NCBI GenBank assembly: GCA_032252755.1 | Contig: JAVUPY010000009.1 | Coordinates: forward strand, 1 to 62,155 | Direction of reading: 5' to 3' | DNA from: Terriglobia bacterium | Lineage (GTDB): Bacteria > Acidobacteriota > Terriglobia > Terriglobales > Acidobacteriaceae | Length of the DNA stretch: 62,155 nucleotides | Shown here: positions 1 through 62,155 of the stretch, in pieces | Layout: each line of letters opens with the position of its first letter | Position numbering within the stretch: the stretch's first letter is position 1 | The notes under the pieces: generated by a model | Told to the model about the DNA's origin: nothing | The model's database searches: none | What the model saw: the letters and a program-made list of their open reading frames with translations, nothing else | Position numbers and translations under genes: made by a program

Positions 1-47
1 TGCTCTCGACGAAACAGGGTAAGTCGGGCATTCTGATGGATGTCCAT
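1..47 (-). mobile_element. IS481-type transposase, N-terminal fragment running off the left edge
   Basis: Reading leftward from an ATG at 45-47, the first 15 codons give MDIHQNARLTLFRRE. This closely resembles the conserved start (M-x-IHQNARLTP-x-RRE) of IS481-family DDE transposases, as I recall that family. A strong ribosome binding site (AGGAG) lies 8 bases upstream, at about 56-60. The rest of the gene is outside the window, so the catalytic core cannot be checked. The element's end probably lies somewhere in 100-125, but no inverted repeat can be confirmed because only one end is visible. Confidence 0.7.
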
Positions 48-302
48 TCGGTCGTCTCCTGAAAGTGGATTGCTCAGCAAAATCAGCTTCTCCGGTTTCT
101 TCCGAATGGACAACCTCCTGAAATCCCACAGATAACACGCAACGAGAATCACCTTTTTCGCACGCAAAATCCTGAAAACAAAAGCCCTCTTGCTATTTTC
201 AGATTTAAGTTCTCTGTTTTCAGTCAGCTACAGCAGAAATTTCCGTAACTGTTGAAAACAAAGGGGGCGAAAAATAGGGGGTGGGGGATCAAAAGAACCC
301 GC
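48..302. other. Intergenic region between IS edge and ispF
   Basis: No gene is seen here. The first part is the leader and probable terminal region of the IS481-type element. From about 170 the DNA turns AT-rich, with short CTGAAAAC/GTTTTCAG inverted copies at about 172-222 and a G-rich run at 263-290. This could include the 3' end signals of the ispD-ispF operon, but I see no clean hairpin followed by a T-run. Confidence 0.4.
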
Positions 303-767
303 TCAGCGTCTCCCCAGCAGCACCACGACATGTGCCATCGCGGTGTTGTCGAGGTTCAGGCCTTCCGGAGTCTTCGCCTTCACGCCGACAGCTTCCGGTT
401 CGACGTTCAACAGTTCGGCGAGGCGCTGGCGGATCGCGGTCGCGTGTGGACCGATCTTGGGAGCCGTGAGGATGAGCGTGGAATCCATGTTCAGCACGCG
501 GTAGCCAGCGTCGGCGACGTGGCGCATCGCCTCCTGGACGAAGACGATGGAGTTCGCGCCCTTCCATCGCGGATCGCTCGGCGGGAAGAACGCCCCGATG
601 TCTCCGGCGGCGACGGCGCCGAGCAGGGCATCGGTCAGCGCGTGCAGCAGCACATCGCCATCCGAGTGTCCGGCGAGACCATGGGTGTGCGGGATGGCGA
701 CTCCGCCTATGCGCAGCGGAATTCCCGCTTGAAATTCGTGCGAGTCGAAACCGTGTCCGATTCTCAT
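303..767 (-). CDS. ispF: 2-C-methyl-D-erythritol 2,4-cyclodiphosphate synthase
   Basis: The protein has 154 residues, the usual family length. It converts CDP-methylerythritol 2-phosphate to the 2,4-cyclodiphosphate in the non-mevalonate isoprenoid pathway, in the cytosol. The opening RIGHGFDSH supplies metal ligands D8 and H10. The AGHSDGDV block at 32-39 supplies the third metal histidine (H34), and GDIG sits at about 55-58. The C-terminal KAKTPEGLN block is also typical. It lies 104 bp downstream of ispD on the same strand, matching the common ispD-ispF pairing. Start is the ATG at 767, giving the canonical MRIG opening. Nothing appears to be missing. Confidence 0.96.
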   Translation of the reverse strand: MRIGHGFDSHEFQAGIPLRIGGVAIPHTHGLAGHSDGDVLLHALTDALLGAVAAGDIGAFFPPSDPRWKGANSIVFVQEAMRHVADAGYRVLNMDSTLILTAPKIGPHATAIRQRLAELLNVEPEAVGVKAKTPEGLNLDNTAMAHVVVLLGRR

Positions 768-770
768 GCT

Positions 771-805
771 AGGTGCCAGGTACCAAGTACCGGGTTCCAG
801 GTGCG
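771..805. repeat. Five degenerate heptamer repeats (AGGTACC type)
   Basis: Five consecutive 7-bp units related to AGGTACC lie between ispD and ispF: AGGTGCC, AGGTACC, AAGTACC, GGGTTCC and AGGTGCG. A shorter array of the same type occurs at 29686-29706. No gene overlaps the array. Confidence 0.7.
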
Positions 806-871
806 AGTCGTGGAGCTTCCGAGGAGCATTGCTTCCTCATACCTCACAGTTGATACCTCGAAAATCCGCGG

Positions 872-1597
872 TCAAGCTTTTGCCTTCAGGTACAACTCCG
901 CCAATTCCAGGTCGCTTGGCGTTGTGATCTTGATGTTGCGCGGAGAGCCCATGACGACGTAAACGTCCTGGCCCGCGCGTTCGAGCAGCGAGGCTTCGTC
1001 GGTTCCGAGGAAGCCTTCCATCTCGGCTTCGTCCATGGCTTCCTTGAGGATTCCGTAGCGGAAGCCTTGCGGCGTTTGTGCCTGGACGAGGACTTCGCGC
1101 GGGATGGTGGCGCGGATGATCGCGCCATCGGCGGTTCGCTCGACCTGCTTGATGGTATCGACCGCGGGCATTCCGGCGATCGCAGCGCCGTGCTTCTTCA
1201 CGGCCTCGATCACGTCGAGGATCGTCTGCTGCTCGACGAAGGGGCGAACCGCGTCGTGGACCAGCACAATGTCGTCAGCATCGGCGATCACCGCTCGCAA
1301 GGCGTTCGAGACCGACTGCTGGCGATGTTCGCCGCCTTCGGCGACCTGGAAGCGCTTGGGCTCGAGCCCGTATTGCACCAGATCGGCGGTGAAGACTTCG
1401 GCTTCCTGCGGCCGCAGAGCGATGCAGATATCCGTGATTTCGGGACAGGCGACGAACTTGCGCAGCGTGTGGATGAGGATCGGCGCGCCCGCGATGGTGA
1501 GGAACTGCTTGGTCGGTGTCTTGCCCTGCGCGGTCGCGGTAGACGAAGCCATACGCGTGCCGAGTCCCGCAGCGGGAATAATCACAATCACCTTCAT
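872..1597 (-). CDS. ispD: 2-C-methyl-D-erythritol 4-phosphate cytidylyltransferase
   Basis: This 241-residue enzyme transfers CMP from CTP to methylerythritol 4-phosphate, in the same pathway as ispF and probably in one transcript with it. The nucleotide-binding glycine-rich start is PAAGLGTRM (8-16), with the conserved lysine/glutamine at 30-31 (KQFL). HDAVRPFV lies at about 114-121, TPQGF and GTDEASLLE follow, and NIKIT is near the C-terminus. The loop between GTRM and KQFL carries about ten extra residues compared with typical family members, which is a lineage detail and does not suggest damage. Start is an ATG at 1597. Confidence 0.95.
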   Translation of the reverse strand: MKVIVIIPAAGLGTRMASSTATAQGKTPTKQFLTIAGAPILIHTLRKFVACPEITDICIALRPQEAEVFTADLVQYGLEPKRFQVAEGGEHRQQSVSNALRAVIADADDIVLVHDAVRPFVEQQTILDVIEAVKKHGAAIAGMPAVDTIKQVERTADGAIIRATIPREVLVQAQTPQGFRYGILKEAMDEAEMEGFLGTDEASLLERAGQDVYVVMGSPRNIKITTPSDLELAELYLKAKA

Positions 1598-1654
1598 AAG
1601 GGCTGGTCAGTATACAGGGAGCGCTTGGGGGAGTTCAAATGCGGGAACACCTGC

Positions 1655-1745
1655 GGAATTGACGATTGATGATTTTCTCATTGATGAGTGAGAACCGAAT
1701 GACAATGTCGGAACAACGAATGACGAAAACCCAGGAACCAGGATC
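1655..1745. repeat. Decayed heptamer repeat tract
   Basis: The gap between ispD and the next gene is built of short units with 7-bp spacing. GATTGAT-like units lie around 1660-1690. GAATGAC, AATGTCG, GAACAAC, GAATGAC, GAAAACC, CAGGAAC and CAGGATC lie in register from 1697 to 1745. The units are degenerate, so the register is suggestive and not exact. Confidence 0.45.
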
Positions 1746-2377
1746 TACTTACACGAGGTCGGGGATTTGCTGCTCACGCAAGAGGATGCGCTGCTGGCCT
1801 TCTTGTCAGTGAGCCAATGGGAGACGACGACGGAAGCTCCCGCGGCAGAACCCGCTGCAACCGGAATCCCGTGAGTGTTGCCGGCAGCTTTCGCGGTTGG
1901 GATCTGTTGGTCATCCTGAACGGTGTAGTCGGCGGGAGCAGCGATTGTGGAACTCTCTTTGCCACGGGAGAGTTTAAGGGTTCCGCTGAGCAGGTGCAGA
2001 GAAGTTCGGGCGCTAACGCGCTGCACGGTGAACGTCGACTCGAGCAATGGTGCGATGGTGAACGCGCCGGAGACGACGGTCTCTCGTCCGTGAACTTCAG
2101 CGCTGCCGGACAATATATCGAGGGCCGTTCCGCGATAACGCAGCTCGGAGGCTGGGCCGATCCGGATGCTCGCCCCGGGAACATGAAGGACGAGCGCGGC
2201 GGTAGTACCTGTGGTAATGCGGTCGCCGTCAAATATCGCGCTGGAACCGGTTAACGCATTTCCATTGATGGAAACGTCGCCGATGGCCATGACCGTTGCC
2301 GCATTGGTTGTCGGATCAGCGAACGAGCATACGAGAGAGAGACTAAGTATTGCGACGGTTTGAAGCGTGCGTTTCAC
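1745..2377 (-). CDS. Exported FecR-like protein of unknown function
   Basis: This protein has 210 residues and a GTG start at 2377. A cleavable signal peptide is likely (residues 1-27, basic start then LSLSLVCSFA, ending near TNAAT). The body resembles the FecR/LysM-associated beta-rich domain: a short motif about a value or effect (VMAIGDVSINGN), an inside/outside threshold phrase (FDGDRITTGTTAALVLHVPGA), then repeated short strands (IRIGPASELRYRG, LDILSGSAEVHG, LHLLSGTLKLSRG). The Ser-rich tail has two cysteines. It stands alone on its strand, so its role is unknown; a periplasmic or surface location is inferred. The FecR assignment is by pattern only. Confidence 0.7.
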   Translation of the reverse strand: MKRTLQTVAILSLSLVCSFADPTTNAATVMAIGDVSINGNALTGSSAIFDGDRITTGTTAALVLHVPGASIRIGPASELRYRGTALDILSGSAEVHGRETVVSGAFTIAPLLESTFTVQRVSARTSLHLLSGTLKLSRGKESSTIAAPADYTVQDDQQIPTAKAAGNTHGIPVAAGSAAGASVVVSHWLTDKKASSASSCVSSKSPTSCK

Positions 2378-2480
2378 GATTCGGCCAGAGACTCTACTTC
2401 GAATCTAGGTGGCCGTTGCCTGTGGGGCAAGGAAACGCGGAGCCAGAATAGTCTCTATTCCCGAAATGGAATTTAGGGGT

Positions 2481-5400
2481 TTATCGCTTTCTTTCAGCGG
2501 TGGAGCGTTCGCCCTTGAGGTGGGCCGTGAGGATACGCACGATCATGCCGTCGAACTGCGTGCCGCTTTGCATTTCGAGTTCGCGGACGGCTTCCATGGG
2601 CTGCATCGCAGGCGAGTAAGGCCGGTCGGTGATCATGTTCACGTAGGCGTCAGCGACGGCGATGATGCGCGCGCCGAGCGGGATGTGCTCACCTTTGAGG
2701 CTCTCGGGATACCCCGTACCATCGAAGCGCTCGTGATGATGCTTTATGTACTGGCGAACGCGTTCGCTGCCGCTGAGGCTTTCGATGATCTGCGCACCGA
2801 CGATGGGATGCACTTTGAGGAGATGGACTTCGTGCTCGCCGAGGTGAGCAGTCTTGTTGAGCAGCTTGGCGGGAAGGACGACCTTTCCGACATCATGAAC
2901 GGTGGCGGCGAAGACGACGGTCTCCAGTTCTTCGTTGTCGAGTCGGAGTTCCTGGCCGATTACGCGCGTGTAGAAGCCGACGCGGCTGCTGTGTGAACTT
3001 GAACTCATCTCGCGAGTCTCGACCGCGTGCGCAAGAGCGCGAATGGACTCGTTCATGGCGTCCGTGATGGACTGCTCGTCCATGCCTGAGCACATGCGCT
3101 TGAGGTTCGCCATGAGTTCGGAAAGGCTCTCGGAGTTAGTTTCCTCGCGTTGCAAAAAGCCTTCGAGATATGCGTGGATCTGCTGGCGCTGCAGGGTCGA
3201 GCTCTCGTTTTCGCTGACGGCTTCAGCGGTGGAAACGCGGTTTCCGCCGGCGTGCTTGGAGACGTACATGCCGGCGTCGGCGACGCGAACGATGTCCTCG
3301 GTGGACGAGCCATGCAAGGGGAAGCTGGCGATGCCGAAGCTGCCGGTGACATGGCGCTCGCTCAGCATCGGGTCGGTCGCCATCCACAAGCGCAGACGCT
3401 CGGAGAGTGTCATGGCCTGTTCGACGCCGGTTTCAGGCATGAGGATGACGAACTCGTCTCCGCCATAGCGCGCGACAACGTTCGACTGCCGGCACTTCTG
3501 TTCGAGCAGGCGTCCCACGCGCGCGAGCACGAGGTCGCCTTCGAGGTGACCCTCGGTGTCGTTCACTTCCTTAAACTTGTCGAGGTCGATCAGCACTACG
3601 GAGAACGGCCGCCCGGAACGCGCGGCGCGCTTCCACTCCTGCGAGAGCGCTTCGAGGAAATACCGCCGTGTTTTCAGGCCGGTCAGCGCGTCTGTGATCG
3701 ACTGGTGTTGCATCTTCTGGAAGATGAACGCATTGTGCAGTGCCGTCGAGAGCAAATCGCCGAGCGTGCGCAGCAGCAGCACGTCCTGCATGGAGAAGGC
3801 GTTCTCGCGTGTGCTCTCGATATCGACCACGCCGAGCAGGGTCTCGCCGTAAACCAGCGGGATGCAGAGCACGGAGCGGGACTCCTGCAGCAACCCGTGT
3901 TCGAAGTGATCGCCTTGGGCGAGCGTGAATTCACTCGATCGTGCAACGCGTCCCATGAGTTCTTCACCGAGCGGGACGCGTTTACCGAGCATGTGGGCGT
4001 TGGCACCTGCTTCCGCCTTGATTTCGAGGTCCTTGGTGGTGTAATCGAGAATGCCGATTCCGATGTAGTCGAACTGGAAGTTGCGTTGAATTTCGCTGAC
4101 GATCTCCGGCAGCATCTCCTCTGCGTTCTGGCTGCTGATGGCCCGGGTCGAAATGTGGTTCAGTACTGCCAGGTGCTGGGCACGAAGCTGAGCTTCGGCG
4201 AAGAGCAACGCGTTTTCGAGCGCCACGGCAACTTGTCCAGCGGCGGTCTGCAGCACCACGAGGTCACGCTCGTCGAAGGCGAATTCCTTCTCGCTGGAAA
4301 CGCCGATTGCGCCGGCGGTGCCGCCGCCACGACGCAGCGGCACGCAAAGGAAACAGCGCTGGCCGCGTCGCAACTTTCCGACACCGAGTTCGTGCGCTTT
4401 CTTGTCGGTCCCCGACTGGATGAGCAATGACTCGCCCGTGCGGATGACATGGTCGACGAGTCCTTCCCCGAACTTGCGCTTGTGCTTGGGCTGAATAATG
4501 CCTTTCACGGTCTCGAAATCGATGCGCAGCACGTCACCTTCTTCAAAGGCGACAAAGAAATTGCTGGTATCGAACAACCGGCCCAATTCCTTATGGATGG
4601 CGCGAAGCACCTCGTCTGGATCGAGTCGCGAACTGATTGCCTGCCCGATGTGGGTGAGCAACTCGTATTCTTCGGTGCGCCGCCGCGACTCCCACATCAG
4701 GATGTAGTTGTCGAGCGTCAGGCCGATTTGCATATTGAGAGCCAGCAGGGTGCGCAATTGCGACGGCGAAAAGGCGCGTTTGGGATCGTGCGGCAGCAAG
4801 AGGGCCCCAAGATGATGGTTGCGCGCTTGCAGGCTCACCGCGGTCAGAGCTTGAATTCCGTCCTTCAGCAGCAGGCCCCTTACGATGTCAGGCCATTCGG
4901 GAGCTTCTGCCGCAACGTCGCGAACGATGGCGAGGCCGCCCCGACGGTATGCCGCCTTGCAGATCGGTTCCGTGATGCCTTCATTTTCGAGATGTGCCAA
5001 CAATTCCGGCGAAAACCCTCGTTGCACCGAAGGCAGAATGTGACGATATTGCGAACGAATGCAGATGAACGCCCGCTTGGTACGCGCGATTCGCATGACG
5101 CGCTCGAGCAGCTTTCCGATTGCCGGTTCCAATTCTTGCGTGGTGTAAATCTTGTCCGGCTCAATCTCCAGGGTCGACAAGGCAAGTGAATTCTCCTGAA
5201 CCTGCCGCCGGTCGAATTCGAACATCACAACCAGCATCGAGATGCCGAGGAGCAGGTGCGGCACCGGACCGAGGAAGTGTCCCAGGGAAGAGAAGTATTC
5301 AACCAGGGTTTCATGGAAGGGACGAATGAAAGCGAGCAGGGACCATGCCGCTGCCGAGATCGCCAGCAAGCGATAGCCGATCGAATCGCGCCGGTGCCCC

Positions 5401-5840
5401 TCGCGGTAGAAGCGCCAGGCGGTAAACGCGAGCACGGCTCCGAGGCCGATCTCGTAGTCGAAGGGAACGACGACGGGCTGCGCTCCGGCGCGCCGTTGCA
5501 CGAAAATTCCCGCCCAGAGGATCAGGATTCCCGCGCAGGTCATCTCGCCCGGGCTGAGAATGGAGTCCTCCTGCAACTGCTGCACGGGCTTGCTGCTGGC
5601 GAGCAGACCGATGACCATCCCGATCAGGAAAACGCGAGCGACGTACAACAGCACAGCGCTGGGAAGGACTGTTACTTCGAAGCCAAGTAGAAAAAGATAA
5701 ATGAGATACGAGCCCCAGGCGAGTTCCCAGACCCGATACGCGGGTTCCCTGAGCTGGTGCTGAAGATAGCTGATCACCAGCAACAGCAAAGCTGTAGCGA
5801 TCCCGGGAATGACGATAATTCCTGTGAGGATATGGTCCAT
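2481..5840 (-). CDS. Membrane GAF-GAF-GAF-GGDEF-HD-GYP cyclic-di-GMP protein
   Basis: About 1,120 residues. In order: six to eight membrane helices (1-215), three GAF-like sensory domains (about 240-390, 395-550, 560-715), a GGDEF diguanylate cyclase domain (about 720-880, RYGGDEF intact near 795-801) and a C-terminal HD-GYP phosphodiesterase domain (about 935-1110; HD near 986 and HHxxxDGTGYP near 1038-1049). Both output motifs look catalytically complete, so the protein could make and break cyclic-di-GMP. The inhibitory I-site upstream of GGDEF reads RQSN, not RxxD, so feedback inhibition may be lost. An ATG at 5840 is taken as start; a TTG at 5852 would add four residues. It is monocistronic, with no linked receiver or kinase gene. 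Confidence 0.93.
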   Translation of the reverse strand: MDHILTGIIVIPGIATALLLLVISYLQHQLREPAYRVWELAWGSYLIYLFLLGFEVTVLPSAVLLYVARVFLIGMVIGLLASSKPVQQLQEDSILSPGEMTCAGILILWAGIFVQRRAGAQPVVVPFDYEIGLGAVLAFTAWRFYREGHRRDSIGYRLLAISAAAWSLLAFIRPFHETLVEYFSSLGHFLGPVPHLLLGISMLVVMFEFDRRQVQENSLALSTLEIEPDKIYTTQELEPAIGKLLERVMRIARTKRAFICIRSQYRHILPSVQRGFSPELLAHLENEGITEPICKAAYRRGGLAIVRDVAAEAPEWPDIVRGLLLKDGIQALTAVSLQARNHHLGALLLPHDPKRAFSPSQLRTLLALNMQIGLTLDNYILMWESRRRTEEYELLTHIGQAISSRLDPDEVLRAIHKELGRLFDTSNFFVAFEEGDVLRIDFETVKGIIQPKHKRKFGEGLVDHVIRTGESLLIQSGTDKKAHELGVGKLRRGQRCFLCVPLRRGGGTAGAIGVSSEKEFAFDERDLVVLQTAAGQVAVALENALLFAEAQLRAQHLAVLNHISTRAISSQNAEEMLPEIVSEIQRNFQFDYIGIGILDYTTKDLEIKAEAGANAHMLGKRVPLGEELMGRVARSSEFTLAQGDHFEHGLLQESRSVLCIPLVYGETLLGVVDIESTRENAFSMQDVLLLRTLGDLLSTALHNAFIFQKMQHQSITDALTGLKTRRYFLEALSQEWKRAARSGRPFSVVLIDLDKFKEVNDTEGHLEGDLVLARVGRLLEQKCRQSNVVARYGGDEFVILMPETGVEQAMTLSERLRLWMATDPMLSERHVTGSFGIASFPLHGSSTEDIVRVADAGMYVSKHAGGNRVSTAEAVSENESSTLQRQQIHAYLEGFLQREETNSESLSELMANLKRMCSGMDEQSITDAMNESIRALAHAVETREMSSSSHSSRVGFYTRVIGQELRLDNEELETVVFAATVHDVGKVVLPAKLLNKTAHLGEHEVHLLKVHPIVGAQIIESLSGSERVRQYIKHHHERFDGTGYPESLKGEHIPLGARIIAVADAYVNMITDRPYSPAMQPMEAVRELEMQSGTQFDGMIVRILTAHLKGERSTAERKR

Positions 5841-6049
5841 TTCCGTCTTCAAAAACCCGACAACCTTTTTTCGTTCAGGGGGAGAGTACTAGTGGGGCTA
5901 ACTATAAGAAGTTGCAGGAGCTTGCGTCAACGAACTTAAGTTTTTGTGATTACCGAAGTTACCTTGCTTTCCCGGTTCGGGAAGATTTCGTGAGTCGGGG
6001 TTCAGAATAGCGTGTCGCATTCAAGCTTTCTCTTGGCGGGAGTGGGTTT

Positions 6050-6514
6050 ATGACTCCCGAGGCGCAGCCCGAAGGTTACTTGCGTCACGCCGTGGAAACG
6101 CTAGGATTCCAACCTATGTCACGCGTTTTCAGCTTCATCGCAGTGCTTATCGTTGTTGCGGCCGGAATGTACATCTACATGCAGCAGACCAAAGCGGTTT
6201 CGCCGGGCGGAGTGGAAGGGAACACCGCTAATCCGCGGGCGACCATCGATCTCGCGGGCGTGAAGAACGACATGCTGCAGTTTGCGCGCGCCGAGCAACA
6301 GCACATGGCCTCCGACGGCAAGTACCTTTCGCTCGACGAGATGCGCGCCGACGGAGACACCGGCCTCCCGGGAGACAGTCGCGACTCCTTCGTATACTCC
6401 ATCGACGCCGACGCAACCACCTTCACTGTCACCGCCACCTACAACGGCGCGCCAACCGACGGCGTCCCCAAGGTGCTGCACGTGGGCCCGGAGATGAGGT
6501 TCTCGAGCGAGTAG
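6050..6514 (+). CDS. Single-pass membrane protein with pilin-like periplasmic domain
   Basis: This protein of 154 residues has an ATG at 6050 behind a good ribosome binding site (GGCGGGAGTGG). A second ATG at 6116, after AGGA, would give 132 residues starting MSRVFSF. One membrane helix lies at about 24-43, followed by an exported domain. The pattern FARAEQQHMASDGKYLSLDEM, then a short beta-rich tail ending in FTVTATY, resembles the C-terminal domain of small type-IV-pilin-like proteins. No prepilin peptidase site is evident, so pilus membership is only a guess. It is isolated from other pilus genes. Confidence 0.65.
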   Translation: MTPEAQPEGYLRHAVETLGFQPMSRVFSFIAVLIVVAAGMYIYMQQTKAVSPGGVEGNTANPRATIDLAGVKNDMLQFARAEQQHMASDGKYLSLDEMRADGDTGLPGDSRDSFVYSIDADATTFTVTATYNGAPTDGVPKVLHVGPEMRFSSE

Positions 6515-6638
6515 TTGGAACCATCCTGAAGAGCGAGTTGGAACGATTTTCGAAAGCCAGCACCACTGTGTGCCCGTCCAGCTTTGCCGCAGCCCACATC
6601 GAACCCAGAGAGAGTCTCCGTTTCGAGAAAGCGAATCT

Positions 6639-6845
6639 TCAGGCGGCATCGTGCCGGTTTGTGCCGAGTGACTGTTCCGCATCTCTTATTTCTTTGCGGA
6701 TGCGGTCCAGCATTGCGTAGATCCGGGGCCAGTATTCGGGCGCGAGCATGGCGCGAAGTCTCTCAAGCTCCTGTTCCTGTTGTTCAAGAGCCTGTACTTC
6801 TTTCTTGAGCGCTTCGCGCTCCCGGAATTCCTGCGGGTCCGTCAT
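6639..6845 (-). CDS. Small coiled-coil protein of unknown function
   Basis: This 68-residue, highly charged protein has heptad-like spacing of E, L and Q through residues 5-35 (REREALKKEVQALEQQEQEL), suggesting a short coiled coil. A second amphipathic stretch follows. No transmembrane segment, cysteine or known motif is visible. It begins 20 bp after the stop of the 81-residue Cys-motif gene on the same strand, so the two likely form a two-gene transcript behind the tandem palindrome at 7173-7210. The function is unknown, and its coding status rests on amino-acid pattern and operon position. Confidence 0.5.
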   Translation of the reverse strand: MTDPQEFREREALKKEVQALEQQEQELERLRAMLAPEYWPRIYAMLDRIRKEIRDAEQSLGTNRHDAA

Positions 6846-6865
6846 TTTACGGGGAGCCAGAAGAT

Positions 6866-7111
6866 TCAGATTTGTGTCACCAGAGGGGCTGAAGGGACTA
6901 TTTGTTTGTCGTGTTCGGCGATCTCTTCGATGGTGGCAATATCTGTAACTGGCCAGCAGAGATGCTGCTGGAACTCACGCTGCAAACATTGCAGCTCCAC
7001 ATGAGTTGTTTCCAGTCCTAGCGGGACAAAGACGCGCCGACAAATACTACATCTCCAACCGAAAGGCTTTCCGGAGAGGATGAAGGCGAGTTGTAGCTGG
7101 CGCGAGATCAT
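6866..7111 (-). CDS. Small CxxC protein of unknown function
   Basis: This 81-residue protein contains WRCSICRRVF and two later cysteines (LQC and HLC), a spacing that could hold a zinc ion or a redox pair. The ATG at 7111 is preferred because AGGA lies 6 bases upstream. An upstream GTG-like extension to 7228 would run through the palindromic operator-like DNA and is unlikely to be translated. It heads a two-gene unit with the coiled-coil gene downstream. The function is unknown; a small zinc-binding or regulatory role is one possibility. Confidence 0.55.
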   Translation of the reverse strand: MISRQLQLAFILSGKPFGWRCSICRRVFVPLGLETTHVELQCLQREFQQHLCWPVTDIATIEEIAEHDKQIVPSAPLVTQI

Positions 7112-7172
7112 GACCGATCCTGACGTTTTGACCGTCAATTTCACGTCGAGGTTGCCCGGAAAAACAGCATGC

Positions 7173-7210
7173 GTCACGAATGGTGACAAGCTAGAGTCAC
7201 CATTGGTGAC
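7173..7210. promoter_or_regulatory. Two tandem palindromic operator-like sites
   Basis: Two 15-bp palindromes, GTCACGAATGGTGAC at 7173-7187 (one mismatch between arms) and GTCACCATTGGTGAC at 7196-7210 (perfect around a central base), lie with centres 23 bp apart. They sit 62-100 bp upstream of the start of the small CxxC gene. On that strand the sites include TTGTCA, which could double as a -35 element. This is the pattern of two dimer-binding sites. The cognate regulator is not identified. Confidence 0.6.
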
Positions 7211-7343
7211 AACTGTGACACACTGCAAAAGCTGCAGCGACGCGGGAAGAGGGTCGAGTTTCAGCGGAACAGGGGCAGGGAAAGCCGGATCTTACGGTTC
7301 GAAGCCCGAATAGTGCGCTCGGCCGGCAAGGCGCTCCACTCCA

Positions 7344-7850
7344 TTAGCCTCTGCGAGTTCTCTTCGCGCGTTCGATTTTTACGTCGAACTGCACGGGAAT
7401 CGTCTTCGGCGGGAAGCACTGGCGATTGTTGCAGGCCTGGAAGCGGAGGTCGCCGTGGACGCGGAAGGTTCCGTGGGGCATTGCCGCAGCCGGACGGACT
7501 GCCGCTGTAACGCGGAACTCGCCGGAGTAAACACTGAGCTTGGATTCGGGCGAGAACGGGAAATTGAGCATCTCGCCTTCCGGGTACTCGATCTTCGCGA
7601 TCATGATGTCGGTAGGCGGATCGAGTTGAACGACAGTCGGCAGCAGGAGTTCATCCAGAGGCTTGTGCGAGTTGATGTGGAAGCCTTCGCCGACGCGGAA
7701 GGTCAGAGTGACGTGAGCGATGTGTCCAGGAGTGACGACCACGGGAGAGGCAGACACGAATGCAACCGTCGGCGGACCCGTTTGCGCGGACGCGGCCACA
7801 GCGAATGCAAGTGCAAGTGTGAACAGCGCTGCGAGAACGAAGCGTCGCAT
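7344..7850 (-). CDS. Thiol:disulfide interchange domain protein, DsbD N-terminal (alpha) type
   Basis: This 168-residue exported protein has a signal peptide (1-22, ending ASAQT). The body is an immunoglobulin-like DsbD-alpha domain. Its redox cysteines are C140 and C145 in QACNNRQCFPP, equivalent to the cysteine pair of the E. coli DsbD alpha domain. It would accept electrons from a membrane CcdA protein and pass them to periplasmic partners. The start ATG overlaps the stop codon of tlpA (TAATG), indicating translational coupling. With ccdA and tlpA upstream this forms a split DsbD system: the three parts of DsbD appear as separate proteins. Confidence 0.85.
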   Translation of the reverse strand: MRRFVLAALFTLALAFAVAASAQTGPPTVAFVSASPVVVTPGHIAHVTLTFRVGEGFHINSHKPLDELLLPTVVQLDPPTDIMIAKIEYPEGEMLNFPFSPESKLSVYSGEFRVTAAVRPAAAMPHGTFRVHGDLRFQACNNRQCFPPKTIPVQFDVKIERAKRTRRG

Positions 7851-8440
7851 TATTGCGCACCCTCTTGCTTCGGCGCGGGAGTGGGGCGGCTGCTCGCTGC
7901 TTCGGTCTTCGTGTTCAGGGCTTTGACGACGTTATCCTCGATCTCCTTGCGATCGACGAGGCCGGGAACGCTGGTGATGATCTTGCCGTTGCGATCGATA
8001 TAGAAGGTCGTCGGCAAGGCTTCGACGCCACCGTAGAGATCGGAGGTCTCCTCTTTGCCGAGGAGAACCGGATAGTTCATCTTCATGTCCTGCGCGAACT
8101 TGGCGATCTCGGCGTCACTGGAATCGTCGAGCGCGACGCCAACGACCTGCAGGCCCTGACTGCCGTAGCGCTGCTGCAGATCTTCGAACCACGGAATCTC
8201 GACCTTGCACGGTGGGCACCAGGTCGCCCAGAAGTTGAGAACCACAGCCTTGCCGCGAAAGTCGGAGAGCTTGACCATCTTGCCGTTGATATCTTTGAGC
8301 TGAAAGTCAGGCGCGGTTTTGCCGACCGCTTCCTGCGAGGTAAGCCCACCGGTGTGGCGCGGCTTGAGGAACCGCGGCACGGTCAGCATAATGGCGACCA
8401 CGATGGCAAGAAGCCCTAGAATCCAAGCATTACGTCTCAC
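7850..8440 (-). CDS. TlpA/ResA-type membrane-anchored thioredoxin
   Basis: This 196-residue protein has an N-terminal signal anchor (about 5-22). Its thioredoxin fold has the active site WCPPC (C75 and C78) and the family's FWATWCPPCKVEIPWF context. The region VGVALDDSSDAEIAKFAQ and the cis-proline stretch PTTFYIDRNGKI are typical of TlpA/ResA. It acts outside the cytoplasmic membrane as a reductase for cytochrome c or other periplasmic thiols, as known for the family. It sits between ccdA and the DsbD-alpha gene on one strand, so its likely electron donor is CcdA. A Pro- and Gln-rich tail ends the protein. Confidence 0.92.
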   Translation of the reverse strand: MRRNAWILGLLAIVVAIMLTVPRFLKPRHTGGLTSQEAVGKTAPDFQLKDINGKMVKLSDFRGKAVVLNFWATWCPPCKVEIPWFEDLQQRYGSQGLQVVGVALDDSSDAEIAKFAQDMKMNYPVLLGKEETSDLYGGVEALPTTFYIDRNGKIITSVPGLVDRKEIEDNVVKALNTKTEAASSRPTPAPKQEGAQ

Positions 8441-8461
8441 AATTACCTCACTAATAGCCTA

Positions 8462-9184
8462 TCAAAGCGCGAACCGGTTCAGGAACCCGAGATAGCTTGA
8501 AAGCCGGGTGAAATTCCCAGTGGCAATCAGCAATCCAAAGATAATGAGAAAGACACCGCTGACGACTTCGAGCGTGTGCAAGTGCCGCCGGAACTTACCA
8601 TAGAACGCCAGGAAGCGGTTGACGCCGAGCGACGTGAGCAGGAATGGAACCGCCAAGCCGAGCGAATACACGGCGAGCAATCCGATACCCTTCGCTAAAG
8701 TGTCCTGCGAACCCGCCATAACCAGGATGACGGAAAGGATTGGCCCGATGCACGGGGTCCAACCGAAGGCGAAAGCGAAGCCGACGACGAAGGCTCCGAG
8801 CGGTCCGGCTCCGCCCTTGAGGGCGTGCAGGCGCTTGTCGGCGTACAGAGCCTTGATCTTGAAAATGCCCGTGAGATGCAAGCCGAAGACAAAAACCACG
8901 ATTCCGGCAATGGCTTCCAATTCACTGTGATAGCGGTGGGTGATCTGGCCGATGCCGGTCGCAACTGCGCCGAGGGTGATGAAGACCACGCTGAAGCCGA
9001 GTATGAAGGTGAAGGAGTTAATCAGGACGGAGCGCAACAGCTTGCTGTCGGCATCTTGAAGGGTTTCGACGCTGGCGCCGGAGATAAGCGACACGTAACC
9101 GGGAACCAGCGGCAGGACGCAGGGTGAAAGGAAAGAAATAACTCCTGCGAAGAAAGCAGCCAGGGGTAAGGGCAAATTGTGCAT
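8462..9184 (-). CDS. ccdA: Cytochrome c biogenesis protein CcdA
   Basis: A polytopic membrane protein of 240 residues with about six helices. The redox-active cysteines are C22 (SPCVLPLVPGY) and C145 (GWTPCIGPIL), both in the family's conserved surroundings. It transfers reducing equivalents from cytosolic thioredoxin across the membrane to TlpA-like partners. It is the first gene of the three-gene minus-strand unit ccdA, tlpA, DsbD-alpha, with 21 bp before tlpA. The length matches the short CcdA family and not full DsbD, which would carry fused domains. Confidence 0.95.
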   Translation of the reverse strand: MHNLPLPLAAFFAGVISFLSPCVLPLVPGYVSLISGASVETLQDADSKLLRSVLINSFTFILGFSVVFITLGAVATGIGQITHRYHSELEAIAGIVVFVFGLHLTGIFKIKALYADKRLHALKGGAGPLGAFVVGFAFAFGWTPCIGPILSVILVMAGSQDTLAKGIGLLAVYSLGLAVPFLLTSLGVNRFLAFYGKFRRHLHTLEVVSGVFLIIFGLLIATGNFTRLSSYLGFLNRFAL

Positions 9185-9393
9185 TCAACAACCATTCTAT
9201 CCGAGCATTGAAATTGAGCTAATGAATTCTCCCGCTCGGATCTGGAGCCCCGCTTCCTACATTAAAGGATGCAAGTTGAGCGAATTCGTTACAAGTTTCG
9301 CGTCGACCTCAGGGGCTAAGGCCCTCATTCCGCCGCCCTTGTTGCAGGCCCAAAGGCCTGCTCCACCGAAAGCAATTGCCGTGCAGACCGGAA

Positions 9394-9789
9394 TTACTTG
9401 CGCAGGCCACTCCAGTTTTCGGCTACGACGATGGAGTTGCCGGGGTTTTGGGGGTCGTACTTGACGCTGGTTGGTACGCCGAGGCGGCAGGAGTGCAGGT
9501 CGACGAGGTGACGGAGCCAGGTGACATCCTGCGAGCACTCGTAAGAGACGCCCGCGACGTCGTACTGGTAGACGATCAACTGCGCTTCGGGATGGTCTTC
9601 GGCGGCCTCGACCTCGTGGACGTTGATCACAGTTCCATCGGTGATTCTTCCGCCAAGGCTGATGCGCTCGCGGCGCTCGCGCTCCTTGTGATCGGGCGAT
9701 TTGCGCGACTTGCGGGTAACGAGGGCGAAACCAACAACCACCACGGCGAGACTTCCGGCGGCAACAGGTAAGAGACGAAGTGCGTTCAT
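9394..9789 (-). CDS. DUF3592-like membrane-anchored protein
   Basis: This 131-residue protein has a signal anchor (about 4-24), a basic stretch, and a beta-rich domain with YEVAGVSYECSQDV-type and VKYDPQNPGNS blocks characteristic of DUF3592 proteins. The domain architecture suggests a periplasmic domain held at the membrane. The function is unknown. It lies downstream of transaldolase on the same strand, 111 bp away, and need not be co-transcribed. Confidence 0.65.
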   Translation of the reverse strand: MNALRLLPVAAGSLAVVVVGFALVTRKSRKSPDHKERERRERISLGGRITDGTVINVHEVEAAEDHPEAQLIVYQYDVAGVSYECSQDVTWLRHLVDLHSCRLGVPTSVKYDPQNPGNSIVVAENWSGLRK

Positions 9790-9900
9790 TGAGTTTGCGA
9801 ACCGGGAGAGCCGGTCGACTATACAAAAGGTACTATGGCGGGGTCCCCGACTGCATCGGTTTTAAGCCCTAACCTGAGTCGGGGACCTTTGGTGCCATCT

Positions 9901-10545
9901 CTAGGACTTTACCTTTTCCCAGTCCTTCAGGAATGCGGCCAGACCCTTGTCAGTCAATGGATGGTTGAAGAGCATGTCGAGGACCTTCCATGGAATGGTG
10001 GCGACGTGCGATCCGGCCTTGGCGGCTTCGACGACGTGCATGGGGTGACGCACGGATGCGGTGAGCACCTGTGTGCTGTAGTTGTAATTTTTGTAGATCA
10101 GCACGATATCGCGGATGAGTTGCATGCCGTCCTGGCTGATGTCGTCAATGCGACCGACGAAGGGGCTGACGTAAGTGGCGCCTGCCTTTGCGCAGAGCAG
10201 GGCCTGGTTGGGGGAGAAGCACAAGGTCATGTTGACCTTGATGCCTTCGCCGCTCAGGATCTTGCAGGCTTTGATGCCCTCACGCGTCGTGGGCAATTTC
10301 ACGACGACGTACTTGCTCCAAGAGGCGAAGTCGCGCCCCTGTTTCAACATGCCATCTTTGTCGGTGGCGGTGACCTCGACGCTGACGGGGCCCTTCACGA
10401 TGTCGCAAATCTGAAGGATGGTTTCCTTGAAGGGCTTGCCGGCCTTCGCGATGAGGGACGGGTTGGTGGTGACGCCATCCAGAATGGCGAGGGATTCGGC
10501 TTCGCGGATTTCGTCGATGTCGGCTGTGTCGATAAAAAATTTCAT
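9901..10545 (-). CDS. Transaldolase / fructose-6-phosphate aldolase (TalC/FSA family)
   Basis: This 214-residue cytosolic aldolase of the short TalC type opens with [10 protein letters not shown] (D6) and has [11 protein letters not shown] near 24-34. The Schiff-base lysine is K83 in VVVKLPTT, and later blocks [24 protein letters not shown] and TSVRHPMHV follow. Family members either act as true transaldolases (pentose phosphate pathway) or as fructose-6-phosphate aldolases. The sequence alone does not separate these. It lies 26 bp after the FAH-family gene on the same strand, so the two may share a transcript without an obvious metabolic link. Confidence 0.93.
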
Positions 10546-10570
10546 AGCAACTCACGCTCGCAGATTGGAA

Positions 10571-11407
10571 TTAATTCGATTCGTCTACTACCGGATTGCG
10601 CAGGGTCCCCACGCCCTCCACGGTGACTTCCACGGTGTCTCCTGCTACCAGGGGTCCAACTCCAGCTGGAGTGCCGGTAGCGATGACGTCTCCGGGCAAC
10701 AGGGTCATGACGTCGGCAATGTAACGAATTATCACGTCTATTGGAAAGATGAGATCGACGGTCGTTCCGTCTTGTTTTATTTCACCGTTGACGCGGGTCT
10801 GCACTTTCAGGCCATTCCAGGGATCGAGGCCGGTAACGATGGCCGGGCCAATGGGGCAGAAAGTGTCGAAGCCCTTGGCGCGAGACCACTGGCCGTCCTT
10901 CTTTTGCAGATCGCGGGCGGTGACGTCGTTCACGCAGGTGTAGCCGAGGATGTAATCGCGAACGTCGGCATCTTTCGGGAGCTGATGGCATATTTTGCCA
11001 ATGATTACGCCGAGTTCACCTTCGAAGTGAACGTTCTGCGAGAGCTTTGGACGGACGATGTTTCCGCCGGGAGGAAGTACCGCGGACGGAGGCTTGAGGA
11101 AGATGAGCGGTTCGGCGGGCACTTCGTTGCCCAGTTCCTTTGCGTGCTCGCGATAGTTGCGGCCTATGCAGACGATCTTGCTCAGCAACGGAAGAGGCGT
11201 GAGCAGAGAGACCTCGTCGAGCGACAACGGACGCGGGAGTTTCTCGGCGTCATCTTCGTCGGGTAAAAGAATGCGATCGGCAATGCCGGCTTCATTTGTG
11301 TGCAGTTGCGGGCCGGGAAGCGTGTGGGTGATGTGATCGGCGCCAGCGACGGACTCAAGGAGGCCATAGCGGGGGCCGTTATTATGGCGAAAACGACAGA
11401 GGCGCAT
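10571..11407 (-). CDS. Fumarylacetoacetate hydrolase family protein
   Basis: This 278-residue member of the FAH superfamily has, in order, an N-terminal cap segment, IVCIGRNYREHAKELG, the metal-binding EGELGVIIGK (about residues 145-154), a VNDVTARDLQKKDGQW block, and GDVIATGTPAGVG near the C-terminus. These are hallmarks of the catalytic fold used by fumarylpyruvate hydrolase, hydratases and 2-oxo acid decarboxylases; the substrate is not determined. The chosen ATG at 11407 follows GGAG with 5-base spacing, better than the upstream in-frame codon. It is distinct from the true fumarylacetoacetase at 43355-44674. Confidence 0.9.
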   Translation of the reverse strand: MRLCRFRHNNGPRYGLLESVAGADHITHTLPGPQLHTNEAGIADRILLPDEDDAEKLPRPLSLDEVSLLTPLPLLSKIVCIGRNYREHAKELGNEVPAEPLIFLKPPSAVLPPGGNIVRPKLSQNVHFEGELGVIIGKICHQLPKDADVRDYILGYTCVNDVTARDLQKKDGQWSRAKGFDTFCPIGPAIVTGLDPWNGLKVQTRVNGEIKQDGTTVDLIFPIDVIIRYIADVMTLLPGDVIATGTPAGVGPLVAGDTVEVTVEGVGTLRNPVVDESN

Positions 11408-11420
11408 TAGAACTCCGAAA

Positions 11421-11460
11421 AGCAAAAGATTAACGCAGAGGACGCTAAGGACGTTAAGGT
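11421..11460. repeat. Short repeat derived from GxxExxY gene leaders
   Basis: The stretch AAAGATTAACGCAGAGGACG and its continuation to 11460 matches, with few changes, the stretch at 21315-21350. Translated, both resemble the common N-terminal start of GxxExxY-family proteins (MINAEDAK-like). The copy here lies just before the truncated GxxExxY gene. Confidence 0.5.
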
Positions 11461-11468
11461 TTAAAAGC

Positions 11469-11726
11469 TCAAAGGCGATTTACTATGTGGGCCCGGCGAT
11501 AGCCAAGGTCAATTTGAATTTCTTCGTAGATTACGGGCAATGCAACTTGAGTTCCTACCTTAAGGCCGCTCTTACGGAGTTCGCGGGCGAGGCAGCCTTC
11601 GCAGGCGCTCTCGAGAAGGCCCGGACCGAGTTCCGTATGAACCTTCATTGCACAGCGGATCACAAGATTACTTAATTCGTTCAGGCCCTTACCTTCGCGT
11701 CTCTCTGCGACCTCTGCGTTGATCAT
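11469..11726 (-). pseudogene. GxxExxY family protein, C-terminally truncated
   Basis: The 85 residues start MINAEVAERREGKGLNELSN, then KVHTELGPGLLESACEGCLARELRKSGLKV and VALPVIYEEIQIDLGYRR. This is the N-terminal two-thirds of GxxExxY proteins. The name motif occurs as GPGLLESACE, where the final aromatic is replaced by cysteine. Full-length members run to about 125 residues and continue through an ELK-containing strand; here translation ends after GYRRAHIVNRL. Its start overlaps the FN3 lipoprotein stop by four bases (ATGA). It is probably a decayed copy. Function of the family is unknown, although it is often linked to mobile or RNA-maturation contexts. Confidence 0.7.
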
Positions 11727-12838
11727 TCCTGTTGCTCTTTCGGCACGGATTCGCTGGCTTCCTCGGAGGGTTCACTGCGGTTGCCACGTTCATCGACGGC
11801 CTGCACGGAGTAGTAGTAGGTGTGGCCAGGTTCGACGGATTCGTCACGGTACGCAGGAGCCTTAATCAACTCCTTATTCAATGCGACCGGCGGCTGGCCG
11901 GGTCCGTGGCGGTAGACGATGTAGCCGGCAAGATCGCTCTCCATGTTCGGTGCCCAACTGAGGTCTATGAAGGGTTTGCGGCCCACTCCACTGTTCACTG
12001 CCTGCAAGCCGCTGGGACGCGCGGGCGGGAAGATGTCGTGGACGTTGACGGTGACGGCAGCTGAGCTGTCGCCTTCGATCTCCGTGGGCGCGTGGCCGGC
12101 GGCGCCGGGAATTTGGGTTACGGGTGCGACCTTGTATTCGTAAGTCTTCTCCCATTCAAAGCTGTTGTCGGGCGCGATGTAATCGGGGCCGTCAAGGTGG
12201 GCTTCGTCGATCAAGGTGTAATTCGGCTGGCCGGGAGCGCGGCGATAGATTCGATAACGGAATTCGTACGGCTGCCATGAGGGCCTGAGCTGCGATCGCG
12301 AGAGCCCGGTCCAGTGCAGTACAGGCCCGCTCGGAGTTAGGTCGACGCGTAGGTCGGTGGGCGCGGGTAGGGTGGGAGCGAGCGGGATTCGTAGCTGGTT
12401 GGAAAGCCCGGCGCTTTTCCCGGCGGGATTGAGAACTTCGACTGCGTAACTGGCGTATTGCTGCGCTCCGATTGTCTGCTGGGGCAAGACGTCTTCGTAA
12501 GTAACCTTCGGTTGGGCTCCGGGCGGGGCAGGCTGAGAGGTCATTTCCGCCGGTGTCAGTTGCTTGATGACTTCGCGACAACCGGCCATGGGGAACTCGC
12601 CGATAGCGCGGCAGATACGGGTGACGCCGGGATGGCGAATGTTCTGCTTGTCGGTGGTGCGGGTCGGTTGCGTCCAGGACAAAACGACGCGGTCGCCTTT
12701 GCGTGCGCCGGAGAGATTGCTGACCGGCTGCGGAATGCGAAGCGACGGCGGTTGGGGCGCGCCGGGAGTGGCGCAGCCCGTCGCGGCCAGAAGAAGGGCA
12801 CCGCTGACCCAAAGCAATAGACGTCGCAGAGAGGGCAT
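11723..12838 (-). CDS. Fibronectin type III-domain lipoprotein
   Basis: This 371-residue protein starts at the ATG at 12838. The N-terminus MPSLRRLLLWVSGALLLAATGC is a lipoprotein signal with the lipobox LAATGC, so the mature protein starts at a lipidated cysteine. Two or three fibronectin type III-like modules follow, each with a P-x-P-x-L-R / W-x-x-P pattern and a Tyr-Ala-Tyr-x-V strand (YASYAVEVLNPAGKS, YKVAPVTQ, YYYSVQAVDERGNRSEPS). It likely sits in the outer or cytoplasmic membrane facing the periplasm or cell surface. The function is unknown; binding is typical for such modules. An upstream in-frame extension to 12973 would place the signal peptide internally and is rejected. Confidence 0.85.
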   Translation of the reverse strand: MPSLRRLLLWVSGALLLAATGCATPGAPQPPSLRIPQPVSNLSGARKGDRVVLSWTQPTRTTDKQNIRHPGVTRICRAIGEFPMAGCREVIKQLTPAEMTSQPAPPGAQPKVTYEDVLPQQTIGAQQYASYAVEVLNPAGKSAGLSNQLRIPLAPTLPAPTDLRVDLTPSGPVLHWTGLSRSQLRPSWQPYEFRYRIYRRAPGQPNYTLIDEAHLDGPDYIAPDNSFEWEKTYEYKVAPVTQIPGAAGHAPTEIEGDSSAAVTVNVHDIFPPARPSGLQAVNSGVGRKPFIDLSWAPNMESDLAGYIVYRHGPGQPPVALNKELIKAPAYRDESVEPGHTYYYSVQAVDERGNRSEPSEEASESVPKEQQE

Positions 12839-13139
12839 CGGGAAGCTATTCAGCCTATCAGATGGCGGGTGTCTGGAAAAGAAATCGGCTCTGAACTGGA
12901 TTCGTCGTGGCGAATTGAGGCCCGATTTCGGAACAGGAGTGGTGCAAGTCAGGCTCCCGGCGGTGGAAAACATTTTCCCACACTGTCCTTTTTACCCGCA
13001 TTTTTATTGATGATTCCAAGGGTTCTGGATTGACAACTAAGGGCCGAGTTGAAGTACAGTACTGGACACTCATATGGGTCCGCTGGGGTGGCGGAGACGC
13101 GGTCTTATCTCTCACGGTTCACGAAAACTTGGAGGAAGC
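12839..13139. other. Divergent intergenic region between FN3 lipoprotein and PHI-1-like gene
   Basis: About 300 bp without a supported gene. The right part contains the leader of the PHI-1-like gene, including TTGACA at 13030-13035 and TACAGT at 13055-13060 (19-bp spacer), which could be a sigma-70-type promoter, and GGAGGA just before its ATG. The left part presumably holds the promoter of the divergently read lipoprotein gene, but no clear elements stand out. Confidence 0.4.
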
Positions 13140-14036
13140 ATGCGAAGACTTGCAGTCAGTCTGTTTGTCAGTGTGGCTCTATGCGGTATTGCGGTGGGAC
13201 AGGTTACGAAGAATTCGGAATTGGTTCCGAATGGAAAGGGCTGGGGTGTGAAAGCGCCTCCAGGACAGGCGCATCCCAATGCTCGGCCGAAGCGGGGAAA
13301 TGGGATCAGCTATCACGGTGGACCACTACTCACAAACGGTCCGAACGTGTACTACATCTGGTACGGGAATTGGAGCAACAACACTGCCACGACAATCCTG
13401 ACCAATTTCATCAAGAGTGAAGGCGGGTCTCCGTACTTCAACATCAACACCACGTATTACAACGGCTCGAACACGCATGTGCTGAACATCATCGACTATC
13501 TTGGTTCGACCACGGACAGCTATTCGCAGGGCACGGCCCTCAGCGATTCGGCGGTGCAGGCTGTGGTATCCACGGCAATCTCCAACAAGAGCCTGCCGAA
13601 TGACCCGAATGGCGTCTATTTCGTGCTGACGAGTTCCGACGTGAACGAGACATCCGGTTTCTGCACACAATATTGCGGATGGCACACGCATGGTACGATT
13701 GCCGGATCAGACATTAAGTACTCCTTTGTCGGCAACCCCGATCGTTGTCCGTCGGCCTGCGAATGGCAGACTACTAGCCCAAACGGTAACGCAGGCGCGG
13801 ACGGAATGGCGTCGATCATTGCGCACGAACTGGAAGAGGCGACGACAGATCCGGATCTGAATGCCTGGTACGATACCCGCGGGGAAGAGAATGCCGATAA
13901 GTGCGCCTGGACTTTCGGGAGCACGCCCAAGGCTTCCAATGGGAGCCTCTACAACATCACTTTGGGTGGTAAGCAATACCTGATTCAGCAGAACTGGGTG
14001 AATGCGAGCGGCGGCTATTGCGCCATGTCGTACTAG
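13140..14036 (+). CDS. Secreted EXORDIUM/phosphate-induced protein 1-like protein
   Basis: The 298-residue protein has a clear signal peptide (1-20, ending GIAVG). The body resembles the phosphate-induced protein 1 (PHI-1/EXORDIUM) conserved region known from plants and found in some bacteria. It has PNVYYIWYGNW at about 69-78, SNKSLPNDPNGVYFVLTSSDV at about 148-168, six cysteines including C175/C179 and C203/C207, and HELEEATTDPDLNAWYD at 229-245. HE-x-x is also suggestive of a metal site, although a full HExxH is absent. Plant relatives are apoplastic growth-related proteins of unclear biochemistry. GGAGGA lies 3 bases before the ATG at 13140, and a strong terminator follows. Confidence 0.8.
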   Translation: MRRLAVSLFVSVALCGIAVGQVTKNSELVPNGKGWGVKAPPGQAHPNARPKRGNGISYHGGPLLTNGPNVYYIWYGNWSNNTATTILTNFIKSEGGSPYFNINTTYYNGSNTHVLNIIDYLGSTTDSYSQGTALSDSAVQAVVSTAISNKSLPNDPNGVYFVLTSSDVNETSGFCTQYCGWHTHGTIAGSDIKYSFVGNPDRCPSACEWQTTSPNGNAGADGMASIIAHELEEATTDPDLNAWYDTRGEENADKCAWTFGSTPKASNGSLYNITLGGKQYLIQQNWVNASGGYCAMSY

Positions 14037-14058
14037 GTTGCCGGTGATTTCCGCGAAG

Positions 14059-14087
14059 GCCGTTCGATTTCATCGAACGGCTTTTTT
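14059..14087 (+). terminator. Rho-independent terminator after the PHI-1-like gene
   Basis: A perfect 10-bp stem (GCCGTTCGAT at 14059-14068 paired with ATCGAACGGC at 14072-14081) around a 3-base loop is directly followed by six Ts (14082-14087). It lies 23 bp after the stop of the PHI-1-like gene and before the next gene on the same strand, so it should separate their transcripts. Confidence 0.9.
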
Positions 14088-14135
14088 GTCCCATCCGTCT
14101 AATCTGGTAAAGATTGTTAACGAAGGAGCTCGTCA

Positions 14136-14723
14136 ATGAAGACCTTTGGTTTCGTGTTGCTGTTGTGTGCGGTGAGCGTGGTTGCGCAGGATCAGCCGCC
14201 GACTGGCGGGCGCCCTAGTGGCGGGCGCATAGAGACCGCTACACGCGGCGTTGTTCGTTACCGAGGGCTGGAGAGCGCGCTGCTTCAGGCGGAGCAGAAT
14301 AAAGAGCAGGACGCGCTGAACCGATTCATCGCGGACGATTTCGAGGTGCGGTCGGCGGAATCGAACCAGCCGACGCCACGCGAAGTCTGGGAGCAGCGGG
14401 CGAAGTCCGCAAACATAACGTGGTTCAAGATACGCGACATGGCGGTGCACGAATTCGGCGACATCGCCGTGGTCAGTTTCCTCCTCGACAGGAGAGGGGA
14501 GGCGGGCGGGAAAGCGGTTCCGCCGACGGTGTTCATCGTCGACGTCTGGCGGCAGGCCGAGGGCAAGCTGGCAGTTCGGTACGTATCGACGCCGGGGGCA
14601 TCCCGCGGGCCCGCGATTGATGCCTACGGGGAAACATTGAGTCGCATTAAACGCCTGAGTGGCCGGGGGGTGAGCCTCGGGCGCCAAAGCCCGGCACTCA
14701 TGCGGCCTCGACGGCACGGCTGA
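14136..14723 (+). CDS. Exported SnoaL/DUF4440-like protein
   Basis: This 195-residue protein has a signal peptide (1-18, ending VVAQ). After a Gly/Pro-rich linker, the segment LESALLQAEQNKEQDALNRFIADDFEVRSAES followed by ITWFKIRDMAVHEFGDIAVVSFLLD and VFIVDVWRQAEGKLAVRYV matches the alpha/beta barrel fold of NTF2-like DUF4440 proteins. This fold is used by many small enzymes and binding proteins, so no reaction can be assigned. A good ribosome binding site (AAGGAG, 7 bases from ATG) sets the start. A basic Ser/Arg-rich tail follows the domain. Confidence 0.75.
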   Translation: MKTFGFVLLLCAVSVVAQDQPPTGGRPSGGRIETATRGVVRYRGLESALLQAEQNKEQDALNRFIADDFEVRSAESNQPTPREVWEQRAKSANITWFKIRDMAVHEFGDIAVVSFLLDRRGEAGGKAVPPTVFIVDVWRQAEGKLAVRYVSTPGASRGPAIDAYGETLSRIKRLSGRGVSLGRQSPALMRPRRHG

Positions 14724-14839
14724 AGAAGTACCCTTCCCAAGCGATTTCGAGATAGATTTTGAGGTTGTAATCACAGCGCCGAGGCTCGGACTCGGCTATA
14801 CTGGCGCGCTTTTATGAAATAAGACCCCGAGGCTCACTT

Positions 14840-16972
14840 ATGACAGCCGTCAACCGTCGTGCTGTTTTCTGCATCGTTTTTCTAGCCCTGATTCTTATGA
14901 CAATCTCTATGGTAGTTTCCGCACAAACAACCGAGTTGCCGAAACCGCCGGTTGCGACAAAACAACCGCATGTCACGGAAATCCACGGACTGAAACTTGT
15001 TGACGATTATTTCTGGTTTCGCGAAAAGTCGAACCCGGAGGTGAAGGCATATCTTGATGCGGAGAACGCCTACACCGACGCGGTGATGAAGCCGACTGTG
15101 GCGCTACAAAAGAAGCTCTATGACGAAATGCTGAGCCGGATTAAAGAAACGGACGTCAACGTCCCTTACAAAGATGGGAATTACTACTATTATTCGCGCA
15201 CGGAGACGGGGAAGCAGTACCCGTTCCTGTGCCGGAAGAAAGGGTCGCTCGAAGCGCCGGAAGAAGTCGTGCTGGATTTGAACAAGCTGGCCGAAGGGCA
15301 GACGTTCATGTCAATTGCAGCGTACCGGGTGAGTGATGACGGGAACCTGCTGGCGTATTCGACCGATAACACAGGGTTCCGGCAGTACACTCTTCACGTC
15401 AAAAACCTGCAGACGGGAGAAATCCTGCCGGACCGTGTTGAGAAAACCGGTTCCGTGGTTTGGGCGGCCGACAACAAGACGCTGTTCTACACCGTCGAGG
15501 ACTCGGCAAAACGGCAGTACAGGTTTTATCGGCACAAGGTGGGAACGACCGGGCCGGATGACCTGGTATACGAGGAAAAGGACGAGCGATTCGAGGTGTA
15601 CGCGGATCGCGTGCGCAGCGGGAAGTACATCATCCTGCAGAGCAACAGCCATACGACTTCAGAGGCGCGGTTCATCGCGGCGGATCAGCCAATGGCCGAG
15701 TGGAAGACCGTAGAGCCGAGGCGAGCGGGGATCGAGTACTACCTCGATCATCATGGCGACGATTTCTATATCCGCACGAATGACACGGGCCGCAACTTCC
15801 GCCTGGTGAAGGCTCCGGTTACGGATCCTTCGGCCAAAAACTGGAAGGAAGTGATTCCGCACCGTGCGGACGTGATGCTGCAGGACAGCGACTTCTTTAA
15901 GAATTTCTATGTGCTCGTGGAGCGCGACAAAGGACTGATCGAGCTAACGGTCGCGGATTTCAAGACGGGGAAGACGACGCGCGTGGAATTTCCGGAGAAG
16001 GCATACGTGGCTGGACCTGAGCAGAACCGGGAATTCGACGCCAAGCAGTATCGGTATCGCTACCAGTCGTTCATTACGCCGAATTCGGTTTACGACTACG
16101 ACGTGGAGAAGCATACGTCGACGCTGCTGAAGCGGACGGAGGTGCTGGGCGGATACGACCCGACGAAGTACGGCGTAGAGCGGGTGTTCGCGACGGCGGC
16201 GGATGGGGCGCAGGTGCCGATTTCGATCCTGTACAAAAAAGGATTGGTGAAGGACGGAAAGGCCCCGATCTATCTATATGCGTACGGGTCGTATGGGATC
16301 CCGATGGATGCGGGATTCAACTCGAATCGGTTCAGCCTCGTGGATCGCGGCGTCGTCTATGCCATAGCGCATATTCGCGGTGGCGGGGAACTCGGTAAGC
16401 CCTGGCATGATGCCGGGAAGATGATGAACAAGAAGAACACGTTCACGGATTTCATCTCCTGCGCGGAGTACCTGGTGAACCAGAAGTATGGGGCAAAGGG
16501 CCGGCTGGTCATTGAGGGCGGATCCGCGGGCGGGCTGCTGATGGGCGCGGTGACGAACATGCGGCCGGATTTGTTCCATGCGGTGATCGCAAAGGTGCCG
16601 TTCGTGGACGTGATCAACAGCATGCTGGATGAATCATTACCGCTCACCGTGGGCGAGTTCGAGGAGTGGGGCAATCCGAAAGAGAAACCGGCATTTGAGT
16701 ACATGTACTCGTATTCGCCTTATGACAACGTTACGGGAAAAGCGTATCCGGACATGCTGGTGAAGACGTCATTCAACGACAGCCAGGTGATGTACTGGGA
16801 GCCGACGAAATACGTTGCGAAGATGCGGGCCGTACGAACGGATCACAACACGTTGATTCTGAAGACGAATATGGGCGCGGGACACGGTGGCTCATCGGGG
16901 CGTTACGATTTCCTGCACGACGTTGCGTTCGATTATGCGTTTATCCTGAAGGAGATCGGGCTGGCGGATTGA
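14840..16972 (+). CDS. Prolyl oligopeptidase (S9A)
   Basis: This 710-residue serine peptidase has a signal-peptide-like N-terminus (RRAVFCIVFLALILMTISMVVSAQ), suggesting export. A seven-bladed propeller region (about 80-400) precedes an alpha/beta-hydrolase domain. The catalytic serine is S562 in EGGSAGGLLMG, an aspartate is likely in the SFNDSQVMYWEP segment (about 650), and the histidine is H682 in NMGAGHGGSSGRY. Family enzymes cleave short peptides after proline. It is transcribed alone on the plus strand. The length agrees with the family (about 700 residues). Confidence 0.95.
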   Translation: MTAVNRRAVFCIVFLALILMTISMVVSAQTTELPKPPVATKQPHVTEIHGLKLVDDYFWFREKSNPEVKAYLDAENAYTDAVMKPTVALQKKLYDEMLSRIKETDVNVPYKDGNYYYYSRTETGKQYPFLCRKKGSLEAPEEVVLDLNKLAEGQTFMSIAAYRVSDDGNLLAYSTDNTGFRQYTLHVKNLQTGEILPDRVEKTGSVVWAADNKTLFYTVEDSAKRQYRFYRHKVGTTGPDDLVYEEKDERFEVYADRVRSGKYIILQSNSHTTSEARFIAADQPMAEWKTVEPRRAGIEYYLDHHGDDFYIRTNDTGRNFRLVKAPVTDPSAKNWKEVIPHRADVMLQDSDFFKNFYVLVERDKGLIELTVADFKTGKTTRVEFPEKAYVAGPEQNREFDAKQYRYRYQSFITPNSVYDYDVEKHTSTLLKRTEVLGGYDPTKYGVERVFATAADGAQVPISILYKKGLVKDGKAPIYLYAYGSYGIPMDAGFNSNRFSLVDRGVVYAIAHIRGGGELGKPWHDAGKMMNKKNTFTDFISCAEYLVNQKYGAKGRLVIEGGSAGGLLMGAVTNMRPDLFHAVIAKVPFVDVINSMLDESLPLTVGEFEEWGNPKEKPAFEYMYSYSPYDNVTGKAYPDMLVKTSFNDSQVMYWEPTKYVAKMRAVRTDHNTLILKTNMGAGHGGSSGRYDFLHDVAFDYAFILKEIGLAD

Positions 16973-17088
16973 GGTGAGCTGGAACCCGATCCTGGCAGGT
17001 GTAACTTTTTCGTGAAATGACGCAGTGCTAGAGCGCACGCACACCCGGTTTGGGCATATAATTCCGCCCAACTTTAGTGGGGTGTGTC

Positions 17089-18114
17089 GTGCGCTCGTTG
17101 TCGCTGTCGCCCTTGCTCGTCGTCGTTGTGATGCTGTTTCCCACCTGTGCTCCCGCTCAGTCCCAAGAGAACTGGACATCGAAGAGATTTATCGGAGAAA
17201 CCCTGAGGGTCGATGTCGATGTAGTGGATGTCTACTTCACGGTGAAGCGGCACAACCACCTTGTCGAAAACCTGACGAAAGACGATTTTGACCTTCGGGA
17301 AAACAATGAGAAACAGCGGATACTGTATTTTTCGTCGGAAAGCCAGGCGCCGCTCAGCCTCGGAGTGCTGATTGATACCAGCGGCAGTGAGTCGCCGATG
17401 CTTCATACGGAGCGGGCGGTTGCGAAGCGATTCTTCGATACGGTGCTGGTTGCTGGCGATGAAGGACTGGTGGCGAGCTTCGATTCCCATGTCGATTTAA
17501 AGCAGGACTTCACCGGAGACCACGCTCTGCTCGTAAAGGGAATTGAGGCATCGGAACAGGACAGTTCGCGGCGTACGCCTGCGATCGATAGCGGACCCGT
17601 GCCGAAGCTTCGCAGCACGGCGCTGTACGACGCGATTGTTGGAATAGCTGAGCACCGGTTTGCGAACCGGCGGGATCGCAACGCGATGATTATCATCACC
17701 GATGGTCAGGACCAGGGAAGCCGCGCGACCGCGCAGCAGGCGGTGGAAGCGGCGCTGAAGTCGAATTCCATCTGCTATGTGCTGCTGGTTGGCGACAAAG
17801 CCTACATGTCGTCTCCCCGCTATAAAGGCGGCCTGTGGATGGGATACCTGGCATCCGAGACGGGCGGAAGCGTCATTGTGCTGGACAAGAAGTTGAAGGG
17901 GTTGGAACGTACTCTGCTGCAAATTGCGGATGAATTACGCCATCATTACAGCATCGGCTACACGCCGGTAAATCGCACAGCGGACGGGCGATACAGGAAG
18001 ATTTCGATTCGTGCGCCACGCGGATACAAAATTCAGTCGCGGCGGGGTTATTACTACATGCCGCACGACTCTCAAGATGCAGAGACATCACTTCTGAGAA
18101 GTTCGAACGAGTAA
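17089..18114 (+). CDS. Secreted VWFA-domain protein of acidobacterial type
   Basis: About 341 residues. A signal peptide is followed by VDVDVVDVYFTVKRHNHLVENLTKDDFDLRENNEKQRI, the characteristic lead-in of VWFA-related proteins abundant in Acidobacteria. A von Willebrand factor A domain then runs with a MIDAS-like LIDTSGSESPM (about 90-100) and a later ITDGQDQGS. The C-terminal YSIGYTPVNRTADGRYRKISIR block is also shared by that family. It probably binds metal-dependently to proteins at the cell surface; the partner is unknown. GTG at 17089 is preferred, with GGGG 7 bases upstream; GTG at 17077 would add four residues. Confidence 0.85.
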   Translation: MRSLSLSPLLVVVVMLFPTCAPAQSQENWTSKRFIGETLRVDVDVVDVYFTVKRHNHLVENLTKDDFDLRENNEKQRILYFSSESQAPLSLGVLIDTSGSESPMLHTERAVAKRFFDTVLVAGDEGLVASFDSHVDLKQDFTGDHALLVKGIEASEQDSSRRTPAIDSGPVPKLRSTALYDAIVGIAEHRFANRRDRNAMIIITDGQDQGSRATAQQAVEAALKSNSICYVLLVGDKAYMSSPRYKGGLWMGYLASETGGSVIVLDKKLKGLERTLLQIADELRHHYSIGYTPVNRTADGRYRKISIRAPRGYKIQSRRGYYYMPHDSQDAETSLLRSSNE

Positions 18115-18207
18115 GAGATCCGCCGCCGGGCGAATCGGGCCGCTAGGCAATTCAGAACTCCATCGTCTCGGCGAAAGAGAATCCCTGGAGGTGTGAAAGG
18201 TTCTAAA

Positions 18208-18251
18208 CCCACATCTGCCAAAACGGCAGATGTGGGGCACGGATATTTTTT
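18208..18251. repeat. 12-bp inverted repeat between convergent genes (REP-like or terminator)
   Basis: CCCACATCTGCC (18208-18219) pairs perfectly with GGCAGATGTGGG (18225-18236) around AAAAC. The stem lies between two convergent genes and a T-run (18245-18251) starts 8 bases after it on the plus strand. It could therefore terminate the VWFA transcript, but the distance is long for an intrinsic terminator. A dispersed palindromic repeat unit is the other reading. Confidence 0.6.
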
Positions 18252-18256
18252 CAACG

Positions 18257-19669
18257 TTACAGAATGTAGCGTGAGAGGTCCTGGTCCTTGACGACGTCGG
18301 CCAGCATCTTGCGAACGTAGTCGGCGTCGATGGTTACGTCTTTTTCCTTCATCTCCGGGGCGCTGAAGCTGATTTCGTCGAGCACGCGCTCCATGATGGT
18401 ATGCAGGCGGCGGGCGCCGATGTTTTCCGTGGACTCGTTCACGCGCGCGGCGAAGTTCGCGATCTGTTCAAGGGAATCCTTCGTGAATTCCAGCTTCAGA
18501 CCCTCGGTTTCGAGCAGGGCGGTGTACTGCTTCACAAGCGACGACTTTGGTTCGGTGAGAATCTTGATGAAGTCTTCGACGGTGAGCGATTTCAACTCGA
18601 CGCGAATGGGGAAGCGGCCCTGGAGTTCGGGGATGAGGTCGCTGGGCTTGGAGACGTGGAATGCCCCGGCGGCGATGAACAGGATATGGTCGGTGCGGAC
18701 CATGCCGTAGCGTGTGTTGATCGTTGTGCCTTCGACGATGGGCAGGATGTCGCGCTGGACGCCTTCGCGGGAGACGTCGGGGCCATGGCCGCCTTCACGC
18801 CCGGCGATCTTGTCGATTTCGTCGAGGAAGATGATGCCGGAGTTCTCGACGCGTTCGAGGGCGATGCGCGTCACCTGGTCCATGTCGATGAGGCGCTGCT
18901 CTTCTTCGGAGATCAGGTACTCGAAAGCCTCGCTGACCTTCATCTTCCGTTTCTTGGTGCGCTGGCCGAAGATGTTGGGCAGCATGTCCTTCATGTTGAT
19001 GTCCATCTCCTCCACGCCCTGGTTGGAGATGATTTCGAAGGCAGGCATGCTTTTCTCGCGAACCTCGAGTTCGACAATACGTTCGTCGAGTTTGCCCTCT
19101 CGAAGTTGCTGGCGAAGTTTCTCACGGGTGCGGGAGTTGGATTCGCCGGCGAGTATTGGTTGCGAACCGAATCCCATCGAGTTGCCGCCATCTACTGGCA
19201 CCGGGCCGGAGATGGGCAGGAGAAGGTCGAGCAGGCGCTCTTCGGCGTTCAACTCTGCTTTGTCCGAGACGTCCTCGAGCTTCTCTTCGCGAACCATCTC
19301 GATGGCGATCTCGATGAGGTCGCGGATCATGGATTCGACGTCTCGGCCGACGTAGCCGACTTCGGTGAACTTGGAGGCTTCGACCTTGAGGAAAGGTGAG
19401 TTCGCCAGCTTGGCGAGGCGGCGCGCGATCTCGGTTTTGCCGACGCCGGTGGGCCCGATCATGATGATGTTCTTGGGCATGACTTCTTCAGCGAGATCGG
19501 GCGTGAGTTTCTGGCGGCGCATGCGGTTGCGCAGGGCGACAGCAACGGCGCGCTTGGCCTCGTGCTGGCCGACAACATGCTTGTCGAGTTCGGCTACGAT
19601 TTCGCGTGGCGTCAACTCGTCGAGGGCGACCTGTTCTTCTTCAACGGTTCCTGGGAGATAAATAGCCAC
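18257..19669 (-). CDS. hslU: ATP-dependent protease ATPase subunit HslU
   Basis: A 470-residue AAA+ unfoldase partner of HslV. Family motifs are complete: [26 protein letters not shown] near the N-terminus, Walker A in [17 protein letters not shown] (about 71-87), Walker B in [16 protein letters not shown], and the C-terminal DQDLSRYIL, whose last residues activate HslV. The intermediate (I) domain spans about 110-260. ATP hydrolysis drives unfolding and feeding of substrates. It lies 48 bp downstream of hslV on the same strand, the usual hslVU order. Confidence 0.97.
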
Positions 19670-19717
19670 TGCTACTCCAATCCAATGACCTTCCGGGCAG
19701 AGTGCCAGGCCAGGTCG

Positions 19718-20287
19718 TTACAGCTCTTCTATCGTCGTCTTTTCGTTGGTGTAGATGCAAGTCTGGGCAGCTATTCGCATTGCTTCTTCGCAAATCTTTC
19801 TTGCGTCGAGCTGCGTGTGCTGCATGAGGGCCATGGCCGCGGCCGTCGCGTAGGGACCACCGCTCCCGATTGCTGCTACCCCATCGTCGGGTTCAATGAC
19901 ATCGCCCGTGCCGCTCAGGAGATAGGTTTGCTCCTTGTCGGCCACGAGGAGCAGGGCTTCGAGCTGGCGAAGGCTTTTGTCAGTGCGCCAGTCCTTGGCG
20001 AGTTCGACGGCGGCTCGGCCGAGGTTGCCCTGGTATTGCTCGAGCTTTGACTCGAAGCGAGAGAACAGCGAAAAGGCATCGGCGGTGGAACCGGCAAAGC
20101 CGGCGAGGATCTTGTCCTGGTAGAGGCGGCGGATTTTGCGCGCGCCGTGCTTCATGACGTGATCGCCCATGGTGACCTGTCCGTCGCCTGCCATGACAAC
20201 CTTGCCATCGCGGCGGACGCACAGAACCGTTGTAGAGCGGATTCGTTTGCGAGAGGAATGCGAGCTTACAGATTGCGTTCGAGCCAT
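19718..20287 (-). CDS. hslV: ATP-dependent protease peptidase subunit HslV with N-terminal extension
   Basis: 189 residues. The conserved peptidase start [24 protein letters not shown] is present, with T19 expected to be the catalytic N-terminal threonine. In E. coli this threonine follows the initiator methionine directly; here 18 residues ([18 protein letters not shown]) precede it and no ATG, GTG or TTG occurs next to the threonine in frame. A propeptide must therefore be removed, or the enzyme works differently. Other family residues ([36 protein letters not shown]) are normal. It is first in the hslVU operon. Confidence 0.95.
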
Positions 20288-20390
20288 GTGCTTAATCGTT
20301 GATTATAACAGCCGAAAACAGAGCAACCCAGACGGCGCAAAGGCGCGAAAGGAAAACCCTCCAAAGAGGGTTCCTGTATACGTGGCAAAG

Positions 20391-20804
20391 CTACGCGTGC
20401 TGAGCATGCTCCAGTTGCGACGCGAGTTCGTCGATCTTTGCCTGGAGAACGTGGCGAATCGACAGCATTCCCAACAACCGGCCGTGTTCGTCGACGATGG
20501 GGAGGTGCCGGTAGTGAGACTCCACCATGACGTTGAGGGCTTCGGCCATGGAGATGTCTCTTGTGGCCAGGGTGACGGGTGTGGTCATGACTTCCCGCAC
20601 AGGGATGTCCTTAGCGAGTCGCGGATCGAGGGAAAGCTTACGGAGAACGTCGCGCTCGGTGAATATCCCGGCGACCACCCGATTTTCGTCGACGACCGCG
20701 GTGGCACCGGTGTGCTTGTCCAACATTTCGCGAATGGCTTCGGCAGCCGTGGTAGTTAAGGGCACCGAGGCATGGGTTTCATCACAGATATCAAGAATGC
20801 TCAT
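20391..20804 (-). CDS. CBS-domain protein
   Basis: 137 residues forming a tandem CBS pair with little else: blocks TAAEAIREMLDKHTGATAVVDENRVVAGIFTERDVLRKL and ISMAEALNVMVESHYRHLPIVDEHGRLLGMLSIRHVLQ. Such stand-alone CBS proteins bind adenosine-containing ligands and modulate partners. Nearby genes give no obvious partner. A short C-terminal helix follows. Start is the ATG at 20804. Located downstream of RidA and upstream of hslV on the minus strand, with gaps of about 100 bp each side. Confidence 0.88.
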   Translation of the reverse strand: MSILDICDETHASVPLTTTAAEAIREMLDKHTGATAVVDENRVVAGIFTERDVLRKLSLDPRLAKDIPVREVMTTPVTLATRDISMAEALNVMVESHYRHLPIVDEHGRLLGMLSIRHVLQAKIDELASQLEHAQHA

Positions 20805-20913
20805 AAAAGTCCTGTTTTATTCGCCAGCCCAAAAACAGCGTGCGGAATAAGGAATATATGCCGATGCGAGGGTTTCGTCCATTCCCATGCCGGGGGGCCG
20901 AATCGAACGCGGG

Positions 20914-21300
20914 CTATTCGACGATTGCGTCCGCCTCAATTTCCACGAGAATCTCCGGCGAGATCAGGGCTTTGACTTCGACCATGGAGGTTGCCGGCCG
21001 AATATCGCGGAAGAACTCGCCGTGGGCCCGCCCGATCTCTTCCCAGTGCGAAATGTCGGTGACGAACATGCGCGTTCGCACGACGTTATTCAAGGATGCT
21101 CCGGCCTTCGTGAGGGCCGAGGAGATGTTTTTGAGCACTTGAACTGTTTGTGCATAGAAGTCGCCGACCCCGATGATGCTGCCGTCGGGAGCAGTCGCGG
21201 TGGTTCCCGCGACGTGAATGCAGGGTCCGACGCGCACCGCCCGCGAGTAGCCAACTTTGGGTTCCCACACGGTGCCGCTGGAAATGTTCTGGCGTGACAT
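20914..21300 (-). CDS. RidA (YjgF/YER057c) family protein
   Basis: 128 residues. The family pattern runs [69 protein letters not shown] and ends [23 protein letters not shown]. RidA proteins deaminate reactive enamine/imine intermediates from PLP enzymes. The arginine within the RTRMFV block is in the conserved position. The ATG at 21300 has GGAGG 5 bases upstream; an in-frame extension to 21426 would translate repeat DNA and is rejected. No operon partner is obvious. Confidence 0.9.
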
Positions 21301-21663
21301 TTGAGCCTCCAGAGAAAAGATTAACGCGGAGGACGCAAAGGGCGCTAAGGGGCAAGACCGTGGCTTGTCGCTGGTGGTTGGGGCTGGTTTCAATAGAGGT
21401 TCGGCCTGTTTTAGCAGCGTCAGCATGCGAGTGCTGATTAAAGCGGGGGCGCCCGGAGACCCGCGATTCTACAACCCTTTTCACAATCGTGCTCCTCTAA
21501 CCTATTAGTGCATTTGTCTTTCGATAGTGAGCAGTCCGGTTCCAGGTATTGCATCTGGAACTGATTCGGGCTATTTACAGCGTCACAGAATTGTGGCGAA
21601 TCGAGGGGCGAGCCCCAGCGCCGCTTTCTGAGGTGATGGCAGCGACCCGGGGAAGGTGACCAA
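21301..21663. other. Intergenic region with GxxExxY-leader repeat
   Basis: About 360 bp without a supported gene between RidA and a divergent hypothetical gene. It contains a GxxExxY-leader-like repeat at about 21315-21350 (AAAGATTAACGCGGAGGACG and beyond), matching 11425-11450. The rest should contain promoters for both genes; none is clear. The repeat copy has no following gene and looks like a remnant. Confidence 0.4.
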
Positions 21664-22218
21664 ATGACGATTCCGGAATCCCATCCTTTGCGTGCGTTCT
21701 TCCAGGAGCGCGTGCAGGAGCACTTTGAGCAGGAAATTGGGCTGCGTGACGGCGAGTTGCAGGCGTACGTTGCCAGCATGCTGACCGACTTCTGCGAATG
21801 TGAGCAGTTATACAAGATCCGTGATGCTGCCGGGAGGCCGTTACATGACGTCGGCGAAATGCTGCTGGAATCGGACCCGGTGTTCGGCCCAGCGCCATCC
21901 TTTGATCGCGAGCGGCAGGTGCGCAAGCACATTGGCGATTACACGCTGTTCTGCACGGGGATGTACCCGGAAAGCCTCAATCATTTCCGCTTGCGCCGGC
22001 AGAGGCTTGAGAACTTTATCGACTGGATGAAAGCAGGCAAGGAGAGCTACTACATTGTCTCGACGTTCGAGCAGTTCGAGTACGCTAAAGTGGCGCCTCT
22101 ATTCGCGAAACTCTCGCACGAGTTCGAGGCCTGTGTTTTCGGCCTGAACCGGGTGAAGAACGAGTTACTGGAGCGGCAGTATCCCATCCTTCGGCGCGCC
22201 AATGATTTAATGATGTAG
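21664..22218 (+). CDS. Conserved-looking protein of unknown function
   Basis: 184 residues, predicted soluble and largely helical, with no signal peptide or transmembrane segment. Notable stretches: FFQERVQEHFEQEIGLRDGELQAYVASMLTDFCECEQLYKIRD, a short FDRERQVRKHIGDYTLFCTGMYPESL region, and EFEACVFGLNRVKNELLERQYPIL at the end. The helical pattern could hold a small binding site but no family was recognised. A good ribosome binding site (GGAAGGTG, 5 bases from ATG) supports translation. Its neighbours (RidA, rsmD) do not suggest a role. Confidence 0.65.
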   Translation: MTIPESHPLRAFFQERVQEHFEQEIGLRDGELQAYVASMLTDFCECEQLYKIRDAAGRPLHDVGEMLLESDPVFGPAPSFDRERQVRKHIGDYTLFCTGMYPESLNHFRLRRQRLENFIDWMKAGKESYYIVSTFEQFEYAKVAPLFAKLSHEFEACVFGLNRVKNELLERQYPILRRANDLMM

Positions 22219-22440
22219 CAACGTTCACCGCATCTCCAGCGGCTTCGCTGCACAATCGTGTTGGCAACTATACCTGCGCCATGGTGTTCCCATAAGCATA
22301 AAAGAACGAAATTATGGTTATGAACAGGGCAGCGATGGGTTGGTCTATCCGATCGTCAAAGTTCAGTTTCCTGGAATTGCTTGGGGCGGTGTTTTCGCGC
22401 GAGTGGTGGCGTTTCTTCGCACCACATCCACATCCGGCAG

Positions 22441-23025
22441 TCAGGACGACACAGGCTCCACGGTGACGTTCATCCGGTAGAAGCTCAGGGATGAATCTCC
22501 CTGGTCGAGTCTGCGATACCGTTTAAGGTGTCCTGCACCTTCGCCCGGGTCGTAGCGCTTTTCGTGTTCCGCGACCACGATGCTGCCGTCCGTCAACAAT
22601 CCACCTTGAGCAACAATGCGCAGCACTCGTGCGTAAGCACCGTGCATGCTGTAAGGCGGGTCGAGAAAGATCACGTCCGGGTGAAGTCCAGCTTCACGCA
22701 GCAAGCGTAACGCCTCTGCCGCAGGCTGCTCGATGACCTCGACGGTTTCCATGATGCCGAGGGATTGCAGATTGGCGCGGATCGTCTGGGCAGCCCTCTT
22801 GCCCGATTCCACAAAGTACACTTGTGACGCCCCACGGCTCAGTGCCTCTATCCCGATCGATCCCGTTCCAGCAAACAAATCGACAAAAACAGCGCCATCG
22901 ATTTTGCCGGCGGACGCCAGCACATTGAAGAGGGTTTCCTTCAGCCGATCGTAGGTGGGGCGGGTTTCGTCGCCCGGGAGCGATTGCAGCGTTCGGCTTC
23001 GGTATTTTCCCGCGATGACGCGCAT
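22441..23025 (-). CDS. rsmD: 16S rRNA (guanine-966-N2)-methyltransferase RsmD
   Basis: 194 residues with the complete RsmD pattern: MRVIAGKYRSRTLQSLPGDETRPTYDRLKETLFNVLASAGKIDGAVFVDLFAGTGSIGIEALSRGA, and VIFLDPPYS, the catalytic DPPY motif. It methylates guanine 966 of 16S rRNA using S-adenosylmethionine. The gene is divergent from the site-2 protease gene. There is no sign of a coupled pantetheine-phosphate adenylyltransferase gene next door, although the two are often linked in other bacteria. Confidence 0.95.
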   Translation of the reverse strand: MRVIAGKYRSRTLQSLPGDETRPTYDRLKETLFNVLASAGKIDGAVFVDLFAGTGSIGIEALSRGASQVYFVESGKRAAQTIRANLQSLGIMETVEVIEQPAAEALRLLREAGLHPDVIFLDPPYSMHGAYARVLRIVAQGGLLTDGSIVVAEHEKRYDPGEGAGHLKRYRRLDQGDSSLSFYRMNVTVEPVSS

Positions 23026-23107
23026 CTTCGATTCCTGGAACGCAGCTGAACTTTCCGACGTCTAAACTGTATAGAATCATAGAAGCTGGGTCCAACGGCT
23101 GCACTAA

Positions 23108-24214
23108 ATGAAGAACTGGTCTATTCCGGTGGGACGGATTTTCGGGGTCGAACTGCGCATTCACGCGACCTTTGCATTGCTGTTGATTTTCCTTGTGGCC
23201 ACGGGCTCGGTTCGGAGCGGCACACTTGGAGGCGTCCGGTCGCTGGTGCTGCTGGGCATCATCTTTGGGTCGGTGATATTGCACGAACTGGGTCATGCCG
23301 TGACGGCAATGAAGTTCGGGGTGGTTGTGAGATCGATCGTCCTGCTGCCGATTGGCGGAGTCACGCTGATGGACGACCAGACCCGGACCCAGCCGAATCC
23401 CAAACGAGACATCCGAATTGCGCTGGCCGGGCCGATGGTCAACCTGGTGCTCGCTGTGTTCTTCGGAACCGGTGCTTTGCTCTTCTTTCCTCAGGCCAAC
23501 TTGTGGGCGCAGCCCTGGGTTTCCGCTTCCAACCTGATCCGCAGCCTCGTTTGGACGAACTTTTTCCTTGGGGCGTTCAACCTCGTGCCGGCTTATCCAT
23601 TGGATGGTGGGCACATACTGCGGGCGTGGATGAGTTATCGCATGGACCACCTCACGGCGACGCGGCGCTCGGTCATGATCGGGCAAATGTTCGCGCTGAG
23701 CCTGCTGGTGATCGGTGCCGGAATGCGCGACCCGTGGCTAACCATGATCGCCGTTATCCTCTTCTTCGGTGCGCAGATCGAGAACCGTTCGGCAATATTT
23801 CAATCCGTGCTGGAGCAGGTCCGCATGGAAGACGTGATGCTCACGGACTTCAAGACGCTCTCGCCTGCGGATACCTTGGAGGACGCGCTGCACAAGGTGG
23901 TGCACTCGCTGCAGGACGATTTTCCGGTGGTTCGCGGCGGCGACATGGTGGGGACGATTTCACGCCAGCGCATCATGGAAACGCTGCGAATCCAGGGAAA
24001 TGGCTACGTACAGGGCGCGATGAACCGGTTCTTCCAGATTGCGCAACGGAACGAAACTCTGGCCTCGCTTTTCCGGCGCATCGGTCAGACGGGGATTTCG
24101 ATTATTCCGGTCGTCGATGGCGAGCACCTGGTCGGTATCGTGACCTTGCAGAACCTGACGCACAGCATCGCGGCACTGGCAGAGGCAAGGAAGCTACGGC
24201 AGCCAGAAGGATAG
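23108..24214 (+). CDS. Site-2 protease (M50 family) with CBS domains
   Basis: 368 residues. Membrane helices carry HELGH (59-63) and NLVPAYPLDGGH (about 158-169, D166), the metal ligands and second active-site motif of M50 intramembrane zinc proteases. A C-terminal pair of CBS-like modules follows (about 245-355). The protease cuts within the membrane, typically releasing transcription factors or trimming signals. No linked substrate or anti-sigma factor gene is present. Start ATG at 23108 has a weak ribosome binding site. Confidence 0.92.
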   Translation: MKNWSIPVGRIFGVELRIHATFALLLIFLVATGSVRSGTLGGVRSLVLLGIIFGSVILHELGHAVTAMKFGVVVRSIVLLPIGGVTLMDDQTRTQPNPKRDIRIALAGPMVNLVLAVFFGTGALLFFPQANLWAQPWVSASNLIRSLVWTNFFLGAFNLVPAYPLDGGHILRAWMSYRMDHLTATRRSVMIGQMFALSLLVIGAGMRDPWLTMIAVILFFGAQIENRSAIFQSVLEQVRMEDVMLTDFKTLSPADTLEDALHKVVHSLQDDFPVVRGGDMVGTISRQRIMETLRIQGNGYVQGAMNRFFQIAQRNETLASLFRRIGQTGISIIPVVDGEHLVGIVTLQNLTHSIAALAEARKLRQPEG

Positions 24215-24220
24215 GATCAA

Positions 24221-25810
24221 TCAAAGTACTACGGCTCTTGCCTCTACTACCGCCGCTACTTCCCTGATCTTCTCCACCACAGCTTCCGACACGGGTCCGT
24301 CGAGATGGACGATGCCGATCGCGGAGCCCTTGGAAGTTACGTCTCCGCGGCGGCCCAGCGAGAAGTCGGCGATGTTTACCTTGTTGTCGCCGAGAATGGT
24401 CCCGACGTTGCCGATTACTCCGGGAACGTCCTGATTCCGCATGTAGAGGAGGTTGCGCCCGAGTGGGGCTTCAACGTCGATACCGTCAACGGCGAGCAGG
24501 CGAGGTTGGTCGCTGTGCAGGACGGTGCCGCGCATCTCGTGGGTTTCACTGCCGGCGCGAAGTTCGATGGAGAGGGTATTCGCGGCGCCTCCACCTGCGC
24601 GCTCCTTGCGGGTTTCCATGATCTGGACCCCACGCTCAGCGGCGATTTTTGAGGCGTTGACGAGATTGGCTGAGCCTGCAAGCGTGACGTTCAGGATTCC
24701 CATCACGACGGAGTTCTTCACCAATTCTGTTTTCCAGCGGCCGAGGTCTCCGGTGTAGCGAATGGTGACCTGTTCGGGGCGGCCGTTCGTCACCTGCGCG
24801 ACGAATGCGCCCAGCTTCCCCCCAAGGATCATGAAGGGGCGGGTTTGCTGGTACTCCTCTTCGGTCATCGAGGGCACGTTGACGGCGTTCTGGATGACAC
24901 CGTGCTTCAGGTACTCCTTGACCTGCTGCGCGATCTGAATGCCCACGGCGTCCTGTGCCTCATTGGTGGAACCGGCGATGTGCGGTGTGGCGATTACCTG
25001 CGGGAGGCCGATAAGTGGCGAAGTCTTCGGTGGCTCCTCGCGGAACACGTCCGCTGCCATGCCGGCAATGTGGCCTTCTTTGATGGCGGCGGCTACTGCG
25101 GCTTCGTCGACGAGTTCGCCGCGGGCACAGTTCACGATGCGGACGCCTTTCTTCATCTTGCTGATGGTCTCCGCGCCGATAATGCCCGACGTCTGCGGCG
25201 TGAGCGCCATGTGAAGAGAGAGGTAATCGGCGGCTTTCAGGACATCATCGAGCGGCTTGAGGTCCACGCCGGCCTGCTCGGCGACGGTTGGAGGGACGAA
25301 GGGATCGTAGGCGGCGACGCGCATGCCGAAAGCAAGCGCACGCTTCGCGACTTCGACGCCGATTCGGCCAAGGCCTAGGACGCCAAGAGTTTTGCCGCGG
25401 AGTTCGCTGCCTTGCAGCGATTTCTTCTCCCATTTGCCGGCGTGCATCAGTTCGTTAGCGCGGCAGAGATGGCGCGCCATGACGAGCATGAGCCCGAGCG
25501 TGTGCTCGGCGACGGCGACGGCGTTGGCTCCGGGCGTGTTCATCACGGCGATGCCTTTGTTCGTAGCGGCGTCGAGGTCGATGTTGTCGACGCCCACGCC
25601 GGCGCGTCCGATGACGCGGAGCTTGCCGGCATGTTGCAGCAGGTCGGCATCGGCCTGAACGGCCGAGCGCACGATGAGGGCGTCGGCGTCGGCGAGTTCA
25701 CTGGGCAGATTGCCGGAAACCTGTTCGGCGGTCAGAACATTCCACCCGGGTTCTTCGGTAAAGAGAGATATAGCGGCGGGAGAGATTTTCTCCGCAATGA
25801 CGATCTTCAT
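24221..25810 (-). CDS. serA: D-3-phosphoglycerate dehydrogenase
   Basis: About 529 residues with the long SerA architecture: a catalytic domain with a Rossmann fold (LGVLGLGRIGVEVAKRA at about 150), the NCARGELVDEAA and TPHIAGSTNEAQDAVG blocks, an intervening domain, and a C-terminal ACT domain (VPGVIGNVGTILGDNKVNIADFSLGR). It commits 3-phosphoglycerate to serine synthesis, NAD-linked. Start ATG at 25810, in frame with a TTG at 25825. It lies next to a class V aminotransferase, consistent with a short serine-biosynthesis pair separated by repeats. Confidence 0.96.
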   Translation of the reverse strand: MKIVIAEKISPAAISLFTEEPGWNVLTAEQVSGNLPSELADADALIVRSAVQADADLLQHAGKLRVIGRAGVGVDNIDLDAATNKGIAVMNTPGANAVAVAEHTLGLMLVMARHLCRANELMHAGKWEKKSLQGSELRGKTLGVLGLGRIGVEVAKRALAFGMRVAAYDPFVPPTVAEQAGVDLKPLDDVLKAADYLSLHMALTPQTSGIIGAETISKMKKGVRIVNCARGELVDEAAVAAAIKEGHIAGMAADVFREEPPKTSPLIGLPQVIATPHIAGSTNEAQDAVGIQIAQQVKEYLKHGVIQNAVNVPSMTEEEYQQTRPFMILGGKLGAFVAQVTNGRPEQVTIRYTGDLGRWKTELVKNSVVMGILNVTLAGSANLVNASKIAAERGVQIMETRKERAGGGAANTLSIELRAGSETHEMRGTVLHSDQPRLLAVDGIDVEAPLGRNLLYMRNQDVPGVIGNVGTILGDNKVNIADFSLGRRGDVTSKGSAIGIVHLDGPVSEAVVEKIREVAAVVEARAVVL

Positions 25811-25868
25811 TTTGAGTTGTCCCAAGGAATGCGTTGTTATGAAAGAATTATCGCTGAAAAACAGGAAA

Positions 25869-25950
25869 AGTTCTCAGTTCCCAGTTGGCGGTTCTCAGTA
25901 AAAAACCATAACTGCTCAACTGATAACTGAGAACCGAGAACTGAGAACTG
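25869..25950. repeat. Inverted pair of heptamer arrays between serA and aminotransferase
   Basis: Four AGTTCTC-type heptamers run from 25869 to 25896. After a short spacer the complementary AACTGAG-type units run from 25918 to 25950, so the two arrays can fold on each other into one long imperfect hairpin. It fills much of the 143-bp gap between the aminotransferase stop and serA. No gene overlaps. Confidence 0.7.
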
Positions 25951-25953
25951 TTT

Positions 25954-27144
25954 TCAAGCTTTTGCTTTTTCCTGGAGTTCGGCGGTGCAGCGCAGGTATG
26001 CCAGTTGCGCTGCCTTGAGGCCTGTGCCGAACTCGATGTGCTTCGGTTTCTGCACTTTCGCCAGTACGTGTTCCAGCGCGCCGACGATGCCGATAGTGTC
26101 GAGGTAGTCGTAGTAGCCGAGGTGAGCGATGCGGAAGAGCTTGCCCTTCATCTCGCCCTGGCCGTTGGCGACGACCGAAGCGAAGCGTTCGCGGAACTCT
26201 TTGACGATTGCGCCGGAGTCCAGCCCCTCCGGAACAAGGACCGCGGTCACGGCGGCGGCGGGGCAAGTCGGGGCGAACAGCTTCAGCCCGAGAGCCAGCA
26301 CGGCCTCGCGCGTCATGGCAGCGACGGTCTCGGCATTGTCGATGAGAGCTTCGCGGCCGGTGGCAAGGTCTCCCTTGCCCATGGTGCGGATGTATTCCAT
26401 CGCGGCGGCAAGTGCGGCTATGAGCGAGGTAGCAGGAGTGTAGGCTGATTCGCCGTTGGCAGCGGCTTTGCGTTCCTTGTAGAGGTCGAAGTAGTAACGC
26501 GGTTGCTTGGCGCGGACCATGCGCTCCCAAGCCTTTTCGCTGACCGAGAGGTAGGCGAGTCCGGGCGGTACCATGACAGCTTTTTGCGAGCCGCCGATGA
26601 TGACGTCCACGCCCCAGCCGTCCACGTCGAGATGGGTCGTGCCGAGCCCGGTGATGCCGTCGACCACAAGAAGGGCATCGGTGGGCCTCACGAGATTCGC
26701 GATTGCTTTCACGTCGTGACGGGCACCGGTGGAAGTTTCGGTGGCCTGCATATAGACGACGCGAGCGCCTTCGAGCTTCACCTTCACCTGCTCGAGGTCG
26801 AAGGTTTCACCGTAGGGAGCCGTAACCGTTTCGATGGTGCAGCCGAAGGCTTTTGCGAGCGAAGCCCAGCGCTCCCCGAATTTTCCGGCGGTCAGGATCA
26901 GGACCTTGTCGCCCGGCGAGGTTAGATTGGAAACGGATGCCTCCATGGCGCCCGTGCCGGAAGCCGCGAGCAGAAGCACGTCATTTCTTGTGCCGATGAA
27001 GGTTTTCAGATCGGCAAGGGTTCGCTTATACAGTTCGCGGAACTCCGCGGTTCGATGGTGAAAGTCTGCCGAGGCCATTGCCATCTGCGCCGCAGGAAGA
27101 AGCGGCGTCGGCCCCGGCGTGAACAGCCGGCTCTTGCGTAACAT
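25954..27144 (-). CDS. Class V aminotransferase (serine-pyruvate/alanine-glyoxylate type)
   Basis: 396 residues. PLP-binding lysine is K188 in GGSQKAVMVPPGLAYLS; TPGPTPLLP at the start and HRTAEFRELY match the alanine-glyoxylate/serine-pyruvate subgroup of class V. An alternative role as phosphoserine aminotransferase is possible because serA is the next gene on the strand, and several bacteria use such proteins in serine metabolism. The sequence alone does not decide it. Start is the ATG at 27144. Confidence 0.9.
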   Translation of the reverse strand: MLRKSRLFTPGPTPLLPAAQMAMASADFHHRTAEFRELYKRTLADLKTFIGTRNDVLLLAASGTGAMEASVSNLTSPGDKVLILTAGKFGERWASLAKAFGCTIETVTAPYGETFDLEQVKVKLEGARVVYMQATETSTGARHDVKAIANLVRPTDALLVVDGITGLGTTHLDVDGWGVDVIIGGSQKAVMVPPGLAYLSVSEKAWERMVRAKQPRYYFDLYKERKAAANGESAYTPATSLIAALAAAMEYIRTMGKGDLATGREALIDNAETVAAMTREAVLALGLKLFAPTCPAAAVTAVLVPEGLDSGAIVKEFRERFASVVANGQGEMKGKLFRIAHLGYYDYLDTIGIVGALEHVLAKVQKPKHIEFGTGLKAAQLAYLRCTAELQEKAKA

Positions 27145-27173
27145 GTTTTGGCTCCGCTGAACTCCGGGAGGGA

Positions 27174-28397
27174 TTACTCCAGGAGACTGATCGTTTGATA
27201 ATCAGAGGGTACCGCAGATTCAAGCTTGCCGTCACTGAAATACAAAACTAATCCAGAACTGCGGTCCTTGGCATCGCGGAGTAAGAGAAGAGCGTCGCCG
27301 TCGGGCTGCCTCGGATCGGCTGTCTTCCACTGAATCCTTGAGAAATTGGATTTCGGAATAACAGCGGCAACGGCAATGTAAGGGTACTTCACGTCGTACC
27401 GAACTTTGTCGTTGATGATGATGACGACGCGTCGTTGGCCGTCACTGTTCACGAGCAGGTAAACGGAGTCCTTCAAGGCTTGGCGCTGACCATCGAACTC
27501 AGCGGCGAACTTGCCGGTGGACTTCTGACCGGCATCGCGCGCCCATGCGGCGGCGTCGGGGTCGAGTTCATCGGCGGTCGCGAGGTGCCATCCACGTAAT
27601 GAGCCGAGACTGGCGGCGTCTATTGCCCTCATTCCGGGCGGTACGTACTGTCCTGTGCCGCCGGCGGGCAGCGGAGCGGTGACGGGTTGCTGCGCGGCAG
27701 TGATGATCCCGACCAGCGCGGTGATGATTCCGGCCACGATCGCCAGGCGGAGCACCAGGCGTCGATCACGCTTCAGCGGTTTGAGTTCGACGCGATCGGC
27801 GAATGGCATACGGGCCAGGTCGGAGGCGACACGGTCCATGGAGTGCAAATGCTCGCGAATGTGCTTGCCGGTGTCGGGCGTTGGGACGAGAGCTTCACTG
27901 AACTCGATCGTGCCATTGGAGATGTTGATGAACCCTTTTGCCAGGCAGCCGAGTTTACCGAGTTCCGCCAGCACGCCCTTGCTGCCAAGGAACATCTTGG
28001 CTTGCGTGGGATGGTCGGACTTGGTAAGAAAACGGGCGTCAAAGGAATCGTCGCCGGTCCGGACCTGGACCTTGCCTTCGCTGGTGCGGGCGCCCTTGGG
28101 TACTACCGTCATACGGAAATTTGCCGGCGCGGCCATTCGAATGTGCAGGCCGGGGGTGTTCTCGGCGTAACTGAGGCGGACGACGACTTCGCGGCCACCC
28201 TGCGTACCATTGATCACGAGGTCATCGCCGTCGCGGAAAATTTCGCCGTTGAGTTTCTTGGCGAGGTCGCGGGCGTCGGCGGCGTATTCTTTATGGCCTC
28301 CATAGACTTTCCGGTCGCGAAAATAGGCGATGAACGCGCCGAAAAAGACGACGGCGGCGACGATGACGACGGAAATGGCGACCGGGTTCAGATACAT
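27174..28397 (-). CDS. Two-TM protein of unknown function
   Basis: 407 residues. One membrane helix is at about 6-26 and a second at about 215-235 (RLAIVAGIITALVGIITAA). The N-terminal soluble part (30-210) and the C-terminal part (250-405, beta-rich) are separate domains with no recognised family. The start, the ATG at 28397, is divergent from the YqeY gene. It is not obviously in an operon. No catalytic motif was identified. Confidence 0.65.
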   Translation of the reverse strand: MYLNPVAISVVIVAAVVFFGAFIAYFRDRKVYGGHKEYAADARDLAKKLNGEIFRDGDDLVINGTQGGREVVVRLSYAENTPGLHIRMAAPANFRMTVVPKGARTSEGKVQVRTGDDSFDARFLTKSDHPTQAKMFLGSKGVLAELGKLGCLAKGFINISNGTIEFSEALVPTPDTGKHIREHLHSMDRVASDLARMPFADRVELKPLKRDRRLVLRLAIVAGIITALVGIITAAQQPVTAPLPAGGTGQYVPPGMRAIDAASLGSLRGWHLATADELDPDAAAWARDAGQKSTGKFAAEFDGQRQALKDSVYLLVNSDGQRRVVIIINDKVRYDVKYPYIAVAAVIPKSNFSRIQWKTADPRQPDGDALLLLRDAKDRSSGLVLYFSDGKLESAVPSDYQTISLLE

Positions 28398-28581
28398 GAA
28401 TCGACGTCCTTACACGGAGATATCGCCTTCCGCGAGGCAGCGCGAGCGGCAAAAGCTGCGGTATTCACGCTTTGGGGCGAATCATATCGCGCATTGATGG
28501 CGCTGCCAATAACCGCGGAGGGTCCTAAAGGACACTGCCGTAACCCGCACTTTGGTCATATCGGCAGATATAATTCTCCGC

Positions 28582-29031
28582 ATGAGCCTCATGGAACGAA
28601 TTCAGAAAGATATTGTTGAGTCGATGAAGACGAAGCAGGAGCTTCGGCTGTCGACGCTGCGGATGGCGAAATCCGCGCTGAAGAATAAGGAAATTGATAA
28701 GCGCGCGCCACTCGATGAAAAAGAAGAGATCGCCGTGCTCTCGACGCTGATCAAGCAGCGGAAGGACTCGATCGAGCAGTTCACGAAGGGCGGCCGCCTG
28801 GAATTGGCGCAAAAAGAGGCGGACGAAATCACCATCATCGAGGGCTATATGCCCAAGGCCGTTGGCGAGGACGAGATAGTCGCAACGGTAAAGGCCGTGA
28901 TTGCGGAGATGGGTTCGCCGACAATGAAGGACATGGGCAACGTAATGAAGGCGACCATGGCACGCTTCGGCGGGGCAAGAGTCGATGGCAAGCTGGTCAG
29001 CGAGACGGTGAAGAAAGAGCTAAGTAAGTAA
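28582..29031 (+). CDS. GatB/YqeY domain protein
   Basis: 149 residues in a helical fold, with DIVESMKTKQELRLSTLRMAKSALKNKEID and EADEITIIEGYMPKAVGEDEI matching YqeY. YqeY resembles the tail domain of GatB/GatE amidotransferases and probably binds tRNA, though its cellular job is not established. ATG at 28582 (MSLMERIQ) is preferred over a TTG 30 bases upstream. It is divergent from the two-TM gene and close to the RNase H gene on the opposite strand. Confidence 0.93.
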   Translation: MSLMERIQKDIVESMKTKQELRLSTLRMAKSALKNKEIDKRAPLDEKEEIAVLSTLIKQRKDSIEQFTKGGRLELAQKEADEITIIEGYMPKAVGEDEIVATVKAVIAEMGSPTMKDMGNVMKATMARFGGARVDGKLVSETVKKELSK

Positions 29032-29052
29032 CCGCGGATTGACGGGGATCAA

Positions 29053-29670
29053 TCAGCGTTTAAGGCGCACAACGACCTTGGCGCCTTCGGGCAGGCTGCC
29101 CTCCAAAAAGTGCACTACCCCTCCAGTGACAATTCCGGTGACTTCCTTCGCATCGCTACTCTGCTGGGGAGCGGCGGTCCTTTTGCCCGTCCCTTGATCC
29201 ATGGCGAGGTTCGCGAGGCGATCCGCTTCGCGGTTCTGCTCGCGATAGACGTGCTGGATGTGGAATGAGTCCAATTTGCGGATGAGGTCCTTGGCTTCAC
29301 GATAGATGTCGAACAGGGCTTCGCTGCGGACCTTGTACTCCCCTTTGATCTGTTTGACGAGAAGTTCGGAGTCGCTGCGCACTTTCAGGCTGCTGTAGCC
29401 GTTCTTGAGGGCATATTCGAGCGCGGCGACCAGTCCGGAATATTCGGCGAAATTATTGGTCTGGGCGCCAAGGTATTCGTGGAGGGAGTCGATCTTTGCT
29501 CCCGAGGCGTCCTGAAGTACAACGCCGTACCCAGCAGGGCCGGGGTTGCCGCGCGCGCCACCGTCGATATTTGCGACGAGAACAGGCTCGTCATCAGAGG
29601 CTTGGGGCGAGCTGAACATTTCCTGCGTTCCCGATCTCCCGGTATTGCCGGGAGCTTTGCGAAAGGGCAT
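29053..29670 (-). CDS. RNase HI-family protein with C-terminal extension
   Basis: 205 residues. The RNase H fold (about 30-160) keeps its acidic residues: NIDGGARGNPG, TNNFAEYSGL, VRSDSELLVKQI and NREADRLANLAM. It cleaves RNA in RNA-DNA hybrids in family members. After the fold, about 45 residues include VTGGVVHFLEGSLPEGAKVVVRLK. The first 17 residues are poorly conserved-looking, so an internal ATG (residue 18) is an alternative start. There is no nearby replication gene. Confidence 0.88.
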   Translation of the reverse strand: MPFRKAPGNTGRSGTQEMFSSPQASDDEPVLVANIDGGARGNPGPAGYGVVLQDASGAKIDSLHEYLGAQTNNFAEYSGLVAALEYALKNGYSSLKVRSDSELLVKQIKGEYKVRSEALFDIYREAKDLIRKLDSFHIQHVYREQNREADRLANLAMDQGTGKRTAAPQQSSDAKEVTGIVTGGVVHFLEGSLPEGAKVVVRLKR

Positions 29671-29685
29671 GGCGGAAGTTTATCA

Positions 29686-29706
29686 GGGCACCGGGTACCA
29701 GGTATT
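29686..29706. repeat. Three heptamer repeats (GGGTACC type)
   Basis: GGGCACC, GGGTACC and AGGTATT lie in 7-bp register in the intergenic DNA between the RNase H and VanX-like genes. The units resemble those at 771-805. Confidence 0.6.
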
Positions 29707-29746
29707 GGCAAGAAACACGATTCTCGAAGTACCCACCCCCGAGTAT

Positions 29747-30481
29747 CTAGGATCCCTGATTGGTCGCGCCCAGCTTCTCGAACGGAATGTTGATGATCGG
29801 GTACTGTTTCCAATCTTTGTAATCGAAGTGCCACCACTCGTATTCGTAGACGGTGAAGCCCTGCTTCTCCATGGCGGCGCGCAGGAGGTCGCGGGTGTGG
29901 CGCTCCTGTTCGGTGCCGCCCTTGTAGGTCGGGTACGCGCGCTCGCTCATCTCGTCGTAGAGGCTGGGCATGGGCACCTTGCGGCCGGTCTTGAGGTCGT
30001 AGAGGGTCAGGTCGACGGCGCATCCGCGGTTGTGGTTGGAACCGTGGGCAGGGTCGGCGACGAACTCGTGCTTATCCGGCGGGGTCGCGTCCCAGAACAT
30101 CTTTGTGACATACCAGGGGCGGTAGCCGTCATGAATTAACAGACCGTATCCCTCTTTGTTCAACTCGTGGCTGGCGCGGACCAGGGCTTCCGCCGCAGGG
30201 CGCTGCAGGAAGGCACGGGCCTGCGTATACATCGGTGTGCCAAGGAAGTTGTTGCTGGTCGCGTAGCGAATGTCGAGCTTGATCGTGGGATCGAGAGTGA
30301 CCAGTTCGACGAGATCGGGCTTCCGGAAAGTACCCTTTTCAACCGGCGGCTTGGCGGCCAGAGCTTCCTTCCGAAGCTGCGGAACCGGCGCTACGGGGTC
30401 AATACGGAAGACTTTCGGCTGCTGCGCAAAAGTTGCGGCAACGAGGATCAGGGGAAACAGGGGGAGAACGACACGTCGCAT
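29747..30481 (-). CDS. ddpX: D-alanyl-D-alanine dipeptidase (VanX family)
   Basis: 244 residues with a signal peptide (about 1-20, ending TFAQQ). Zinc-site pattern: GSNHNRGCAVDLTLYD (histidine then aspartate) and EWWHFDYKDW (glutamate and histidine), together with IRYATSNNFLG near the start. Family enzymes hydrolyse D-Ala-D-Ala and are either resistance enzymes (VanX) or housekeeping salvage enzymes (DdpX). No VanH/VanA neighbours exist, so salvage or cell-wall turnover is more likely than resistance. The protein appears exported. Confidence 0.9.
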   Translation of the reverse strand: MRRVVLPLFPLILVAATFAQQPKVFRIDPVAPVPQLRKEALAAKPPVEKGTFRKPDLVELVTLDPTIKLDIRYATSNNFLGTPMYTQARAFLQRPAAEALVRASHELNKEGYGLLIHDGYRPWYVTKMFWDATPPDKHEFVADPAHGSNHNRGCAVDLTLYDLKTGRKVPMPSLYDEMSERAYPTYKGGTEQERHTRDLLRAAMEKQGFTVYEYEWWHFDYKDWKQYPIINIPFEKLGATNQGS

Positions 30482-30551
30482 GACGAGATACGATACCGCA
30501 TTTGCGAGCTTCTGTGTGCGCCGCTCGGCCGCACGGCCAACATTGCAGAGA

Positions 30552-31928
30552 TTACTTCGAGTTTGCGTGGACCGGTTGTGATACTCCGAGGAGGATTTGG
30601 AAGAGCAGCAGGTATCGGCGAACGTTGGCCGTCATGAGGAAATTTTCTTTCACGTGCTCATAACCGTTGCGGCCGAGCTGGGCTGCGAAGTCTGGATGGG
30701 TCAGCAGATAACGCATCTGGTAGGCGGCGCCTTCGACCGAGTGCACGAGGACGCCGGTGAGCTTATGGATGACCTGAACAGGGATTCCGCCGACGGCGGA
30801 GGCGATGACGGGTTTCTGCTTCCATAGCGCCTCAGCGACGGTAAGACCAAAGCCTTCGCGCAGAGACTTTTGGATCACGATGGTGGATGCCCGCTGCAGG
30901 GCATTGATCTCCAGGGCCGCCCATGGCGGCAGATTGAGAATGATGACGTCGGGATCGTTTCCGGCTGCTTCCTGCACTTCCTTTAAAACGGCCGCGCCTT
31001 CGGGGTCGTCCGAGGCTCCGCCGCCGGCGAGCACGAGTTGGCAATCGACGTAACGCTTGGCGAGCTTATAGGCCTCGATGACGCCGACGGGATCTTTAAG
31101 GCGATCGAAGCGCGAAATCTGGGTGACGATGGGGCGCTTGCGGTCGATGCCAAAGTCGTCGCAGACCCTTGCGATGACGGAATCATCGAGAGATCTGTTC
31201 TTCTCCGAGAGGGCGTCGATGCAGGGATAAAAGAGATATTGCGGGATGGGAAGCTGGCGCGAGAACGCGGGTGAGCTGAAGATCGAGGCGTCATACTGTT
31301 CGATCATGGGGCGCAGGAATCCCCAGACCTCGGAGTTGGGATGCGAGAGATCGATGTGGCATCGCCAGATCCATTTCGCGTGCGACTCAGGTTTGCTGCA
31401 GACGAGATTGGCAGGCTGAGGATCGTGGATCACCACGATGTCTTCGTTGAACTGCATTCGCTTGCGGTTCTGTTCGTTATAGAGCAGGAAAAGTTCGCGG
31501 GCTGCTTTGCTGAGGGTGTATTCGCCGCCGTGCAACGCGTTGTGAAATGCCTTTGTGACTTCGAAGAAGTCGTTGCCGCCGGTGATAACCTCCCATTTCG
31601 TGGGCACATCGAGTTCGGAGATGAGCGGTATGAGCCGGTTCAGCATCTCGGCAACGCCGCCGCCCATCGATGTGGAGTTCACCATCTTCACGGTCTTGCC
31701 GCACACTCGCTGTGCGAGGAAGCGCAACTCGTCGATATTTGCCTGACCAACGACAGGGATGTAGTCGTCCAGTTTCGGCGGCGGAGCTGGTTCGGGCGGG
31801 GTGGTGCTGATGCGCGGTTTCCGCCGACGTTCGATGAACGGAGCGGCCGGATGATCCGGAGCCAGATCGCCATAGGCCGGCCTTTCAGGAGTTAGAGTGG
31901 GTGAGCGATCGTCTTTTTGTTCGTCCAT
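30552..31928 (-). CDS. treT: Trehalose synthase-like glycosyltransferase (GT4, TreT type)
   Basis: About 458 residues from the ATG at 31928. The GT4 fold carries the nucleotide-sugar motif REGFGLTVAEALWKQKPVIAS (near 360) and the N-terminal VKMVNSTSMGGGVAEMLNRLIPL, the hallmark of trehalose glycosyltransferring synthases. It would join glucose from a nucleotide sugar to glucose to make trehalose, an osmolyte. The gene starts 17 bp after the stop of the DUF5752 gene on the same strand, so the pair should be co-transcribed. An upstream in-frame extension to 32069 would overlap the DUF5752 gene. Confidence 0.9.
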   Translation of the reverse strand: MDEQKDDRSPTLTPERPAYGDLAPDHPAAPFIERRRKPRISTTPPEPAPPPKLDDYIPVVGQANIDELRFLAQRVCGKTVKMVNSTSMGGGVAEMLNRLIPLISELDVPTKWEVITGGNDFFEVTKAFHNALHGGEYTLSKAARELFLLYNEQNRKRMQFNEDIVVIHDPQPANLVCSKPESHAKWIWRCHIDLSHPNSEVWGFLRPMIEQYDASIFSSPAFSRQLPIPQYLFYPCIDALSEKNRSLDDSVIARVCDDFGIDRKRPIVTQISRFDRLKDPVGVIEAYKLAKRYVDCQLVLAGGGASDDPEGAAVLKEVQEAAGNDPDVIILNLPPWAALEINALQRASTIVIQKSLREGFGLTVAEALWKQKPVIASAVGGIPVQVIHKLTGVLVHSVEGAAYQMRYLLTHPDFAAQLGRNGYEHVKENFLMTANVRRYLLLFQILLGVSQPVHANSK

Positions 31929-31945
31929 CTTCTCTTCTCTCCGAA

Positions 31946-32626
31946 TCAAAGCACTGAGCGCAGTGTGCGTACGATCTGCTGCCGAACTTCCTGCAGCGTA
32001 GCAGTGTAAATGTCTATGCGGTTCAGCCGTGCGGCCACCGCCGGGAGTCCCATCTCGTTTTCGAGCCATTCCGAGAAATCGTTGGACGTGAGTTTTAGCC
32101 TCAGCCGAGCCTCGATGAAGTGGTAGTGAATGCTGTGCAGGTTCACCTTCTCCATGGCATCGATAAATTCAGGTAAATCGCGCGCCTCCATTGGAGTGGG
32201 AATCACGATCGTATCCGAGGTACAGAAGTAGAACGGTTCCAGGGCAACACGGTCCCGGGCGCGAGGAGTCTGCTGAAGGTAATCTTCAATGGTTTTGATG
32301 ATGCGGCCTCGCAAGGTCGGAATGGACGTGTATTCTCGGACATCGAGGGAAGCCAGTTGCTCAGCGAGGGCAACCTCATTGCAGGCGGAAAATGCCCAAT
32401 GGGCGAAATCGTTGGAAAAACCCTCTGGAATGAAATGGTGCTCCTGCAAGGTGCGGAACGTGTGCTGGAAAATCGAATCGTCAGGAACGACCCGCAGCGC
32501 GTCCAACAGTTCGCCAAGAGTGGTCGCGCTTTCACGGCAGATTCGGAGGAGATAGGCCGCGGTATTAAAGTAAAACGGGGACTTCGCGACCCGCTGAGCA
32601 CCAGTTGGGAGCTGGGCGGTTGCCAC
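31946..32626 (-). CDS. DUF5752 family protein
   Basis: 226 residues, no signal peptide or membrane helix. Features shared with DUF5752, as I recall it: SPFYFNTAAYLLRI near the N-terminus, ALEPFYFCTSDTIVIPTPMEARDLPEFIDAMEKV and HSIHYHFIEARLRLKLTSNDFSEWLENEMGL in the centre. GTG at 32626 has AGGAGG with 4-base spacing, a strong site. Family function is not established. It is the upstream gene of the probable trehalose operon, so a partner or regulatory role for the synthase is inferred. Confidence 0.85.
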   Translation of the reverse strand: MATAQLPTGAQRVAKSPFYFNTAAYLLRICRESATTLGELLDALRVVPDDSIFQHTFRTLQEHHFIPEGFSNDFAHWAFSACNEVALAEQLASLDVREYTSIPTLRGRIIKTIEDYLQQTPRARDRVALEPFYFCTSDTIVIPTPMEARDLPEFIDAMEKVNLHSIHYHFIEARLRLKLTSNDFSEWLENEMGLPAVAARLNRIDIYTATLQEVRQQIVRTLRSVL

Positions 32627-32733
32627 TCGGCCTCCTGTAATCGGCGTTCACGCCGTGATCGTAGTCGAAGTGAATTGGATGCAGCAATGCCCGCGCGCCG
32701 TTGCGCTACGCCGAGACCAGCCGACGAGCACGA

Positions 32734-33096
32734 CTAGTGTCTGCGGCTATTATCCATCGGATTCGTTGGGTAAAGCAGGTAAGAAACAGCCACGGCGCCC
32801 AGAATCATCCATGCGATGTTCATGCGGGCGGCGTCGTTCTCCACGCGAGCGCTGCCCACCGGCGGGAACAGGAAGAGGGAGAAAACGATCGCCGCGCTCA
32901 AAGAACCGGCGAGGCTTACAGCTAAACCGAATTGCCGGGAGAGGAGAACCAGCACCACAATAAAGGCAATCGGCAGAAACCCTCGGATTGCGGACTTGTG
33001 AAACAGGAACGTGAGCAAAGCAGCGAGCACGGCGCTCAGCAGCGTTCCCACCGCAAGATTAATGGGTTTCTGAAAGCGTTGAATCAGTTGAATCAT
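32734..33096 (-). CDS. DUF4118-like membrane protein
   Basis: 120 residues with four predicted membrane helices. The segment LLSRQFGLAVSLAGSLSAAIVFSLFLFPPVGSARVENDAARMNIAWMILGAVAVSYLL resembles the four-helix DUF4118 module found in KdpD-type kinases, here without a kinase. It is a stand-alone protein of unknown function. Neighbours are the trehalose pair (same strand, downstream) and the CPA2 antiporter (divergent), a setting compatible with osmotic or potassium physiology but no more than that. Confidence 0.75.
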   Translation of the reverse strand: MIQLIQRFQKPINLAVGTLLSAVLAALLTFLFHKSAIRGFLPIAFIVVLVLLSRQFGLAVSLAGSLSAAIVFSLFLFPPVGSARVENDAARMNIAWMILGAVAVSYLLYPTNPMDNSRRH

Positions 33097-33309
33097 AGGA
33101 ACACTATCTAAGATGGCATGAATCGTGAGTCACGCAGCAAAATTCGAGAGCTGGTTTTGCAATTCATGCATCAAAGCGTTGCCACGCTCGCGGTGGAGGA
33201 AAGGGAATTTTGGACTTGTGCCGCCTTGCGAACAGGAGCAGCAGAGACTTTGGAATTTGCTGGCTGCTCCAGGGGCCCTCGGGTGAAAATATAGCTCCCC
33301 ATCGAAAGT

Positions 33310-34551
33310 ATGCCGCACGGAACTGACTCACTGCTGTTGGAACTCTTCACGATTTTCGTCTGGGCGAAAGTCTTCGGAGAGCTGTTTGAACGGCTCGGGA
33401 TGCCGGCGGTCCTGGGCGAGATCCTGGCGGGGGTGGCGCTAGGCCCCTATGCCACCGGGTTCATTGTTCCCAGTGCGACGGTCACCGCCATCGCGGAGAT
33501 CGGGGCCATTTTCCTGCTCTTCACCGTTGGCCTGGAGACCAGTCCCGCGGATCTGATCCGGGTGGGATCGAAGTCGGTCCGGGTAGCGCTGTTTGGTGTG
33601 CTGCTGCCATTCATTCTCGGGTTCGGGTACCTAATGCTGCAGCACGCCAAGACTCACGAAGCTGCATTCGTGGGAGCGGCGATGGTGGCCACCAGTGTCG
33701 GAATCACGGCGCGAATTCTGCGCGACTTGCACGTCCTGAAGTCGCATGCGGCTCAGATCATCCTTGGCGCGGCGGTATTCGACGACATCCTCGGCATGAT
33801 CCTGCTGGCCGTGGTGGCTAGCTTAGCCGTGGGGGGTGGAATTCACTGGGTGCACCTCGCGATCATCTCGGCCGAAGCAATCGGATTTGCGCTATTCATG
33901 ATCTTCATCGGCCCACGGCTCATAAACCGTGTACGCCCGGGACTGAAGCGGCTCTCGATGCATAATGCGCCATTGATCCTGGCGCTGGCCTTGTGCCTTG
34001 GACTCTCGGTGGCATCAACGACGATCGGCATGGCCGCCATTATCGGTGCTTTCTTCGCGGGGCTGATCTTCGCTGACTACTCGCCGGAGTGGAATCTGCA
34101 GCCGCGGATCCAGGCGATCAATGAATTTCTCGCGCCATTCTTCTTTTTCACAATGGGGGCGCGACTCGACCTTCACGTGTTTAACCGTGAGGTCGTGATT
34201 GCAGCCAGCGTCATTACTGTCTTGGCGTTCATTTCGAAGATACTGGGCTGTGGCCTGCCATTAATCCGCGAGGGCCGAATGCTGGCGCTCAAGGTCGGAA
34301 TGGGAATGACGCCGCGCGGCGAGGTTGCTCTAATCGTGGCGCTGATCGGATTGCAGATGAATGCCATCAGCCAGACGACCTATGCGATCGTCATCTTCAT
34401 GACGGCATTCACGACCCTGATACCGCCGTTCTTCATCAAGCGGATGTTCCGAGCGGAAACTGAGACCGCTCAGGCCGAGCTCGAGTTGGAGGGACATCCC
34501 GCCGAGGAAGAGAGCGAGCGCGAAGAGAATCTTTCAGGCAGAATCGGTTAA
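33310..34551 (+). CDS. Cation:proton antiporter, CPA2 family
   Basis: 413 residues with about 12 membrane helices. Conserved stretches include GMPAVLGEILAGVALGP, FLLFTVGLETSPADL, VFDDILGMILLAVVASLA (the DD transport site) and GMTPRGEVALIVALIG. These place it in the KefB/Nha-type CPA2 sodium or potassium/proton antiporters. It lacks a regulatory C-terminal RCK domain; the tail is acidic. It acts in the cytoplasmic membrane in ion and pH balance. The start ATG at 33310 has a weak ribosome binding site. Confidence 0.93.
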   Translation: MPHGTDSLLLELFTIFVWAKVFGELFERLGMPAVLGEILAGVALGPYATGFIVPSATVTAIAEIGAIFLLFTVGLETSPADLIRVGSKSVRVALFGVLLPFILGFGYLMLQHAKTHEAAFVGAAMVATSVGITARILRDLHVLKSHAAQIILGAAVFDDILGMILLAVVASLAVGGGIHWVHLAIISAEAIGFALFMIFIGPRLINRVRPGLKRLSMHNAPLILALALCLGLSVASTTIGMAAIIGAFFAGLIFADYSPEWNLQPRIQAINEFLAPFFFFTMGARLDLHVFNREVVIAASVITVLAFISKILGCGLPLIREGRMLALKVGMGMTPRGEVALIVALIGLQMNAISQTTYAIVIFMTAFTTLIPPFFIKRMFRAETETAQAELELEGHPAEEESEREENLSGRIG

Positions 34552-34573
34552 GGCGCCCGCTCCTATTTAAATT

Positions 34574-36169
34574 CTATTGTTTTGAGCCTGGACGAGCCGC
34601 CGGTGTTTCGTCCGCGGTCCCCGTGCCTATGGCATCTCCGGACACGACCAACTCGACTCGCCGGTTCTTCTGGCGTCCTTCGGCTGTCTCGTTCGGTGCA
34701 ACCGGCTGTGCTTTGCCGAATCCCTGTGCCGTTACAGCTGCTTCCGCAACCCCGGCTTGCACCAGGTAATCGCGTACGGCTTCGGCGCGCTGCTCGGAAA
34801 GCTTCTGGTTGAAATCGTCGCTTCCAGTGCTGTCGGTATAACCCTCGACAGCGACATTCAGGCTCGGATAGGCCAGCAGGATTCCTGAGACTCTCGCGAG
34901 CCGTTCTCGAGCCACGGGCTTCAATTCGTATTTGCCGGTCTCGAATAGGACGTCGCCCATGTTGGAAATCAAACCGCGTGCGGAGTCCTTGGTTTCCAGA
35001 ATCGTGTTCAACTGCTGCAGAAGACGGGCGCGCAGGTCGGCCTTGTCTTTTTCGGCCTGTTGACGGAGGCGATCGGCTTCATCAGCGGCCTGCTTCGCTT
35101 TGGCGGCCTCTGCGGCCAGCGCCTGTTGCTGCTGAAGGGCGGCGGCACGGGCTGCTTCGGCCTCGGCCTTTGCTTTTGCGGCTTCCTGTGCCGCAGCCTC
35201 GGCCTGCTGCTTCATCTGTTCGGCTTCCTTCAGGGCCGCTTCGGCTTTGGCACGATCCTCTTCGGCCTGGCGCCGGCGTTCGGCTTCGGCTTGCGCTTCG
35301 GCACGGGCCTTGGCTTCGCGCGCTGCGGATTCGGCTTCGAGGCGCTCCTGTTCCTGTTTCTTCAGCGACATCACGCGCGCATCTTCGGCGGTCTGAGCGG
35401 CATCGCGAGCATAGGTCGCGACCAGTGAACGGTTCTGCTTCTGGCTGTAGCTGGTTTCAGCCTGTGCCAGGGACTGCTCGGCTTTCTCCAGGACGGACCC
35501 GGCGTACTTTTCGGCATTGGCGAGCCGCGCGATACGAACTGCGTTGCGCGCTTCGAACAACTCCAGCGGCGTGCTGCGGTCGATCCCGAAGATCGCGTCC
35601 TTGATCTGCGTGTTGGTCGATGAGTACGCGCCCGGGGATAGCATCTGGTAGCTGAAGTCGATTTCCTCCTCGCTGGCAGTACTGTTTGCGGGAAGCACAT
35701 TTTCGAGCACGACGTGGTTGCTGGGCTGGGTGACGGCGAAGTACGGTTCCGCAGTCACGATCATGCCGAAGGTCTGGAGATCGGTGGTTGCGTGGATTTT
35801 GCTGGAGCCATTCTTGAGCATCAATTCGCCGAGATTGACGGCGCGGCCCTGCGGACTGAGCGCCCAGGCGACATAGGTCAGGTACTGGAGGCCAAATTTT
35901 GTCGCCTCGTCCATTCCGGAGACCTTGATCTCGATCTCCGTGCGTCCGGTGCGGCTCTGGACCTTGGCTTCGCCTGAGGCGCGTGGCATGAGATCCGTGC
36001 CCTGCAGGGAAACTTTCATGGTGGACGCATGGCGATAGTTGATGGCCTTAGTGGTGCGCGACTCAGTCTGCGCGGTGGTCTGTGACGACGCCGGTGTCGT
36101 GTCCTGTGCCATTGCTGTTGTGCATAGCGCCAACAAGAGAAGCCCGATGCTCGGTTTCATAAGTGCCAT
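34574..36169 (-). CDS. OmpA-family protein with long coiled coil
   Basis: 531 residues. A signal peptide (about 1-21) is followed by an N-terminal domain of unknown fold (about 40-220), a long Ala/Glu/Lys-rich coiled coil (about 225-385) and a C-terminal OmpA peptidoglycan-binding domain (NVAVEGYTDSTGSDDFNQKLSEQRAEAVRDYL and QKNRRVELVV). It should tether the outer membrane or a periplasmic structure to peptidoglycan. Two ATGs (36169 and 36160) are possible. It is convergent with the antiporter gene with 22 bp between. Confidence 0.92.
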   Translation of the reverse strand: MALMKPSIGLLLLALCTTAMAQDTTPASSQTTAQTESRTTKAINYRHASTMKVSLQGTDLMPRASGEAKVQSRTGRTEIEIKVSGMDEATKFGLQYLTYVAWALSPQGRAVNLGELMLKNGSSKIHATTDLQTFGMIVTAEPYFAVTQPSNHVVLENVLPANSTASEEEIDFSYQMLSPGAYSSTNTQIKDAIFGIDRSTPLELFEARNAVRIARLANAEKYAGSVLEKAEQSLAQAETSYSQKQNRSLVATYARDAAQTAEDARVMSLKKQEQERLEAESAAREAKARAEAQAEAERRRQAEEDRAKAEAALKEAEQMKQQAEAAAQEAAKAKAEAEAARAAALQQQQALAAEAAKAKQAADEADRLRQQAEKDKADLRARLLQQLNTILETKDSARGLISNMGDVLFETGKYELKPVARERLARVSGILLAYPSLNVAVEGYTDSTGSDDFNQKLSEQRAEAVRDYLVQAGVAEAAVTAQGFGKAQPVAPNETAEGRQKNRRVELVVSGDAIGTGTADETPAARPGSKQ

Positions 36170-36381
36170 CCAGCCGCGCGCGTCTGGCGCACACGGAATC
36201 TGAACAACTCAGGTTTTCTGAATTGTTGAGACAGAATGTTACGGTGAGAATGCGCAAATGTGACGTAACTAAAGGGCTACACCCGCAGAGCTAGTTTCCG
36301 GAAAGCGGGATCCCAAGCGAAATTCGGCAGGCAGTTACAATTTCCGATGCCCGAGCCCGTCTTCTACAATAGGCGGGGATA

Positions 36382-37491
36382 TTGCGCTTGCTATTCATCA
36401 TTTTCCTTCTGATCTGGGGGCTGATGCACTGGTACGTGCTGGTGCGCCTGTCCTCCGTCCCGGGCATCGCGGGGCATCTTCCCACTTGGGCATTGGTCCT
36501 GGGCGGGGTTTTGCTCGGTTCCAGCTACATCGTTTCGCGTGTGATGGAGCGTTTCGGGCTGGACAGCTTCTCGCACGCCCTGGAATACATCGGCGCGAAT
36601 TGGGTCGGGGTCATTTTTATCCTGCTGATCTCTTTCCTGGCCGCGGATATCGTGACCGGTTTCGGATCTTTGTTTGTGTCCTGGGTGCCGGCAACTCGTG
36701 CGGTGGCTCTGGCTGCTGCCATCCTGCTGATTGCGATTTCAGTGATACAGGCAGTCCGTGCTCCGGTGGTGACGAATTACGAAGTTCGGATGCAGGGTCT
36801 GCCTAAGGCGGCGGACGGAACGGTGCTGGTCGTCGCCAGCGATATGCATCTCGGCCCGATGATCGATGAGCGCTGGGCGACCGCGCGGGCAAGTCAAATT
36901 GCGTCGCTGCGGCCGGACCTGCTGTTGCTGGTTGGAGATATCTGTGAGGCACCCAAAGACACACACGATCAGTGGCTTCCGACTTTGCAACAGTTCAAGG
37001 CTCCAAAGGGAGTGTTCCTCGTCACCGGCAACCACGAGTTTTACGCCGGGGCAGGACCTCTCGTGGATCTGTTTGGACGCGCAGGGTTCCGCGTTTTGCA
37101 CGACGAGCACGTTGAGCCTCTTCCGGGATTAACCGTCGCAGGTGTTGACGACGTCGCGTTTCGACGGCGCGGATCGGAGGATGCGCCACAGGCAGTGGAT
37201 CGGGCACTGGCGGGGCGCGCATCCGGAGCGACCTTGTTCCTTTCGCACACACCTGTGTATGCCGATCAGGCGGCAAAAGCCGGGGCCGGGCTGATGCTCT
37301 CGGGACATACCCACAACGGCCAGATCTGGCCTTTCAAATATCTGGTACGGCTGGCTTTTCCGCTGCTTACAGGTAGATACAACGTCAATGGAATGACCGT
37401 GATAGTCGGTCGAGGGACGGGGAGTTGGGGGCCGAGGATGAGGCTATGGCAGCGAGGCGAACTGCTGCGCATCGTGCTCAGGGCGGCCTGA
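36382..37491 (+). CDS. Membrane metallophosphoesterase
   Basis: 369 residues, TTG start at 36382 behind GGCGGGG. Four to five N-terminal membrane helices (about 1-125), then a calcineurin-like phosphoesterase domain: VASDMHLGPM (D-x-H), LLVGDICEAP (GD), VTGNHEFYAG (GNHE), FLSHTPVY and LSGHTHNGQIWP. Complete set of metal-binding motifs, so it should be catalytically active. The domain layout resembles YkuE-like enzymes that act near the membrane; the substrate is unknown. It is not in an evident operon. Confidence 0.92.
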   Translation: MRLLFIIFLLIWGLMHWYVLVRLSSVPGIAGHLPTWALVLGGVLLGSSYIVSRVMERFGLDSFSHALEYIGANWVGVIFILLISFLAADIVTGFGSLFVSWVPATRAVALAAAILLIAISVIQAVRAPVVTNYEVRMQGLPKAADGTVLVVASDMHLGPMIDERWATARASQIASLRPDLLLLVGDICEAPKDTHDQWLPTLQQFKAPKGVFLVTGNHEFYAGAGPLVDLFGRAGFRVLHDEHVEPLPGLTVAGVDDVAFRRRGSEDAPQAVDRALAGRASGATLFLSHTPVYADQAAKAGAGLMLSGHTHNGQIWPFKYLVRLAFPLLTGRYNVNGMTVIVGRGTGSWGPRMRLWQRGELLRIVLRAA

Positions 37492-37587
37492 CCCGACGGG
37501 CCTCGGTCCAATGGGCAGTTACCTTCGTTCTCTTGTCTGTCAGCGCTGCTCCCCTAGAATCGTGCCTGAGTTCCGGAGAGCTTTTCG

Positions 37588-37839
37588 ATGTCCTACCGCC
37601 GGGAAGAATGGATCGCGAGTCTGTTGGCGGGAGCCGCCAGTGTGTGGTTCGTCTCGGCTCTTTGCCATGACGCACGCCACCTGTTCCAGGTTCTACCACC
37701 GACTGGGCCCACGGAAATGATCGGCGTTGCGGTGCTCATCTGGTTGCACGCGAAGCACAAGCGAGACGTTGAACGCAGGACGCCGGTGTTTGCGAATTTT
37801 CCGGAGTGCTCGCTTCCCTTGGCCGACGCTATAAAGTGA
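37588..37839 (+). CDS. Small membrane protein of unknown function
   Basis: 83 residues. One clear and one weak hydrophobic segment (about 8-25 and 43-55), flanked by basic and acidic residues. GGAGAGC lies 6 bases before the ATG at 37588. It has no known family. Its position between the phosphoesterase and recQ does not suggest a role. It could also be a non-coding leader, so confidence is moderate. Confidence 0.45.
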   Translation: MSYRREEWIASLLAGAASVWFVSALCHDARHLFQVLPPTGPTEMIGVAVLIWLHAKHKRDVERRTPVFANFPECSLPLADAIK

Positions 37840-37937
37840 ACCGGTTTTCACGGCGCCGCATTTTTCCCATTTTTGTTCTCACCACCCACTTTTTCACGCC
37901 ATGGAGATCATCTTCCCGTTAGAGTGAAGTTGGTGCC

Positions 37938-39875
37938 ATGGATCCCCTGCTGCAGAGTCTTCGCGAGAATTTTCGGCTGATCGATTTTCGTCCCCGTCAG
38001 CGCGAGATTATTGATGATGTACTCGCCGGGCACGACACGCTTTGCGTGATGCCTACGGGAGCGGGCAAAAGTCTCTGCTTCCAACTTCCGGCGGTGGTGC
38101 GCGGCGGCCTGACAATTGTTGTCTCGCCGCTGATTTCACTGATGGCCGACCAGGCGCGGCAACTGAAGCAGTTGGGCATTCCGGCGCTGGTGCTGAACAG
38201 CACGCAGCCTCCGCAGGAGCAGAGGGCAATTGCGCGGCAACTTGCGACCGGATTTCGGGGATTGCTCTACATCGCTCCGGAGCGATTTGCTTCGCCGCTG
38301 TTCCAGGCACAGGTGCAGAGGCTACGACCGCAGCTGTTCGTCATTGACGAGGCGCATTGCATCAGTTCGTGGGGACATGATTTCCGTCCGGATTACATGC
38401 GACTGGCCGAGGCTCGGGCGGCGATGGGCAGTCCGATCTGCTTTGCGGTGACCGCCACGGCGACGCCGCAGGTACGCAAAGACATAGTGGAACGGCTGGC
38501 ACTACGAACGCCGCGGGTGCACGTCACGGGGTTCGATCGTCCGAACTTGAAGTACACCTGCCAATATTTTGAAAGCGACGCTGCCAAAGACGCCGCGCTC
38601 GTTGGGTTCGTGAAGAGTCACGCCGGGAGCGGGATCGTTTACTGCTCGACGCGGAAAAAGACGGAAGCGGTTTGCGCGCTTCTGCAGGAGCGGTTGCCAG
38701 GAAAAGTCGTAGTCGGCTATCACGCGGGCATGGAGTTGCCGGAGCGGCAGAATAGCCAAAACCTATTCATGAAGGCGAGCGAGGCGGTCGCAGTCGCGAC
38801 CAATGCGTTCGGAATGGGCATCAATAAGCCGGACCTTCGTTTCGTGCTGCACTGCAACCTGCCGGGAAGCGTGGAGGCTTACTACCAGGAGGCGGGACGA
38901 GCGGGTCGCGATGGGGCTCCGGCGGAGTGTCGCTTGCTTTACCTCGCGCGCGATCGGCGCACGCAGGAATTCTTTATCGAGAAGATGGGAGAGAACAACC
39001 CCCAACTCGACGCCGTGACACTGGAGACTTTGCGTCAGCACGCGACAACGAAGCTCTGGAAAATGGTGGACTATGCCAGCAAACCGTCGTGCCGACGTCG
39101 GCAGATACTGGAATACTTCGGGGACTCGGCCGAGATTCGGGATTGTAGGTGCGACGTGTGCGAAGCCGAGAGACGGTCGCCGCGGGCGGCGGGGACACCG
39201 GCATTTCAGCCGCGGCGCATCGAAGAACCCCCAATGGTGATGCAGATGCATATTCTCCATGCCGTAAAGGAGATGGAAGAGGCCAAGGCAGCCAGGGGGA
39301 GAGGGGTGGTCGCCGATGTGCTCCGCGGCATTCCCGGGAAGACCGAACAAGTGCGCGCAAACAGCAGGTTCCGCTGCTTCGGTGCACTTCGCGGCACTCG
39401 CGGCGACGAAATTGAAGCAGCATTCCAGTGGATGATACGAGCGGGACATCTTCGGCAACAGGATGTCGGAAATGGATTTCCTCGTCCGGTGTTGAAACTC
39501 ACGGAGACCGGGCAGGAACTGGTGAATCTGCATCCGACGCCACCCCCGAAATTATCGGAAGATCACGCGATCGGAGGATCGAAAGAGCGGAAGTCCGGGC
39601 GAACAAACAGTCTTGCCGTAGCGACGGAGGCTGGAATCGGGCACCAGTCGGTTGCGGACTTCGAGGCCTGTTTCAAGCGGCTTCGGGTCTGGCGGTCAGG
39701 GGTGGCGAAGCAGCGTGGCATCGCTGCGTTCTGCATCTTTCACGACAGCGTGCTGAAGGAACTGGCGGCGCGGAAACCCGCCAGCATTGAGGCCCTGCGG
39801 AGCATTCCCGGCATAGGTCCAAAAAAGCTTGCTGATTATGGCGGCGCGGTGCTGGCCGCCATCGCCGAAGAATAA
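37938..39875 (+). CDS. recQ: ATP-dependent DNA helicase RecQ
   Basis: 645 residues. Walker A is TGAGKSLCFQLP (K44), and DEAH sits at about 138-141 in VIDEAHCISSWGHDFRPDY. Conserved helicase motifs and a four-cysteine zinc-binding region (CRRRQILEYFGDSAEIRDCRCDVC) follow, then RQC-like and C-terminal HRDC-like domains (about 565-640; IEALRSIPGIGPKKLADYG). It unwinds DNA 3' to 5' in recombination and repair. Start ATG at 37938. There is a long linker before the HRDC domain. Family assignment is firm. Confidence 0.96.
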   Translation: MDPLLQSLRENFRLIDFRPRQREIIDDVLAGHDTLCVMPTGAGKSLCFQLPAVVRGGLTIVVSPLISLMADQARQLKQLGIPALVLNSTQPPQEQRAIARQLATGFRGLLYIAPERFASPLFQAQVQRLRPQLFVIDEAHCISSWGHDFRPDYMRLAEARAAMGSPICFAVTATATPQVRKDIVERLALRTPRVHVTGFDRPNLKYTCQYFESDAAKDAALVGFVKSHAGSGIVYCSTRKKTEAVCALLQERLPGKVVVGYHAGMELPERQNSQNLFMKASEAVAVATNAFGMGINKPDLRFVLHCNLPGSVEAYYQEAGRAGRDGAPAECRLLYLARDRRTQEFFIEKMGENNPQLDAVTLETLRQHATTKLWKMVDYASKPSCRRRQILEYFGDSAEIRDCRCDVCEAERRSPRAAGTPAFQPRRIEEPPMVMQMHILHAVKEMEEAKAARGRGVVADVLRGIPGKTEQVRANSRFRCFGALRGTRGDEIEAAFQWMIRAGHLRQQDVGNGFPRPVLKLTETGQELVNLHPTPPPKLSEDHAIGGSKERKSGRTNSLAVATEAGIGHQSVADFEACFKRLRVWRSGVAKQRGIAAFCIFHDSVLKELAARKPASIEALRSIPGIGPKKLADYGGAVLAAIAEE

Positions 39876-39918
39876 TCTCTCACCATCCGAGTCTCTCCCG
39901 GCCTCATTATCAGAGGCA

Positions 39919-39955
39919 TTGGTTCGTATCCGGCCTCACGTTTACAATATGTAAA
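39919..39955 (+). promoter_or_regulatory. Putative promoter with overlapping palindrome upstream of the homogentisate operon
   Basis: TTGGTT at 39919-39924 and TACAAT at 39943-39948 with an 18-bp spacer resemble a sigma-70-type promoter. The 15-bp palindrome TTTACAATATGTAAA (39941-39955, arms TTTACA and TGTAAA around ATA) overlaps the putative -10. Such a position would allow a repressor dimer to block transcription. The start of hppD lies 14 bp further on, so the leader would be very short. Confidence 0.5.
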
Positions 39956-39968
39956 GTGGAGTGAGGAG

Positions 39969-41054
39969 ATGGAAAACCCCCTAAAACTGAAGAAGATCAA
40001 TCACGTCGAATTCTGGGTCGGCAATGCCAAGCAGGCGGCCTATTTTTATCGCAAGGGATTCGGGTTCTCTCAAGTCGCCTACAAGGGATTAGAGACCGGC
40101 TGCCGGACCGAGTCGTCGTATGTCTTGCAGCAGAACAAGACTACGTTTGTTCTCACCACGCCGCTTACGGCCGACGGTCCAATTGCCGAGCACATCAAGA
40201 GGCACGGTGACGGGGTAAAAGACATTTGCCTGCACGTCGAAGATGCGGATTTTGCATTTGCCGAGGCGGTGCGGCGGGGCGCAAAGGCGGCCGTTGAGCC
40301 GCATGACCTGAAGGATGAGTTTGGGACAATTCGGCGAGCGGCGGTGCATACCTACGGCGACACGATTCACTCAATGATCTCGTTCAAGGACTATGCCGGT
40401 CCGTTTCTGCCGGGATACCAGTTGGCCGAGGTTCCGGGAGAGGAAGTCGGAATCCTGCGAGTCGATCACATGGTGGGGAACGTCGAGATCGGGAAGATGA
40501 ACGAGTGGGCTGATTTCTACAAGAACATCTTCGGTTTCCATCGCTACATCAGCTTCGACGACAAGGATATCTCGACGGAATACAGTGCGCTTATGTCGAT
40601 CGTAATGTCGGATGATTCCTACTCGGTCAAGTTCCCCATCAACGAGCCGGCGCCGGGTAGGCGCAAGAGCCAGATCGACGAATACCTGGAGGCCTACGGC
40701 GGACCGGGCGTTCAACACGTGGCGTTGCAGTGCAAGGACGTGCTGTATACGGTCGATCGGTTGAAGCAGAACGGGGTCGAGTTCCTGCGGGTTCCTGACA
40801 GCTACTATGAGGCGTTGCAGGATCGCGTCGGCAAACTCGAAGAGCCGATGGATGAGATCAAGCGGCTTGGCATCCTCGTCGATAAGGACCAGGAAGGATA
40901 CCTGTTGCAGATCTTCAGCAAGCCCGTGGAAGACCGTCCGACGGTGTTCTTCGAAATCATTCAGCGCAAGGGCAGTCGCGGCTTCGGCAAAGGGAATTTC
41001 AAGGCTCTGTTCGAAGCACTGGAGTTGGAGCAGGCAAAACGAGGCAATCTGTAG
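39969..41054 (+). CDS. hppD: 4-hydroxyphenylpyruvate dioxygenase
   Basis: 361 residues. Two-domain vicinal-oxygen-chelate fold with the iron ligands expected in VDHMVGNVE (about 160), PGVQHVALQ (about 240) and VFFEIIQR (about 330). C-terminal [15 protein letters not shown] is the family signature. It converts 4-hydroxyphenylpyruvate to homogentisate in tyrosine degradation. First gene of a compact plus-strand operon: hmgA, an unknown gene and fahA follow at short distances. Confidence 0.97.
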
Positions 41055-41127
41055 GGTGGGACGCACATTTGTTGACCTGCGGCGGATGCGGGGCACGGGT
41101 ATTGTGGTTTGTTCACAAGGAGCCTTG

Positions 41128-42444
41128 ATGGCGACGACAACCAGGGCGGAGCAGTTCAAGTACAACAGCGGTTTCGGCAGTGAGTTTGCGACCGAGGCGC
41201 TGCCGGGCGCTCTGCCGGAAGGGCAGAACTCGCCGCAGAAGTGTCCATACGGACTCTACGCCGAGCAGATGAGCGGGACGCCGTTTACGGCGCCGCGGGC
41301 GACGAACCGGCGAACCTGGGCATACCGCATACGGCCTTCGGTGATGCACAAGCCGTACCGGCAGATCGATCGCGGACTGATACGGGGAACGCCGTTCGAT
41401 GAAGTTACAACGACTCCTAATCAATTGCGCTGGAGTCCGTTCGCGATTCCGAAAGAGAAGAAAGATTTCGTCGACGGCTTGATCACGATCGCCGGAAACG
41501 GCGATTCGAGCATGCACAGCGGCGTTGCTATTCACATCTACGCGTGCAACCAGTCGATGATGGACCGGTTCTTCTACAGCGCTGATGGCGAGTTGCTGAT
41601 TGTGCCGCAACTGGGTGAAGTGGTACTTCACACCGAGTTCGGCCGGATTGACGCCAAGCCGGGTGAGATCGTCGTCATCCAGCGCGGGATCAAGTTTCGG
41701 GTTGAATTGAAAGAAGAGCAGGCACGCGGCTATATCTGCGAGAACTTCGGTGCGCTGCTGCGATTGCCGGACCTGGGGCCGATCGGCGCAAACGGTTTGG
41801 CCAACCCGAGAGATTTCCTGACGCCGGTAGCGAGCTATGAAGATCGCGAAGGGGATTTCCGGGTCGTCTCGAAGTTCCTTGGGAATTTCTGGGAGGCGGA
41901 GTACAACCATTCTCCGCTGAACGTGGTGGCGTGGCACGGGAACTACGCCCCTTACAAGTACGATTTGGCGCGGTTCAACTGCATCAACTCGGTCACCTTC
42001 GATCATCCGGACCCTTCGATCTACACGGTGCTGACGTCTGCGTCGGAGATCCCTGGCACGGCAAACTTCGATTTTGTGGTATTCCCGCCACGCTGGATGG
42101 TCGCAGAGCACACGTTCCGGCCACCCTGGTTCCATCGCAACTTCATGAACGAGTTCATGGGACTGATCTATGGCGAATACGATGCGAAGGCTGAGGGCTT
42201 CCTGCCGGGTGGCGCGAGCCTGCACAATTGCATGAGCGGGCACGGCCCGGACGCGACCAGTTTCGAGCGAGCGTCGAATGCCGAGTTGAAACCGCAGTTC
42301 TTCGGCGAGACGCTGGCCTTCATGTTCGAGACGCGGTTCGTGTGCCGTCCCACGAAGTTCGCGATGGACACGGCGGAACTGCAGCATGAATACTTCGAGT
42401 GCTGGCAGCCGCTGAAAAAGCATTTCGATCCCAACAAGCGCTGA
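41128..42444 (+). CDS. hmgA: Homogentisate 1,2-dioxygenase
   Basis: 438 residues. Conserved sections [60 protein letters not shown] and [53 protein letters not shown] are present, the last containing the iron-binding histidines and glutamate. It opens the aromatic ring of homogentisate to give maleylacetoacetate. AAGGAG is 5 bases before the ATG at 41128. Lies 73 bp after hppD. Confidence 0.97.
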
Positions 42445-42458
42445 GCGGAGCCAAATCG

Positions 42459-43358
42459 ATGGAAACCGTTGGTGTGCGTCATGGCGGAGTGAAGCATTCG
42501 CTGCACATTCTGCTGCATTCGCTCATCGATTACGCAGGGCTGTTTCCGCCAGCGGGCCTCAAGATGGAGGACGCAGTCGCAAACTATGCCCGCTACAAGA
42601 GCGGGCGGCACGCGTGGGCGCTCGGCAGGTTTGTAGTTCCCGCGGCACGATTGGAAGAATTCGAAAAATACTTCACGCCCGGTCGCGAGATATGGCACCT
42701 CAGCGCGCTGATCGGCCAGACGGCGGCAGAAGACCTTGCGTGCATTGCCGATTTCAATGGGCGTCATCGGCACTCCGCGTTGATCGACACGATAGAGGCA
42801 AAGGCTTCCGATCCCGCCGCGGTTCGCCAACTGAAGGCGCAAGTTCCGGAGCACATTCTCGTCTATTTCGAGGTCCCGAGCGGCGGCGATCCGGACGAAC
42901 TGGTAAAAGCTATCGGTGAGGCACATGCGCGGGCAAAAGTTCGTACCGGTGGCTTGACGCCGGAGATGTTCCCAACCGAGCAGCAGGTCCTCCGCTTCCT
43001 CGAAGCATGCGTGACAGAAAACGTGGCTTTCAAGGCTACGGCGGGATTGCATCATCCGGTACGCTGCATGAAGCCGCTGACGTATGAAAAAGACGGGCCA
43101 AGCGGAACCATGCACGGCTTCCTGAACGTTTTCCTCGCGGCGGCATTCCTGCTCGATGGTGTTGCGGCAAAAGATCTGGAAGCTCTACTGCTGGATGACG
43201 ATCCGGCGCATTTCGGTTTCGACGAGGATGCGGTCACATGGTGCGGGCACCGCCTGTCGCAAGCGCGCCTGCTGGAGTCGCGCGCGCTGGCTGCCTCTTT
43301 TGGATCGTGCTCATTTGAAGAACCGATCAGCGATCTTATCGCACTCAATTTCTTATGA
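42459..43358 (+). CDS. Unknown protein in the homogentisate operon
   Basis: 299 residues, cytosolic, no signal peptide or membrane helix. It starts at the ATG at 42459 behind GCGGAG and overlaps fahA by four bases (ATGA), so it is almost certainly co-translated with the degradation enzymes. Recurrent hydrophobic stretches and DYAGLFPPAGLKMEDAVANYA, VRTGGLTPEMFP and FKATAGLHHPVR are notable; the spacing suggests a TIM-barrel-like or other alpha/beta fold, but no family was identified. It occupies the slot where a maleylacetoacetate isomerase could be expected. An enzymatic or accessory role in tyrosine catabolism is inferred from context only. Confidence 0.7.
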   Translation: METVGVRHGGVKHSLHILLHSLIDYAGLFPPAGLKMEDAVANYARYKSGRHAWALGRFVVPAARLEEFEKYFTPGREIWHLSALIGQTAAEDLACIADFNGRHRHSALIDTIEAKASDPAAVRQLKAQVPEHILVYFEVPSGGDPDELVKAIGEAHARAKVRTGGLTPEMFPTEQQVLRFLEACVTENVAFKATAGLHHPVRCMKPLTYEKDGPSGTMHGFLNVFLAAAFLLDGVAAKDLEALLLDDDPAHFGFDEDAVTWCGHRLSQARLLESRALAASFGSCSFEEPISDLIALNFL

Positions 43359-44674
43359 ACCTGAACGAAACGCACGACCCTAGCGCGAAGTCCTGGATTG
43401 AATCGGCCAATCGCGCGGGGACAGATTTTCCTATTCAAAACCTGCCATTTGGAGTCTTCCGCCATATTGCCAGTACCGAGGCGCCGCGCATTGGCGTAGC
43501 CATCGGGGATGTGATTCTCGACATGGCTGGGGCGGAGATGGAAGGCTTCTTTGACGGAGACTCCAGTCGCGCCGCCCAGTCCTGCATGGCGGAGAGTCTG
43601 AACGAACTGATGTCGTTGAACCAGGAGCAATGGTCGGCGCTGCGGCGGCGATTGAACCAGTTACTGCGAAGCGACGCTCCGGCGGGATTTCGGCAGCGAC
43701 TCTCGCGACATCTGGTTCCGATGGCCTCGGTCGAGATGCTCATGCCCGCAGTCATCGGTGACTACACGGATTTCTACGCGTCAATTTTTCACGCGACCAA
43801 CGTCGGCAGCATGTTCCGGCCAGACAGTCCTCTGCTGCCGAATTACAAGTACATCCCGATCGGGTATCACGGGCGCGCGTCGTCGATCGTGGTCAGCGGA
43901 ACGCCTGTGTTCAGACCTTCCGGGCAAACACGGCCCGATCCTCAGCAACCGCCAACGTTCGGACCGAGCAAGGCGCTGGATTATGAGTTGGAGATGGGCG
44001 TGTTCGTTGGTGGCGGAAACATGCTGGGCTCGTCGATACCGATTGATTCGGCCAGCCAGAAGGTCTTCGGATTCTGTCTCGTAAATGACTGGTCGGCGCG
44101 AGACGTGCAGAGTTGGGAGTACCAGCCGCTTGGACCGTTTCTTGCGAAGAATTTCGTGACATCGATCTCGCCATGGGTTGTTACGGCCGAGGCGCTGGAG
44201 CCCTTTCGGTGGCCGGCTTTGAAGCGTGACGAATCAGATCCTGCGCCGCTCCCGTACCTGCTCTCGGAAGAAGACCAGCTCGAAGGCGCGTTCGATATCA
44301 CGCTCGAGGTTCGGCTGCGAACGGCGAAGATGCGCGACAAGGGCGACAAGGCCGTGCCGTTGAGCCGCGGATCGTTCCGCGATATGTACTGGACGGTTTC
44401 CCAGATGATTGCGCATCACGCCAGCAATGGTTGCAACCTGCGGCCGGGGGATCTATTGGCCAGCGGAACGGTTTCAGGTCGCACAAAAGACTCGCGCGGA
44501 TGCCTACTGGAGTTGACGTGGCGCGGGGCTGAGCCAATCGAGTTGCCGACCGGAGAAACACGAAAGTTCCTGGAAGACGGCGACGAGGTGATCTTTGCCG
44601 GGTTTTGCGAGCGAGAAGGATACCCGAGAATTGGTTTTGGGGAATGCAGGGGCGAGGTACTGCCGGCGAAGTAA
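43355..44674 (+). CDS. fahA: Fumarylacetoacetase
   Basis: 439 residues. VIGDYTDFYASIFHATNVGSMFRP contains the metal-binding aspartate and catalytic histidine of eukaryotic-type fumarylacetoacetase; YELEMGVFVGGGN, VNDWSARDVQSWEYQPLGPFLAKNF and LLASGTVSG follow. It splits fumarylacetoacetate into fumarate and acetoacetate, the last step of tyrosine catabolism. Starts within the end of the preceding gene (4-bp overlap). Stop codon abuts the stop of the convergent receiver-like gene with no gap. Confidence 0.96.
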   Translation: MNLNETHDPSAKSWIESANRAGTDFPIQNLPFGVFRHIASTEAPRIGVAIGDVILDMAGAEMEGFFDGDSSRAAQSCMAESLNELMSLNQEQWSALRRRLNQLLRSDAPAGFRQRLSRHLVPMASVEMLMPAVIGDYTDFYASIFHATNVGSMFRPDSPLLPNYKYIPIGYHGRASSIVVSGTPVFRPSGQTRPDPQQPPTFGPSKALDYELEMGVFVGGGNMLGSSIPIDSASQKVFGFCLVNDWSARDVQSWEYQPLGPFLAKNFVTSISPWVVTAEALEPFRWPALKRDESDPAPLPYLLSEEDQLEGAFDITLEVRLRTAKMRDKGDKAVPLSRGSFRDMYWTVSQMIAHHASNGCNLRPGDLLASGTVSGRTKDSRGCLLELTWRGAEPIELPTGETRKFLEDGDEVIFAGFCEREGYPRIGFGECRGEVLPAK

Positions 44675-45055
44675 TCAGCAGGCAGTAGCCGGAAGGTTGG
44701 ACCACATCCCGATCGGATCGAATGGCGTGCAACATGCTTGCACTCCGAGCAACGTGAACTCTTCGCGAACCGCGGGATCGGGCGTGATTCCGAAGAGGGG
44801 AATGCCGAGTTCGGAGCAAAGCGTTAGGAGCTTGGAAATTGTCCGCGCCACCTTCGGGCTTGGCTGGACAACGATGAGAGCAATGACCGCAACCTTCTCC
44901 TGACGCGCCAGTGCAGTGGCCTGCGAGGCCGAGGTGGCGACCACCGGTTCCCAGCCGCCCCGCATGCGCAGTCCGAACGCCGACAACTCCGCGACATCCT
45001 TGTCCTCGGCAAAGAGAAGCAGCTTACGTTGGATATCGGGCATGGGGACCGTCAT
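44675..45055 (-). CDS. Degenerate receiver-like protein
   Basis: 126 residues (from ATG at 45055). The order LLLFAEDKDVAELSAFGLRMRG, VVATSASQATALARQEK and IALIVVQPSPK resembles a CheY-type receiver fold. The acidic pair (ED) is kept, but the residue where the phosphorylated Asp should be is not Asp (IALIVVQ), and the conserved Lys is not found. It is probably a pseudo-receiver with a phosphorylation-independent role. Transcribed convergently with fahA, and their stop codons abut. A longer upstream extension to 45289 looks non-coding. Confidence 0.6.
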   Translation of the reverse strand: MTVPMPDIQRKLLLFAEDKDVAELSAFGLRMRGGWEPVVATSASQATALARQEKVAVIALIVVQPSPKVARTISKLLTLCSELGIPLFGITPDPAVREEFTLLGVQACCTPFDPIGMWSNLPATAC

Positions 45056-45294
45056 AGGGCAGCGGCAAGAATCGCTACATCTATTCTGCCCTTGCTGTTG
45101 AAACCTACCATCCCACGATGGAAGCGCAGGTCCCACGAAGGTCGTAGCCTTGGCGCGTGGCAGAAGTTGGCGCGTGATTAGAACAGGAGTGCCGGCTCTG
45201 GAGTAGCGAAGCTTGCAAATAGATTTACGAAATTGAGTCGCGCAACCGCCTCTGTTAGTGTGGTCCGTCGGAACTCCGGCGTGGAGCAACTTCC

Positions 45295-46290
45295 GTGTAC
45301 GTGGCCCATGGCAACCGTTACGACTCCATGCAGTATCGCCTTTGCGGACGCAGCGGCCTCAAGCTTCCCCTGATCTCTCTTGGGCTTTGGCACAACTTCG
45401 GTGGCGTCGATACGCTGGAGAACTGCCGGGCGATGCTGCGGTGCGCATTCGACCTCGGAATTACCCATCTCGATTTAGCCAACAATTATGGGCCGCCGCC
45501 GGGGTCGGCAGAGGAGAACTTCGGGCGGGCGCTGCGAATGGATTTCGCGGAGTATCGCGATGAACTGATCATTTCCACCAAGGCTGGCTACCTGATGTGG
45601 CCGGGACCTTATGGCGAATGGGGATCTCGCAAGTACCTGCTGGCGAGTCTTGACCAGAGCCTGAAGCGGATGGGGCTCGACTACGTCGATATCTTTTACT
45701 CGCACCGGCCCGATCCGGAGACGCCGCTCGAAGAGACGATGCTCGCGCTGGACCAGGCGGTGCGCTCGGGCAAGGCGCTCTACGCCGGAGTCTCGAATTA
45801 CAGCCCGGAGCAGACCGCCGAGGCGGCGAAGATCCTGCGTACCTTGCGGACGCCGTTCATCATTCACCAGATGAAGTATTCGATGTTCGTCCGCACGCCC
45901 GAAGCGGGACTGTTTGATGAACTGCGCCGTGACGGAGTCGGTGGCATCGCATTTACCCCGCTGGCGCAAGGATTGCTCACGGATCGTTATCTGAAGGGCA
46001 TTCCGGCGGATTCGCGCGCGGCGAAGACCAGCAGCCCTTTCCTGAACGCGAAGGACGTGACCGAGCAGCGAATGGCACAGGTCCGCGCGTTGGGCGAGAT
46101 CGCGCGGCAAAGAGGCCAAGGACTGGCGCAGATGGCGCTGGCGTGGGTTCTGCGACAGGACGTAATGGCGAGCGCCCTGATCGGCGCGAGCCGGGTCGAG
46201 CAGATCGAGCAGAATGTTGCCGCGATCAACAACCTGGGTTTCTCGGAAGAAGAACTAGCGAAAATTGATCAGATCGCCGGGCGAACTTAG
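45295..46290 (+). CDS. yghZ: Aldo/keto reductase (YghZ/Gpr type)
   Basis: 331 residues. Start GTG at 45295 yields MYVAHGNRYDSMQYRLCGRSGLKLP, the same opening as E. coli YghZ. The family tetrad is present: aspartate in THLDLANNYG with the tyrosine, lysine in ISTKAGY and histidine in FYSHRPD. It is NADPH-dependent and reduces aldehydes such as L-glyceraldehyde 3-phosphate in E. coli. Lies alone on its strand and converges with nagA. Confidence 0.94.
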   Translation: MYVAHGNRYDSMQYRLCGRSGLKLPLISLGLWHNFGGVDTLENCRAMLRCAFDLGITHLDLANNYGPPPGSAEENFGRALRMDFAEYRDELIISTKAGYLMWPGPYGEWGSRKYLLASLDQSLKRMGLDYVDIFYSHRPDPETPLEETMLALDQAVRSGKALYAGVSNYSPEQTAEAAKILRTLRTPFIIHQMKYSMFVRTPEAGLFDELRRDGVGGIAFTPLAQGLLTDRYLKGIPADSRAAKTSSPFLNAKDVTEQRMAQVRALGEIARQRGQGLAQMALAWVLRQDVMASALIGASRVEQIEQNVAAINNLGFSEEELAKIDQIAGRT

Positions 46291-46297
46291 CGGGTAC

Positions 46298-47482
46298 TTA
46301 ACTCGCTGCGTGAGTGCCCGACTTTCCGATAGCCGGAATTCCGGCGGCGAAGCACTCGATGACCTCGCCCTTGCGAGAGAGCACGGTGATGTCTGCTCGG
46401 TTTCCGGCGGTCAGTGCCCCGCGCCCTGACTCTCCGATGACGCGGGCGGGGTTCGCAGTGACCAGCCGGACCGCGTCTTCGATTCCCCAGCCTGAGAAGC
46501 GCATGACATTTTGAACCGCGCCTTCCAGTGTCAGGACGCTGCCCGCGAGTTTGCCACCGAATTCGCAGCGAGAGCCCTGAACTGTCACCTCGAACGTCCC
46601 TAATTTGTATTTGCCGTCAGGCATCCCGGACGCGCTGATCGCGTCGGTCACCAGAACAGACCTTTCAACGCCTTTGCAGCGCAGGAAGAGTTCAACCACG
46701 GTTTGATCAACGTGGATTCCGTCCGCGATGATTTCCGCGCTCATCGCCTCGCTCGCAAGGACGCGCCCCACGACACCGGGTTCGCGATGATTGAGCGGGC
46801 GCATGGCGTTGAATGTGTGGGTCGCGTGTGTGGCGCCAGCTTCGATCGCGGCGTCAGCATCTTTTTGCAACCCGTCGGTGTGCCCGAGCGAGATGCGAAC
46901 TCCACGTTTCACGGCCTCCCGAATCAACTCAGTGGCGCCGGGAAGCTCCGGAGCGATGGTGATCAAGCGAAGATGACCATTCGCCGCGCGATAGTAGCGG
47001 TCGAACATCTCGAGCGTAGGGTTCTCGATGGCCGACGTGGGATGCACACCGCAACGAGCCTTGCTGATCCACGGACCTTCCATGTGGATTCCGAACGGCA
47101 CCGCCGCAGCGGTCTCCGAATGCCAGTTGTGGATCTGCTCCGCGAGACGCTCGATGGAAGCGAGGAGAACCGGGGTTTCCGCGGTGACCGTGGTCGCGAG
47201 AAACGAAGTTACACCGCGCTGGGCCAGGAACGAGGCCATCTTTTCCAGACCCTTCTGGTCGCCCTGCATGACGTCATAACCGGCGGAACCGTGGATGTGA
47301 ATGTCGATGAAGCCGGGTGCGAGCACTGCGCCGGAGAATTCTCGGAGTGCAGCGTTGCCGGGGATTTCGACAGCGCTGGCGGGGCCGAGTTTCGTGATCA
47401 CTCCGTCCTCGACGAGAATCACGGGCGATGAGATTTGTCCGGTGGAGGACAGCAGTTCGGCAGCGGTGATAGCGGTGATCAA
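46298..47482 (-). CDS. nagA: N-acetylglucosamine-6-phosphate deacetylase
   Basis: 394 residues. Metal and catalytic motifs: DIHIHGSAGYDVMQGD, GIHMEGPWISKARCGVHPTS, LGHTDGLQKDADAAIEAGATHATHTFNAMRPLNHREPGVVG, VTDAISASGMPDG. It removes acetate from GlcNAc-6-P, feeding amino sugar use and cell wall recycling. TTG start at 47482 with AGGG upstream. No nagB or transporter neighbour is in the window. Confidence 0.95.
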   Translation of the reverse strand: MITAITAAELLSSTGQISSPVILVEDGVITKLGPASAVEIPGNAALREFSGAVLAPGFIDIHIHGSAGYDVMQGDQKGLEKMASFLAQRGVTSFLATTVTAETPVLLASIERLAEQIHNWHSETAAAVPFGIHMEGPWISKARCGVHPTSAIENPTLEMFDRYYRAANGHLRLITIAPELPGATELIREAVKRGVRISLGHTDGLQKDADAAIEAGATHATHTFNAMRPLNHREPGVVGRVLASEAMSAEIIADGIHVDQTVVELFLRCKGVERSVLVTDAISASGMPDGKYKLGTFEVTVQGSRCEFGGKLAGSVLTLEGAVQNVMRFSGWGIEDAVRLVTANPARVIGESGRGALTAGNRADITVLSRKGEVIECFAAGIPAIGKSGTHAAS

Positions 47483-47571
47483 TAGGGTTTCCCTGTCGCG
47501 GTATTCGGCACACGCTCGCCGAGGGCAACATTAACTGCTGTGACTCGGTTCGTCAATCGCGCGTGGGAGTT

Positions 47572-48600
47572 TCAGGCGGTTCGAGCGGCGGCGCGCAGCA
47601 TGGCGCGAACGCTGTTGGCGGCACGCCATTGTCCCGGAGTAGTGCCCTCCCAAGCCTGGAATGCACGGAAGAATGAGTTGGCATCCTCATAACCGAGCAG
47701 GTACGCCGTCTCGTTCAGTTCAAAGCTCGTGTGCAGGAGATAGTGGTGAGCGAGCTCGCGGCGCGCCTCCTGCATAAGTTGCTGGAACGTCACCCCATCC
47801 TCGGTCAAGCGTCTCTGCAAAGTTCTTGTGCTCATGCGCAGGTCGCGGGCCACAGCAGCGATCCCGGGGCGCTGTCCGGCTAGAAGGCGCTTCAGAGCGG
47901 CCTTCACCTCTTCAGCGATCGTTTTCTGTAAGAGCCGCTGTGACAGTTCCGTTTCCAACTGTGGTGCCACGGCCGCAAGCAGGTCGGCATTGTGCGTCAC
48001 GAATGGCTTATCGAGATCGGTCTTGCTGAAAATGAGAGCGTTCTGCGGCGACCCGAAGCGCACCGGAGCCTGGAAATGCTGCTCATAGGTTTCTTGGCAA
48101 GTTGAAAAATGGCGGAATTCAACGCGAACCGGATTGATTTGTTTGCCCATGCCGCGCCGGGCCAGTGAAAGCAGCCACGCGAAACAGACGTCAATCAATA
48201 TGGCCGGTTCTTCCGCCTGCGCGAGCAGGAAGTTGAATTGAACGCGGCTCTCGTCGCCTTGCTCGACTACGTCGATGCTTTCCGGACAGGTGATCTGCTT
48301 GTAGCGCGCGATACGGGCGAGGGCATCGCGAAACGAGCGCGTACACAGCGCTGCAATAGCAATCGGATCGTAACGCTCGATGCGATCCGCCACACCAAGT
48401 TTGAGGCCGATGGCGGGATCATGGCCCACTTCGGCAATCGCGGAATAGAACGCGAAGAGTTCTTCCGTAGTCAGCAGCATCTTCTCCTGCTTGAGAAGAC
48501 CCAGAGGCAGACTTGCCCGGGAGAGAACCTGTGCAGGAGAAAGGCCCAGATCCTCGAGCTTGCGGGGAATAGCGGCGGAGACACGAAAGCGATTGCTCAT
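47572..48600 (-). CDS. AraC-family transcriptional regulator
   Basis: 342 residues from the ATG at 48600. A long N-terminal ligand-binding-type domain of the AraC/OruR class (about 15-225) precedes a C-terminal HTH_18 domain (about 240-330: GIAAVARDLRMSTRTLQRRLTEDG, FELNETAYLLGYEDANSFFRAFQAWEGTTPGQWR). It lies just downstream of the alcohol dehydrogenase gene on the same strand, so it may regulate that gene or itself. A hairpin between them could separate the transcripts. Confidence 0.92.
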   Translation of the reverse strand: MSNRFRVSAAIPRKLEDLGLSPAQVLSRASLPLGLLKQEKMLLTTEELFAFYSAIAEVGHDPAIGLKLGVADRIERYDPIAIAALCTRSFRDALARIARYKQITCPESIDVVEQGDESRVQFNFLLAQAEEPAILIDVCFAWLLSLARRGMGKQINPVRVEFRHFSTCQETYEQHFQAPVRFGSPQNALIFSKTDLDKPFVTHNADLLAAVAPQLETELSQRLLQKTIAEEVKAALKRLLAGQRPGIAAVARDLRMSTRTLQRRLTEDGVTFQQLMQEARRELAHHYLLHTSFELNETAYLLGYEDANSFFRAFQAWEGTTPGQWRAANSVRAMLRAAARTA

Positions 48601-48615
48601 AGTTCTGAAAACGCG

Positions 48616-48637
48616 GGCGCCGGAAATTCCCGGCGCC
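48616..48637 (-). terminator. Probable terminator/attenuator between adh and araC genes
   Basis: GGCGCCGG (48616-48623) and CCGGCGCC (48630-48637) form a perfect 8-bp GC stem with a 6-base loop. On the minus strand it is followed a few bases later by TTTT (CGCGTTTTCAG), making a weak intrinsic terminator after the alcohol dehydrogenase and just before the araC start. Confidence 0.5.
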
Positions 48638-48668
48638 ATGAAAGCTATTCAGTTCACCGAACCGGCGC

Positions 48669-49772
48669 CTACTTCAGTGATGCCATATCGATGACGAAAC
48701 GGTACTTCACGTCGCTTTTAAGCATTCGCTCGTAAGCTTCGTTGATCTTCTGAATGGGAATCATCTCGATGTCGCAGGTAATGTTGTTCTCGGCACAGAA
48801 GTCGAGCATCTCCTGCGTTTGCGGCAGCCCACCTATGAGCGACCCGGCGAGGCTGCGCCGGCCGAAAATCAGGTTGAATCCCGCCACGGGTGTTGGCTGG
48901 GGCGGGGCGCCGACAAGGGTCATAGTTCCGTCTCGCTTCAGCAGGTTGAGATAGGCATTCAGGTCGTGCGGGGCGGAAACCGTGTCGAGAATGAAGTCGA
49001 AGCTGCCGGCGTGCTTTAGCATCTCCTGTGAATCCTTCGAGATCACGACTTCATGAGCGCCAAGCCGAAGCGCATCCTGCGTCTTGCCAGGGGAGGTCGT
49101 GAACAGGACGACGTCGGCGCCAAAGGCATTGGCGAACTTTACGCCCATATGTCCCAAGCCGCCAAGGCCGACGATGCCGACCTTCTGTCCCTTGCTGACA
49201 TTCCAATGCCGCAGCGGCGAATAAGTTGTTATTCCGGCACACAGAAGCGGCGCCGCGGCCGCGAGGTTCAGCTTATCGGAGACGCGCAGCGTAAAGGCTT
49301 CGTCAACTACGATGCTGTCGGAGTATCCGCCGTAGGTGACGCCGCCGAGGTGCTTGTCTTCCGCGTTGTAGGTGAACGTGGCACCGCCAAGGCAGAACTG
49401 CTCTTCGCCGGCGCGGCAGTTCTCGCAGACGCGATCCGAGTCGACCAGGCAGCCGACAGCGGCGATATCGCCTTCCCTGAATTTCTTGACAGCGGTGCCG
49501 ACCTTCGTGACGCGGCCGACGATCTCATGACCGGGAACGCATGGATAAACCGTCGGCATCATGGCTTCCCACTCGTTGCGTACCGTATGCAGGTCCGAGT
49601 GGCAAACTCCGCAGTACAGAACCTGGATCTGGACATCGGTCGGCAGCGGTTCGCGCCGCTCAACGTTATGGGGGGCAAGCGCGGAACTTGCGCTGTGCGC
49701 GGCGAACGCCTTTGCCGTATATGTTTTTCGGGATGCTGCCCGCTCCGGGGTGATAGCAGGTGTGACACTCAT
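48669..49772 (-). CDS. Zinc-dependent NAD(P) alcohol dehydrogenase (YahK/cinnamyl type)
   Basis: 367 residues with a short N-terminal extension. Catalytic zinc: CGVCHSDLHT and PGHEIVGRV. The structural zinc cysteines are present only partly typical (CENCRAGEEQFC). Cofactor-binding GLGGLGHMGVKFANAFGADVV is a Rossmann motif. YahK-like members reduce a broad range of aldehydes with NADPH. The ATG at 49772 is chosen. Followed by an AraC regulator gene, suggesting inducible expression by an aldehyde or alcohol. Confidence 0.94.
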   Translation of the reverse strand: MSVTPAITPERAASRKTYTAKAFAAHSASSALAPHNVERREPLPTDVQIQVLYCGVCHSDLHTVRNEWEAMMPTVYPCVPGHEIVGRVTKVGTAVKKFREGDIAAVGCLVDSDRVCENCRAGEEQFCLGGATFTYNAEDKHLGGVTYGGYSDSIVVDEAFTLRVSDKLNLAAAAPLLCAGITTYSPLRHWNVSKGQKVGIVGLGGLGHMGVKFANAFGADVVLFTTSPGKTQDALRLGAHEVVISKDSQEMLKHAGSFDFILDTVSAPHDLNAYLNLLKRDGTMTLVGAPPQPTPVAGFNLIFGRRSLAGSLIGGLPQTQEMLDFCAENNITCDIEMIPIQKINEAYERMLKSDVKYRFVIDMASLK

Positions 49773-50060
49773 GTCCGTACCTCTCCTTTCGCACGAAATT
49801 CAGGGTAAACAACCGGGAGGATTCCTTCACTAGCAGGTCGCGCCAATGTACTTGCAGGACACGACAATGCTAGCAGGAACGAGAGAGGCTTGCAGGGGCT
49901 GGCGACCGCCATAATGGCGCGCTTCCTGGAGGAATTCACGAGCCAGTTCGAGAATAACGGACAAACGAACCTGTTGGTACGAGGTTCGGGAGTGACTTTC
50001 GTTATTTGTTGACCGCTACGTTAACAACTAACATATCGGTTCGATAACTCCGATCTAACG

Positions 50061-52607
50061 ATGAAGAGCGCTGACGGCCATTCCTCAACCTTCAAGGTCC
50101 CCGTGTGGTTCTCCGCAACCATACGGATGCTGTACTGCGGGCTGATGCTGTTGCTGTCGAGTTACTGCCTGCTCGCTTATCTTCCGGATATTTATTACTC
50201 GTATATAAGAGCGCCATTCCAGGCGTGGCTTCCCTGGCTTATCGATCACCAACCGTCGCTTTTCAGTTCGGTGGCGCTGGTACTGTGCATTACGCTGTTT
50301 CTTGAGACGGATAAGCGGCATCTCCGACGATTGCTAATCGAATTTACGGCTTTACAGGTTGGAGCGGCTCTGTTCTTTATATTTGTTCGACCATTTGCGG
50401 AGATCCAGAACGATTCGCGTAGCTTCATCTGGGCCATGGTCCTGCTGTTTCCGATAGTATTCCTGGGCCTGCTGGACCGGCTTGCACATTGGAAATCCAT
50501 CGAGGAGTCAAACCAGGGGCCGCCACAGCGGCTGGAATTCGCCGCTCCATTATTGCTGGCGACTGCGATAGCGATTGTTTTTCCGGGCGTGGGTATCCTG
50601 CGATCGCTGCAGGCCAGCACGGCTTTTCGCATTGAAGCTTTCGATATCGGGGCGTGGATTTTCGCAATCTTCGCCCACGTTTTGTTCTGCGCCTTCCTGT
50701 TGAGCCTCTTCAACCTTCCCGAGTCGCTCTTTCGGAATTCTGCACGGCGCGCGAGATTGCGGTTTTTCTTGCGCAACCTGATTGTCTGGGTTGTTTTGCA
50801 ACGGATCGTTCAGAACGTCATTCTCGATTCAGTGCCCTTTTACTCGCTGGCGTCGCAGATTTATTCGGCGGCATTCGCTCTTTCTCTGCTGATGCTGGGC
50901 GGGTCATTACTCCTCCTCTTCGTGCAATTCGTGCGGATGCGTGGAGGGGTGCTGGTTAACGTGAACAGGTCGCGGCTCGCGATTGCAGTGGCCGCCATTC
51001 TCGTTGCCTGTGCGTACATCGTGCCGGTATTCATCGACATGATGGACTGGAATTACCTTCTTCAGAAGACCTGCACGCTCGTGCTCTGGGCGATTGCATT
51101 CACTGCCGCGTTTCTGTGGCGAAGAATGCGTTCGCCTCGACCTTATCCCACAGCAGTGTTGGTTGCGGTGCTTGTTTGTAGTCCATTGCTATATGTCTTT
51201 GCGTTGAAGGATGCAACTGGAGCGTCGCGGCCGACCTCGGGAAAGGGAATGCAAGGTGCACTGAGCAAGCACCTGAGCGTGGACGCCTCGTACCGCGTAA
51301 TCCAGGAACTGTGGTCTTGGCACAAGTCAAAGCCTTGCGACGATCTCTGCAAATATCTGCTCACGCAAACCAACTTACCGCCCACGGCCAGGGCTACCGC
51401 GGTGGATATACAGCTCACGAAGGAATTGAAGCCCGCGCAGGGCAAGAAGCCCAATATCTTTCTTTTCGTGGTCGACAGCCTGCGCCAGGACTACGTCTCC
51501 GCCTATAACCCGGCCGTGACCTTCACTCCGGAAATCGGAAAGTTCGCCGCCGACAGCGTGGTACTGCGGAACTCGTTCACACGCTACGCCGGAACAACGT
51601 TATCGGAGCCGGCGATCTGGTCGGGAACCATGTTGCTGCACAAGACCTACCTGCAGCCGTTTCACAACGTTGACAGCCTTGAAAAGCTGCTGGACGTGGA
51701 CGGATACCAACGCTTCATCACCGTTGACATTCCAGTGTTGCAGGTAATCCTCCAGCCCACGCCGGACTTAGTGCGCCTGGACGAAAACGTGAAGCGATGG
51801 ACGCAGGTGGACTTCTGCTCGACCCTGAGTGAAGCGGAGTCGAAAATCAGCCGGCGTGCGGACCCGAACCAGCCGATATTCATGTTCACGATGGCGAAGA
51901 ACATCCACACGGTCACGCTGTCGGAACTGCCTCCGGACCGCCAGCCCAAGAAAGCATATCCGGGTTTCAGGGCCACGACCGCTTCGGAACTGCAGCGGAT
52001 GGACGGTTGCTTCGGGGGTTTCGTTCGCTATTTAAAGGCCTCGGGCCTGTATGACAACAGCATCATCATCCTGACCTCGGATCACGGAGATTCTTTCGGG
52101 GAGTTCGGTCACCAGGGTCACGCAATGGAAGTCGATCCAGACGTGCTGCGAATCCCATTGATCATCCACTTGCCCGAGCAGATGAAGAAGCGCTATTACA
52201 ACGATCCCAACCAGGTGGCGTTCAATATCGACGTCACGCCAACGCTCTACTATTTGCTCGGACACGGACCCATCGTGAACGACCCGCGCTTCGGGCGGCC
52301 TCTATTTACGAAAACTAAAGAAGAGGCCGAAGAATACCAGCGGGACAACTATCTCGTCGCCTCCAGCTACGGCCCTATCTACGGTATCCTGGGCAAGAAC
52401 GGGAAGAGCCTGTTCGTTGCTAATGCGGACCGTGGGACGAATCAATATTTCAATCTGAGGAACGATCCCGAAGGCGGCATCAATCGTGTGAACGACAAGA
52501 TACTCGCTGCCGATCAGAAGATCGTTCGCGACGACGTAGAGGCAATTGCCAGGCTATACCAGTACAAATACCACGCACCCACCTTTATGGATTGGCTGAT
52601 GCACTGA
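50061..52607 (+). CDS. Polytopic membrane phosphotransferase-like protein (alkaline phosphatase superfamily)
   Basis: 848 residues: about ten membrane helices (roughly 15-380), then an alkaline-phosphatase-superfamily domain. Metal site VVDSLRQDY and TSDHGDSFGEFGHQGH are clear. At the nucleophile position the sequence is YAGTTLSEPAI, a threonine, with no C/S-x-P-x-R sulfatase signature. This argues for a phosphotransferase of the LtaS/EptA/OpgB kind, transferring a phospho-group to a surface polymer or lipid, and against a sulfatase. The acceptor is unknown. Monocistronic; weak ribosome binding site. Confidence 0.85.
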   Translation: MKSADGHSSTFKVPVWFSATIRMLYCGLMLLLSSYCLLAYLPDIYYSYIRAPFQAWLPWLIDHQPSLFSSVALVLCITLFLETDKRHLRRLLIEFTALQVGAALFFIFVRPFAEIQNDSRSFIWAMVLLFPIVFLGLLDRLAHWKSIEESNQGPPQRLEFAAPLLLATAIAIVFPGVGILRSLQASTAFRIEAFDIGAWIFAIFAHVLFCAFLLSLFNLPESLFRNSARRARLRFFLRNLIVWVVLQRIVQNVILDSVPFYSLASQIYSAAFALSLLMLGGSLLLLFVQFVRMRGGVLVNVNRSRLAIAVAAILVACAYIVPVFIDMMDWNYLLQKTCTLVLWAIAFTAAFLWRRMRSPRPYPTAVLVAVLVCSPLLYVFALKDATGASRPTSGKGMQGALSKHLSVDASYRVIQELWSWHKSKPCDDLCKYLLTQTNLPPTARATAVDIQLTKELKPAQGKKPNIFLFVVDSLRQDYVSAYNPAVTFTPEIGKFAADSVVLRNSFTRYAGTTLSEPAIWSGTMLLHKTYLQPFHNVDSLEKLLDVDGYQRFITVDIPVLQVILQPTPDLVRLDENVKRWTQVDFCSTLSEAESKISRRADPNQPIFMFTMAKNIHTVTLSELPPDRQPKKAYPGFRATTASELQRMDGCFGGFVRYLKASGLYDNSIIILTSDHGDSFGEFGHQGHAMEVDPDVLRIPLIIHLPEQMKKRYYNDPNQVAFNIDVTPTLYYLLGHGPIVNDPRFGRPLFTKTKEEAEEYQRDNYLVASSYGPIYGILGKNGKSLFVANADRGTNQYFNLRNDPEGGINRVNDKILAADQKIVRDDVEAIARLYQYKYHAPTFMDWLMH

Positions 52608-52862
52608 GGCGACGGACCCTCGACCTGTCGCGAATCCTGCAGTTGTAACAGAAATCGGAACTGGTCAGGCGCCTAACCGCGTGTGGGTGCGCGGAGCCGG
52701 GCACACCGGCCCCGAACGTTGTCTCCGCCCGTTAGGGAGAGAGTGCCCAGGGGAGCAGCAAAGGGTCGACGGCCAGTGCATGCGGCGGATGCATTCCCAA
52801 TGCGGCTTTCGGTGACCTCCACGATGCGGCGAGTTGACGGAATGATTGTAATCAGAAACAGA

Positions 52863-52889
52863 AACCGGCCACCGCAGGGGTGGCCGGTT
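52863..52889 (-). terminator. Terminator for the Oar-like receptor gene
   Basis: An 11-bp perfect stem (AACCGGCCACC at 52863-52873 with GGTGGCCGGTT at 52879-52889, 5-base loop). In minus-strand direction it is followed by a T-rich stretch (TTTCTGTTTCTG), and lies 17 bp after the receptor stop. The remaining 52608-52905 gap holds no gene. Confidence 0.75.
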
Positions 52890-52905
52890 CCATGGATGGA
52901 CTCAC

Positions 52906-55900
52906 TCAGAAGGTAATGCGGCCAGTGAGCATGATCATGCGCGGCCCCGCTCCTTCTGCGGTTTGCAGACCGCTGATGCTGCCGAAGGCGCCCGAGTCCA
53001 CCTGCACGTTGGGAACGTCGTAGTTGCGGTGATTGAAGGCGTTCGCAGCCTGGGCACCGAACTGGAAGCGCAGCCGCTCCGAGACCATGAACGTCTTCAG
53101 CAGCGACAGCGAAACCGACTGCGTTCCCGGGCCGGTAACCGCTCCCACAGGCGCATTGCCGAAACGTCCTATATTGTTTCCGGGGATTGGGAAGGCCGCA
53201 GGGTTCAGCCACATCGGCACGCCGCCGCTCGATCCCGACATGTACGGTGAAACACTGGTGTTGATATCGGTGCGCGTTACGCCCAGCACATTGAGAATGC
53301 CGGTGCCCGCGGGGTCGGTGGTGCCCTCGTACGGCGTCAAGAACGGCCCGCTCTGGAACAGCAACAATCCACCGAACTCCCATCCACTGACAATCCTGTT
53401 TACGAAGGCGCTGCTGGAGGAGAGGAAGCGCTGCTTCTGCCCGAACGGCAAGTCGTAAAGAAACGTCGTCAGAAAGCGGTGGCGACGGTCGTAGGAGACA
53501 TTGCCGTAATCGAGGCCCGGGTTGAAGCGACTGGTCTCCATCGCCCCGCCGGCGCCCACTATGTTGCTGGGATTGCCGCCCTGGGCATCCGATAAGTCCT
53601 TTGTCAAAACGTAGCTGCTGTCGAACTGGAAGCCGCGCGAGAAGCGCTTGCTGACCTCCGCGGTGAAACTGTTGTAGTTGCTGACGGCGTAATTGCAAAC
53701 GCAGTCAAGGATGCCCCACGAGGGATAGGGACGCTGGTCGGCCACTGCGTTGTAACCCACTGTGTTCGGCGGCACCTGGTTCAGGTCCTGCTGCGAATCA
53801 AGGTGGCTGCCGTGATTGCCCATGTAGGTCAGTCTCACGCCTATGTCATGTCCGATATTCCTCTCCAACGTCAAGTTCCACTCCTGCACCGTCGGATCTT
53901 GGTAGTGCAGGGGGAAGACGTCAAAGAAGTTTGCCAGGCCCGGGACGAACAGGTTCGATGGGAACGGCGACGGGAAGGACAACTGAGGCTGGCCGCTGCC
54001 GTTGAAATCGTTCGGGTACGTAGCGATGTAACTGGTGCTCACGGCCCATCCGGTATAGGACGAAAACCCGAGCGGAATCGCGACGAACCTTCCATAGCCG
54101 CCGCGGAGAACGGTGCTGTCGTTGCCAAATAAGCGCCAGGCGAACCCGATTCGTGGGCCGAAATCGGTCTTGTTGGTGAAGCGCAGAGAACTCGGGATTC
54201 CGGCCTGCTGTGCCATAAGGATAGGCGTGGGATAGATCGATTGCGCAAACCCGGGCTCGGTCAGCCCCAAACCAACCTTGTCGGGAACGACCACCGCCCC
54301 ATTGACTACCTGCCCGTTCACGACAGAGGAGTAATCCGGCAGGAAGGCAGCGGTGTTGTGATTCTGTGCTGAAAGCGGAGGGTGGAGTTCGTAACGCAGC
54401 CCGATATCGATGGTGAGGTTGTTGGTGGCTTTCCAGTCATCCTGGGCATAGAAAGCATACGAGTGGCCGATGCCGATCATGCCCGGGTCGCTAACTTGCG
54501 CCAGAGTGACCGCGTCCGGGTATCCAAGCAGGAATGCTGCGTATGGATCGCCGATCTGCTGGCCGACAGGGGAAGAAAGATCGTAACTGTACCCGCCCAG
54601 GGTCGCGCCGCCGAAAACGTTTCCATCCTGGTAGCGGAGGCGGTTGAACTGGAACCCGAACTTGAAATTGTGCTGGTGATGGGTCCAACTCAGGTTATCG
54701 ATGAATTCGAGGGTCTTGTTCTTCTGCTCGCTGGCATTCCCGCCACCCGTACTCACAAAACCGTTGATCATGAAGTTAGGCGCCGTTGCGAAATTGGGAA
54801 CCTGCGGCAGGCCCTCGATACCAATCGCGCTGACCAGCGCCGCGGGGTTGGCGTTGAACTGGGTCTGGTTATCGGACGAACTGAAGCCAGCGCGAAACTC
54901 GTTGAGAAGGTTCGGCCTGATCACCCAGTTGTGCGCAGCAGTCAATCCGGAGACGGTCTGGGGTGTCGAGACCGTGCCGAGCATCGGCGACCCCACAGAC
55001 AGCGGCGACATGCTCGAATCCATCCTCTTGTAGGTGTACCGGACGAACACGTTTTGCTTGCTGGTCAGGTACTGGTCCACTCGGAGATCGCCCTGGTTGC
55101 TGGAAATGGGCGTTGCAACGTTTTCCTGGTAGTTGTTCTGGTAGGCGTCTGCCGGGCCGAAATTCGGTGTCGGGAAAAGAGCGTTCAAGGCGTTCGCCGA
55201 CGTGGGTGAGATGGGCACGTTGTTGCAGGGGATCGGCGTACCGTTCGGCTGATACACCTGCGCTACTCCCTGCGCCGCGAGATAGGAACAGAGATCCCCC
55301 TGCCGCATTGCGTTTGACGGCACGCTGACCAGGAAAGGTTCTTCCTTGGGAAGACGAAGACCCTCGTAGCTGGCGAAGAAGAACGTTTTATTGTGGCCAT
55401 CATAGAGATGAGGAATGGCCACGGGCCCGCCCAGATAGGCTCCGAAATTGTGCATGTGGATCGAAGGCTTGCTGAGAGTGAACGGGTTCCCGGCATTGAG
55501 AGCGGAGTTCTCTTCATTGTCGAAGAGCCCGCCGTGGAACTGGTTGGTGCCGCTGCGGGACGTGGTGGTTACATCCGTCACGCCGCTGAACTCGGCGTTA
55601 TTGTTGCTCTCACCGACGCGAATCTCGGCGATGGAGTTGAACGACGGGAACAGTTCGGTGGTGGGACCGCCGTACTCGATGTTCAGCGTGCTGATGCCAT
55701 CCAGCGTGAAGGACTGGAGCGTGGGCGTCGATCCGGCAATCACGAGGCTGTTGTTATTGTCGGTCTGAACGCCGGGTTGAGTTGTCAGCGTCGAGTAGGC
55801 GCTGGTCGAACCCGTGGAACGCGAATAGATTGCAACCGGGAGGTCTACGAGCGCCTTTCCAGTTTTGGTCTCGGCAATTGATGATTGATCGGTTGTCACC

Positions 55901-56322
55901 ACTCCGACCGAGGTGCCCCGGACCGTAACGGACGTCGCTTCCGAGCCCACCTTGAGCTTGGCATCCACGCGCTTCACTTCCCGTGACTGCAGCACCAGGT
56001 CGGTGAAGGTCTGGGTGGCAAAGCCCTTGGACTGCACCGAAAGGTTGTAGTGCGCCGGTTGCACGTTTACGAAGGCATAGGAGCCTTGGCCGTTGGTCTG
56101 CGCCGTGCGGGTGGCCGAGGTGCCCACGTCGGTCAAGGTGACTGTGGCGTTTGGTACCACGCCGCCCGAGGGATCCTTTACCGTCCCGACGATACTACCG
56201 AAGGTGGACTGGGCCACGGCTGGCCCTGGCACGATGAACAAGAAAAACGCGAGAAGCAAGCTTACGGCTAGGAACAACTTTCGAGACCCGGCGGGGTCGG
56301 CGGACAACTGAAACACGGTCAT
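52906..56322 (-). CDS. Oar-like TonB-dependent receptor with carboxypeptidase regulatory-like domain
   Basis: 1,138 residues. A signal peptide (about 15-37, ending AVAQ) is followed by a carboxypeptidase-regulatory-like domain (FGSIVGTVKDPSGGVVPNATVTLTDVGT; about 40-125), a plug domain and a very long beta-barrel ending in aromatic phenylalanine (RITF). This architecture is typical of the numerous Oar-like outer membrane receptors in Acidobacteria. Substrate unknown; large peptides or glycans are usual guesses. GAGGGG precedes the ATG at 56322. Divergent from the winged-helix-type membrane regulator, which may control it. Confidence 0.93.
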   Translation of the reverse strand: MTVFQLSADPAGSRKLFLAVSLLLAFFLFIVPGPAVAQSTFGSIVGTVKDPSGGVVPNATVTLTDVGTSATRTAQTNGQGSYAFVNVQPAHYNLSVQSKGFATQTFTDLVLQSREVKRVDAKLKVGSEATSVTVRGTSVGVVTTDQSSIAETKTGKALVDLPVAIYSRSTGSTSAYSTLTTQPGVQTDNNNSLVIAGSTPTLQSFTLDGISTLNIEYGGPTTELFPSFNSIAEIRVGESNNNAEFSGVTDVTTTSRSGTNQFHGGLFDNEENSALNAGNPFTLSKPSIHMHNFGAYLGGPVAIPHLYDGHNKTFFFASYEGLRLPKEEPFLVSVPSNAMRQGDLCSYLAAQGVAQVYQPNGTPIPCNNVPISPTSANALNALFPTPNFGPADAYQNNYQENVATPISSNQGDLRVDQYLTSKQNVFVRYTYKRMDSSMSPLSVGSPMLGTVSTPQTVSGLTAAHNWVIRPNLLNEFRAGFSSSDNQTQFNANPAALVSAIGIEGLPQVPNFATAPNFMINGFVSTGGGNASEQKNKTLEFIDNLSWTHHQHNFKFGFQFNRLRYQDGNVFGGATLGGYSYDLSSPVGQQIGDPYAAFLLGYPDAVTLAQVSDPGMIGIGHSYAFYAQDDWKATNNLTIDIGLRYELHPPLSAQNHNTAAFLPDYSSVVNGQVVNGAVVVPDKVGLGLTEPGFAQSIYPTPILMAQQAGIPSSLRFTNKTDFGPRIGFAWRLFGNDSTVLRGGYGRFVAIPLGFSSYTGWAVSTSYIATYPNDFNGSGQPQLSFPSPFPSNLFVPGLANFFDVFPLHYQDPTVQEWNLTLERNIGHDIGVRLTYMGNHGSHLDSQQDLNQVPPNTVGYNAVADQRPYPSWGILDCVCNYAVSNYNSFTAEVSKRFSRGFQFDSSYVLTKDLSDAQGGNPSNIVGAGGAMETSRFNPGLDYGNVSYDRRHRFLTTFLYDLPFGQKQRFLSSSSAFVNRIVSGWEFGGLLLFQSGPFLTPYEGTTDPAGTGILNVLGVTRTDINTSVSPYMSGSSGGVPMWLNPAAFPIPGNNIGRFGNAPVGAVTGPGTQSVSLSLLKTFMVSERLRFQFGAQAANAFNHRNYDVPNVQVDSGAFGSISGLQTAEGAGPRMIMLTGRITF

Positions 56323-56573
56323 TTCTTCCCCTCAAAGTGATGGGTCGCAGCAGGCCAATACGTTCTTTGGAGTTTCAGCCCCAATTAGCAACGGGGCGGG
56401 TTTGCTAGACGCCGCTCAATGGCGTACACTCCCAACTACTTTCCGCAAGGGCCTGTCGATCCAGCTTCACTTTGACTCCGGGTCGGTCACAGCGTGGAGT
56501 TTCTTTCCGTAGCCGAAACGTTAATGACGTCTTTTCTTCGACAGGTCAGCCACTTAGGGGTGCTCCGCTGGGA

Positions 56574-57857
56574 ATGTTAACGGCAGTTAAAACAGGTGAT
56601 CCGGTTCCCGAAGACGAGTTTTCGCAGGAAGTCGTTCGGCTTTTGGCCAGCCAGACGCTACAAGGGGCCGAAACTTTAAGAAATCTCCTGCGCTATCTCT
56701 CGGACCATACCCTCCAGCAACCAAACGAACACGTAAAGGAGTACCAGCTCGCGACTGAAGTTTTCGGGCGGCACTCGGAGTTCGATCCACAGACCGATGC
56801 CACCGTGCGGGTGCAGGTGCGGCGACTCCGTGTGAAGCTGGCGCAGTATTACGAAACCGAAGGGGCCGACGATCCCATCTTGGTGGAGATTCCGAAAGGC
56901 GGGTATGCGGTTACCTTCAGGCGGCGACCGAGTTTAACGGCCGTCCTGGACCATGCCCCTGCCGATCCGAACCAGGCCGATGCACGGGACCAGGCGAGCA
57001 CGCATAGATCGCTTCGCCCGTGGAGACAAATCGCGGCCACCGTGCTGGTGCTATGTCTTGCCGTGGCGGTAATCTTCGTGCGCCGGATGGAAGGCGGACG
57101 ATCGCTGGCGCCAGCCACCCCCCTGCCCTCGCTGCAATCGGCTCCCGAAGTCGAGCGACAGTTCTGGAAGCCATTCATTAATGGCTCCGAGGAGCCTTGG
57201 GTCGTCTTCAGCAATGCCGAGTTCGTCGGCCGACCGGAGACGGGCATGCGCTACTTCCAGCCGGGCACGAAAATTGGGGACGAACCGGTGACCGAGCATT
57301 ACACCGGCGTTGGCGAGGTGCTCGGTGTTCTCGACCTGGACCGCCTCTTCCTGCGCCTGGGACGAACGTTCCGCGCAAAGCGGGCCCACTTGTTCACTCT
57401 CGATGACGCGCAGAACAGCAATCTCATCTTTATCGGCTCGCCCGCGGAAGACCCTGCGCTGGTACAACTCGGCACCAGGGCCAAGTTCATTTTCCAGCGG
57501 GTGGCATCGGGTGTCCGGAAGGGCGATTTGGGCATCGCGGACGTTGCCCCATCTCCTGGTCAACCACGGATGTTTCTTCCCAGCCCCCCGAACCGGCCCC
57601 TAAGTGTCGATTACGCTGTCATTTCACTGACACGGGGCATCAATGAGCAACACTCGACCCTGCTGCTGGCGGGTACGACGACGATCGGTACCGAGGCGGC
57701 GGTCGATTTCGTATGCCAACCGAACTCCCTCTCGGAACTGCTGCAGGCGCTTCACCTGCCTCCCGCCGCCGAGATCGGGCCCTTTGAGGCGGTGCTGCGC
57801 GTAAAGATAGAGCAGGATGTCCCGGTGGCTACAGAACTGGTAGCGATAAATCAATGA
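56574..57857 (+). CDS. Membrane-anchored protein with winged-helix-like N-terminal domain
   Basis: About 427 residues from the ATG at 56574; the ribosome binding site is weak and the reading frame stays open to a TTG at 56472. N-terminal FSQEVVRLLASQTLQGAETLRNLLRYLSDHTLQ and DPQTDATVRVQVRRLRVKLAQYYETEG with VEIPKGGYAVTFRRR resemble an acidobacterial domain linked to CadC/adenylate-cyclase-like regulators. One membrane helix (about 153-172) separates it from a periplasmic C-terminal domain of unknown type (about 200-425). It is divergent from the Oar-like receptor gene, so a sensor role for that system is inferred from context. Confidence 0.75.
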   Translation: MLTAVKTGDPVPEDEFSQEVVRLLASQTLQGAETLRNLLRYLSDHTLQQPNEHVKEYQLATEVFGRHSEFDPQTDATVRVQVRRLRVKLAQYYETEGADDPILVEIPKGGYAVTFRRRPSLTAVLDHAPADPNQADARDQASTHRSLRPWRQIAATVLVLCLAVAVIFVRRMEGGRSLAPATPLPSLQSAPEVERQFWKPFINGSEEPWVVFSNAEFVGRPETGMRYFQPGTKIGDEPVTEHYTGVGEVLGVLDLDRLFLRLGRTFRAKRAHLFTLDDAQNSNLIFIGSPAEDPALVQLGTRAKFIFQRVASGVRKGDLGIADVAPSPGQPRMFLPSPPNRPLSVDYAVISLTRGINEQHSTLLLAGTTTIGTEAAVDFVCQPNSLSELLQALHLPPAAEIGPFEAVLRVKIEQDVPVATELVAINQ

Positions 57858-57881
57858 GGTGGCGCTACCAGCGTGCCGCAA

Positions 57882-60410
57882 TTACCGCCAACTTAGCGTG
57901 ACAACGCGCTGCACATAGCCCGACCCGGCGGGGAACTGGACGACAAGATGGTCCCCTTTCCGTTCCCCACCTTCCACCGTAACCTTCTTCAGTCGCGCGT
58001 TGTTAATTCTCAGGTTCAGATGTTGAGTGTTCGAGGCGGGCGCTTCCAAAGTAATGGCCAACGATCGCGACGAATAGCGCTGATCCAGAACCTTCATCTC
58101 GGTCGTCTCGGATCCCGCCAGCGGTAACCGGGGAGATATGCCCACCTCAAGTTCGGGCAGAGGAATATTCGCTACCTGCGTACCGCTTGGTTTGGCCTCG
58201 CACTTTGCGGTAGAAGTGCCGCCGGTCACGAGACACAGTGGTATTGGGATCTGTGAATGTACCGTCACCACTAGGTTCGTTCCCTTCCGGACGATATCAA
58301 CATCGAGGTGGTTCGGGCCAAACGGCACGTTGTGCAGCGAGGCGCCGTCCCATGCAGCGGGAATTTGCGGGGAGACTCGCAGCACATGGTTGGGGACGTC
58401 CGCCTCAATACCGAATAATCCGCGCACCGAAGGAGAGATTACCATCGCCGAAGACCACATCTGGTGTGCAGTACTGCGTCCGAGGGGCTGAAAAAACCGG
58501 CCCGAAAGCAATTCCGTCACTGCTCCCTGGTCCTGCGCCCATGTCAGGTCGAGGTTTTGCATCAGGTGTGCGTAGGCGGACAGCGAATGGCCGGCACGAT
58601 ACTCGGCCAGCGACACCCACCCCGTAAACAGCGGCCATACCGATCCCTGGTGGTAGCTGATCGGATCGTAGATCTTGCTCCCGTCCGACACCGAACGCGT
58701 CCCCCAGTCGGTCGAGAATTCGTCAGAGGCCCAGCGCTCGAACATCTTGTCAGAACCGGGCAGCTTCAGCGTCCCCGACCACCATGCCACCGACGGAAAA
58801 ATCGTCGCTGTGGTATCGAAGCTCCCGTTGGCATTGCGGCTGAATGCGTAAAAGCCGTCCTTGAGATACTCCGGCAGTTTGCTGCGCACCAACGATGCCT
58901 GCTGCTCGGCCTCTTGTGCGAGCGACCTGTCGCCCAACAGCCTTGCCATGTGAGCCAGCGCGTTTTCCGCCTGCTCATCCAGCGATGCCAGATACATCTC
59001 CTGATGCGGCATGCCCGGCGGCCAGGATTCAACCCAGCCCGTCCCCGCGCTGTTGTCGTAGATGCCATCACTATCGGAATCGTGACCGCGCATGAACGCG
59101 TAAGCGCGGCGCACGTTGTCCCAATGTTGGCGCAAGAAGGTGACATCACCGCTCGCCTGGACGTAGTCGTCCATCGCCATCAAGAACAGGGGCGTGGCAT
59201 CCGCGGAGGCGTACTCGTAAGGCAGCGCGGACCAGTCCACCAGGTCCGCGGTTTGCGCGTACTCGTGCATCATTTTGCCGTCGGCTCGTTGCCGGTTCAT
59301 CAGGAATTCCAGTGCGTTCCTGGCGAGACCGAAGTCGCCGTAGCTATCGATGGCGTACAGGGACCAGAGCGTGTCGCGGCCGAAAAACCACCCGAAGCCC
59401 GGCCGGGCAGAGTCGCCTGAGCTGAACCAGCCGGCGGCGAGCCCCTTTCCGGAGCCATGCTTGACCTGCATCTGGTCGATAGAAATTTCGGCCCAGCGCA
59501 GCGCGTTGTCGAATTGCGGATCCGGTGTGCTGACGGTCAGTTTGTCATCGAAGAAGTGGCTGTAGTAATTCTCCGTCATTTGGTACGCCTGCGCGATGCC
59601 GGAGTAGAACTGCGCTACCCGCTTTCCGAGTGCCGCGATAGCGGCCGGTCCCTCCGGTTGTGATCCATCGGAGACGACTGCGAACAGAGGAAAATAGAAG
59701 TTGCTTTCGGTTTTCGGATCGAAATGCAATTTGAACTGCAGGGGGAAATACTTCGGCTTCTCCTGATAGGGTGGCAGTATTCCGGGTTGCGCGCCGGGCA
59801 TGACGAGCGCGGCAAAGAATTTTGGGTTATCGGTGCTCAACAGGTACCCGCCAATGCCGTCAAAATCATTCCATGATGCGGAAGGGCGCCCGAAATTCGG
59901 TGCCGGCCATTCGCGCTGCAACACAGGGTCGAACGAGAAGGTGATGTCGGCAGGACGGACGGCGTGAATCTCGAACAGCACAACCACTCCCGCGGCGGCG
60001 TCGGGGCCGCGCACGGCGAACATGTGTTGCTTCACTGTGATTGCAGCGTGAGCGTAGGTGATGGTGGTGAGGTCCGGTTCGACCTGCACAACGGCTGCCT
60101 GCTGGTTCAGGTCGATGGGAACGGGATAATCGGCCAGTTCCGCCGTGATATGGAAATTCCGCAACACCTTCACAGGAAAATCCCACAGCTCGAACGTGCC
60201 GTCCTGCTGGCCGAAAATGCCCCCACGCTCGCCCACGACGGTGAAAGGCTGGTTGGGCTGCGCGGGGCGGACGATCTCCATCGCAGTTTTCGACAATGGA
60301 AATTTCGGCAACGGTCGCGGTGCAGCTTGCGCCAGAGACAGAGTCGAAACGCATAGCAGGAAAATGAAAGTCGCCAGGCACCAGCCTGGCGGCACCCGGA
60401 AAGTGGTCAT
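57882..60410 (-). CDS. Secreted six-hairpin glycosidase
   Basis: 842 residues with a signal peptide (about 1-29, ending LAQAA). An N-terminal beta-sandwich (about 50-260) precedes an (alpha/alpha)6 barrel (about 290-690) with DSDGIYDNSAGTGWVESWPPGMPHQEMYLASLDEQAENALAHMARL and GFGWFFGRDTLWSLYAIDSYGDFGLARNALEFL. A C-terminal domain follows. The fold suits glycoside hydrolases such as GH15/GH63/amylo-alpha-1,6-glucosidase-like enzymes; the exact family and substrate are not determined. Exported, likely periplasmic or extracellular. Ends 24 bp from the convergent regulator gene. Confidence 0.82.
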   Translation of the reverse strand: MTTFRVPPGWCLATFIFLLCVSTLSLAQAAPRPLPKFPLSKTAMEIVRPAQPNQPFTVVGERGGIFGQQDGTFELWDFPVKVLRNFHITAELADYPVPIDLNQQAAVVQVEPDLTTITYAHAAITVKQHMFAVRGPDAAAGVVVLFEIHAVRPADITFSFDPVLQREWPAPNFGRPSASWNDFDGIGGYLLSTDNPKFFAALVMPGAQPGILPPYQEKPKYFPLQFKLHFDPKTESNFYFPLFAVVSDGSQPEGPAAIAALGKRVAQFYSGIAQAYQMTENYYSHFFDDKLTVSTPDPQFDNALRWAEISIDQMQVKHGSGKGLAAGWFSSGDSARPGFGWFFGRDTLWSLYAIDSYGDFGLARNALEFLMNRQRADGKMMHEYAQTADLVDWSALPYEYASADATPLFLMAMDDYVQASGDVTFLRQHWDNVRRAYAFMRGHDSDSDGIYDNSAGTGWVESWPPGMPHQEMYLASLDEQAENALAHMARLLGDRSLAQEAEQQASLVRSKLPEYLKDGFYAFSRNANGSFDTTATIFPSVAWWSGTLKLPGSDKMFERWASDEFSTDWGTRSVSDGSKIYDPISYHQGSVWPLFTGWVSLAEYRAGHSLSAYAHLMQNLDLTWAQDQGAVTELLSGRFFQPLGRSTAHQMWSSAMVISPSVRGLFGIEADVPNHVLRVSPQIPAAWDGASLHNVPFGPNHLDVDIVRKGTNLVVTVHSQIPIPLCLVTGGTSTAKCEAKPSGTQVANIPLPELEVGISPRLPLAGSETTEMKVLDQRYSSRSLAITLEAPASNTQHLNLRINNARLKKVTVEGGERKGDHLVVQFPAGSGYVQRVVTLSWR

Positions 60411-61157
60411 TCTTCTTTGTCACCCTTCGGAGCAGATCGAGGCAGTAACTCACTCTAGCAGATACAGCCTCCATGCAACACCGAGCTGCGACGGCATCCC
60501 TCCCGTCTTCGCAGTCAGGCAAGATTTCAGTCAGCAGAAGGCCGAAGCATTTGCGAATTCGAACTGAATCCTCACCCCCGCTCGCGCAGTTCCCGCTCGA
60601 ATGACTGCGCGCGAAGGTTGCGATGGTCTGCGTCGCCAGCCATGGAGGGCCTGAGCGAGCGCGCTGGTTACACCGCCCATATCCAGTAAGGTGGTGGCGA
60701 GCACGACATCGAGCGTCTGGTGGTACCGCGGAAAAGTGAAGGAGGCAATTAAACGTCACCTCAGCAAGGGTGCACCGTCGAGACTGATCGCCCCAGATGT
60801 TATTGCCGATGAGAGTAAAAGAGACTGGCGGAGGGAGCAGTCTGCTGCGAACCGCTCTCTCCCTGCTAACAGCGAAATTTACAGGGAACGTTGACGACAA
60901 TTTCATCATTTCGAGGCAAGAGCTCGCTCCAACACCTCCGATTATCAATGGCTTAGATAATGCTCGAATTTCTCGGTGGATTCTATGCAGGGAATTTCTG
61001 TCCCCGTAACAGGGAATGCCGAACTTTTATGCAGGGATTTGCTGTAATTGCAGCAAGAGCAGTTGTTAGCGCAAATACCCTCAACACCCTCGCGAATAAA
61101 GCAGGTGCTTCAATGCGGCGATCGGCTGAAGCTGAAGTTAGGGAGAGCCGGTGCGTC
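60411..61157. other. Gene-free 0.75 kb region with repeated CAGGGAA motifs
   Basis: No coding frame with family-like features was seen in about 750 bp between the glycosidase start and the cold-shock gene. A CAGGGA motif recurs at about 60882, 60989, 61010 and 61032 (see separate repeat entry). The left part should hold the glycosidase promoter. Open frames here are short, without ribosome binding sites or recognisable domains. Confidence 0.5.
60881..61040 (+). repeat. Four spaced CAGGGAA-type motifs
   Basis: ACAGGGAACG (60881), GCAGGGAATTT (60988), ACAGGGAATG (61009) and GCAGGGATTT (61031) are spaced by 107, 21 and 22 bp. The two short spacings are the clearest. Similar CAGGGAAT-rich intergenic DNA is known to me from regions near mobile elements in other bacteria, so this may be a decayed element, but nothing here proves it. 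Confidence 0.45.
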
Positions 61158-61358
61158 TCAGATCTTCTTGACGTTCTTTGCTTGGGGCCCCTTTTGTCCC
61201 TGCTCGGTTTCAAACTCCACCCGGTCACCTTCGCCTAATGACCGAAAACCCTCCCCGGAGATCGAAGTGTGGTGTACGAAGACATCCTTGCCACCGCCGT
61301 CAGGTGTGATAAAGCCGAAACCCTTCGAGTCGTTGAACCACTTAACTGCACCTTGCAT
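61158..61358 (-). CDS. Cold-shock protein (CspA family)
   Basis: 66 residues, [44 protein letters not shown] and so on. It has the RNP1 (KGFGFI) and RNP2 (VFVHH) nucleic-acid-binding motifs of the five-stranded cold-shock fold. Binds single-stranded RNA or DNA as an RNA chaperone. GGGAG precedes the ATG at 61358. An extension to 61469 is not needed. Confidence 0.95.
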
Positions 61359-61472
61359 ATCTATCTCCCAAGTGACCGGTGTGCCCAGTACTTTAGCATT
61401 CAGCAAGCAAATCGAGTAGCGGCTTGGTGGCTCGTGGTTTCCTGAAGGGCCGCATTCTGAAATACTCAATGC

Positions 61473-61829
61473 ATGGAGCGTGAACGATTCGCGAAGGTGG
61501 TAGAGGAGGTGCTCGACTCTCTGCCGCAGGAGTTTCGTGATCGCATCCGGAATGTCGCCGTCCTAGTAGAGGACCTACCCCACGATCAGCCACGACCTCA
61601 GCCCAAGAGGCCAAGGCGGTTGCTTCTGGGACTCTTCCACGGCGTGCCAACGACTAAGAAGAGCGTTTTCGACTTGCCGACCGGGCCCGATTACGTCGTG
61701 CTCTATCAGAAGAATATTGAGGCTGTGTGTTCTAGTGAGGCAGAAATCCGGGAGCAAATACGCCGGACGGTAATCCATGAGCTAGGTCACTACTTTGGAA
61801 TGGACGAGAACCAACTGAAAGATGTTTAG
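61473..61829 (+). CDS. Zincin-type metallopeptidase family protein
   Basis: 118 residues. The C-terminal [11 protein letters not shown] matches the HExxHxxxxxE pattern of the MMP-like/DUF1025 zincin family; the upstream [14 protein letters not shown] is the family context. Members are small predicted metalloproteases; a substrate is unknown. Start ATG at 61473. The next gene starts inside its stop codon (ATG at 61822 overlapping TAG). Confidence 0.88.
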
Positions 61830-61993
61830 GGGCCTCGCTTCGTCGGATCGCGGGTGTATGTCTAGGCATGACGCAGCACTTTGGGTGGAATGTCACTCTC
61901 GTCCGGATTGTGTGGCTACTGCTCTTCTTGTTCGCCGGGACTGGAGGACTCGCCTACGTCTTCCTCTGGGTTGTTATGCCAAATGAAGCTTAG
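61822..61993 (+). pseudogene. PspC-domain protein, apparently frameshifted
   Basis: The ATG at 61822 (overlapping the zincin stop) opens [10 protein letters not shown] in one frame, while the PspC continuation RRIAGVCLGMTQHFGWN, then a helix and MPNEA to the stop at 61993 lies in another frame. Together they form a standard small PspC-domain membrane protein, so one or two bases seem to be missing or added around 61840-61855. An internal ATG at 61868 could give 41 residues containing the membrane helix. Could be a genuine pseudogene, a sequencing error, or rarely a recoded gene. Confidence 0.65.
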
Positions 61994-62155
61994 AAAACCA
62001 CCGGACTTAGAGTGAATGTATGGTCCGCCGCCGGACTGCAAGAGGGGTGAAGTTGGGCGGAAGGGACAGTCTGCGTAAATGTATCCGGCCTTTAGTGGAG
62101 ACTCGCTCTCCGGGCCTTGATGATGATCCGCGCGTGTCGGTCCTTATAAATCGCT
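61994..62155. other. Right-edge DNA, no gene supported
   Basis: Beyond the PspC gene no start codon with a ribosome binding site or known motif is visible. A short minus-strand frame entering from the right edge ends with KARRASLH and a stop near 62092, which could be the last 20 residues of an outside gene, but this is too short to call. Confidence 0.25.

Follow-up and report, generated by a model that had tools for sequence, protein, structure and literature searches.

The open reading frame at 42459-43358, which lies between hmgA and fahA in the homogentisate operon of a Terriglobia bacterium, codes for a protein of 299 residues (termed X here) that is probably a glutathione-independent maleylacetoacetate isomerase replacing MaiA, although this role is supported by gene context and predicted fold and not by an assay. 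The homogentisate pathway is textbook, with one enzyme (GST zeta/MaiA) for its isomerisation step, and since this enzyme needs glutathione (PMC10950700; PMC8449657), which many bacterial groups apparently do not make, the step is a gap in their pathway maps. A widespread, unnamed, FahA-paired protein fills this gap by position and by distribution, so that, if the assignment is right, curators could close the pathway in hundreds of genomes, and a second fold and possibly a second chemistry would be added for the reaction. The initial annotation had proposed that an unrecognised protein stands in the place of maleylacetoacetate isomerase and could be a non-GST isomerase, a chaperone or a bypass enzyme. 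This observation is confirmed and its interpretation supported, since neither a canonical maiA elsewhere in the genome nor homologues in unrelated contexts were found; among the three options the evidence favours an isomerase. What appeared as one odd gene belongs to a widespread, uncurated family tied to FahA. No alternative maleylacetoacetate isomerase was named in the open-licence literature searched (papers consulted include PMC11012174, PMC5815605 and PMC11889516); an earlier report cannot be excluded.

The window, i.e., the whole stretch of DNA that was analysed (62,155 nucleotides, contig JAVUPY010000009.1 of assembly GCA_032252755.1), carries the following genes of the operon:

39969..41054 (+), hppD, 4-hydroxyphenylpyruvate dioxygenase (TIGR01263, 445.8 bits against a cut-off of 277)
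41128..42444 (+), hmgA, homogentisate 1,2-dioxygenase (TIGR01015, 707.5 bits against 510.75)
42459..43358 (+), X, proposed glutathione-independent maleylacetoacetate isomerase with a predicted DERA-like TIM barrel
43355..44674 (+), fahA, fumarylacetoacetase (TIGR01266, 558.8 bits against 375.3)

X starts with ATG and ends with TGA at 43356-43358, it overlaps fahA by 4 bp (ATGA), it is separated from hmgA by 14 bp, and the gap between hppD and hmgA is 73 bp. The G+C of X (0.586) is close to that of hmgA (0.588) and fahA (0.591). While the three neighbours are equivalogs over cut-off, X itself has no hit in Pfam or NCBIfam at E <= 1 or in PDB sequences at E <= 10. It is not a chance ORF, since a protein search finds it in 18 of 61 genomes (the own genome and 17 of 60 relatives). 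In the own genome (5.39 Mb, 96 contigs, 99.98% complete) there is no match to PF13417 GST_N_3, the only GST domain model searched, and none to TIGR01262 maiA at E <= 1e-3. Among the 61 genomes no maiA is over cut-off and 1 has a weak match, and the canonical glutathione synthase TIGR01380 is likewise over cut-off in none and weakly matched in 1.

The family has at least 566 encoding stretches, and by title these come from Acidobacteriota, Gemmatimonadota, Planctomycetota, Chloroflexota, Ignavibacteria, Chlorobiales, Fibrobacteres, Opitutia, a deltaproteobacterium and a Steroidobacteraceae MAG. Plasmids add Streptomyces, Pseudonocardia, Rhodococcus, Nonomuraea and Tsukamurella (Actinomycetota), Priestia (Bacillota) and Kovacikia (Cyanobacteriota); where the listed matches are annotated, X is a 'hypothetical protein'. 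A profile search of PDB sequences with the family gave 4 hits at E 0.15 or worse, and Pfam and NCBIfam searches with 94 homologues gave only single-member hits at E 0.004 or worse, none of them GST.

The linkage of X to fahA was examined in 85 loci (80 genome contigs and 5 plasmids). FahA was found by tblastn in 74 of them, in 73 downstream of X on the same strand within 0.81 kb, while in the remaining one it lies 3.4 kb off on the other strand. A homogentisate dioxygenase (the HmgA kind or the divergent kind annotated so in Priestia, Streptomyces and Pseudonocardia) was found in 23 and MaiA in 0. Of the 11 loci without FahA four are cut by contig ends less than 0.5 kb behind X, whereas the other seven are real separations within the DNA examined. 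X stands directly upstream of fahA in loci from Acidobacteriota, Gemmatimonadota, Planctomycetota, Chloroflexota, Actinomycetota, Bacillota and a cyanobacterium, and in all 10 plasmid loci read, of 24 plasmid records with X (Priestia 2, Streptomyces 3, Pseudonocardia 1, Rhodococcus 2, Nonomuraea 1, Kovacikia 1; the two unannotated ones by tblastn). MaiA holds a comparable place in three Pseudomonadota plasmid loci read for comparison, where the orders are hmgA-maiA, hppD-hmgA-fahA-maiA and hmgA-fahA-maiA. The divergent homogentisate dioxygenase class sits with FahA and X, and often HPPD, in five loci (L020, L021, L023, L060, L078), but it scores far below the TIGR01015 cut-off where scored (69 and 73 bits in the genomes of L078 and L060), so that this model alone would not call it.

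Co-occurrence was analysed in 297 genomes drawn from the phylum, of which X was found in 56, FahA over cut-off in 67, the hmgA family at E <= 1e-3 in 107 (51 over cut-off) and maiA over cut-off in 1, which lacks X. X and FahA occur together in 55 genomes, X only in 1, FahA only in 12 and neither in 229 (odds ratio about 1050, Fisher p 8e-47); the corresponding counts for X and any hmgA are 54, 2, 53 and 188 (p 1e-26), and for X and hmgA over cut-off 32, 24, 19 and 222 (p 4e-15). Collapsed to genera, 39 of 43 FahA genera have X against 1 of 124 others, yet these tests are not corrected for descent. In 45 of the 55 genomes FahA is downstream of X on the same strand within 2 kb, in two it is 2.8 kb off, in four it is some 290 to 450 kb away on the same contig, and in four it is on another contig, one of which (genome G229) may be a contig break, as X ends 46 bases before the end of its contig. 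Any maiA-profile match (E <= 1e-3, GSTs at large) occurs in 6 of the 56 X genomes. In 50 further X-bearing genomes reached through the related loci (45 of the 47 that are not Acidobacteriota by title, and 5 Acidobacteriota) an hmgA-family match was found in 46, 4 over cut-off and 42 below it at 19 to 83 bits; not each of the 42 is necessarily a true homogentisate dioxygenase. At least one of the 50 looks like a genome also in the phylum sample, by identical hmgA coordinates and score, so the sets are not wholly independent. In these 50 genomes maiA is over cut-off in 1, the Steroidobacteraceae MAG, where X and FahA are still adjacent, and weakly matched in 1 more.

Some results, however, speak against a strict replacement of MaiA. 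Twelve of the 67 FahA genomes lack X, ten of them have hmgA over cut-off (nine of the ten are of the window's own family), and none of the twelve has any maiA-profile match, so either the step can run unaided there or another enzyme exists, and a helper or dispensable role of X is not excluded. In the 61-genome set hmgA over cut-off without X occurs in 3 of 14 genomes. A common replacement gene was looked for in twelve hmgA neighbourhoods of genomes with hmgA but neither X nor MaiA, in several of which HmgA and FahA lie side by side without a gene between them; some genes are shared by subsets of these neighbourhoods, but none looked like an isomerase in a partial comparison, made by BLAST clusters and by eye only, without scanning against family models. 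In eight X-less genomes of one genus a weak GST match lies next to hmgA in seven by the listed coordinates (a GST-like gene lies directly beside hmgA in locus L122, 6528-8618), but none of the eight has FahA over cut-off, so this is not taken as proof of an exchange of X for GST; it is perhaps a further pathway variant with another hydrolase. It should also be noted that X is carried by a cyanobacterium, a group that probably makes glutathione.

AlphaFold2 on 94 sequences gives a confident single-domain TIM barrel (pLDDT 96.3, pTM 0.92) with strands read as the eight barrel strands 23-25, 55-61, 79-84, 107-115, 134-139, 158-162, 191-194 and 278-283. Foldseek itself ranked IMP dehydrogenase and transaldolase chains first with poor TM-scores and showed no DERA in its first 50 rows. 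Realignment of the 1000 best chains, however, put DERA-type chains in ranks 1-36 (Z 15.6 to 13.4, rmsd 2.8-3.7, 185-219 residues aligned), some being DERA by title and others (1jcj, 1jcl, 1ktn, 1mzh, 1j2w, 1ub3 and the KE70 designs) presumably so. The next family is PdxJ at Z 13.1, so that the margin of the best rows is about 2.5, while the lowest DERA rows are tied with PdxJ.

Over the 94 sequences D24, A26, G27, P30, P31, E138, K160, R162, G164, G165, P172, K192, T194 to H199, G220, N223, R275, G282 to C284 and P289 are invariant, and E113 is kept in 93 of 93 (the fragments L016-L019 and the broken-frame match of L086 were left out of both alignments, and four plasmid members were included only in the first). 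The polar residues D24, E113, E138, K160, R162, K192, T194, H198, H199 and C284 fall on strands 1, 4, 5, 6, 7 and 8 or within five residues behind them, and K160, R162, K192, H198, H199 and C284 are also kept in the four plasmid members from other phyla. The main motifs are:

42528..42551 (+), DYAGLFPP (residues 24-31), predicted strand 1 and following loop, with D24 invariant
42936..42953 (+), K-V-R-T-G-G (residues 160-165), predicted strand 6, with K160 and R162 invariant
43032..43055 (+), K-A-T-A-G-L-H-H (residues 192-199), predicted strand 7 and following residues, with K192, H198 and H199 invariant
43302..43325 (+), G-S-C-S-F-E-E-P (residues 282-289), end of predicted strand 8, with C284 invariant

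The profile alignment by hhalign against 17 DERAs of the relatives (15 from the first genomes of the list and two more) is weak (E 0.04, probability 1.3%), and 3 of 150 column shuffles reach its score. Nevertheless, its full-length path pairs D24, E138, K160, K192, G165 and G196 with identical invariant DERA residues, that is 6 of 18 listed positions, against a mean of 1.4 in the shuffles, none of which reaches 6. The DERA lysines paired with K160 and K192 are presumably the Schiff-base Lys (E. coli 167) and its partner (201), whereas C284 is outside this alignment. Global hhalign against DERA gave nothing useful. X differs from DERA in that it has no hit to TIGR00126 (which is not among the 8 families matched by any of the 94 homologues at E <= 0.1), in the long segment between strands 7 and 8, the invariant HH behind strand 7 and the invariant Cys on strand 8; moreover, a separate true DERA exists in the same genome. 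With MaiA/GST zeta (TIGR01262) X shares the proposed step and a comparable operon place but no sequence match, and the TIM barrel is predicted instead of what is probably a thioredoxin-like plus helical domain.

How X would act can only be inferred. In the simplest working model an invariant lysine on strand 6 or 7 (K160 or K192) condenses with a ketone of the diketone substrate, and the conjugated iminium weakens the cis double bond. C284 then adds reversibly to the double bond, presumably as glutathione does in MaiA, and rotation and elimination give the trans isomer fumarylacetoacetate, which FahA splits. It is possible, but no more than tentatively proposed, that X is thus a cofactor-free isomerase built on the aldolase (DERA) barrel, in which an enzyme-bound iminium and an internal cysteine thiol stand in place of glutathione, an independent solution of tyrosine catabolism in Acidobacteriota, Gemmatimonadota, Planctomycetota, Chloroflexota, Actinomycetota, Bacillota and others. 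A single-nucleophile version without imine, or acid-base catalysis by H198/H199, is not excluded.

Among other explanations, it seems unlikely, though it is not ruled out, that X is a helper of FahA (an assembly partner, chaperone or activator), with isomerisation being spontaneous or done by an unlinked thiol-dependent enzyme. X does track FahA more tightly than HmgA and overlaps or abuts fahA in many loci, and HmgA-FahA pairs exist without X and without MaiA. Yet, X is predicted to be a compact enzyme-type barrel with an invariant polar set including two Lys, two His and one Cys at or behind the barrel strands, which an assembly factor would not need, and in up to 10 of 55 genomes X and FahA are not neighbours. 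About equally unlikely is a bypass or clean-up enzyme, i.e., a Schiff-base lyase or hydrolase that splits maleylacetoacetate directly or acts on a side product of the pathway. DERA-type barrels seem to cleave carbon-carbon bonds next to carbonyls through lysine imines, and a bypass would explain why some genomes do without X, but a direct cleavage enzyme would make FahA superfluous, while X without FahA over cut-off occurs in 1 of 56 X genomes.

Least likely, an unlinked thiol S-transferase of the DinB/mycothiol or bacillithiol kind is the isomerase and X does something unrelated, which does not explain the X-fahA tie over many phyla. Such isomerases are established for maleylpyruvate in Corynebacterium and Rhodococcus (PMC3937715) and are a known precedent for a non-GST replacement of a maleyl cis-trans isomerase in the parallel gentisate pathway; X and its 94 homologues hit no DinB or MDMPI model, and the thiol proposed for X is its own cysteine. 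In 6 of 8 annotated plasmid loci read no such gene is listed in the stretch shown, whereas on two Streptomyces plasmids a 'maleylpyruvate isomerase N-terminal domain' protein (locus L163, 2397-3053, and locus L164, 3-659) lies 1-4 kb from X-fahA.
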